Shown piece by piece: positions 1-32,976 of a stretch of 32,976 nt of DNA; the first letter of the stretch is position 1, and each line of letters starts with the position of its first letter. Under the pieces are notes generated by a model, which did no database searches, had not been told where the DNA came from, and saw only the letters and a program-made list of their open reading frames with translations. Source of the DNA: a virus; the IMG/VR virus record IMGVR_UViG_3300032298_000394, positions 1 to 32,976 of that record. The stretch is one strand, 5' to 3'. The translations under genes were made by a program, and so were the position numbers.

Positions 1-10
1 AAATAAAAAT

Positions 11-691
11 ATGAAGGTAAGACTCTACAACGATACACTAAATCCAGTTATCTGGGATAATTTAAAATTAAATCCAGAAATTAAAGAAAAATTACTGCAA
101 ATAGGCAAAGACTTTTACGCAGATACAGAAACTGATGCGCCTTTAAAAGATATACTGTTCGTGGGTAGCTTAGCAAATTATAACTGGTCAGATACAAGTG
201 ACTTTGATGTACATGTTGTTATAAATTTCAAAGATGTAGACGAAAATGTAGAACTTGTTGAAAAATTAGTTAATGCGCTTAAATCAAAATGGAATGATGA
301 ACATGATATACATGTAAAACAACACAATGTTGAAGTTTATATTCAAGATGTTACTAAAGAAAATAGATCAACAGGTGTGTATTCACTAATGCAAGATAAA
401 TGGCTAAGTGAACCAAAAAAAGAAAATATTAAAATTGATAAAGAAAAAATTCAAGAAAAATATAATGATGCAGTTAGAAAAATAAATTCTGCTATTAAAG
501 CGCAAAATATTGAGAAGCTTAAATCAATTGTTAAAGATGTTTATGATATGCGCCAAGCAGGTTTAGATAAATCAGGAGAATTAAGCACTGAAAACTTAGT
601 ATTTAAAATCTTAAGAAACAGGAATTATATAGAAAAATTAAAATCAGCAATTAATAACTTATATGATAAATCGCAAAGTTTAAACAATTAA
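11..691 (+). CDS. Nucleotidyltransferase-fold protein
   Basis: A 226-residue protein with a nucleotidyltransferase (pol-beta/MNT-like) signature. V-G-S at residues 51-53 is followed by S-D at 60-61 and D-F-D at 64-66, and a third candidate acidic residue, E108, lies in the strand V-E-V-Y-I. This is the G-S...D-x-D...E layout of enzymes that transfer NMPs to proteins, RNA or small molecules. The C-terminal half is Lys/Glu-rich helical sequence with no recognised domain. The substrate cannot be read from the sequence. The ATG at 11 follows an A-rich stretch without a Shine-Dalgarno; sequence upstream is outside the window. It precedes the tail tube gene by about 100 bases, so it may be a late accessory gene rather than a replication gene. 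The fold call is fairly secure and the function is open. Confidence 0.65.
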   Translation: MKVRLYNDTLNPVIWDNLKLNPEIKEKLLQIGKDFYADTETDAPLKDILFVGSLANYNWSDTSDFDVHVVINFKDVDENVELVEKLVNALKSKWNDEHDIHVKQHNVEVYIQDVTKENRSTGVYSLMQDKWLSEPKKENIKIDKEKIQEKYNDAVRKINSAIKAQNIEKLKSIVKDVYDMRQAGLDKSGELSTENLVFKILRNRNYIEKLKSAINNLYDKSQSLNN

Positions 692-767
692 AAGCGCATC
701 AAGCGCTATGCTTAAGCAAATTATACAAATAGTTGAAAATTTGTCAACCTATTTTAATTTATTATTA

Positions 768-775
768 TATTTATA
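768..775 (+). promoter_or_regulatory. TATTTATA late-type box upstream of tail tube gene
   Basis: Exact TATTTATA ending 19 bases before the tail tube ATG. The leader also holds AAAGGA about 10 bases from the ATG, one of very few Shine-Dalgarno-like sequences in the window. The same box recurs before many structural genes here. Its promoter role is inferred by analogy with the T4 late box TATAAATA, of which it is the reverse complement. Confidence 0.5.
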
Positions 776-794
776 TCTAAAGGAATAAACAATT

Positions 795-1286
795 ATGGCA
801 GACCTACTAAATAGCAACGAGATCTTCTTTACAACATTTGAACCTAAAGTTAAAAACAGGTTTCTTTTGTACTGTGACGGTATTCCAAGTTTCTTAATTA
901 AGAAATGCAAGAGACCATCCCCAAAAAGCGAAAAGAAGACTCTTGACCACATCAACGTCCAACGATACTATAAAGGTAAAACCACCTGGGAGGATATAAC
1001 AATTGAACTATATGATCCAATCGTACCATCTGGTGCGCAAGCAGTTATGGAGTGGATTCGCCTTGGGCACGAATCTGTTACTGGGCGTGATGGTTACAGT
1101 GATTTTTATAAGAAAGATTTGACTATCAATGTTCTTGGACCTGTTGGTGATAAAGTAGAAGAATGGACACTTAAAGGTGCATTTATCACTAGTGCAGATT
1201 TCGGTGAAATGGATTGGGGTGACAGTGGCGAAGCTATGACAATTAGCTTAACTTTAAGCGTAGATTATTGTATTTTACAATATTGA
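795..1286 (+). CDS. 19: Tail tube protein, T4 gp19 family
   Basis: At 163 residues it matches T4 gp19 as I recall it. The C-terminal segment, with G-E-M-D-W-G-D-S followed by alternating hydrophobic residues and ending L-S-V-D-Y, corresponds to the last beta-strands of T4 gp19 (L-D-W-D-S ... L-A-L-D-Y). The N-terminal part (F-L-L-Y-C-D-G-I-P near residues 23-31) fits the first tube-domain strands, and E-W-T-L-K-G-A-F precedes the conserved end. The protein polymerises into the inner tail tube through which DNA passes. It has a TATTTATA box, an SD-like AAAGGA and a strong terminator behind it, so it looks like a separately transcribed, highly expressed late gene. It opens the tail module. Confidence 0.93.
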   Translation: MADLLNSNEIFFTTFEPKVKNRFLLYCDGIPSFLIKKCKRPSPKSEKKTLDHINVQRYYKGKTTWEDITIELYDPIVPSGAQAVMEWIRLGHESVTGRDGYSDFYKKDLTINVLGPVGDKVEEWTLKGAFITSADFGEMDWGDSGEAMTISLTLSVDYCILQY

Positions 1287-1305
1287 TTCAAATTATATTC
1301 TTTTT

Positions 1306-1340
1306 ATCCCTCTAACTAAAATTAGAGGGATTTTTTATTT
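1306..1340 (+). terminator. Rho-independent terminator after tail tube gene
   Basis: A perfect 10-bp stem (ATCCCTCTAA at 1306-1315 with TTAGAGGGAT at 1322-1331), a 6-base loop and a T-rich tail (ATTTTTTATTTT). It separates the tail tube gene from the downstream nucleotidylyltransferase gene. Confidence 0.88.
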
Positions 1341-1363
1341 TATACAAGGATATTTATTGTATA
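1341..1363 (+). promoter_or_regulatory. TATTTATT box in the loop of a start-abutting hairpin
   Basis: TATTTATT at 1351-1358 ends 4 bases before the ATG at 1363. It sits mostly in the 9-base loop of a short hairpin (TATACAA at 1341-1347 with TTGTATA at 1357-1363). The 3' arm runs to the first base of the start codon. If the box is a late promoter, its RNA would begin close to the ATG and lack the 5' arm. Confidence 0.45.
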
Positions 1364-2208
1364 TGAAGAAACATGTAGCATTTGCATTTGGTAGATTCAA
1401 TCCTCCTACGGTAGGACATAAAAAGTTAATTGATACGGTAGTTGATGCATCAGATGGTGGTGATTTTTATATTTTTACAAGTCAATCCCAGGATCCTGAT
1501 AAAAATCCATTGGATTATCAAACCAAGGTCAATTTTTTAAAGAAACTATTTCCTGATATACAAGATAAAATTGTATATGATGTATCAATTAAAAATGTTT
1601 TACAAGCCGCAGATAAATTAAAGGCAAATGGTTATACTGATGCAACATTTGTATGTGGTAGTGATAGAGTTCCAGAATTTACTAAACTATTGAACACATG
1701 GAATGGTATGGATAAAACACCTAGATTTGGTGTTTTAAATATCATTAGTAGTGGTGAAAGAGAAGATGGTATGGAAGGAGTGGGAGGAGTTAGTGCTAGT
1801 ATGGCAAGAGAATTTGTAAAGAATAACGATTTTGAATCATTTAAGGGTACTGTTCCAAATAATCCACAATTAGCAAAAGAATTATTTGATGCGGTTAAAC
1901 AGGGTATGGCAACATCTAAAAAAAAGATAAAGGAATGTATTATACAACTTATCAATGAAATATTGAATGAAAACGAGTCTGATGTAAAACAAGCAGTTAA
2001 AAAAACTAATGATGCTTTACTCGCACAAAGACAAATAGAATTATCATCTGCAAAAGATAAAGAAAAAGAAGTAAGTGCAAGACAAAGAATGGCATCTTCA
2101 CCTGAAGAAAAAAAGAAAGTGGATGACGAATTGAAAACCGCAAAAGAAACTGTAAAGTCAAAAACAGATTTATTGAAAGCTGCACAACAACAATCTCAAT
2201 CGTCTTAA
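1363..2208 (+). CDS. Nucleotidylyltransferase (NMNAT/cytidylyltransferase-like) with coiled-coil tail
   Basis: A 281-residue protein. The N-terminal roughly 170 residues form a nucleotidylyltransferase domain. After the first beta strand comes G-R-F-N-P-P-T-V-G-H, the (H/T)xGH nucleotide-binding motif, and V-S-A-S-M-A-R stands at the position of the second motif (ISxTxxR). Such enzymes join NMN, pantetheine phosphate or CTP-activated alcohols to nucleotides; NMN adenylyltransferase is one phage precedent, but the substrate is not decidable here. Residues from about 185 on hold K-K-K-I-K-E-C-I and a long charged helix, probably coiled coil, unusual for an NMNAT. I chose the ATG at 1363 over an in-frame TTG at 1357, because the TTG lies in the putative promoter/hairpin element. 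Its place between tail tube and tail chaperone genes is odd for a metabolic enzyme. Confidence 0.75.
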   Translation: MKKHVAFAFGRFNPPTVGHKKLIDTVVDASDGGDFYIFTSQSQDPDKNPLDYQTKVNFLKKLFPDIQDKIVYDVSIKNVLQAADKLKANGYTDATFVCGSDRVPEFTKLLNTWNGMDKTPRFGVLNIISSGEREDGMEGVGGVSASMAREFVKNNDFESFKGTVPNNPQLAKELFDAVKQGMATSKKKIKECIIQLINEILNENESDVKQAVKKTNDALLAQRQIELSSAKDKEKEVSARQRMASSPEEKKKVDDELKTAKETVKSKTDLLKAAQQQSQSS

Positions 2209-2222
2209 ATTAAATAAATTAA

Positions 2223-2269
2223 AAATTATAACTTTATACTATATATTGGTATACTGAAAGTTATAATTT
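2223..2269 (+). promoter_or_regulatory. 13-bp hairpin ending exactly at the gp26-like start codon
   Basis: A perfect 13-bp inverted repeat (AAATTATAACTTT at 2223-2235, AAAGTTATAATTT at 2257-2269) whose last base touches the ATG at 2270. The 21-base interior can form a further ATAC/GTAT stem. There is no T-run after it, so it is a poor terminator. It would make the region before the start double-stranded in read-through RNA. No TATTTATA box is present at this gene. Confidence 0.55.
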
Positions 2270-3106
2270 ATGGACGACTATACAATTCCTATTACAAAAC
2301 CAGCTAGTCAATTTGCTGGAAATAGTTCTCAACAAAAACAAGAAACAACTTATCCATCTGAAATAGTTGATTTGCCAAGTCAGGGACATTTTTATCCTTC
2401 TTCTAGTCCATTGAGCAATGGTACTATTAACTTAAAAATAATGACTGCAAAAGAAGAAGATATTCTTACCAATCAAAATTATATCAAAAAAGGTATTGTG
2501 TTGGATAAGTTGATTGAATCACTTATAGTGGATAAAGATGTAAAACTAGACGATTTGTTGTTGGGTGATAAAAATGCAGTATTTGTTGCAATCCGAAGAT
2601 TTGCTTATGGTGATAGTTATGGTCCGCTTCAAATTAAATGTCCGGCATGTAGAGAAAATAATGAATGTACATTCAATTTAAGCGATTTGAAATATAAAGA
2701 TGTGGATGTATCAAAGTATCCACAAGGATCAAATCAATTTGATGTTGAACTGCCATATTGTAAAAAGACCGTAACTTGTAAATTATTAACTTCAGGAGAT
2801 GAAAAACAGATTGACAATGAAACCAAGATGTTGCAAAAGATTAAAACTGGTAGTACTTCAGATGTAACTACTAGATTAAGATACACAATTGTAGCTGTAA
2901 ATGGAAATTCTGATAAAACAGAAGTCAAAAAATTTGTTGAAAATGAACTTACTTCAAAAGACAGTTTTGAATTAAGAAAGTTGATTAAAGAAAGAACTCC
3001 TGATATTGATTTAAATTTTGATTTCAAATGTGAACAATGTAATCACGACGAAAGGATAGGTGTACCGCTAACGGTACAGTTTTTTTGGCCTGACTCCGGA
3101 AGATAA
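2270..3106 (+). CDS. T4 gp26-like baseplate/tail assembly protein with split zinc ribbon
   Basis: A 278-residue protein resembling the T4 baseplate-assembly family that includes gp26. After a disordered Ser/Gln-rich N-terminus it has V-D-L-P-S-Q-G-H-F-Y-P (residues 33-42), a typical opening of this family, then a helical region with D-D-L-L-L-G-D (94-100). C124-P-A-C127 and C254-E-Q-C257 can form a split zinc ribbon. It ends V-Q-F-F-W-P-D-S-G-R. The gene lies just before the tape measure gene, where other tailed phages carry the tail assembly chaperone pair (gpG/gpGT, P2 E/E'). A run of seven T (3080-3086) ten codons before the stop could let ribosomes enter the frame of the small downstream ORF, giving a protein of about 348 residues. 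Chaperone function is inferred from position. Confidence 0.7.
   Translation: MDDYTIPITKPASQFAGNSSQQKQETTYPSEIVDLPSQGHFYPSSSPLSNGTINLKIMTAKEEDILTNQNYIKKGIVLDKLIESLIVDKDVKLDDLLLGDKNAVFVAIRRFAYGDSYGPLQIKCPACRENNECTFNLSDLKYKDVDVSKYPQGSNQFDVELPYCKKTVTCKLLTSGDEKQIDNETKMLQKIKTGSTSDVTTRLRYTIVAVNGNSDKTEVKKFVENELTSKDSFELRKLIKERTPDIDLNFDFKCEQCNHDERIGVPLTVQFFWPDSGR
3080..3088 (+). promoter_or_regulatory. Candidate programmed frameshift site (T7-GG)
   Basis: Seven consecutive T followed by GG, read as CAG TTT TTT TGG in the gp26-like frame. A +1 slip of the peptidyl-tRNA from TTT to the overlapping TTT, or a -2 slip, enters the frame that continues G-L-T-P-E-D-K-L-L-I-H-E-Q-I-F to 3317. A homopolymer sequencing error is the main alternative. 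Confidence 0.5.
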
Positions 3107-3107
3107 G

Positions 3108-3317
3108 TTGTTGATTCACGAACAGATATTTAGTTTGGCATATCATTCTCAAGGTGCATTTACACAGGATATTGCATATAAATTACCTGTGTTCTTGAGG
3201 ATTTTCTATTTAAAGAAACTAATAGAAACAAAAGAAAAAGAAAAAGAAGTTATGGAAAAAGGATCAAAGTCTTCTTCTAAACCAAATTCTAGACCGAATA
3301 TTTCTAGAGGAAAATGA
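3108..3317 (+). CDS. Small ORF after gp26-like gene; probable frameshift extension of it
   Basis: A 69-residue reading frame with no ATG start; the only possible starts are two TTG codons (3108, 3111) or a CTG at 3090. The frame is open from 3072, and the sequence upstream of the TTGs already looks like protein (S-F-F-G-L-T-P-E-D-K), so coding probably begins through ribosomal frameshifting at the T7 run of the preceding gene. The body (H-E-Q-I-F-S-L-A-Y...L-P-V-F-L-R-I-F-Y-L-K-K-L) is a compact helical domain, followed by a basic, Ser/Lys-rich tail. It fills the 'T' slot of gpG/gpGT-type tail assembly chaperones directly before the tape measure. An independently initiated TTG product remains possible. 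Confidence 0.6.
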   Translation: MLIHEQIFSLAYHSQGAFTQDIAYKLPVFLRIFYLKKLIETKEKEKEVMEKGSKSSSKPNSRPNISRGK

Positions 3318-3338
3318 TATAAAAATCCATAGGTACTA

Positions 3339-3346
3339 TATTTATA
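3339..3346 (+). promoter_or_regulatory. TATTTATA late-type box of tape measure gene
   Basis: Exact TATTTATA ending 6 bases before the ATG at 3353. Flanking bases make an imperfect GTACTAT/ATAATAC inverted repeat around it with one mismatched pair. There is no Shine-Dalgarno between box and start. Confidence 0.5.
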
Positions 3347-3352
3347 ATACAT

Positions 3353-6043
3353 ATGGCGACACCACAACAGAGACTCGCAGAAGCTGAAAGATTACGTGCA
3401 TTAGGTGAGAGTATTAACGATCAACAAAAAGAACAGTTAGATTTGTTAGACGCAGCAAATGAACGTTATGCACAACAGATAAGTAGTGTTAAAGATTTAT
3501 CGGCTTATCTTCAAAAATCATTACAAATTGAAGGTAAAATGGCAGAATCATTTGATGATATGTTTAGAGCATTTGCACCAGTAAATGATAAAGCCGGCGA
3601 TTTATATAAAAGTTTAACAAAGTTAAATAATCCACTCTCTGCCGGATATGAATTATTAAAACTGTCTGTCGAAAGATTTATAGCATTAGATAACGCAGCT
3701 CAAAAGTTTAGAGAAACCACTGGATTTTTGGCAAGTCAAACGGGAGAAGTAGAATCGAATATAAGAATTGCTAGTAGAGATTTATCACAATTTGGAGTTA
3801 CCGCAGAATTAGCAGGTGAATCTGCACAACAATTGGCAAACGCTTTTGGTGATACTTCTATTGCAAACAAAGAAAATATAGAATATGTTTCTTTGATGAA
3901 ACAGAATTTGGGTGTTAGTGCAGAAGATTCTACCGCAATAATGCAAAATTTCATGGGAATCGGTGGAATGTCATCAAAAGTTGCTAGAGAAACTGCTGGT
4001 GCTGCAGCAAGTATGGCAAAAGCTGCTGGTGTACCATTTAGTAAAGTAATGCAAGAAGTTGCAAAGCCATCAGAAACTGTTAGATCATTAATTAGGGGCA
4101 GTGTTGATGGCTTAATAAAAGGTGCAATTGAAGCAAAAAGATTAGGAACTTCATTAGAATCAGTAGGCAAAGCAGCTGCAGGAATGTTAGATTTTCAATC
4201 TTCTATTAATGATGAAATGGAAGCAAGTGTTTTATTTGGTAGAGATGTTAATTTACAAAAAGCAAGAGAACTAGCATATGCAGGCGATTTAGAAAATTTA
4301 GCAAAAGAGCAATCTAGATTATTAAAAGAAGCAGGAGATGTATCTAAGATGGATTATTTCCAAAGAATAGGTATTGCAAAAGCGTTAGGTATGTCTGTTG
4401 AAGAAATGGATAAGATGAACGCAAAACAACAAGAATTAAATCAATTACGTTTAGAAGATCCAGAAACTTATGAAAAATTGACGGCTAAACAAAAAGTAAT
4501 GGATAAAACAAAAGAAAGTTTATCCGAAAAATATAAAAAAGAATTGTTATCTCAACAATTAGCAAGTCAACAAGAAAAGATAATGATGTCAATTCAAAGC
4601 ATAACAACTGAATTGGCTGAAACATTTTTACCAATAATAAACACTTTGGTTCCTATTGTTGGAATCTTGTTTAAGATGAGTATGATTATTACTAAATTTA
4701 TATTGGCACCATTTAGACTTATTGTTGATTTGATTGATGCTGGTTTAAAAGCTTTAAAACCTTATATAGATGTATTAAAACTTATAGAAGATGGTTTAAA
4801 TAGAATGTCTTCTTTTTTTTCTACTCCACCTGAAGGCGTGGATTCCTGGGCAGCCAAAATTGGAACAGCAGTAATTGCTGCTATTGTTTTGGCGTTTTCT
4901 GTAACAGGATCAAATACACTTGTAGGGACAATAATAAAGTTTATTACTTCACCATTTAAATTAGCTCTTAAATTGATACCAAATTATTTTAAAGGAGGTT
5001 TAAAAGATGCCGCAAAAGGTGCAGTTGATGCCGCAAAAGGTGCAGTTGATGCTGCAAAAAATATTACATCAACTGGCGGTACACCTGCTATACCTGGTGC
5101 GGCTGGTGGTACACCTGCTATACCTGGTACGGCTGGTACGGCTGGTGCAATACCAACTGTTCCACCAACCGCAAATAAAACTGCAGGTCAAAATATAAAA
5201 GATTTCTTGAAGAATCTTGCTGATGGTATTAAATCATTTAATCCACTGGGTGAAATATTAAAAGGATTACTTGGAATTGCAGCTTCTGGTCCTGCATTTT
5301 TATTGTTTATAACTGCTATTCCTGGTATTTTATTAATGGCTGCCGTCGGCGCAATGGGACCGTTAATTGTTGGTGGATTTACCGCATTATCTACAGGAAT
5401 AAAAATGATGGATATAGCTAAAATTGGAATGGGAGTTTTAGGTATTTTAGCATTGGGTGCAGCATTTATACCATTTACATTTGCATTGAGTTTATTAACA
5501 GGCGTATCACCAACTGCAATTTTAGCAAGTGTAGCAGCAATGTATGCATTGGGTGCAGGAGCAATTTTTTTGGGTTCTATATTTGCAAGTGGAATTGGGG
5601 CTGCGTTGTTTTTTGCTGGTGTTGCTGGTATTGCTGCATTGGGATTAGCATTTATTCCCTTTGGAAAAGCATCACAAATGGCAGGTGAAGGAATGAAAAA
5701 TTTTGGAGACGGTGTTAAAGATATTGCGGCAAATATATCACAGATATCTTCTTTAGAAGAAACATTTTCTATATTTAAAGATCAAGAATTGATTGCGGGG
5801 ATTTATTCTATGGGTTTTGCTATAGCATTTTTAAACACTCAATTATCTGCATTAGGAACAAATTTACCAGCGTTGGCTGAAATTAATAAATCAAAAAATG
5901 AACAAAGTGCAAATGGAGAAGTTGTTGCAAAATTAGATGAATTGATAGGATTGATGCAGAGTGGAGCTATTGCGGTTAATATAGATGGTACTAAAGTAAG
6001 TACTGCTGTTGGAGTTGCTACAAAATTTAGAGGTGCAAGTTAA
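3353..6043 (+). CDS. Tail tape measure protein
   Basis: An 896-residue protein, the expected tape measure by position (after tube and chaperone genes) and composition. The N-terminal 400 residues are helical and Ala/Glu/Gln/Lys-rich, with small-residue runs such as A-G-A-A-A-S-M-A-K-A-A-G. Hydrophobic helices follow at about 420-465 and 505-520, and a long Gly/Ala-rich hydrophobic block lies at about 640-780. Between them is a low-complexity linker with two copies of K-G-A-V-D-A-A and two of G-G-T-P-A-I-P-G. The C-terminus (A-V-N-I-D-G-T-K-V-S) resembles other tape measure ends. The protein sets tail length and is ejected to help DNA cross the host membrane. Its length would suggest a tail of roughly 130 nm by the usual scaling (inference). 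Arginine is mostly AGA, unlike the replication genes. Confidence 0.85.
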   Translation: MATPQQRLAEAERLRALGESINDQQKEQLDLLDAANERYAQQISSVKDLSAYLQKSLQIEGKMAESFDDMFRAFAPVNDKAGDLYKSLTKLNNPLSAGYELLKLSVERFIALDNAAQKFRETTGFLASQTGEVESNIRIASRDLSQFGVTAELAGESAQQLANAFGDTSIANKENIEYVSLMKQNLGVSAEDSTAIMQNFMGIGGMSSKVARETAGAAASMAKAAGVPFSKVMQEVAKPSETVRSLIRGSVDGLIKGAIEAKRLGTSLESVGKAAAGMLDFQSSINDEMEASVLFGRDVNLQKARELAYAGDLENLAKEQSRLLKEAGDVSKMDYFQRIGIAKALGMSVEEMDKMNAKQQELNQLRLEDPETYEKLTAKQKVMDKTKESLSEKYKKELLSQQLASQQEKIMMSIQSITTELAETFLPIINTLVPIVGILFKMSMIITKFILAPFRLIVDLIDAGLKALKPYIDVLKLIEDGLNRMSSFFSTPPEGVDSWAAKIGTAVIAAIVLAFSVTGSNTLVGTIIKFITSPFKLALKLIPNYFKGGLKDAAKGAVDAAKGAVDAAKNITSTGGTPAIPGAAGGTPAIPGTAGTAGAIPTVPPTANKTAGQNIKDFLKNLADGIKSFNPLGEILKGLLGIAASGPAFLLFITAIPGILLMAAVGAMGPLIVGGFTALSTGIKMMDIAKIGMGVLGILALGAAFIPFTFALSLLTGVSPTAILASVAAMYALGAGAIFLGSIFASGIGAALFFAGVAGIAALGLAFIPFGKASQMAGEGMKNFGDGVKDIAANISQISSLEETFSIFKDQELIAGIYSMGFAIAFLNTQLSALGTNLPALAEINKSKNEQSANGEVVAKLDELIGLMQSGAIAVNIDGTKVSTAVGVATKFRGAS
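5006..5146 (+). repeat. Two short in-frame tandem repeats inside tape measure gene
   Basis: A 21-base unit (starting GATGCCGCAAAAGG) stands at 5006-5026 and 5027-5047, with a partial third copy to 5059. A 30-base unit starting GGTACACCTGCTATACCTGG stands at 5078 and 5108, followed by partial copies of its end. Both keep the reading frame and encode a flexible linker between hydrophobic blocks. Such repeats can change copy number by slippage. Confidence 0.85.
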
Positions 6044-6052
6044 ATAACTTGA

Positions 6053-6060
6053 TATTTATA
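6053..6060 (+). promoter_or_regulatory. TATTTATA late-type box
   Basis: Exact TATTTATA ending 4 bases before the ATG at 6065. It is the centre of a small inverted repeat (ATATT at 6052-6056, AATAT at 6060-6064) whose 3' arm touches the start codon. A second stem (CAAGTT 6036-6041, AACTTG 6046-6051, loop AAAT) just upstream contains the tape measure stop codon. Confidence 0.5.
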
Positions 6061-6064
6061 ATAT

Positions 6065-8455
6065 ATGGCAAACCTTAACAATTTAGAATCACCTGCTCCG
6101 TTATCCACTACCAATACACAAATTATTGGTGCTGGATATACATTGCCATCTGGATTTAACAATTTAAGACAACCAGGTGAATTGAGTGTATTATATGCTC
6201 AAAATAGTGATGCAATTTATAACAAGTATAAACTAGAAACAAATAACAGTGGTTTATTAAGATTTGGTCCTAAACAACCATTTATTACAGTTAATCCTAA
6301 TAATGCACGAAAGGGTGTAAATGGATTAAAAAGATATGAAAGTAGAGCATTACCAGTTGGTTCCGCATTACAAGATGTAGTTAGAATATCAAAATTTAGT
6401 GTTAGTGGTAACGGTATAATTTTCTTGGGTAAACAATTAATACTACAAGGATTAAATTCATTTAATGAAACTAAGTTATATAATCCATTGATGCCTATTT
6501 TGGCATCAACAAGTATTGCTTCATTTGGTTTGATTACCCCTCCTACTAGACACATTGAACCAAATTTGGGTGGTGTTCTTGGTGCTTTAGGACTTGGTGC
6601 AGTATCAAATGCTTTGGGTTTAAATAAACCAACTCCACCTAAAGGAACTGTTGGTGCTGGTGCATTACCAATTAATGCTGGTGATGGTGGTAAAGGATTG
6701 ATACGTGGTTCAACTGCATCACAAGCAAATAAGAATTTTCAAAGTAAATGGCAAGAACCTTCCAACAACAAATTTAGTGTATCTGCTATTGGAAAATTTT
6801 TTAGAGCTAATACATTATTTGGTGCTTTTTCAGCGATTGAACAACCAAATGGTGAAAAATATAAAGTTGGTGAATCTACATATGGTATAATGGCATCATC
6901 AAAAAAGATATTTGAACAACCACCAGGAACATTAAAACATACTTTTGATAAAAAGGTTATACAAAAATGGTATGCTGGTACAAGTGATAATACGGCAAGA
7001 AAAGGTGATACCGATGAAACCACTGGTGTAAGAGGTAGATATTTCAGACAAGCCGATGGCACTTATTTATTAATTGGTAAAAGAGGTCCGTGGAATAGTT
7101 CAACGAGTTTTGGTGAATTTCCCAAATTATTTGGACAAGAAGTTGAGTTGACAGAAAAAGTAAATGCACACCAAATATATGGCAAAGTAGTAGGAAACAA
7201 TATTAGTCCAGATCAAGAATTTAAAAATTCTGAAATGTTGATTAACTTGGCATATTATGCTGATTCAAAACAAAAATATCCAACTAAATTTACAGATAAA
7301 GAATCTGATGCGGTTAAGAATATAGAAGATAATTTAAAACAAGTAATTGATAATATTAAAAGTGCTGGATATAAATTTGAAGGAGAAACTGATGACGATT
7401 TGATTAATCCGCAATTTTCGGATGCTACATTAAAAGGATATGATTATATCAATAAATTAACAAAAAATCCAGATGCACAAAAACAAAAAGTAAATCCGTT
7501 TAATTACAATAAAGGTGGTTATTTAACTAAATTTAAAGATGATAAAAGAAAACAATTATTGGATGATCCAAAAGGAAAAGGATTTTCTGGTGCGAAATAC
7601 AGTGACAAAATTAATGAGTTAACTGTTTTATCTGGAAATAATTTTGAAAAAGAATATTCAGAAGACAGTGATTTAATAAAATTTTATTTTCATGACCTTG
7701 TAAATGACAAATATATTCCTTTTAGAGCTACTGTTACTGGATTGAATGAAAACTTAAATGCAGACTGGACTGCAATTGAATATATTGGAAGAGCGGATAA
7801 ATTACAATCATACAAAGGATTTTCTAGAGGTTTAAGTTTTAAATTTAATGTTGTTGCTAACAGCATAAAAGAACTATTACCAATGTGGCAAAGAATTAAT
7901 TACTTAGTAGGATTAACCAAACCAGCTAATTATACTAGTGGAGATCAAAATAATCCTAGTAATATATATTCTAGATTTATTATACCGCCGTTAGTTAAAT
8001 TTACGATTGGTGATATATACAAAAATCAACCCGGAGTAATTAAAAGCATTGGCATGAATATACCAGATAATTGTGTATGGGAAACATTGAGTGAAGAATA
8101 TGCTCAAATTGACGGTAATAATTGGAATTATTTGAATGGTAAAATTCAATGGAATGACAGCAAAGGAAAATATGCACAATTTCCAAGAGAATGTGAATTG
8201 AATTTACAAATGGATTTATTGGAAAAAGAAAGACCAATTGTAGGTGGAAATAATTTCGGTAACGCTTGGAGAGCATTAGATAAGAACGGAGATTATATCA
8301 ATGGCATTGATTTAAATCAACAAGAAGGATTATCTGTATCAAAACCAAATTCATTTTCTGATAAAATAATGGTTCCCGATAAACCCAGACAAAATTTGGT
8401 ACCTGCCAGACCCAATCTTGTTCCACCAGTACCAAATCAAAGACCAAGACCATAA
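6065..8455 (+). CDS. Tail-tube cap/initiator or baseplate structural protein
   Basis: A 796-residue protein placed between tape measure and LysM genes, the slot of P2 gpU/Mu N or T4 gp48/gp54-type tube-initiating proteins. The most family-like part is residues about 560-720: a beta-rich segment (I-P-F-R-A-T-V-T-G-L), then S-Y-K-G-F-S-R-G-L-S-F-K-F and L-P-M-W-Q-R-I-N-Y-L, then P-P-L-V-K-F-T-I-G-D and a W-E pair. This rhythm is common in tube-end and baseplate proteins of large myoviruses. Residues 160-230 are Gly/Pro/Asn-rich, and the C-terminus is a Pro/Arg/Asn tail. No enzymatic motif was seen. It has a TATTTATA box, no Shine-Dalgarno and mostly AGA arginine codons. Role is inferred from synteny more than from sequence. 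Confidence 0.55.
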   Translation: MANLNNLESPAPLSTTNTQIIGAGYTLPSGFNNLRQPGELSVLYAQNSDAIYNKYKLETNNSGLLRFGPKQPFITVNPNNARKGVNGLKRYESRALPVGSALQDVVRISKFSVSGNGIIFLGKQLILQGLNSFNETKLYNPLMPILASTSIASFGLITPPTRHIEPNLGGVLGALGLGAVSNALGLNKPTPPKGTVGAGALPINAGDGGKGLIRGSTASQANKNFQSKWQEPSNNKFSVSAIGKFFRANTLFGAFSAIEQPNGEKYKVGESTYGIMASSKKIFEQPPGTLKHTFDKKVIQKWYAGTSDNTARKGDTDETTGVRGRYFRQADGTYLLIGKRGPWNSSTSFGEFPKLFGQEVELTEKVNAHQIYGKVVGNNISPDQEFKNSEMLINLAYYADSKQKYPTKFTDKESDAVKNIEDNLKQVIDNIKSAGYKFEGETDDDLINPQFSDATLKGYDYINKLTKNPDAQKQKVNPFNYNKGGYLTKFKDDKRKQLLDDPKGKGFSGAKYSDKINELTVLSGNNFEKEYSEDSDLIKFYFHDLVNDKYIPFRATVTGLNENLNADWTAIEYIGRADKLQSYKGFSRGLSFKFNVVANSIKELLPMWQRINYLVGLTKPANYTSGDQNNPSNIYSRFIIPPLVKFTIGDIYKNQPGVIKSIGMNIPDNCVWETLSEEYAQIDGNNWNYLNGKIQWNDSKGKYAQFPRECELNLQMDLLEKERPIVGGNNFGNAWRALDKNGDYINGIDLNQQEGLSVSKPNSFSDKIMVPDKPRQNLVPARPNLVPPVPNQRPRP

Positions 8456-8461
8456 TAATTT

Positions 8462-8758
8462 ATGAATAGATATACATTTGCACAACAAGATAAGAGATGG
8501 GATGGAAAACGGGTATATAAGTCATTATTATATCCTGTGATACCTGTTGCTTATAATGATTTATATGTTATAACAAATGAAGTATCTACTTTTGATGCTT
8601 TGGCTAATAAGTATTATAAAGATTCTACATTATGGTGGATATTGGCCCAATCTAATAATTTGGGTAATGGTAGATTGAGTGTGCCAGCAGGCATTCAATT
8701 ACGAATACCGCAAAATATTTATAATATTATAGGAGATTTTAAGTTATTAAATTCATAA
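8462..8758 (+). CDS. LysM-domain tail/baseplate protein (gp53 / P2 gpX type)
   Basis: A 98-residue protein. A short N-terminal strand region is followed by a LysM-like domain: D-L-Y-V-I-T (about 36-41), T-F-D-A-L-A-N-K-Y-Y-K-D-S-T-L-W-W-I-L-A (48-67), and V-P-A-G-I-Q-L-R-I-P (79-88). This is the signature of small tail proteins such as T4 gp53 and P2 gpX, in which a LysM fold helps join baseplate parts. In tails the domain is structural rather than peptidoglycan-degrading. It begins 6 bases after the preceding gene and ends 3 bases before the next, so the three are surely co-transcribed. No box or Shine-Dalgarno of its own was found. Confidence 0.82.
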   Translation: MNRYTFAQQDKRWDGKRVYKSLLYPVIPVAYNDLYVITNEVSTFDALANKYYKDSTLWWILAQSNNLGNGRLSVPAGIQLRIPQNIYNIIGDFKLLNS

Positions 8759-8761
8759 GTT

Positions 8762-11746
8762 ATGGCAAAAACACCAGACAATAGACCGTGGGCACCAAAT
8801 CCAATACCTGATTGGATTATCAAAGAATTTAGAAGAAGACAAAACGATATTGGATTTGAATATCCTGCTGCTGCAGGATCAGTAACTTGGGGAGATGATG
8901 GTAATTGGCAAAATTATAAAGGTCCATTGACTCCTTGGGTAAGAGTATTTTCAAACGGTACTGGTAAAGCAGATGGAAAAAGTAATTATCCTGAAAAAAG
9001 CGGATTCATTTTACAAGGTGGTTATGGATTTGATAAATCATATGGAACTACATTAAATGGTTCGACTCTTTCAAATAAAAATGTATTAGGATACGATGCT
9101 GAAGGCAATGAACATACATTGGATTTATTATCTGACGGCAATCTAGTATCATTTCCAAATTCATTATCAAATGATAAACGAACTGTACAAAAATTTTTAC
9201 CTGTTCCTGGCATTACATCTATTGATGCTGTAATACAAAAAGAAAGAATTAGAAAAATTACAATTAATTGGAAATGTTATGGATATGCTCAATTAGAATA
9301 TATGACACCATATTTTCTATCACCGAAGATTAGTGCGTTTGTTGAATTTGGGTGGAATCATTTTAATCCCGCATCATTATTGGATTTAAGGAATACAGGT
9401 AATAATCTAAAAAACTTAAAAGATTTATTTACAGTTAGTGGATCTGTTTTATATGATAAAAATATTAGAGAATCATATGGATTATATGATGTTACGATGG
9501 GCATTGTTAGTGGTTTTGATTTTTCAAGTCAAGATGGCATTACATTTGACTGTAAAACTGAAATACTATCTAAACATGCAAACTATTCTGGTGTATTAGT
9601 TAATGGTGCTACAAAAACAGAATCAGATGATAAACAAACAAATGTACAATCATCATTTGCTTCATATTTAGAAAAAAGAGTAACTAAGCTACCTTCTTGT
9701 ATTAAATTGGGTAAAAATTTTTTTGAAAAATTAGATATGGATGATGCTATTAGTGGATCATTTATTGTTAAAGATTTTTACATGGATGGTGATGTAAGAA
9801 AGGTAGAAGATAGATTTTTTGCTGGTAGAAAAAAAGAATATGGTGATATGGCTTTGATGAAAGGAAAATCAAAGTATGATTGGGATTCTTCCGATCAAAA
9901 AGACATATGGGTAACATTTGGATTTTTAGTTGAACTTGCTAATTTATTTTTTAAACACCCAATTGGTATAAACAAAAATGACCTTAAACCATTTGATCTT
10001 TATGAAATAGAAACAAGTGATGTAGTTATAGGAGCACATCCTAATTTAATTTCATGTGATGGTAATGTTTTATTAATACCAAATGAAAAAGCTCCTAAAT
10101 TTAATGCTGGAATTTATTATCCATCAGAAGATCCAGAAGACAACGATTATCAAAAACAATATAATTTTGGAAACAGTAATATTTTTTCATCAGGAATCCC
10201 AACACGGGTATTAAAATATGATACTTTGTCTCCATATGATAGAACCGTTGCAAAAATATTAAAAACAGGCATACAAGTTAGACAAAAATCAACTAATGCA
10301 TTTGGATTTGGATCTATAACTTTGTATGAAGGCGAAAGTAAACTTCTAGGATTAGCATCAAAAGTAGATACTGATGTTAGTGTTGGGACAGGAGGTGCGG
10401 TAATGAGAGATAATTTGGATGGTATAATTAATAGATTTAGATATAACAATTATGTAGGTACAGATTCATCTATATCCGATGCTATGGTTACAAAATTAGG
10501 CGGCTTGGCGATTAAAGCTAAAAAAAGAACTGAACAGAAACGTAGTAAATCATTTCCTAGATGGGATATTGAAGAACCTGTATCAGGAAAACCCGCAGGA
10601 TATTGGGGCAATTTAAATGATTTATATGTTAATGTAAAGACAATTATTGAATGTGCAAAATCAGCAGATACAGTTGAAAATTTTTATAATACATTACTTC
10701 AAAAAATTAATAATGCAGCAGGAAAGATTTGGGATTTGGCAGTAATTGAAGACGATAGTAAATTAAAAATCATTGATAAAAAATTTGTTCAATATAATGA
10801 TTCAATTAAAGTATTTCAATTTGATGTTGGAGCAACTAATAAATTTATTAAAAGCATTAGTTTTAATGCACAACTTTCTAATGTTGCAGCAAATCAAATT
10901 ATTGCATCATCTTCAACAAATACAAAAAATGTAAATGGAACTGTAACGGCAAATCAACCTTTACAATTTCCATATGGTGATCGATTTAATTTATTACCTG
11001 TTACTCCGGTTACGGGGTCACAAAGATCACGTTCGCAATTGGTGGATAATAACCAAGAATCAATCAAACAGTTACAAAAATCACCGCAAAGTTCTACAGA
11101 TACAAATGGTTCATATATAATGTCATTTAAATCATATGGTCCGTCTGTTGCTCTTCCGTCAAGAGCAGATGCTGCCGCTGCTAGAGGACCAAGAACTACA
11201 ACTCCTCTTAATCCAAACATTCCCGCACCACCTTCAAGAGCATCCGCAGCAGCAGCTATGGGACCAAGAACCACAACTCCTCTTAATCCAAACATTCCCG
11301 CACCACCTTCAAGAGCATCCGCAGCAGCAGCTATGGGACCAAGAACTACTTCTTCAAATCAATCTTCAGAAAAAGAATCTGGATGGAATATAGTAAATCT
11401 TGTATTGCCAAATGAAGCATTACTAATTGCAATAATGAATGATATGGATATGACAAATAATTCAAATGTTTATGGCGGACAACAACCAGGATTTAATGTA
11501 GAAATAACATTACAAGGTATATCTGGGTTAAGAACATTTCAATTATTTAGTTTAAAAAATTTACCAAGTCCATATTCTGAAAGAGAAATTATATGTCAAA
11601 TTGTAGATGTATCTCATAAAGTTGACGCTGGCAATTGGACTACTACTATTAAAGCGGGTATTCGTTCAATTAGAGGGAAAAAAATAAAAGTAACTACTGA
11701 TGGTATAAATGAAAATACAATTGACAATACGATAAAAATAATATGA
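8762..11746 (+). CDS. Large baseplate hub-like structural protein
   Basis: A 994-residue protein directly after the LysM gene, where Mu and P2 carry the hub protein (gp44/gpD, gp27-like). The N-terminal third is beta-rich, with I-T-I-N-W-K-C-Y-G-Y followed by M-T-P-Y-F-L-S-P-K and V-E-F-G-W (about 165-200). The 'F-x-x-P...V-E-x-G-W' segment recurs in baseplate proteins of large phages as I remember them. Residues about 799-862 are a Pro/Ala-rich linker of tandem 25-residue units, after which a compact C-terminal domain (about 875-980) resumes. No lysozyme or spike motif was seen. The stop overlaps the next gene's start (ATGA). Hub identity is inferred from order; 'virion structural protein' is the safe call. 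Confidence 0.55.
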   Translation: MAKTPDNRPWAPNPIPDWIIKEFRRRQNDIGFEYPAAAGSVTWGDDGNWQNYKGPLTPWVRVFSNGTGKADGKSNYPEKSGFILQGGYGFDKSYGTTLNGSTLSNKNVLGYDAEGNEHTLDLLSDGNLVSFPNSLSNDKRTVQKFLPVPGITSIDAVIQKERIRKITINWKCYGYAQLEYMTPYFLSPKISAFVEFGWNHFNPASLLDLRNTGNNLKNLKDLFTVSGSVLYDKNIRESYGLYDVTMGIVSGFDFSSQDGITFDCKTEILSKHANYSGVLVNGATKTESDDKQTNVQSSFASYLEKRVTKLPSCIKLGKNFFEKLDMDDAISGSFIVKDFYMDGDVRKVEDRFFAGRKKEYGDMALMKGKSKYDWDSSDQKDIWVTFGFLVELANLFFKHPIGINKNDLKPFDLYEIETSDVVIGAHPNLISCDGNVLLIPNEKAPKFNAGIYYPSEDPEDNDYQKQYNFGNSNIFSSGIPTRVLKYDTLSPYDRTVAKILKTGIQVRQKSTNAFGFGSITLYEGESKLLGLASKVDTDVSVGTGGAVMRDNLDGIINRFRYNNYVGTDSSISDAMVTKLGGLAIKAKKRTEQKRSKSFPRWDIEEPVSGKPAGYWGNLNDLYVNVKTIIECAKSADTVENFYNTLLQKINNAAGKIWDLAVIEDDSKLKIIDKKFVQYNDSIKVFQFDVGATNKFIKSISFNAQLSNVAANQIIASSSTNTKNVNGTVTANQPLQFPYGDRFNLLPVTPVTGSQRSRSQLVDNNQESIKQLQKSPQSSTDTNGSYIMSFKSYGPSVALPSRADAAAARGPRTTTPLNPNIPAPPSRASAAAAMGPRTTTPLNPNIPAPPSRASAAAAMGPRTTSSNQSSEKESGWNIVNLVLPNEALLIAIMNDMDMTNNSNVYGGQQPGFNVEITLQGISGLRTFQLFSLKNLPSPYSEREIICQIVDVSHKVDAGNWTTTIKAGIRSIRGKKIKVTTDGINENTIDNTIKII
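11156..11346 (+). repeat. 75-base in-frame tandem repeat in hub-like gene
   Basis: Units start at 11156, 11231 and 11306 (period 75 bases, 25 residues), the last one partial. They encode P-S-R-A-[DS]-A-A-A-A followed by G-P-R-T-T-T-P-L-N-P-N-I-P-A-P. The second and third units are nearly identical at base level, which points to recent duplication. The frame is kept, giving an extendable Pro/Ala linker. Confidence 0.9.
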
Positions 11747-12123
11747 TTATACCTGAACAATATATTAATATTGGTGGAGTTGATATGTCTGACGATATAT
11801 ATCCAAATTATTATAAACCATTACCTACATCAAAAGATTATTTAAAAGGTTATATTAATCGTTATTTTGTTCAAAAAATAAATGATTTAACAATAACTGA
11901 AGTAAATAAAAATAAATATAATGATATATACACAAATTATTTTAATAAATTAGTTATACAATGGATAATATCAGGTCCAAAAAATAATGTTTATAAAAAT
12001 AAAATATTGGATAGAAAAGGTGTACAAGAACAAAATATTGAAATATTGAATATAAGTGAAAATAAAATGACAGATATAAAAAATTATTTAAATAACCCCC
12101 TTGAATTTTGGGGCGGTAAATAA
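11743..12123 (+). CDS. Conserved-looking small protein of the tail module
   Basis: A 126-residue protein that I do not recognise as a named family. It is Asn/Lys/Tyr/Ile-rich, with Y-L-K-G-Y-I-N-R-Y-F-V-Q-K-I-N (about 34-48), W-I-I-S-G-P near the middle and N-P-L-E-F-W at the end. It has no signal peptide, membrane segment or enzyme motif. It starts inside the stop of the hub-like gene (ATGA overlap), so it is translationally coupled and late. A small baseplate or virion-assembly role is likely only from context. It is the last gene before the promoter of the DNA polymerase gene. Confidence 0.6.
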   Translation: MIIPEQYINIGGVDMSDDIYPNYYKPLPTSKDYLKGYINRYFVQKINDLTITEVNKNKYNDIYTNYFNKLVIQWIISGPKNNVYKNKILDRKGVQEQNIEILNISENKMTDIKNYLNNPLEFWGGK

Positions 12124-12152
12124 TTGACTTTGATTTGTTATAATGTTACATT
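12124..12152 (+). promoter_or_regulatory. Sigma70-like promoter of polymerase gene
   Basis: TTGACT (12124-12129), a 17-base spacer and TACATT (12147-12152). The predicted transcription start falls at or next to the ATG at 12159, implying a leaderless or nearly leaderless mRNA. A closer TATAAT (12140-12145) has the wrong spacing to the -35 box. Confidence 0.55.
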
Positions 12153-12158
12153 GTGTCA

Positions 12159-13511
12159 ATGGTGTGTCTGGACAAACAATCGTATTCTAACTTCTTAGAA
12201 TCGCATATTTCATCTGATTTTATTCTTGAATGTATACAATCAGATGAAAAAGTACATCCTTGTGTAGATGAATTGTGCATGGTTTTGATTCATATACTCA
12301 AATCCAAAACTACCTATGTCATCAATCTTACTCACCCAGATTGTAATGTTTTTATCAATAAAGAAACATTAATCAACGATTTTAATAAACTTAAGGGTAA
12401 GAAATGGGTATTTGACAAGAAAAAGTGTTTACATTTATTTTCTATCAATAATCTGTATGATATCAATATCATTTTCTTTATTAGTGACGGTAAAGTTGAC
12501 GATTATAGTGAATTTGATACAACTGCACATAATGTAATCAAAACCAGATTTCAAAAATATGGTGAATTGAATAAAGCAATTCCAATGGTAAAACATTTGG
12601 AAAAGTTTGAAAACATGTATGATGCGGTATTGATTAGACTTAAATCTGTCAAAATTGATGATAGTTTTCATAGTATCAATAGTACCATTACAGACAATCT
12701 TAAAATTCTTGAATACAACGGTTTGAAAGTTGATGTAGAATTGTTTAATAGGCACTTTGAAAACAAAACCAGCAAAGATAGGAATGGGTTTGTTTATACT
12801 CAATATAACCTATATACCGCAACAGGACGACCTAGTAATAGGTTTGGTAACATTAACTATAGTGCATTGAACAAAGAAAATGGATGTAGGTCATCGTTAA
12901 TTAGTAGATACGGTGATGAAGGTATGTTGTTTATGATTGATTATAGTGCCTACCACCCCCACATAGTTGCAAAGTTAATCAATTATAACTTACCGACAAA
13001 TGCTTATGAATATCTTGGTAAGTTGTATTATGGTAAAGAAACTTTGGCGGATGAAGAAATCAAAGCGTCAAAGAACCTTACTTTTCAATGTATGTATGGT
13101 AATATTCCAGTTGAACTATTAGAAATACCATATTTCAAAAAAATGAGTGATTATATTGCTCATAGATGGTTATTCTTTAGTGAACATGGTTATGTAGAAA
13201 CTCCCATTTATAAAAGAAGAATTACTAAAAATCATATAAATGACCCAAGTCCAAATAAACTGTTCAATTATATCTTACAAGCAAGTGAAACTGAATTTGG
13301 AATGCAATCATTGGTTAGAGTAAATGAATACTTGAATGATAAACAAACCAAAGCTATACTATATACTTATGATAGTGTTTTGTTTGATTGTCATACCAAT
13401 GATAAAAAAGAAACTTTGGTGGAATTGAAACGGTTAATGTCAAACAATCAATTACCAGTTAAATGTTACATTGGTAAGAATTATGATGAAATGATAATAA
13501 TTGATATTTAA
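12159..13511 (+). CDS. Short family A DNA polymerase without 3'-5' exonuclease domain
   Basis: A 450-residue protein with the family A polymerase motifs in order: T-A-T-G-R-P-S-N (about 219-227), motif A with D261 (D-Y-S-A-Y-H-P-H-I-V), motif B K305-N-L-T-F309-Q-C-M-Y-G, N-Y-I-L-Q-A-S-E-T-E, and motif C with D405. D261 and D405 are the two metal-binding carboxylates. Motif C reads Y-T-Y-D-S where Pol I has H-D-E, so the His and Glu are replaced. F309 matches the Taq Phe that discriminates against ddNTPs. The 210 residues before the palm show no exonuclease D-x-E motif, and the protein is far shorter than Klenow (about 600). I recall that Rhodothermus phage RM378 has polymerase and exonuclease as separate genes; none is visible here. 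An in-frame GTG at 12153 overlaps the promoter, so I chose the ATG. Confidence 0.85.
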   Translation: MVCLDKQSYSNFLESHISSDFILECIQSDEKVHPCVDELCMVLIHILKSKTTYVINLTHPDCNVFINKETLINDFNKLKGKKWVFDKKKCLHLFSINNLYDINIIFFISDGKVDDYSEFDTTAHNVIKTRFQKYGELNKAIPMVKHLEKFENMYDAVLIRLKSVKIDDSFHSINSTITDNLKILEYNGLKVDVELFNRHFENKTSKDRNGFVYTQYNLYTATGRPSNRFGNINYSALNKENGCRSSLISRYGDEGMLFMIDYSAYHPHIVAKLINYNLPTNAYEYLGKLYYGKETLADEEIKASKNLTFQCMYGNIPVELLEIPYFKKMSDYIAHRWLFFSEHGYVETPIYKRRITKNHINDPSPNKLFNYILQASETEFGMQSLVRVNEYLNDKQTKAILYTYDSVLFDCHTNDKKETLVELKRLMSNNQLPVKCYIGKNYDEMIIIDI

Positions 13512-13523
13512 AAACTTTGATTT

Positions 13524-13553
13524 TCGTGTATATAGTAATATTTATATATACGA
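13524..13553 (+). promoter_or_regulatory. TATTTATA box inside an 11-bp hairpin ending at the start codon
   Basis: TCGTGTATATA (13524-13534) pairs with TATATATACGA (13543-13553) through 11 pairs including one G-U, with an 8-base loop; a further T13523-A13554 pair reaches into the ATG. TATTTATA at 13539-13546 spans loop and 3' arm. A late transcript starting at the box would lack the 5' arm. Confidence 0.55.
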
Positions 13554-15395
13554 ATGAATACAGATGCAGAAATAAAATTAAAAGACTTACAAAGTAAGTT
13601 AGAACAAGTTGAAACTGTTATGCCATTGCCATTCAGTCAACAGATGAGAGAAAGTTTTCCGTTATATAAGATATTTGGTGAACAAGGAGATTATCATCCA
13701 AAAGAAAAAAGTTTACTAATAAAATGGTTAAAATTATCCGCTGACATTGAAACGCTTTTAAAAAGCATACAACAACTAAATGATGATTCTGTAATTAACG
13801 CAGTAGATAAAAATAAATTATATCAAAATTATGCTGATATTAAGTCTAGAATTGAATTGGCATCTGGTACATCTGTAACATTGGCAAATATTACTTCTGC
13901 AAAACCAACTGGTTTTATTCATCAAGACATCAAGAAGTTCTACAATATTTTTAATAACAGTGGTTATGCTAGCAAAGATAAGAAAAAAGAAAATACTGCG
14001 GATGTAGTATTATTATATAATTGTAGTATTGCTGAAGTACAAACTGCTTTAAAAGATAGAAAAGTATCTGGTTTAGAAGATAGTTTGTGTGAAATTACTG
14101 GTACAGGAAAGAAATTTGCAATGGTTTCTTTAAAAGCTGGTGGTGACAGTTATCGTACCGGAAGAGCGAAAGGTGTTTTTGATACACTCGGAAACAAATT
14201 AAGTTTTTCAGGTACACCTGCTGAAAAAGAAAAATACTATCAATGGTTACAGACACAACAACCCGATGGAAAACCAATTGAAAAAGATCCACGCAGTGTA
14301 TTTCCTGGTGGTGCATCTGTTTTTCAACAAAATGAAAGTATAAATCCAATATTTGAAGAAATTTATATTGGTAAAACACTACTAACTGAAATTGAATTTA
14401 TATCGTCTTTAAAGTCTTCACTCAATAGAATATCATCAAAAATAGGAGATTTATCTACCGAATTGATAAAAGGATGGAGTGATTTTACACAAAAAATTAA
14501 AAACACAATTGTAAAGATTTTTGGTAATATTGAACAAAAATGTCAAGAAGACATGAATTATGCTAGAAATCAATATTCCACCATGTTTAATAGCTGGGAT
14601 GTTATTGAAAAAGAAATTGGTGTTTTATCCGAAGCAAGGGAAGCGGACGAATTATTGGTAAAGATGACTGATTCATTAAAGAAGAATGTTGCTATATTTA
14701 TTCAACAAATCAATAGAATTCAACCAGATTCATTATTTAGTGCCATAAATGAAAAGGTAAGATTGATTGATAATAAGAATTTGTTTATGGTACAATTTAC
14801 TGGTACTACACCTGAAGATGTAAAACAAGTTAAGAATGCTTCTATAAAAGTCTATAACGATTATTTTAACGAATCTACTAAAGGTAATGTTCCGTTGAAT
14901 AAAGGTGCTTTTAGACCGATGAACATCTTTAATTCTAACGTATCGGCTATTGCATTTTATGAAAGATTCATTGAACGATTTATGAATGTTGGCAATGAAG
15001 CTCAAATTAAGAAAGATTTTATTCAATTTGCAAGTCAAATATCAGCAGAAGCAATTTTCGGAAACAATGACAGTCTTCCACTTGTAATATTTAATGGTAA
15101 GACAATTAACAGAATGGGAACAAAATCTGAATTTTCTAGTGGTAAAAAGTTAATTGATGCAAATGAAAATAAGAATTTTAGATTAAGTAAGTTTGAAGTT
15201 AGTAAAAATAAGGCCGGAACATATTTCGTTGTATATTTATATATTATCTTTGATATACGAGAAGAAGAAGAAAATGGAAAAGTAGAAGTAAAACCATTTT
15301 ATTCGGCAATTGAATTAAGAAATGAAAGAGGAAGTAAGTTTTCTTTCAAGACGGAAATTCACCGTTCCAATTTAAGTGAAGAAGATGTATTTTAA
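13554..15395 (+). CDS. Large late-class protein of unknown function
   Basis: A 613-residue protein I do not recognise. The N-terminal 120 residues are helical. At about 143-200 there is A-D-V-V-L-L-Y, then K-K-F-A-M-V-S-L-K-A-G-G, spaced somewhat like a PD-(D/E)xK nuclease core, but the acidic residue before the Lys is Ser, so I do not call a nuclease. Residues 290-420 are amphipathic helices, probably coiled coil, and 480-600 are mixed alpha/beta. No transmembrane segment or signal peptide. It carries a TATTTATA box, ends 2 bases before the next gene and uses the AGA-rich codons of structural genes. Together these suggest a late, possibly virion or packaging protein. The downstream gene appears to be its partner. 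Confidence 0.6.
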   Translation: MNTDAEIKLKDLQSKLEQVETVMPLPFSQQMRESFPLYKIFGEQGDYHPKEKSLLIKWLKLSADIETLLKSIQQLNDDSVINAVDKNKLYQNYADIKSRIELASGTSVTLANITSAKPTGFIHQDIKKFYNIFNNSGYASKDKKKENTADVVLLYNCSIAEVQTALKDRKVSGLEDSLCEITGTGKKFAMVSLKAGGDSYRTGRAKGVFDTLGNKLSFSGTPAEKEKYYQWLQTQQPDGKPIEKDPRSVFPGGASVFQQNESINPIFEEIYIGKTLLTEIEFISSLKSSLNRISSKIGDLSTELIKGWSDFTQKIKNTIVKIFGNIEQKCQEDMNYARNQYSTMFNSWDVIEKEIGVLSEAREADELLVKMTDSLKKNVAIFIQQINRIQPDSLFSAINEKVRLIDNKNLFMVQFTGTTPEDVKQVKNASIKVYNDYFNESTKGNVPLNKGAFRPMNIFNSNVSAIAFYERFIERFMNVGNEAQIKKDFIQFASQISAEAIFGNNDSLPLVIFNGKTINRMGTKSEFSSGKKLIDANENKNFRLSKFEVSKNKAGTYFVVYLYIIFDIREEEENGKVEVKPFYSAIELRNERGSKFSFKTEIHRSNLSEEDVF

Positions 15396-15397
15396 TT

Positions 15398-16036
15398 ATG
15401 AACCTAAAACAAATATTTTTAGAAGCATTAGAAAAGTCAAGTACCGACAATTCAATTGAAAACGGTATATTTGATATTTCTAAACAAGAACATATTGAAA
15501 TACTTAGAGGACATTTATTGGAATCAAATATAGATTCTAAAACAGTAAATCAATATCTAAATAAAATGCTTGAAGGCAGATATCCTGACAGACAAGCATA
15601 CAATTCAAACGGTATTCTCGTTACATTTCCAACTCCTGAATATAAACAAAAGGCTATTGAACGTGGTTCTCACTTTGAACAAAATCCTAGAAAAGGACAA
15701 GCTAATGTATTCTCTGGAGATGAACAACCAACACAACAAAACGGACAGCCAACACAACAAAGCGGTCAACAAATTGAATTTGAACCAACAGAACCCCAAC
15801 AAATTCAACAAACTCAACAACAAGAACCACAAACACCAAAGAGTGACGATAGAACTTCTGACGAAAAAGAACAAGATGCAGTAGCAATTGAAAAGGCATT
15901 GACTACTGAATATACACTTGAAGAAGCTTTAAGATTCGGATTTTATAACAAGAAAAATAAATGGTACGATAGTTCTGGCGATTTTATTGGTAATTTGTGG
16001 AATATAGATGGTAAACAACTAATATTAAATAAATGA
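15398..16036 (+). CDS. Late-class protein with Gln/Pro-rich linker
   Basis: A 212-residue protein, unrecognised. Residues 1-100 form a compact domain (I-F-D-I-S-K-Q-E-H near 23-31, N-K-M-L-E-G-R-Y-P-D-R-Q-A-Y near 55-68, L-V-T-F-P-T-P-E-Y near 74-82). Then comes a low-complexity linker made mostly of Gln, Pro, Thr and Glu (about 108-150) and a small C-terminal domain with L-E-E-A-L-R-F-G-F-Y. The stop overlaps the next ATG (ATGA). It follows the 613-residue unknown by 2 bases and shares its late box, so the two likely act together. The first domain looks conserved in character, as if from a family found in marine T4-like phages, but I cannot name it. Confidence 0.6.
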   Translation: MNLKQIFLEALEKSSTDNSIENGIFDISKQEHIEILRGHLLESNIDSKTVNQYLNKMLEGRYPDRQAYNSNGILVTFPTPEYKQKAIERGSHFEQNPRKGQANVFSGDEQPTQQNGQPTQQSGQQIEFEPTEPQQIQQTQQQEPQTPKSDDRTSDEKEQDAVAIEKALTTEYTLEEALRFGFYNKKNKWYDSSGDFIGNLWNIDGKQLILNK

Positions 16037-16425
16037 AAAATAAACAATTATTGTGTACATTTACCACTTCCAAAGAATATGATGCTGTCATTTTAGAAAT
16101 AAAAAATTTCTATAGTGTTATCAACGGCAAAATATTTCTGTTATGTAATGTCAACAATCCAAAAGAATTGTATGCTACATACAATGTTGACTTAACCGAT
16201 GGAAATTCAATGAAATTCCGAAATACCATCAGCGTTCATAGAAAAAAAGAAACCAACACTCTGTACACTCTGAATGCGATGAACAAATTAATCGCTGAAG
16301 AAAACAACGGTGTTTTGGATAAAACCTTCCAATTGGACTGGAATCTCTACAGAAATTCAATTATTTTAACAAGTGAAGTGTCTGTCCGAATCGTGTCCGT
16401 GAAAATTTTTGATATAATAAGTTGA
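16033..16425 (+). CDS. Small conserved-looking protein upstream of the SSB gene
   Basis: A 130-residue protein, unrecognised. Alternating hydrophobic strands (L-L-C-T-F-T at 5-10; I-F-L-L-C-N-V near 35-41) and a central N-T-I-S-V-H-R-K-K-E-T-N-T-L-Y-T-L-N-A-M stretch (about 64-83) give an alpha/beta impression. A second strand group ends V-S-V-K-I-F-D-I-I. No membrane segment or catalytic motif. Translation is probably coupled to the preceding gene by the ATGA overlap. The -35 element of the SSB promoter overlaps its last codons, so it closes the late operon. Confidence 0.6.
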   Translation: MKNKQLLCTFTTSKEYDAVILEIKNFYSVINGKIFLLCNVNNPKELYATYNVDLTDGNSMKFRNTISVHRKKETNTLYTLNAMNKLIAEENNGVLDKTFQLDWNLYRNSIILTSEVSVRIVSVKIFDIIS

Positions 16426-16450
16426 AAATGTTTGGTGGGTAGTATATATT
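16422..16450 (+). promoter_or_regulatory. Sigma70-like promoter of SSB gene
   Basis: TTGAAA (16422-16427), 17-base spacer, TATATT (16445-16450). The stretch GTAGTATATATTA is shared with the recombinase-gene promoter about 930 bases downstream. The predicted start near 16457 would lie inside the hairpin at 16449-16477. Confidence 0.55.
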
Positions 16451-16534
16451 AATGACAACTTAATTGGTTGTCGTTAAATAATTCGTGTGAGTTATTTAAT
16501 TAACTAATTAAACAATTAACTAATTAAAATAATT
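16449..16534 (+). promoter_or_regulatory. SSB leader: hairpin/pseudoknot candidate plus UUAA-rich repeats
   Basis: TTAATGACAAC (16449-16459) pairs with GTTGTCGTTAA (16467-16477) over 11 pairs with one G-U. The 7-base loop TTAATTG (16460-16466) is an exact complement of CAATTAA at 16513-16519, allowing a pseudoknot-like contact. A 15-base direct repeat AATTAACTAATTAAA (16498-16512, 16514-16528) and AT-only sequence lead to the ATG. This layout resembles the T4 gene 32 autoregulatory leader (pseudoknot followed by unstructured UUAAA repeats). Confidence 0.45.
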
Positions 16535-17344
16535 ATGGCATTAGACATATCAAAGCTGAAGAGCCGTCTGAGCTCTCTAACAAACCAAGGCAACAAAACC
16601 AATTTAATTTGGAAACCAAAGCCTGGTAAACAAGTGGTTCGTATCGTTCCATACAAGTATCAAAATGACAATCCTTTTATTGAGTTGAAGTTTCACTATA
16701 ACATCAATAACAAGACTTATCTATCTCCTGATAGTTTTAATCGTCCAGATCCAATCGTTGAATGGTCAAATCGTATGAAGAAGACCGGAAATAAGGAAGA
16801 TTGGCTTTTGGGACGTAAGTTTGAACCAAAGATGCGTACATATGCTCCAATCCTTGTTCGTGGTGAAGAAAACGAAGGTGTTCGTTTCTGGGGATTTGGT
16901 AAAAATGTATATCAAGAAATTCTAAGTATCATCAGCGATGTTGATTACGGTGATATTACTGATTTGGTAAACGGACGTGACATTGTAGTAGAATTTCGTA
17001 CCGCAGAAGATTCTGGTAAGTCATTCCCAGAAACTACTATTCGTGTTAAGCCAAATGCAAGTGTTGCTATTGATGTTGCTCAAAAAGAAATCTTGGCACA
17101 ACAAACTAACATCATGGATCTATTCCCTGAATTTAGTTATGACGAACTAAAGGAAGTTATGAACGCATGGTTGAATCCAGATGGTTCAATTCCATCAGAA
17201 GGAACGGTAAACACAATTGTTGATGATGATGCTCAATCTCCTGCTCCAAAAGCAGTTGCTACGAATAAGTCACCAACAGCTACCGCATCAAAATCAAATA
17301 CAGAGGATGTTTCAGCTGCTTTTGATAATTTGTTCAACAGTTAA
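16535..17344 (+). CDS. 32: Single-stranded DNA-binding protein, T4 gp32-like
   Basis: A 269-residue protein with gp32-like layout. The N-terminus holds a basic Ser/Leu segment (K-L-K-S-R-L-S-S-L-T) at the place of the T4 LAST motif, for cooperative self-binding. The core is aromatic-rich (V-V-R-I-V-P-Y, F-I-E-L-K-F-H-Y, R-F-W-G-F-G-K), as in the gp32 OB-type DNA-binding cleft. A disordered linker precedes an acidic/hydrophobic C-terminal tail (E-D-V-S-A-A-F-D-N-L-F) of the kind that recruits replication partners. There is no cysteine anywhere, so the T4 gp32 zinc site is absent. All 11 arginine codons are CGT, a bias typical of high expression here. It starts the replication/recombination block and has its own promoter and a leader suited to autoregulation. 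Confidence 0.85.
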   Translation: MALDISKLKSRLSSLTNQGNKTNLIWKPKPGKQVVRIVPYKYQNDNPFIELKFHYNINNKTYLSPDSFNRPDPIVEWSNRMKKTGNKEDWLLGRKFEPKMRTYAPILVRGEENEGVRFWGFGKNVYQEILSIISDVDYGDITDLVNGRDIVVEFRTAEDSGKSFPETTIRVKPNASVAIDVAQKEILAQQTNIMDLFPEFSYDELKEVMNAWLNPDGSIPSEGTVNTIVDDDAQSPAPKAVATNKSPTATASKSNTEDVSAAFDNLFNS

Positions 17345-17350
17345 AATTAA

Positions 17351-17397
17351 TTGTTAGTAATGGGGTGGTAGTATATATTACTGCCACCCCTATTTTA
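17351..17397 (+). terminator. Hairpin terminator candidate overlapping the recombinase-gene promoter
   Basis: GGGGTGGTAGTA (17362-17373) pairs with TACTGCCACCCC (17379-17390) over 12 pairs with one G-U, loop TATAT, followed by TATTTTAG. The same bases carry TTGTTA (17351-17356), a 17-base spacer and TATATT (17374-17379). Read-through RNA from the SSB gene would fold the stem; RNA started from this promoter would not contain it. Confidence 0.6.
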
Positions 17398-17410
17398 GTT
17401 ATATAAATTT

Positions 17411-18562
17411 ATGAAAAAGAAAAATCAAGTTACACAAGATACTCCTCAAAGAGATGAGTTGGTTGAATTACTCGCAAATGAATTAAATAAAGCAAACAAA
17501 GACGGTGGTAAAATTGCTTATTTTTTAGACGAACAAGAAAATCCTGCTGAAATTAGTGATTGGATTAGTACAGGTTCGTCTATTCTTGATTTGGCCATTA
17601 GTAACAGACCACATGGTGGACTACCTGTTGGTAAAATGGTTGAATTCAATGGATTGGAAGGAACTGGTAAGAGTTTGTTATCTGCACATGTTGTTGCTGA
17701 TACACAAAAGAAAGGTGGAATCGCAGTTGTTATTGACACTGAAAATGCAGCTGCTCCAGACTTCTGGAAAAGTCTCGGTGTAGATCTATCAAAACTTCTA
17801 TATGTTCAATGTGAAACCGTTGAAGATATTTTTGAAAAGATGGAACAAATGATTGGAATTGTACGTAAGTCAAACAAAGATCGTATTCTTACAATTATTG
17901 TTGACTCTGTTGCTGCTGCATCAACAAAAGTAGAATTGGAAAGTGATCATGGTAAAGATGGTTATGCTACTGGTAAATCAATTATTATCAGTAAAGCAAT
18001 GCGTAAGATTACTACTATGATTGGTCGTCAAAAAGTACTTACTGTATTTACTAACCAATTACGTCAGAATATAAATGCTATGGCATTTGGTGATAAGTAT
18101 GTAGTATCAGGTGGTAAATCACTTGCTTATCATTGCAGTGTTCGTGTTCGTTTGAACAACACAGGTAAACTCAAGAAAGGTGAAGAAGTAATTGGCAATG
18201 AATGTAAAGCAGTAGTTGTCAAAAATCGTATGGGACCACCACAACGTCAAGCATCTTTTGATATTTACTTTGATAGTGGAATTGCAGATTATGGTTCTTG
18301 GATTAAGGTATTGAAAGAAAACAACTTAGTAAAACAAGGTGGGGCTTATTATACTTATAAAAAGGATGACGGTACTGAATGGAAGTTCCAGTCTAAGGAC
18401 TTTGTATCAACAATGAAAAATGACAAAGTTTTGAATGAAGAAATTTATATGAAAATCTGTGATTCAGTCATTATGAAGTATAAAGATCCAAATAGTATCA
18501 TTGTTGATGACGCAGTTATTGACACGGATGAAGATGTTGGTGTATCATCTGAGAATGAGTAA
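17411..18562 (+). CDS. uvsX: RecA/UvsX-family recombinase
   Basis: A 383-residue protein in the RecA/UvsX family. Walker A is G-L-E-G-T-G-K-S (81-88). A Walker-B-type strand T-I-I-V-D-S-V-A-A-A and a V-I-D-T-E-N-A strand (cf. RecA I-D-A-E-H-A) follow. V-F-T-N-Q-L-R-Q-N-I is the equivalent of the RecA N-Q-I-R loop, and V-V-K-N-R-M-G-P-P resembles RecA V-K-N-K. The C-terminus is acidic, as in RecA. It forms filaments on ssDNA and drives strand exchange and recombination-dependent replication, with the SSB gene just upstream. Its last 8 bases overlap the start of the FEN nuclease gene. Arginine is mostly CGT. The sequence looks closer to cellular RecA than T4 UvsX does, but the phage context supports the uvsX role. 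Confidence 0.92.
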   Translation: MKKKNQVTQDTPQRDELVELLANELNKANKDGGKIAYFLDEQENPAEISDWISTGSSILDLAISNRPHGGLPVGKMVEFNGLEGTGKSLLSAHVVADTQKKGGIAVVIDTENAAAPDFWKSLGVDLSKLLYVQCETVEDIFEKMEQMIGIVRKSNKDRILTIIVDSVAAASTKVELESDHGKDGYATGKSIIISKAMRKITTMIGRQKVLTVFTNQLRQNINAMAFGDKYVVSGGKSLAYHCSVRVRLNNTGKLKKGEEVIGNECKAVVVKNRMGPPQRQASFDIYFDSGIADYGSWIKVLKENNLVKQGGAYYTYKKDDGTEWKFQSKDFVSTMKNDKVLNEEIYMKICDSVIMKYKDPNSIIVDDAVIDTDEDVGVSSENE

Positions 18563-19619
18563 TCTATCTGACAGTGAAAAAAAGAGGTTGTTTTCTTTAT
18601 TTGACAACGTAAAACAAGAAGACAGAAGTGTAGGATTGAATAGATCTTCCAATTCTGAAGTTCTAATTGTTGATTTCATGAACACTTTTATTAGAGCGTT
18701 CATGGCCTCCCCCTCCCTCAATTCTAATGGTAACCATACTGGCGGAATTGCAGGGTGTTTAAAAAGCATTGGTTATGCAGCTAAACTAATTAATCCTACA
18801 AAGATTGTAGTTGTATCTGATGGTCAAGGGGGTTCACTGAAAAGACGGAAGATTTATCCTCAGTATAAAAGTGGTAGAAAGACTAAAATTAGGCTCAATA
18901 GAGCTTATGAAGATACTACTCCTGATACTGAAGATAAAAATCTAAAGAAACAGTTGTTAAGGACTGTTCAATATTTAGATAAATTGCCTGTAACAACTAT
19001 GGCAATTGATCATATTGAAGCGGATGATACAATTGCATATTTGGCAACAGACTATTTTAAGAATAGTAATGTTACCATTATGAGTGCTGATAAAGATTTC
19101 TTACAATTAGCTGACGACAGAGTTAAAATCTGGAGTCCAACCAAAAAGAAATTGTATGGTTGTGCCGAAATTCTATTGGAATATGGCATTAGTTGTAAGA
19201 ACTTTATCAACTATAGAGTAATGGAAGGTGATACTAGTGACAATATTGATGGCATTTATGGTGCAGGATTAAAAACTATTATCAAGTGTTATCCTATTCT
19301 TACAGAAGATAAACAGTATACGTTACAGGAATTATATAATTATAGTGATAGTCATAAAGGTAAACTGAAGTTATATGATAGTGTATTAGAAAACAAAGAC
19401 GTTATGCAACGTAATTATGATTTAATGCAGTTGCATGATACTCAAATTCAAACATTCTCGCAATTGAGAATCAATGAAATTATGGAAAAACCAATTTCTA
19501 AATTAGACAAATTTGGTTTTGGCAAATTGTTGGTAGAAGATTGTATGCAAAATAATTTTCCAAATAGTATGATATGGTTGAATGAAGTGTTTGGAAAAAT
19601 CAATTCAATGGTTCTGTAA
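18555..19619 (+). CDS. T4 RNase H-like 5'-3' exonuclease / flap endonuclease
   Basis: A 354-residue FEN/PIN-family nuclease. Metal-site residues appear in the usual order: I-V-D40-F-M-N-T, V-S-D89-G-Q-G-G with K-R-R-K-I-Y-P-Q-Y-K, I-E155-A-D157-D158, S-A-D179-K-D181, and G-D226-T-S-D229-N-I followed by G-A-G-L-K (helix-hairpin-helix DNA-binding turn). The length compares with about 305 for T4 RNase H. It removes RNA primers and flaps from Okazaki fragments. I place the start at the ATG at 18555, which overlaps the recombinase stop by 8 bases; in-frame codons further upstream lie deep inside the recombinase gene. Arginine codons are AGA/AGG, unlike both neighbours. Confidence 0.88.
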   Translation: MSNLSDSEKKRLFSLFDNVKQEDRSVGLNRSSNSEVLIVDFMNTFIRAFMASPSLNSNGNHTGGIAGCLKSIGYAAKLINPTKIVVVSDGQGGSLKRRKIYPQYKSGRKTKIRLNRAYEDTTPDTEDKNLKKQLLRTVQYLDKLPVTTMAIDHIEADDTIAYLATDYFKNSNVTIMSADKDFLQLADDRVKIWSPTKKKLYGCAEILLEYGISCKNFINYRVMEGDTSDNIDGIYGAGLKTIIKCYPILTEDKQYTLQELYNYSDSHKGKLKLYDSVLENKDVMQRNYDLMQLHDTQIQTFSQLRINEIMEKPISKLDKFGFGKLLVEDCMQNNFPNSMIWLNEVFGKINSMVL

Positions 19620-19638
19620 AAAATCTTGGTTTACAGAA
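19612..19638 (+). other. Hairpin over the FEN nuclease stop codon
   Basis: TTCTGTAAA (19612-19620) and TTTACAGAA (19630-19638) form a perfect 9-bp stem with a 9-base loop. It contains the stop codon and has no T-tract after it, so it is more likely an RNA-stability or attenuation element than a classical terminator. Confidence 0.45.
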
Positions 19639-19653
19639 AAAGTGTGGTATGGT
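19626..19653 (+). promoter_or_regulatory. Weak promoter candidate before helicase gene
   Basis: TTGGTT (19626-19631), a 16-base spacer and TATGGT (19648-19653). The -10 region contains TGTGGTA (19643-19649), the element also found before the MoxR and UvsE genes. The match is weaker than at those sites. Confidence 0.35.
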
Positions 19654-19678
19654 TGGTATAGATAAATTATAAAAAATT

Positions 19679-21058
19679 ATGTCAGAAAAAATTGTAGATA
19701 ACCTAAAAAAATTCGGATCTGAATTCCAAATCAAATGTATTAGTGGTTTGGTGTCGGATAAAACATTTATTGAAAGAATCAGTGATATCTTGGAACCAGA
19801 TAGTTTTGAGACTGATGCACATAAATTTATCGTTAAAGAAACGATTAGTTATTTTCTTCAATATAAAGATTTGCCAACCTTGGCAGTTTTTAAGGTTAAA
19901 GTAGATAGTATTGAAAATGATTTACTAAAACAGTCAGTTGTAGAACAACTTCGTTTAGTTTATCAAAAGATCAGTGATACTGATTTGAAATACATCAAAG
20001 AACAGTTTCTTGAATTCTGTAAAAATCAGAAAATCAAGAATGCTATTATGGAAAGCGTTGATCATTTAAAGAGTGGTCAATATGATAAAATCAAACATGT
20101 AGTTGATATTGCGATGAAAGCAGGTATGGAACGTAATATTGGACATGAATACATGGTTGATATTGAACAACGTATGAGTCAAATGGCTCGTAAGACAGTT
20201 AAAACAAACTGGACAGAAATTGATACTCTTATGGATGGTGGTCTTGCTGGAGGTGAACTTGGAATTATTACTGCTTGTGCAGGTAGTGGTAAGAGTTGGG
20301 TTCTTGCTAAGATGGGTGCAGAAGCAATGAAACAAGGCAAGAACGTATTGCATTATACTTTGGAATTGAATGAAAACTATGTTGGTCTACGTTATGATGC
20401 TTGTTTTACTGGAATTGATTTCCAAAACATTCGTAACAACATTGATATTGTTAAGAAGAAGATTGCAGAAGTGCCTGGTAAATTGATTATTAAGTACTTT
20501 CCAATCAAGACAGTATCTGCGCATAGTTTGAAGTTACATGCTGAACGTATTCAAACTCTTGGAACTAAGATAGATCTTATTATTGTTGATTATGCTGATA
20601 TTCTTCGTCCATCACAAAGTGATCGTAATAGTAACAGTTATAGTGAAGCTGGTGGTATTTATGAAGAACTACGTGGTGTAGCAGGTGAGTTACAAGTTCC
20701 AATTTGGAGTGCTTCACAGAGTAATCGTGCTGCTATGGATGAAGATATTATTCAAGCAAATAATATTTCTGACAGTTATCGTAAGATTATGACCGCTGAC
20801 TTTGTTATTTCACTAAGTCGTAAGATGTCAGACAAACAAGCTAATACTGCACGGTTCCATGTAATCAAGAACCGATTTGGTCCAGATGGTGTAACATTCC
20901 CGGCTAGAATGAATGCAGGATGTGGAGATATCAGAATCTTCGCAGAAAATAGCCGTGAAGGTATGGGTATCTTGAATGAAATGAGTCAAGAAGAAAATGT
21001 GGTTAAGAAAATGATAAGCAACAAGTGGAATGCTCATAGTACAGAGGATAGTGAATAA
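19679..21058 (+). CDS. 41: Replicative DNA helicase, DnaB/gp41 family
   Basis: A 459-residue RecA-type hexameric helicase. The N-terminal 150 residues are helical (DnaB N-domain-like). The motor has Walker A A-C-A-G-S-G-K-S (199-206), L-H-Y-T-L-E-L with its catalytic Glu (motif 1a), Walker B I-I-V-D-Y-A-D (301-307), a W-S-A-S-Q-S-N-R motif 3 (sensor Gln) and V-I-K-N-R-F-G-P-D-G in motif 4. Length is close to E. coli DnaB (471) and T4 gp41 (475). It unwinds DNA ahead of the fork and recruits primase, which is not in the window. It follows the SSB, recombinase and nuclease genes and ends before a strong terminator, so it closes the replication block. Confidence 0.93.
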   Translation: MSEKIVDNLKKFGSEFQIKCISGLVSDKTFIERISDILEPDSFETDAHKFIVKETISYFLQYKDLPTLAVFKVKVDSIENDLLKQSVVEQLRLVYQKISDTDLKYIKEQFLEFCKNQKIKNAIMESVDHLKSGQYDKIKHVVDIAMKAGMERNIGHEYMVDIEQRMSQMARKTVKTNWTEIDTLMDGGLAGGELGIITACAGSGKSWVLAKMGAEAMKQGKNVLHYTLELNENYVGLRYDACFTGIDFQNIRNNIDIVKKKIAEVPGKLIIKYFPIKTVSAHSLKLHAERIQTLGTKIDLIIVDYADILRPSQSDRNSNSYSEAGGIYEELRGVAGELQVPIWSASQSNRAAMDEDIIQANNISDSYRKIMTADFVISLSRKMSDKQANTARFHVIKNRFGPDGVTFPARMNAGCGDIRIFAENSREGMGILNEMSQEENVVKKMISNKWNAHSTEDSE

Positions 21059-21072
21059 CCTATATATCAATT

Positions 21073-21140
21073 AAAGGAGAAAAAGTTTCTATAAAATAAG
21101 ATTTTTATAAAGTTTTATTTTGGTCTTTTTCTCCTTTTTT
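21073..21140 (+). terminator. Long-loop terminator between helicase and nrdA
   Basis: AAAGGAGAAAAAG (21073-21085) pairs perfectly with CTTTTTCTCCTTT (21125-21137), 13 bp, with six T at 21135-21140. The 39-base loop can itself form AAAATAA/TTATTTT. The large loop is unusual for a terminator; AAAGGAG within it is not placed to serve any start codon. Confidence 0.7.
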
Positions 21141-21161
21141 GAATAATTATTTTTTACCCAT

Positions 21162-23444
21162 ATGAATAAAGAAATTTTTATAAAGAAGCGTAACGGAAAT
21201 TTGGAAAAATTTAGTGCAGATAAAATCAATAAGGTTTTACAATGGTCAACTGAAGATATCAAAAATGTTAGTTTTGAAGAAGTCGCAATGAATGCACATT
21301 TATCATTTTTTGATAAAATGTCTTCTGGTGATATTCATACAATGTTAATTGAAGCAGCATCAAACTTGATTAGTGAACAAAAACCTAATTATCAATATGT
21401 TGCATCAAGATTGTTAAACTATAGATTAAGAAAGAATGTATGGGGTGGTAAAAATCCTCCTAAACTACATGATTTAGTTCAATCTAATATTGAATCATTG
21501 GTCTATGATGGTGAAATTCTTAATTGGTATAGTAAACAAGAATTTGATAAATTGGATGAATATCTAAAACATGATCGTGATCTTAATTTCACTTATGCTG
21601 GAATTAAACAATTGTGTGATAAATACTTGGTTCAAAATAGAGCAACTAAACAAATATATGAAACACCACAGTTTGCATATATGTTGATTGCAATGACTTT
21701 CTTTAAAGATTATAAAGAAAACCGTCTTGAATATGTAAAGAGAGCTTATAACTATTTTAGTAAGCATAAGATTAATCTACCAACACCAATTATGGCAGGT
21801 GTAAGAACTCCAATGAAGAGTTATGCTAGTTGTTCATTATTCACTGTAGATGATAATTTACGTAGTATTTTCAGTAATATCAGTGCAGTTGGGTTTGCTA
21901 CAGCTAGTCGTTATGGTATTGGATTGAATTTATCAAGACTACGTGCTACAAATGCTCCAATTCGTAATGGTGAAGTAATGCATACAGGCCCAATTCCATT
22001 TGCTAAAGCATTTGAAGCTACTGTAAAGAGTTGTCATCAAAATGGAATTAGGGGGGGTAGTGCCACCGTCAATTTTGCATGGTTTCATTATGACATTCTA
22101 GATATTCTTGTATTGAAGAACAATCAAGGAACTGATGATAATCGGGTTCGTAAGTTGGACTATTGTATTGGATTAGATAAACTAATCTTTGAACGTTTTT
22201 TGAAAAATCAAGACGTTACACTATTTAGTTATCACGAATGCCCTTCACTGTGGAATACATTTGGATTAGAAGGATTCAAAGAAAAATATGAAAAGGCTGA
22301 AGCTAATAAGAACATTAAGTTCAAGAAGAAAGTTCCTGCTCGTGAATTGATGGGACTACTTGCTAAAGAACGTCTTGAAACAGGTCGTATTTATACAATG
22401 TTTGTGGATCATGCAAATGAACATGGTAGTTGGTTGGATCAAGTAGATACTAGTAATCTATGTCTTGAAGTTAATCATCCATTGATTCCAATTAATGATG
22501 TTAATGATAAGGATGCTGAAATTGGCGTTTGTATCTTGGCTGCATTGAATTGGTTGGAAATCAAAGACGATGAAGAAATGGAAAGTGTTTGTGATATTAT
22601 TGTTAGAATGTTGGATGCTTTGATTGAACATCAAGATTATTTCGTACCAGCAGCAGAAAACTTTGCTAAGAAACGTCGTAGTCTTGGTGTAGGTGTTAGT
22701 AACTTGGCTGCTCTATTGGCTAAAGAAGGATTGAAGTATTGGGACAAGGATGCTCCTAACTTTGTTGCCAAGTGGATGGAAAAGACAAGTTATTATTTAA
22801 TCAAGGCTAGTGTTGAAATGGCAAAAGAAGTTGGTAAGTGTGAAAAGTTTGATCGTACTAAGTTTAGTCAAGGAGTATTGCCAATTGATACTTATAAACG
22901 AGATATTGATGAATTTGTTACTGAACCGTTACATATGGATTGGGAAGCACTTCGTGCAGAAATCAAGAAGTATGGTATGAGACATAGTACACTTACTGCT
23001 TGTATGCCGGTAGAATCTAGTTCAGTAATTCAAAGCAGTACCAATGGTATTGAACCACCCCGTAGTGCTATTAGTTTCAAGGGAAGCAAGAGCAATATTT
23101 TGCCAGTGGTAATTCCTAATATTGACAAGTACAAGGATAATTATACATTTGCTTTTGATATGCCAAGTAATGAAGGTTATTTGAAGGTTGCTGCTGCTAT
23201 TCAAAAATTTACAGATATGAGTATTAGTACAAATACTTATTATGTACCATCTCGTTATGAAAAGAATAAAGTTCCTGTTCAAGAAGTGATTAAGGATATG
23301 TTATTGGCTTACAAGTATGGGCTTAAGAATTTGTATTATGCTAATACTGATGATGGTGATAAACAAACTGTTATGAATGAAACTGAAATAAAACAACCAA
23401 TAGTACAAGAATCCGGTTGTGAAAGCGGTGCTTGTGCTTTATAA
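21162..23444 (+). CDS. nrdA: Ribonucleotide reductase class Ia, alpha subunit
   Basis: A complete 760-residue NrdA. The N-terminal 90 residues form an ATP-cone (K-K-R-N-G-N-L-E-K-F) for allosteric control. Active-site residues are C224 (Y-A-S-C-S-L), N432, C434 and E436 (N-L-C-L-E-V), and the C-terminal redox pair C753/C758 (C-E-S-G-A-C-A-L). S-S-V-I-Q-S-S-T-N-G-I-E-P-P is the conserved loop near the active site. The enzyme reduces NDPs to dNDPs and needs the NrdB radical and a thioredoxin/glutaredoxin; no such redoxin is encoded here. Length matches E. coli NrdA (761). nrdB follows 12 bases later in one operon. It lies after a terminator, and no convincing promoter or Shine-Dalgarno was found before its ATG. 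Confidence 0.97.
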   Translation: MNKEIFIKKRNGNLEKFSADKINKVLQWSTEDIKNVSFEEVAMNAHLSFFDKMSSGDIHTMLIEAASNLISEQKPNYQYVASRLLNYRLRKNVWGGKNPPKLHDLVQSNIESLVYDGEILNWYSKQEFDKLDEYLKHDRDLNFTYAGIKQLCDKYLVQNRATKQIYETPQFAYMLIAMTFFKDYKENRLEYVKRAYNYFSKHKINLPTPIMAGVRTPMKSYASCSLFTVDDNLRSIFSNISAVGFATASRYGIGLNLSRLRATNAPIRNGEVMHTGPIPFAKAFEATVKSCHQNGIRGGSATVNFAWFHYDILDILVLKNNQGTDDNRVRKLDYCIGLDKLIFERFLKNQDVTLFSYHECPSLWNTFGLEGFKEKYEKAEANKNIKFKKKVPARELMGLLAKERLETGRIYTMFVDHANEHGSWLDQVDTSNLCLEVNHPLIPINDVNDKDAEIGVCILAALNWLEIKDDEEMESVCDIIVRMLDALIEHQDYFVPAAENFAKKRRSLGVGVSNLAALLAKEGLKYWDKDAPNFVAKWMEKTSYYLIKASVEMAKEVGKCEKFDRTKFSQGVLPIDTYKRDIDEFVTEPLHMDWEALRAEIKKYGMRHSTLTACMPVESSSVIQSSTNGIEPPRSAISFKGSKSNILPVVIPNIDKYKDNYTFAFDMPSNEGYLKVAAAIQKFTDMSISTNTYYVPSRYEKNKVPVQEVIKDMLLAYKYGLKNLYYANTDDGDKQTVMNETEIKQPIVQESGCESGACAL

Positions 23445-23456
23445 TAGGATAACAAA

Positions 23457-24515
23457 ATGAAAACAGTATTAAATAAGAAAAATATAGATCAGTTGAGAAA
23501 TCCAATGTTTTTGGGGGAAGATTTATCATTACAACGATATGATTTAATCAAGTATCCTAAATTCTATGATTTGTACGATCAACAATTGAATTTCTTTTGG
23601 CGACCACAAGAAGTTTCTCTTGTTAAAGATATTAGTGATTATAAGAATCTTTCACCAGAAGAACGATTTGTTTTTGATAGTAATCTTAAGTTTCAAACTA
23701 TGACTGATAGTATGTTGAGTCGTAGTATTCATGAATTAACAAAACGTTGTACAAATAGTGAGTTGGAAATTTGTATGAATGCGTGGAGTTTCTTTGAAAC
23801 CATTCATAGTAATAGTTATACATACATTTTAAATAATGTTTATCCAGATGCAACCAAGTTTTTTGATAGTATTTTGGATGATGAAGAAATTGTTAAAAGA
23901 GCTACTGCAATCAGTAAGAAGTATGATGAACTATTAACGCCGTCAGATGATGTTAAACAACAATTGTTTGATGCTGTATTGGCTACTCAGATTACAGAAG
24001 GATTGATATTTTATGTATCATTTGCTTGTAGTTTTTACTTTGGATATCGTGGAAAGATGGAGGGTAATAGTAAGATTATTAAGTTTATTAGCCGTGATGA
24101 AAATTTACATGTGGCTATTACACAGAATATTATGAAGAACTGGATTAATAACCCAGATGAAGGATTCCAAGATATCGTTAAAAAGAATGAAGATAAGGTA
24201 TATGCGGCTTATGAAATGGCAGTTAATGCTGAAAAAGAGTGGGCAGATTATCTATTCAGCAAGGGTAGTTTGATTGGATTAACTGCTGAAAGTCTAAAAA
24301 ATTATGTTGAATGGTTGGCTAACAATAGATTAACAAGCATTGGATATAAGAAACTGTATCCGCATGTAAAATCAAATTCTTTATCTGGATGGTTGGACAG
24401 TTACTATGACAGTAAAAAACTACAAGTTGCTCCTCAAGAAACTGAATTGAGTAGTTATGTAAAGGGTATAGATAATACCATCAGTGAAAACGCTTTTGAC
24501 GATTTTAAATTATAA
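23457..24515 (+). CDS. nrdB: Ribonucleotide reductase class Ia, beta subunit
   Basis: A complete 352-residue NrdB. The diiron ligands and radical tyrosine are all present: D84 (M-T-D-S), E114 and H117 (E-T-I-H), Y121 (S-N-S-Y), a helix Glu in Q-I-T-E-G-L-I-F-Y, and E-x-x-H in R-D-E-N-L-H. V-A-P-Q-E-T-E-L-S-S-Y near the C-terminus matches E. coli V-A-P-Q-E-V-E-V-S-S-Y with the radical-transfer Tyr356. It is therefore an active class Ia protein using a Tyr radical, not a Phe- or Val-substituted variant. The C-terminus F-D-D-F-K-L is the peptide that docks on NrdA. It is co-transcribed with nrdA. Its ATG follows TAGGATAACAAA, at best a weak Shine-Dalgarno. Confidence 0.97.
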   Translation: MKTVLNKKNIDQLRNPMFLGEDLSLQRYDLIKYPKFYDLYDQQLNFFWRPQEVSLVKDISDYKNLSPEERFVFDSNLKFQTMTDSMLSRSIHELTKRCTNSELEICMNAWSFFETIHSNSYTYILNNVYPDATKFFDSILDDEEIVKRATAISKKYDELLTPSDDVKQQLFDAVLATQITEGLIFYVSFACSFYFGYRGKMEGNSKIIKFISRDENLHVAITQNIMKNWINNPDEGFQDIVKKNEDKVYAAYEMAVNAEKEWADYLFSKGSLIGLTAESLKNYVEWLANNRLTSIGYKKLYPHVKSNSLSGWLDSYYDSKKLQVAPQETELSSYVKGIDNTISENAFDDFKL

Positions 24516-24535
24516 TAAATTATTTTGAATAATGT

Positions 24536-24570
24536 CCATAAGTTATATATTTATTCTATATAATTTATGG
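24536..24570 (+). promoter_or_regulatory. TATTTATT box within a 14-bp hairpin that contains the start codon
   Basis: CCATAAGTTATATA (24536-24549) pairs along its whole length (one G-U) with TATATAATTTATGG (24557-24570), which includes the ATG at 24567-24569. The loop is 7 bases, and TATTTATT occupies 24548-24555. In read-through RNA the start codon would be buried; RNA begun from the box would lack the 5' arm. Confidence 0.6.
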
Positions 24571-24941
24571 ACCAAAATATTGTATTATCTTTAATTGGAA
24601 TTGTACCTGCTGTAATCGCATCAATCGTAACATATGGTATTTCCGCAAAGAAAACCAAAGTGGATGTGATTAAAATGATAAATGATTCCAGTGCTAAATT
24701 AAGAGTGGAAGTTAAGTTAGAATTGGAAGAATGTAGGAAAGATAGAGAAGCTATAAGAAGTGAATTGAGTATATATAAGAAAGAAAATGAGTCTATAAAG
24801 AAAGAATTGGAAGAACAGAAGAAAGAAAATTCACAATTAAAGAGTGATTTAAATGAATTTGAAATTAAGTTGGATGCTGCAAATGATTTAATTTCAAAGT
24901 TAGTTGACAGTAAAGTTTCAAAAAAGAAGTTGACAAAGTAA
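24567..24941 (+). CDS. Membrane-anchored coiled-coil protein
   Basis: A 124-residue protein. One hydrophobic segment near the N-terminus (about residues 4-25, L-S-L-I-G-I-V-P-A-V-I-A-S-I-V) is followed by a long charged helix to about residue 112, with heptad-like Leu/Ile spacing, and a Lys-rich end. An N-anchored coiled coil of this size resembles an inner-membrane spanin (Rz-type) in layout, but no outer-membrane spanin with a lipobox is embedded or adjacent. A membrane tether for phage factors is equally possible. It has the late-type box and the strongest start-codon hairpin of the window, consistent with tightly timed late expression. It lies 22 bases before the Mom-like gene. Confidence 0.65.
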   Translation: MDQNIVLSLIGIVPAVIASIVTYGISAKKTKVDVIKMINDSSAKLRVEVKLELEECRKDREAIRSELSIYKKENESIKKELEEQKKENSQLKSDLNEFEIKLDAANDLISKLVDSKVSKKKLTK

Positions 24942-24963
24942 GACAGTCTGGTAATCTTTATAG

Positions 24964-25746
24964 ATGGTAGAAGAAAAGTATTGTGATACATCTTTAATAT
25001 TCTTAAAGTCAATAAACAAGAATATTGCTAAGAATCTTATTATAAAGAACCATTATACGCATAAATGGACACTTTGTACTGTTGCGTATGGTGTTTACTA
25101 TAAAGAATATGTTGAGAGTACATTCTTTGGTGGATTCAACGCAAAATTAATTGGTGTATTAGTATATGGAAACAGTGTTGGTAGGAATGCTGGTAATAGT
25201 ATCACTCCACTACTTACTAATGATAATGTGTTAGAATTAACACGGTTGTGGATAGAAGACGGATATGGTAAGAATATTGAAAGTTATTGTATTGCGGATA
25301 GTTTCCGTCAAATAAACAAAGATTATCCTATAATCAAGTGTATTTTAAGTTATGCTGATAGTGAAGTAGGACATACAGGTAAGATTTATCAAGCTACTGG
25401 ATTTATATATCAAGGCGATAACTATATAGATGTCGCATTAATGCCGAATTACAGTGTAAGTCTTAGTGGACCACCTGATTATAAATGGATACATAGTAGA
25501 ACTGTATTTTCCAAATGGAAGACTCATAATGTAGATAAATTGAAACAACGTATTTGTAGGACATTTTGGCGTAAAAAGGAAAGTGGTAAACACAGATATA
25601 TTAAATTTATATCAAATAAGATAGAAAATAAGAAATTGGTAAAGCATCTCAAGCACCCCTCCCACCCCTACCCTATTGTTGGTGGATATAAAGAAGATAT
25701 AAAAGAAATAAAAGTTGAAAATACAGATGAACAATCTTTTTTTTAA
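24964..25746 (+). CDS. mom: Mom-like DNA modification protein (adenine carbamoylmethylation family)
   Basis: A 260-residue protein resembling phage Mu Mom, a GNAT-fold enzyme that modifies adenine and protects DNA from restriction. Diagnostic parts: I-I-K-N-H30-Y31-T-H-K-W in the first helix region, V-L-E-L-T-R94-L-W-I-E-D-G with N-I-E-S, and S-Y-A-D132-S-E-V-G-H136-T-G-K-I-Y142-Q-A-T-G-F-I-Y-Q-G. The R...D...(10)...Y spacing looks like the invariant core of the Mom family as I remember it; Mu residue numbers cannot be checked here. A basic extension of about 70 residues follows, perhaps for DNA binding. Mu controls mom very tightly because over-modification is harmful. Here the gene follows a late-class gene by 22 bases and has no promoter of its own that I could see. 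Confidence 0.72.
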   Translation: MVEEKYCDTSLIFLKSINKNIAKNLIIKNHYTHKWTLCTVAYGVYYKEYVESTFFGGFNAKLIGVLVYGNSVGRNAGNSITPLLTNDNVLELTRLWIEDGYGKNIESYCIADSFRQINKDYPIIKCILSYADSEVGHTGKIYQATGFIYQGDNYIDVALMPNYSVSLSGPPDYKWIHSRTVFSKWKTHNVDKLKQRICRTFWRKKESGKHRYIKFISNKIENKKLVKHLKHPSHPYPIVGGYKEDIKEIKVENTDEQSFF

Positions 25747-25748
25747 TG

Positions 25749-25766
25749 ATATTTATATACAAATAT
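25749..25766 (+). promoter_or_regulatory. TATTTATA box with a short start-overlapping hairpin
   Basis: TATTTATA at 25750-25757 ends 7 bases before the ATG at 25765. ATATTT (25749-25754) can pair with AAATAT (25761-25766), which includes the first two bases of the start codon; the loop is ATATAC. All pairs are A-T, so stability is low. Confidence 0.45.
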
Positions 25767-26427
25767 GAATATTAGTGAATTTAAGAAATTGATCAAGGAA
25801 TGTATTCTTGAAGTTAAAGTGAAACGATCTGTAAAGAATCTAATTAAAGAATCATTGAAAGATGTAAAAGTTGAAAAAGGTGAATCTCTCCATTATAAGA
25901 TGGAAGAATTATCTAATGATGTTAAAAAGCTATATAAAGATGCGGAAGTGGTATTAGATGACGCTGGTTATTACAATGTATGTTCTTGCAATCCACATCA
26001 TTTTAAAATTTATCCAATGACAGATGACAATTTTACCGTAACATATATGAAAGATAATACTGATAGAATCAAAAAATTTAATTTAACTTTTTCTGCATTA
26101 AAAGAATTTATTACAGAAACACTCAAAACAACAGTTGGTAACTATGTTCAAAAAGCATTCTATAAGAATGTTGAAAATAATAAGGACAAAGAATCTAAAA
26201 AAGAAGAAGGTCCAGCACATACAACCAAAAAGATTGAAGTTAAAGATCAAGTTGAAAAGAAAGAAGATCAACCAGATCAACCATTTAAACCAGTTGACAA
26301 AATCAAGAAACAAGTGGATCATAGTGTCAAGGGTGAAAAAGCTTCTTATAAGTATCCAAAACAAACTGATAAGAAATTGACTGTCAAACCAAAGACATTC
26401 AAGGGTAAATCAAACAAAAAGAAATAA
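25765..26427 (+). CDS. Lys-rich protein with repeated K-x-L-I-K-E motif
   Basis: A 220-residue protein, unrecognised. It begins with two similar amphipathic helices, K-K-L-I-K-E-C-I-L-E-V (about 7-17) and K-N-L-I-K-E-S-L-K-D-V (about 24-34); a related stretch (K-K-I-K-E-C-I) occurs inside the nucleotidylyltransferase gene at 1363. Residues 45-130 form a small alpha/beta domain with a C-S-C-N-P-H-H cluster near 73-79, possibly metal-binding. From about 135 on the chain is disordered and made of Lys, Glu, Asp, Gln and Pro, ending very basic (K-S-N-K-K-K). Nucleic-acid binding or a scaffold role is plausible. Late-type box in front; the next gene starts 1 base after its stop. Confidence 0.6.
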   Translation: MNISEFKKLIKECILEVKVKRSVKNLIKESLKDVKVEKGESLHYKMEELSNDVKKLYKDAEVVLDDAGYYNVCSCNPHHFKIYPMTDDNFTVTYMKDNTDRIKKFNLTFSALKEFITETLKTTVGNYVQKAFYKNVENNKDKESKKEEGPAHTTKKIEVKDQVEKKEDQPDQPFKPVDKIKKQVDHSVKGEKASYKYPKQTDKKLTVKPKTFKGKSNKKK

Positions 26428-26428
26428 T

Positions 26429-26755
26429 ATGAAAAACAATATCGCATTGGGTTTGGCTGCATTAGTAGCACTTACCAATGTAAAAGTAAATGCAGGTGAC
26501 AGAGAGTGGGCCACAGTTGGTAAAGTTCTTACTGGTGTTGCTGCTCTTCATGTAGTTGAAAGGATTATATGTCCTCCTCAACCACAAGTAGTATATGTAC
26601 ATCAACCAGTTGTAGTTCAATCTGCTCCTGTTGTACATTATGTTCCGGCTCCACAAGTTGTTTATGTACAATCTCCACAGGTTGTTTATTATCATCAACC
26701 TGCTCCAGTGGTAGTTGTTCACGGACACTATCACGGTCATTGGCACAGACGTTAA
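26429..26755 (+). CDS. Secreted Val/Pro/His-rich protein
   Basis: A 108-residue protein with a clear Sec signal peptide: K-N at the start, a hydrophobic core I-A-L-G-L-A-A-L-V-A-L, and a probable cleavage site after V-N-A (about residue 22). The mature part opens D-R-E-W-A-T-V-G-K-V-L-T-G-V, then turns into repeats of P-Q-V-V-Y-V/P-V-V-x-x-x (about 50-95) and ends in a His cluster (H-G-H-Y-H-G-H-W-H) that could bind metal. Such secreted repeat proteins are typical of bacterial envelopes and unusual beside phage replication genes, so host origin is possible. It is followed by a strong terminator. No function can be assigned. Confidence 0.65.
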   Translation: MKNNIALGLAALVALTNVKVNAGDREWATVGKVLTGVAALHVVERIICPPQPQVVYVHQPVVVQSAPVVHYVPAPQVVYVQSPQVVYYHQPAPVVVVHGHYHGHWHRR

Positions 26756-26782
26756 AATCAAAAAATCAAGTTTAAACGAGAG

Positions 26783-26819
26783 ACTGTTGGATCAAACCAA
26801 CAGTTTTTTTATTTTTTTT
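26783..26819 (+). terminator. Rho-independent terminator after secreted protein gene
   Basis: ACTGTTGG (26783-26790) pairs with CCAACAGT (26797-26804), loop ATCAAA, followed by T7 at 26804-26810 and a second T8 tract. It isolates the upstream genes from the MoxR/VWA operon, whose promoter begins 2 bases later. Confidence 0.88.
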
Positions 26820-26820
26820 G

Positions 26821-26849
26821 TTGACGGCTTGAAAAATCTGTGGTAGATT
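26821..26849 (+). promoter_or_regulatory. Sigma70-like promoter of MoxR/VWA operon
   Basis: TTGACG (26821-26826), 17-base spacer, TAGATT (26844-26849), with TGTGGTAG at 26839-26846 as an extended -10-like element. The predicted start is about 6 bases before the ATG at 26862, so the leader is very short and has no Shine-Dalgarno. Confidence 0.65.
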
Positions 26850-26861
26850 GTTCTCTGTAAT

Positions 26862-27830
26862 ATGAAGAATAAATCGTCTCTGAATCTTGTAACTGTTGAC
26901 GCAACTCAAGTGAAGTCCTTCATTAAGGACTGTGACAAGTTGAAACCATCATCACTGGTGATGGATTCAATTAAATGGAAGTATCTTGTACGCAGTGTAA
27001 TGCGTGGTAAGAATATTCTTATTGTTGGACCAACCGGCTGTGGTAAAACACTTGCCGCTCAGACTGTAGCTAAGGCTCTGGAACGTCCATACTTTTATTT
27101 CAATCTTGGAGCTACTCAAGATGCTCGTAGTGCTCTTATTGGCAATACACATTATGATAAGAGCACTGGTACTTACTTTAATGAATCCGCATTCGTAAAG
27201 GCTATTAAGACTCCAAATGCTGTAATTTTGATGGATGAAGTTAGCCGTGCGCATCATGATGCTTGGAACGTGTTGATGACTGTTCTTGATGATCTTCAAC
27301 GGTATTTGCGGTTGGATGAAAAGAAGGATAGTGAAGTTGTGCAAGTAGCAGAAGGTGTATGTTTGATTGGTACGGCTAACATTGGTAATGAATATACTTC
27401 TACCCGTGTTATGGATCGTGCTTTGATGAGTCGTTTTCCTGTCAAGTTGGAAATGAGTCCCTTGTCTAAGGATGTTGAGTTTAATTATCTAAAGGATCGT
27501 TTCAATATTTCTGAAATTGAACATCTTTATATTTTGAATTCAATTGTTGAAATTGCTGTTCATACCCGTGATCAGATTAAGAGTGAGGACAGTAAATTGA
27601 GTAATTTTATTCCTACTCGTTCAACCGTTGAAATTTCAGAATTAATCTTGGATGGATTTAATTTGCTTGAAATTGCTGAGACTGCCATTTATCCTAATTT
27701 CACGGTTGAAGGTGGTATGGACAGTGAACGGACTTATGTGAAACAGTTGGTTCAAAAGTATATCAAGGTAGAATCCAAGAATACTCTGTTTTCAGATCCG
27801 CTTACTAAGTCTGAACAACCTCCGTTTTAA
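26862..27830 (+). CDS. MoxR/CobS-type AAA+ ATPase
   Basis: A 322-residue AAA+ protein. Walker A is G-P-T-G-C-G-K-T (56-63), Walker B V-I-L-M-D-E (121-126), sensor 1 lies in L-I-G-T-A-N-I-G-N-E-Y, and an Arg finger probably lies in R-V-M-D-R-A-L-M-S-R-F. The C-terminal helical lid follows. It belongs with the CobS/MoxR branch, whose members work in pairs with von Willebrand A (VWA) proteins as remodelling chaperones or metal-insertion machines. The VWA partner is encoded 31 bases downstream. Phage CobS-like proteins are often labelled cobaltochelatase, but no cobalamin or chelatase gene is nearby, so a chaperone role is more likely. Its sigma70-like promoter is among the best in the window. 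Confidence 0.88.
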   Translation: MKNKSSLNLVTVDATQVKSFIKDCDKLKPSSLVMDSIKWKYLVRSVMRGKNILIVGPTGCGKTLAAQTVAKALERPYFYFNLGATQDARSALIGNTHYDKSTGTYFNESAFVKAIKTPNAVILMDEVSRAHHDAWNVLMTVLDDLQRYLRLDEKKDSEVVQVAEGVCLIGTANIGNEYTSTRVMDRALMSRFPVKLEMSPLSKDVEFNYLKDRFNISEIEHLYILNSIVEIAVHTRDQIKSEDSKLSNFIPTRSTVEISELILDGFNLLEIAETAIYPNFTVEGGMDSERTYVKQLVQKYIKVESKNTLFSDPLTKSEQPPF

Positions 27831-27861
27831 TAAATAAACAAAAAATTGCCTGTCAAAATAT

Positions 27862-29862
27862 ATGACTACTTATAGTGATTATTGGTTGGATGATGATTAT
27901 CAAGATGATATTGATGATAGTTCATCTGTTAACTTCAATTTGATTAAACTGGCGGTATCCCGTCGTGCTGTAAGTAACTTCGTCAATATTTTGACAGGCA
28001 AATCTGTTCCTGTTTATTTTACTGATGACGGTGACAGTAACTGTACGGATGGTAAGACTGTTTATTTGTCTGCTGATATCTTGGACAAGGCAGATTTTGA
28101 TCCTGCTGTAGGACTGGCTCTACATGAAGGTAGTCATGTTGTACTATCTGATTTTGATTTGGTTAAGAGTATTTGGACAAAAGTTCCAAGTGATATTTAT
28201 TCATTAGCACAACCACTTCAAATCTCTAAAGATGATGTAGCTTCTTTGGTTAAGAATTGTCTTAACTATGTAGAAGACCGTTATATTGACTGGTATGTAT
28301 ATAATAATGCTCCGGGATATCGTGGTTATTATCAAGCATTATATGAAAAGTATTTTGATAGTGCAAAGATTGGTCTAATGTTGAAGAGTAATCTTTATCG
28401 TGTTCCATCTATTGAAAGTTATGAAACTCGTATTATTAACTTTACAAATGAAAACACTGATTTGGAATCATTACCTGGTCTTCGTGAAATTGCTAAGATT
28501 ATCAATCTTTCTGATATTCAACGGTTAACTACACCAAAGGATCGTTTGTATGTTGCGATGGAAGTTGCAAAGATTATTTTAACCAATATCACTGAATACA
28601 AACAAAAAGGTAAATCTACTGAACCAGGTGATGAATCTGGCGGAGATTCTTTGGGAGGAGAAAAAATAGAGTCTCCTGTTGGAGATAATACCAAGGGTGA
28701 TGTAAAGAATGATATTGGAAAAGATCCATCTGTATCTGATAATAAAAATAAACAAATTAAGAAAGCGATTCAAAAGCAGAAGGATTTTTTGAGTGGTAAT
28801 ATTAAGAAAAAGAAAGTATCTAAAAAAGATAAAAAGATTCTTGACGCTATTGAACAGAGTGGAATGACTTTGGTTAAGAGTGGGACTGACTATATTAAGT
28901 CAGATGGTTATTATAGTGTAGATACAATTCTTGTTACCAAATTAAAAAAAGAGTTAATTGATACAGATGTATTTCCTTTAAAGTATGTTGAATACAATCA
29001 TTTTAATGGATCTTATAGTAGTAAATCTGTAATTAATCCAAATGTATTAAAAGCAGTAAATGCAGGATTAGTAATGGGTGCAGCTCTTGGCCGTAAGCTA
29101 CAGATTCGTAGTGAAGTAAATACCACCAAGTATATGCGCAAACCTGTAGGTAAGATTGACCGTAGGATTTTATCAGAACTGTCTTTTGATAATGAAAATG
29201 TGTTTCATATTATGGATGTTTCTAAATATAAAAAATCTTATATTCATATCACTGTAGATGCTAGTTCAAGCATGAGAGGAGACAAGTGGGAAAAGACTAT
29301 GACAAGTGTAGTTGCTATTTGTAAGGCTGCTTCTATGATTGATAATTTACAGGTAACAGTATCATTCAGAACCACTTTTAGTACAAGTCGTTCACATAAT
29401 GGATCAAATCCTTATGTTGTGATTGGATATGATTCATCAGTAGATAAAATCGGTAAGATTAAGTCATTGTTTCCATATTTGTATCCAAATGGAGCTACAC
29501 CTGAAGGTCTGTCATTTGAAGCAATTATGAAACATTTACCAAAGACTTCTATTGATACTGACTATTATTTTCTTAATTTCAGTGATGGTGAGCCTGCTAT
29601 GAATTATACAACCAATAATGGTGTCGCTGTAAATTATAGTCAAGAGTCTGCTGCTCTACATACCAAGAAACAGGTAGCTAAGATTGCTCATGAAGGATAT
29701 GATGTATTGAGTTATTTTATTAAGAGTGAAGGAATAAATAATCCAAAAGCAATTGATTTGTTCAAGAAAATGTATGGAAAGAGTGCATCATTCATCAATC
29801 CAAGCAATCTTTTGCAAGTTGCCAAGACAATGAATCGGATGTTTCTTGAAAAAAGTCATTGA
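27862..29862 (+). CDS. HExxH metallopeptidase-like / VWA-domain protein, partner of MoxR ATPase
   Basis: A 666-residue two-domain protein. The N-terminal part holds H88-E-G-S-H92, a zinc HExxH motif, after G-L-A-L; it resembles the inactive-or-active peptidase half of VWA-like proteins. A charged, Gly/Ser/Lys-rich linker (about 245-330) leads to a C-terminal VWA domain with MIDAS D466-A-S468-S-S470, a conserved Thr region near G-A-T-P-E-G and F-S-D-G-E-P. Together with the AAA+ ATPase just upstream it forms a CobS/CobT- or RavA/ViaA-like pair. Such pairs use ATP to remodel or mature a target protein; a peptidase domain suggests regulated cleavage of a phage or host protein. The stop codon lies inside the next gene's putative -35 box. 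Confidence 0.82.
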   Translation: MTTYSDYWLDDDYQDDIDDSSSVNFNLIKLAVSRRAVSNFVNILTGKSVPVYFTDDGDSNCTDGKTVYLSADILDKADFDPAVGLALHEGSHVVLSDFDLVKSIWTKVPSDIYSLAQPLQISKDDVASLVKNCLNYVEDRYIDWYVYNNAPGYRGYYQALYEKYFDSAKIGLMLKSNLYRVPSIESYETRIINFTNENTDLESLPGLREIAKIINLSDIQRLTTPKDRLYVAMEVAKIILTNITEYKQKGKSTEPGDESGGDSLGGEKIESPVGDNTKGDVKNDIGKDPSVSDNKNKQIKKAIQKQKDFLSGNIKKKKVSKKDKKILDAIEQSGMTLVKSGTDYIKSDGYYSVDTILVTKLKKELIDTDVFPLKYVEYNHFNGSYSSKSVINPNVLKAVNAGLVMGAALGRKLQIRSEVNTTKYMRKPVGKIDRRILSELSFDNENVFHIMDVSKYKKSYIHITVDASSSMRGDKWEKTMTSVVAICKAASMIDNLQVTVSFRTTFSTSRSHNGSNPYVVIGYDSSVDKIGKIKSLFPYLYPNGATPEGLSFEAIMKHLPKTSIDTDYYFLNFSDGEPAMNYTTNNGVAVNYSQESAALHTKKQVAKIAHEGYDVLSYFIKSEGINNPKAIDLFKKMYGKSASFINPSNLLQVAKTMNRMFLEKSH

Positions 29863-29910
29863 CATCAAACAGGATATAATATAAAGTATTTATAAGGTTG
29901 AAGTTCAACC
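29859..29910 (+). promoter_or_regulatory. Combined promoter region and inverted repeat before 29938 gene
   Basis: TTGACA (29859-29864) with TATAAA (29880-29885) at 15-base spacing, then TATTTATA (29887-29894), then GGTTGAA-G-TTCAACC (29896-29910), a perfect 7-base inverted repeat. This is the one gene that seems to carry both promoter classes. The inverted repeat could be an operator. The 27-base A-rich remainder of the leader has no Shine-Dalgarno. Confidence 0.45.
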
Positions 29911-29937
29911 GCTAAACATAAACAAAAAATATAAAAT

Positions 29938-30312
29938 ATGAGTAATACTAAGAAGACAGACCGCAAGAATAAGACAAACCTAACTGTAACCTGGCCATCA
30001 AACGACACCTATTTTGGTGTAAGTGATTTGACTGCTCTCAATAGTGATTTTATTTCAATCACGTTGCGAGTTCGGTTGAAGAATGCGCTTGATGAAGGTA
30101 GTGTTTCGCAAATCGGAACAGTACATGGTGGTAAGGGTCGTCCAAAGCTTGCTTTCGTGATGAATCCCGTAACTGAAGCAGCTATTAATGCGGCTCGTAC
30201 TGCTGGTGTTATGCTTAGTGATAAGTATAATACTGTCAATGTTCTGGATGTTAAGGCAGAATCCGATACAAATGAACGTGTTGCAACTAAAACCGATAAG
30301 GTAGTTGCTTAA
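29938..30312 (+). CDS. Small conserved-looking protein downstream of MoxR/VWA genes
   Basis: A 124-residue protein, unrecognised. The N-terminus is basic (K-K-T-D-R-K-N-K-T). The middle alternates strands and helices: Y-F-G-V-S-D-L (about 25-31), I-T-L-R-V-R-L-K-N-A-L (41-51), then G-G-K-G-R-P-K-L-A-F-V-M (64-75), which reads like a nucleic-acid-binding basic turn, and an Ala-rich helix. The C-terminal 25 residues are charged and disordered. No membrane or signal sequence. It follows the AAA+/VWA pair but has its own promoters, so it may be expressed in both phases. It ends at a shared convergent terminator. Codons for Arg are mixed CGC/CGT/CGA/CGG, unlike the AGA-rich late genes. Confidence 0.6.
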   Translation: MSNTKKTDRKNKTNLTVTWPSNDTYFGVSDLTALNSDFISITLRVRLKNALDEGSVSQIGTVHGGKGRPKLAFVMNPVTEAAINAARTAGVMLSDKYNTVNVLDVKAESDTNERVATKTDKVVA

Positions 30313-30330
30313 TCTGTAGAATGCATAGAA

Positions 30331-30373
30331 ATGCCGTATGGGTACGTTATGTATTCATACGGTATTATTTTTT
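30331..30373. terminator. Convergent terminator
   Basis: ATGCCGTATG (30331-30340) pairs with CATACGGTAT (30356-30365) over 10 pairs with one G-U, loop of 15 bases, then ATTATTTTTT on the plus strand. It lies between the plus-strand gene ending at 30312 and the minus-strand gene whose stop codon begins at 30367, so it could serve both, though the T-run favours the plus strand. Confidence 0.75.
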
Positions 30374-30598
30374 ACCAAAATATGGTTTTATTGGTTTTAA
30401 TTTTATAAATTCTTTTAAGTTGTAATAATAGATAGTTATATCTTTAGATAGTTTTTTATTCATCGCAATTTGAATTTTAATTTTAGTACCGTATTCTATA
30501 GGTTGATCCATTAAACTGTCGTATAAAGCGAAATTGATTGAATCTATATCAATGCAATGGTATACTTTTTGAGTTGGATCTGGGGTTTTTAATGTCAT
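30365..30598 (-). CDS. Small minus-strand protein of unknown function
   Basis: The only convincing minus-strand gene: 77 residues from the ATG at 30598, read leftward. A longer frame opens further upstream but would run into the plus-strand gene at 30612, and the 30598 ATG has a TATTTATA box on its own strand 6 bases before it. The product is Lys/Ile/Tyr-rich with a C-I-D-I-D-S-I-N-F-A-L-Y-D-S-L segment (about 15-29), a Y-G-T-K-I-K-I-Q-I strand and a basic end (K-P-I-K-P-Y-F-G-K-K). No known family. The inverted orientation inside a rightward cluster suggests a late-acquired small gene. Confidence 0.55.
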   Translation of the reverse strand: MTLKTPDPTQKVYHCIDIDSINFALYDSLMDQPIEYGTKIKIQIAMNKKLSKDITIYYYNLKEFIKLKPIKPYFGKK

Positions 30599-30604
30599 AC
30601 TAAA

Positions 30605-30612
30605 TATAAATA
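30605..30612 (-). promoter_or_regulatory. TATTTATA box on the minus strand (TATAAATA on plus)
   Basis: On the minus strand the box reads TATTTATA and ends 6 bases before the ATG at 30598, the same geometry as on the plus strand elsewhere. On the plus strand it reads TATAAATA and overlaps the ATG at 30612, so it cannot serve that start as a T4-type late promoter. Confidence 0.45.
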
Positions 30613-31793
30613 TGGGAAACGAATTTTTTGATGCTGGTGAGTTTGAATTTGAATTAGAAAAATCTAAGTTTATCAAAAACATTGATTATTTGAAGAGTAT
30701 GTCTGCTGAAGAACAGACATTTTATAAGAAATGGGTTGAAGTACAGTCTTATAAAGATTACTTGAATAAATCTGGAGTAGTTAAAGCTAAGATTTGGAAT
30801 CCTACAGATATTAACAATGTAGAATTGACGGTTAAAGAATTGGAAAGTTTAAATCCAACTATTGTTCATGTTACACCAGGTAGTGCATATGAACAAGACT
30901 GGTTGATGTTACGATTGTTTTGTCATACAATGGAATATGCACAAACACCGGGTAGATTTGTTAAGTTATTGATTACAGATGGTAATGTGGATAATCCAAG
31001 ATATTTGGGTGCGGTAAGTATTTCAAGTGATGTTATTTTAATTACAGTCAGAGACAATTATATTGGATGGACGGCTGATAATAAATTAAAAGATAAAAGA
31101 CTAGTTCATAGTGCTATTGGTAGTTGTATTATGAGTACCCAACCATTTGGTTATAATTTCTTGGGTGGTAAGTTAGTAGCTGCTTTAATTACTACTTCTA
31201 AAACCAGAGAAATTTGGAAGAAACTATACGGAGAAGAATTGGTTGGTATGACTACAACCAGTTTGTATGGTAGTTACAGTATGTATAACAGCCTTAAATG
31301 GTGGCACAAATGTGGTTCAAGTACTGGTAAGATGATGATTAAACCAGATGACAGTGTATATGAAATATGGCATCAATGGATAAAAGATAATAAGGCTGAA
31401 CAGTACAATAAATCAATGACGCAAAAAGAAGGTGTAAGTGGACCTGTAACTGGTGCAAAGAACCGGGTTATTAGTATGATATTTCAGACATTAAAAATTA
31501 AAGCTAGTGATTATACACATGGATATGAACGAGGTGTATATTATAGTTCTTTTTATGAAAACACCAAAGAATTCTTACAAAACAAGATTAGTGAACAAGA
31601 TTTAAAATTGAAAGAATTGTTTAAAAAGGATACCCAAGGTGTTTTTGACTGGTGGAAACCAAAAGCTATAGAAAGATATAAAAAACTTCATAGTGAAGGT
31701 AATATCAAGTCTGATATCCTATTTTATAATAAAATGATAGGAATGACTTATGATGAAGCTAAATTAAAGTTTTTTAATGAAGTTGGTCGATAG
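30612..31793 (+). CDS. DUF4338 / DruA-like protein
   Basis: A 393-residue protein that I match, by pattern, to the DUF4338 family that includes DruA of the Druantia anti-phage system. Landmarks: R-Y-L-G-A-V-S-I-S-S-D (130-140), R-D-N-Y-I-G-W (147-153), N-F-L-G-G-K-L-V-A-A-L-I-T-T-S (182-196) and T-T-S-L-Y-G-S-Y-S-M-Y (215-225) followed by G-S-S-T-G-K. The first 90 and last 150 residues are helical and specific to this protein. The biochemical activity of the family is not settled, and large phages do carry stand-alone members. The start lies 13 bases from the divergent minus-strand start. DNA modification or counter-defence is an inference, helped by the Mom-like gene 5 kb upstream. Confidence 0.58.
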   Translation: MGNEFFDAGEFEFELEKSKFIKNIDYLKSMSAEEQTFYKKWVEVQSYKDYLNKSGVVKAKIWNPTDINNVELTVKELESLNPTIVHVTPGSAYEQDWLMLRLFCHTMEYAQTPGRFVKLLITDGNVDNPRYLGAVSISSDVILITVRDNYIGWTADNKLKDKRLVHSAIGSCIMSTQPFGYNFLGGKLVAALITTSKTREIWKKLYGEELVGMTTTSLYGSYSMYNSLKWWHKCGSSTGKMMIKPDDSVYEIWHQWIKDNKAEQYNKSMTQKEGVSGPVTGAKNRVISMIFQTLKIKASDYTHGYERGVYYSSFYENTKEFLQNKISEQDLKLKELFKKDTQGVFDWWKPKAIERYKKLHSEGNIKSDILFYNKMIGMTYDEAKLKFFNEVGR

Positions 31794-31810
31794 TTATATA
31801 TTTATATAAC
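31793..31810 (+). promoter_or_regulatory. TATTTATA box at the apex of a hairpin
   Basis: GTTATAT (31793-31799) pairs with ATATAAC (31804-31810) around a 4-base loop. TATTTATA occupies 31799-31806, and the stem ends 2 bases before the ATG at 31813. The upstream stop codon is at the stem base. Confidence 0.5.
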
Positions 31811-31812
31811 AA

Positions 31813-32199
31813 ATGATAGTAAATTTCATCAAAGATAATAGATTTCCTAAGTTTATCAATCAATTAACATCTAATTCATTGAATCAAACTGATAGTACCT
31901 ATGTGGATACTAGTCCCAATGGAATTTTTGATGGTGATATTGGTACGGTTCTAATTAAAGATGGTATAGATATATTGTATAAAACAAATAATGATACTGA
32001 ATTTACAAATTTATCCAGTTATTTTAAGACTGTAGTTGACGCAAAGAGTGGATTACTTACGGGTGGTATTAATAAAAAAGCTACTTGGATTAAAAATAGT
32101 TCTTCTACAGAAAAGACTTGGAAATTTTTGGGATACACTTGTCCATTCGACAGTACTTGTGCTTCATGTCCGATTCCATATGCTTACTATCCGACTTGA
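31813..32199 (+). CDS. Small protein with C-terminal Cys cluster
   Basis: A 128-residue protein, unrecognised. It looks beta-rich, with G-I-F-D-G-D-I-G-T-V-L-I-K-D-G (about 37-51) and W-K-F-L-G-Y near the end. The last residues hold C-P-F-D-S-T-C-A-S-C-P, three cysteines spaced for a small metal or disulfide site. The domain resembles short virion or adhesion modules in composition, but no family can be named. Late-type box and hairpin precede it. The UvsE-like gene follows 46 bases later behind its own sigma70-like promoter. Confidence 0.55.
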   Translation: MIVNFIKDNRFPKFINQLTSNSLNQTDSTYVDTSPNGIFDGDIGTVLIKDGIDILYKTNNDTEFTNLSSYFKTVVDAKSGLLTGGINKKATWIKNSSSTEKTWKFLGYTCPFDSTCASCPIPYAYYPT

Positions 32200-32209
32200 T
32201 ATTAAGTTC

Positions 32210-32238
32210 TTGACATTTTTATAATTTTGTGGTAGGGT
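32210..32238 (+). promoter_or_regulatory. Sigma70-like promoter of UvsE-like gene
   Basis: TTGACA (32210-32215, consensus), 17-base spacer, TAGGGT (32233-32238), with TGTGGTAG at 32228-32235. The predicted start lies at or just before the ATG at 32246, implying a leaderless mRNA. Confidence 0.62.
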
Positions 32239-32245
32239 ATAGACA

Positions 32246-32976
32246 ATGAAAAAATCATTGTGTTGCATTTCTCTTCAACTTCAAGAAAAAGGTTTCAAGG
32301 CAAATACCATGACCAAGACTAGGTTCTTGACATTGGAACGAAAAAGTGCTTTATCTACCATTTCCCAACGAACATTAAACAATGTGTATGTTGCGGTAAA
32401 TACATTTGCATTTTGTGCAAGTAAAGGTTGGAATTATCGTATCAGCAGTGATTTGTTTCCACTGGCTACTTTACCCGAAGCAAATCTATCATTTGATATT
32501 CTTCCTGACAAAGACCGTATTTATGCAGAATTCAAGCGTGGTACAGAAATCATTAAAAAAAATAAATTGCGGTGTAGTACACATCCTGATCAATTTGTAG
32601 TACCTGCAAGTGCTACAAAGACTGTTGTAGAAAAGTCTATTGTTGAACTAAAAAATCATGCTGGTATCATGGATTTGTTTGGTTTACCCCAATCATACGA
32701 TTCGCCAATTAATATTCATATGAATTGTTATAAAGGTGGTACTAAAGATATAGCTAAACGGTTTATTGATGTATACAATGATTTACCTATTAATGTAAAG
32801 TCTCGTTTGGTACTTGAGAATGAAGACAAACCTAACAGTTGGAAAGTAGAAGAGTTGTATGATTTGGTTTATTCAAACACTGGCATTCCTATCACGTATG
32901 ACAATCTTCATTTTCGTTGTAACCCAGGCAAATTATCTGCTAAAGAAGCGGTAAAGTTGTCTATGTCAACATGGGG
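32246..32976 (+). CDS. uvsE: UV-damage endonuclease, UvsE/UVDE family (3' end beyond window)
   Basis: An open frame of 243 codons running off the window end. It carries the metal-binding motifs of UVDE TIM-barrel nucleases in order: S-T-H-P-D-Q-F, N-I-H-M-N, L-V-L-E-N-E-D, and I-T-Y-D-N-L-H-F. The N-terminal Q-R-T-L-N-N-V and W-N-Y-R-I-S-S-D-L-F-P also fit the family. The remaining C-terminal ligands lie outside. UVDE nicks DNA 5' of UV photoproducts and starts excision repair, a function T4 covers with the unrelated DenV. The start has a consensus -35 box and no Shine-Dalgarno. It was not a complete frame within the window, so coordinates are partial at the right edge. Confidence 0.9.
   Translation, partial: MKKSLCCISLQLQEKGFKANTMTKTRFLTLERKSALSTISQRTLNNVYVAVNTFAFCASKGWNYRISSDLFPLATLPEANLSFDILPDKDRIYAEFKRGTEIIKKNKLRCSTHPDQFVVPASATKTVVEKSIVELKNHAGIMDLFGLPQSYDSPINIHMNCYKGGTKDIAKRFIDVYNDLPINVKSRLVLENEDKPNSWKVEELYDLVYSNTGIPITYDNLHFRCNPGKLSAKEAVKLSMSTW

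Follow-up and report, generated by a model that had tools for sequence, protein, structure and literature searches.

An open reading frame (ORF) of 124 aa that follows the ribonucleotide reductase genes of an uncultured phage raises the question of how a gene that may be reached by RNA from its upstream neighbours could be kept silent early in infection and opened late. The ORF lies on an AT-rich genome fragment (32% G+C) of a T4-like myovirus, with genes for tail, baseplate, replication and ribonucleotide reductase functions. The whole 33-kb stretch of DNA that was analysed (32,976 nucleotides) is called the window throughout. The best matches of its tail tube protein are to those of Microcystis phage Mel-JY01 (65%), Flavobacterium phage immuto (57%) and Rhodothermus phage RM378 (39%).

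The locus and its genes

The genes and elements that bear on the start of the 124-aa ORF are as follows.

21162 to 23444, + strand: nrdA, ribonucleotide reductase large subunit, the upstream gene and source of the proposed read-through RNA
23457 to 24515, + strand: nrdB, small subunit, its stop codon 18 nt 5' of the hairpin
24534 to 24572, + strand: 16-bp hairpin (5' arm 24534-24549, loop 24550-24556, 3' arm 24557-24572, one G-U)
24546 to 24555, + strand: promoter-like box TATATTTATT, with core TATTTATT at 24548-24555, reaching from the upper 5' arm across the loop
24558 to 24562, + strand: predicted late RNA start, from T4 late-promoter geometry and the modal 4-nt box-to-ATG spacing
24567 to 24941, + strand: 124-aa ORF, putatively controlled by the hairpin, encoding an N-terminal hydrophobic segment and a long coiled coil
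24964 to 25746, + strand: Mom-family DNA modification gene (PF25680, E 4e-43; PHROG 1384), next after the 124-aa ORF
26778 to 26809, + strand: first strong intrinsic terminator downstream of nrdAB, from the terminator scan

The 124-aa ORF follows nrdAB on the same strand without an intervening terminator, an arrangement shared with the T4 genes that are locked by a hairpin. The terminator scan gave no terminator-like site on the + strand from 19886 to 26778, and RNA from the nrd genes should therefore run into the ORF. By analogy with T4, nrdAB may be early or middle genes in this phage. Protein family searches gave no confident family match for the ORF product, which was absent from the annotated phages searched; orthologues are present at 14 loci. 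The gene downstream (24964-25746) is a clear Mom-family gene in a T4-like phage and is common among the relatives. In many of these (L276, L278, L281, L306, L308) a TTGACA...TATAAT-like promoter stands a few nt before the mom start, directly upstream of position 3001, and replaces the late box.

A hairpin over the start codon

The preliminary description placed the ATG of the ORF within a stem of 14 pairs running from C24536-G24570 to A24549-T24557 with a single G-U. Exactly these pairs were found (-12.0 kcal/mol, z -5.1, 0 of 200 shuffles), and the stem proved to be two pairs longer (G24534-C24572 and T24535-A24571). The resulting 16-bp hairpin, with a 7-nt loop, has a predicted energy of -17.4 kcal/mol (z -6.9) and closes over the ATG and codon 2. 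The ATG (24567-24569) lies wholly within the 3' arm, and all three AUG bases are paired in the fold. The leader has no Shine-Dalgarno, in keeping with the earlier proposal that the start codon itself is what is hidden. A stable hairpin would in this way cover the initiation region of read-through RNA; in the T4 lock the Shine-Dalgarno and/or the AUG is sequestered in a helix (PMC3014915), and here it is the AUG.

The hairpin is the sole inverted repeat of at least 14 bp (loop 3-12, at most 2 G-U) in the 33-kb window, and none appeared in 12 whole-window shuffles. When 28 starts of the window were folded alike, the hairpin start had the lowest z (-6.1), and its ATG was fully paired. The hairpin site is present in the window as a single copy.

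A promoter-like box within the hairpin

A promoter-type box at 24548-24555, lying across the loop, had also been described. The sequence there is TATTTATT, a variant of the box TATATTTATA (sense orientation) of the phage family, which is an enriched, orientation-specific, promoter-like element. In four sequences (the window and its relatives G008, G003 and G023) the top 8-mers upstream of ORFs were ATATTTAT, seen 46 times against 1.35 expected, and TATTTATA, seen 37 times against 1.2. TATTTATA, with TATATTTAT, is more than an arbitrary AT string. In G003 the box was in sense orientation in 27/77 and reversed in 5/77. Within the window, nine of the 15 sense boxes are at most 30 nt from a gene start, a zone of 870 of the 32,976 positions. 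Window boxes stand before the genes for tail tube and tape measure and before genes of unknown function, and are absent before the genes for SSB, uvsX, exonuclease, helicase, nrdA and nrdB. In many of ~80 relatives the box precedes whichever gene comes after nrdB, even a different one; Mel-JY01 has few such boxes before genes. In the literature collection searched, no paper on TATTTATA or on leaderless late phage promoters was found.

The commonest box-to-ATG distance is 4 nt (window, G003, G008 and G023; L347-L360), and with an RNA start 5-6 nt after the box late RNAs would be leaderless or nearly so. At the 124-aa ORF the spacing is 11 nt, which provides space for the 3' arm.

Structure is also seen at other starts in the window. 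A 13-bp perfect inverted repeat (AAATTATAACTTT...AAAGTTATAATTT, 2222-2270, z -4.9) adjoins the ATG of the baseplate hub gene, where an intact box is absent. At 13522-13554 a box-bearing start has a 13-bp stem that ends at ATG 13554, and at 25750-25775 the box itself pairs with the start codon at 25765.

A candidate sigma factor

Standard PHROG models of gp55 gave no match in the relatives, the 190-kb Mel-JY01 record included. A weak match to sigma region 2 led to a conserved protein in several relatives, Mel-JY01 and immuto. This unannotated sigma-factor-like protein, a candidate late sigma factor, is encoded at the following positions.

L337, 982 to 1986
L322, 5673 to 6431
L240, 8764 to 9534
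L345, 1447 to 2169

The L102 homologue matches the gp55 PHROG (E 7.5e-4), and an alignment of the family with T4 gp55 (hhalign) is collinear but weak (E 0.003, probability 11). The AlphaFold model of the protein (pLDDT 66, moderate confidence) superposes on sigma region 2 of several sigma factors with an rmsd of ~3 over 93-99 residues and a Z of ~8.5, which chance alone can give with helical models; the model also matches viral late sigma factors, with weak E-values. It is likely that the phage group encodes a sigma factor, and the candidate may be the protein that reads the box.

Conservation in variants and orthologues

Three sequence variants of the hairpin were found, and all 16 pairs form in each. 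The 5' arm is invariant and the 3' arm changes at two paired positions (G-C/G-U and U-G/U-A), both changes preserving the RNA pair and breaking the DNA symmetry. The preliminary description had suggested comparing the arms for compensatory changes; pairing is kept in the three variants, but compensation at the window hairpin is one-sided only, and double changes occur only in a sister hairpin before a GIY-YIG endonuclease gene (see below). Columns 24530-24549 hold zero variable sites, against 1-8 in most of the adjacent 20-column blocks of nrdB and the ORF. Across the 1.2 kb around the hairpin, ~16% of sites differ between the window and the L008 variant; the corresponding L004-type comparison was left out, as an insertion between the ORF and mom disturbs it.

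The orthologue that is 56% identical (L027/L247/L248) has a different, weaker fold, which again pairs the AUG (z -2.6, shuffle p ~0.01). Orthologues that are ~45-52% identical (L249-L252) carry the box without the hairpin, so that the lock is not universal even for the 124-aa ORF. The structure at T4 gene e is also patchy, several T4 relatives having e without it (PMC3014915). An exact search of viral contigs for the 5' arm returned 35 stretches, with the whole hairpin only in the window clade. Use of a CCAT...box...ATGG pattern as a hairpin finder was rejected, as its matches outside that clade fold weakly. The idea that the hairpin tracks a mom gene directly downstream was dropped; in L050-type phages mom is one gene further on and there is no hairpin.

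Recurrence at other gene starts

In a scan of 521 distinct box sites of the phage family, eight were within stems scoring at least 30, compared with none in three rounds with shuffled flanks. All eight strong box hairpins precede ORFs, which belong to four gene families, that of the 124-aa ORF included. One of the others is a GIY-YIG endonuclease (PF01541, E 1e-8), with the box in a 19-bp stem; the ORF is flanked on one side by the N-terminal part of NrdA with the N-part of an intein, and on the other by an intein C-part followed by the C-terminal part of NrdA. Two pairs of this stem are changed on both sides between variants, a result that comprises three sequences and is not significant in a shuffle control (109/500). 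At a second break in nrdA, a 365-aa ORF has a 17-bp box stem that ends at the ATG; it has no Pfam nuclease match, and the label of endonuclease is therefore taken from its place. The remaining family, an endonuclease-like ORF (weak NUMOD3; REase_MTES_1575 at E 1.6e-7, which falls short of the Pfam cut-off), lies between uvsX and the gene for a 5'-3' exonuclease and has a 14-bp stem in which codons 3-9 pair with the region upstream of the box. The arm sequences of the four hairpins are unrelated, and only the box and the geometry are common to them.

This recurrence is the best evidence for the box plus hairpin as a functional unit. The lock is probably used several times in the phage group, mostly on homing endonuclease genes.

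In L050 (1-2988) and L035 (1-2989) split-intein halves interrupt nrdA at one or two places, and free-standing (endonuclease) ORFs lie between these halves, each with its own box-in-hairpin start. Rfam, applied to the window and three relatives, matched no family; with split-intein halves on both sides, the nrdA-nested endonucleases are therefore considered to lie outside any recognised intron.

Proposed mechanism and alternative explanations

The hairpin is probably a translational lock combined with a late promoter. The T4-type logic (e, soc and 49) that had been put forward for it is supported, and those parts that can be tested in the sequence are largely as predicted. RNA started upstream and passing through nrdA and nrdB into the 124-aa ORF would carry both arms, and the 16-bp stem would bury the AUG, for which the predicted probability of being unpaired in read-through RNA is ~0.001 or less. 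With the AUG buried and no Shine-Dalgarno to help the ribosome, the ORF should not be translated early. With the nrdB stop codon where it is, the hairpin would lie just past the terminating ribosome, and translation of nrdB should consequently leave it closed.

Later, a late sigma factor of the phage would redirect RNA polymerase to start 5-6 nt downstream of the TATATTTATT box, and thus inside the 3' arm. The box is so positioned that RNA begun there has no 5' arm; with that arm missing, the AUG would be free behind a leader of ~5-9 nt and the ORF could be translated. In RNA starting at 24558-24562 the predicted accessibility of the AUG is 0.48-0.83 per base at 37 C and 0.12-0.68 at 15 C, and in the L008 variant two bases of the AUG remain paired, with other sequence, in a predicted RNA with a 7-nt leader. 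The T4 geometry may not carry over exactly, since TATTTATA is the reverse complement of T4's TATAAATA.

The position of the hairpin, which starts 18 nt past the nrdB stop, would also fit a main role in ending or protecting the 3' end of the nrdAB message, as a terminator, stabiliser or processing site, with the start codon covered as a result of tight gene packing. Many relatives (e.g. L020, L028, L059) do have an intrinsic terminator at the same place, but these terminators are upstream of the box and do not enclose it, and box-enclosing hairpins recur at other gene starts. In addition, the stem is AU-rich with no U-run after it, and it is absent from the list of the terminator scan, for which reason its identity as an intrinsic terminator was rejected. 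This explanation is considered unlikely. Very little probability is given to the inverted repeat acting as DNA, as an operator for a dimeric repressor (perhaps an autorepressor) that shuts the late promoter. The dyad around the promoter is near-perfect, and I-TevI autorepresses at an operator overlapping its own late promoter (PMC2988022); however, the 3'-arm differences break DNA symmetry while keeping RNA pairing, the site has no second copy in the window, and the arms of the four hairpins are unrelated.

Least probable of all is that the box and hairpin coincide through AT-rich sequence and have been kept by recent common descent. The hairpin is known from three close variants only and is absent from more distant orthologues, which would be expected of such a coincidence, but comparable repeats were absent from the whole-window shuffles, the family scan gave eight against none in controls, and columns 24530-24549 are invariant amid variable neighbouring blocks.

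Significance

The T4 lock is known from work on phages of enteric and Aeromonas hosts, in which translation uses the Shine-Dalgarno. The same geometry, with unrelated arms, at four genes of a far-removed group, in leaders that have no Shine-Dalgarno, suggests a general answer to one problem, that of a late or mobile gene caught within an early operon. The arrangement described here allows tests of how an AUG can be concealed and released on its own, provides a promoter consensus for a phage group common in the environment, and points to a way in which endonuclease genes inside split-intein-broken genes could be kept silent during synthesis of the gene halves. A wider picture is a real, if still tentative, possibility: a large, almost uncultured T4-like group (relatives of the Flavobacterium and Rhodothermus phages) may have its own late promoter, TATATTTATA, set so near the start codons that late mRNAs are (nearly) leaderless, the RNA start alone deciding translatability, and box-in-hairpin locks may guard inserted genes, including homing endonucleases between split-intein halves of nrdA.

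Comparison with known systems

Published precedents for the hairpin lock are those of e, soc and 49 (PMC3014915) and of the intron endonucleases (PMC2988022). The lock of the T4 lysozyme gene e (McPheeters et al. 1986, as described in PMC3014915) resembles that proposed for the window in the hairpin of read-through RNA over the initiation region, in the late promoter in the 5' arm or loop, and in a late RNA without the 5' arm. Folded as a control, T4 e gave -14.9 with the box in the loop, similar to the window hairpin at -17.4; the T4 gene 49 leader gave -17.9 and I-TevII -26.4. T4 e has a Shine-Dalgarno in the structure, whereas the late leader in the window would be ~5-9 nt and free of one. 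The e box is TATAAATA, and both the gene product and the phage group are unrelated to those of the window. T4 soc and 49 are, like the window gene, non-lysis late genes downstream of early genes with the same lock, but they are Shine-Dalgarno-dependent and have the T4 box, neither of which is true of the window ORF. The T4 late consensus TATAAATA is not that of the phage family, the box of which is TATATTTATA in sense orientation.

Hairpin-locked homing endonucleases include I-TevI, I-TevII, I-TevIII, segB and Aeh1 mobE (PMC2988022). Their genes, like those of the phage family, are in early or middle operons (nrd included) with a late box in a hairpin. The locked gene of the window is not an endonuclease; in the phage family three of the four hairpins guard inserted ORFs, as in the I-Tev-type systems. 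In two cases here the host gene is an nrdA interrupted by split inteins, not by group I introns, and the ORF lies free between the halves. What is new in comparison with the T4 lock is the phage group, the box, the absent Shine-Dalgarno, the predicted near-leaderless late RNA and the ORFs nested in genes broken by split inteins.
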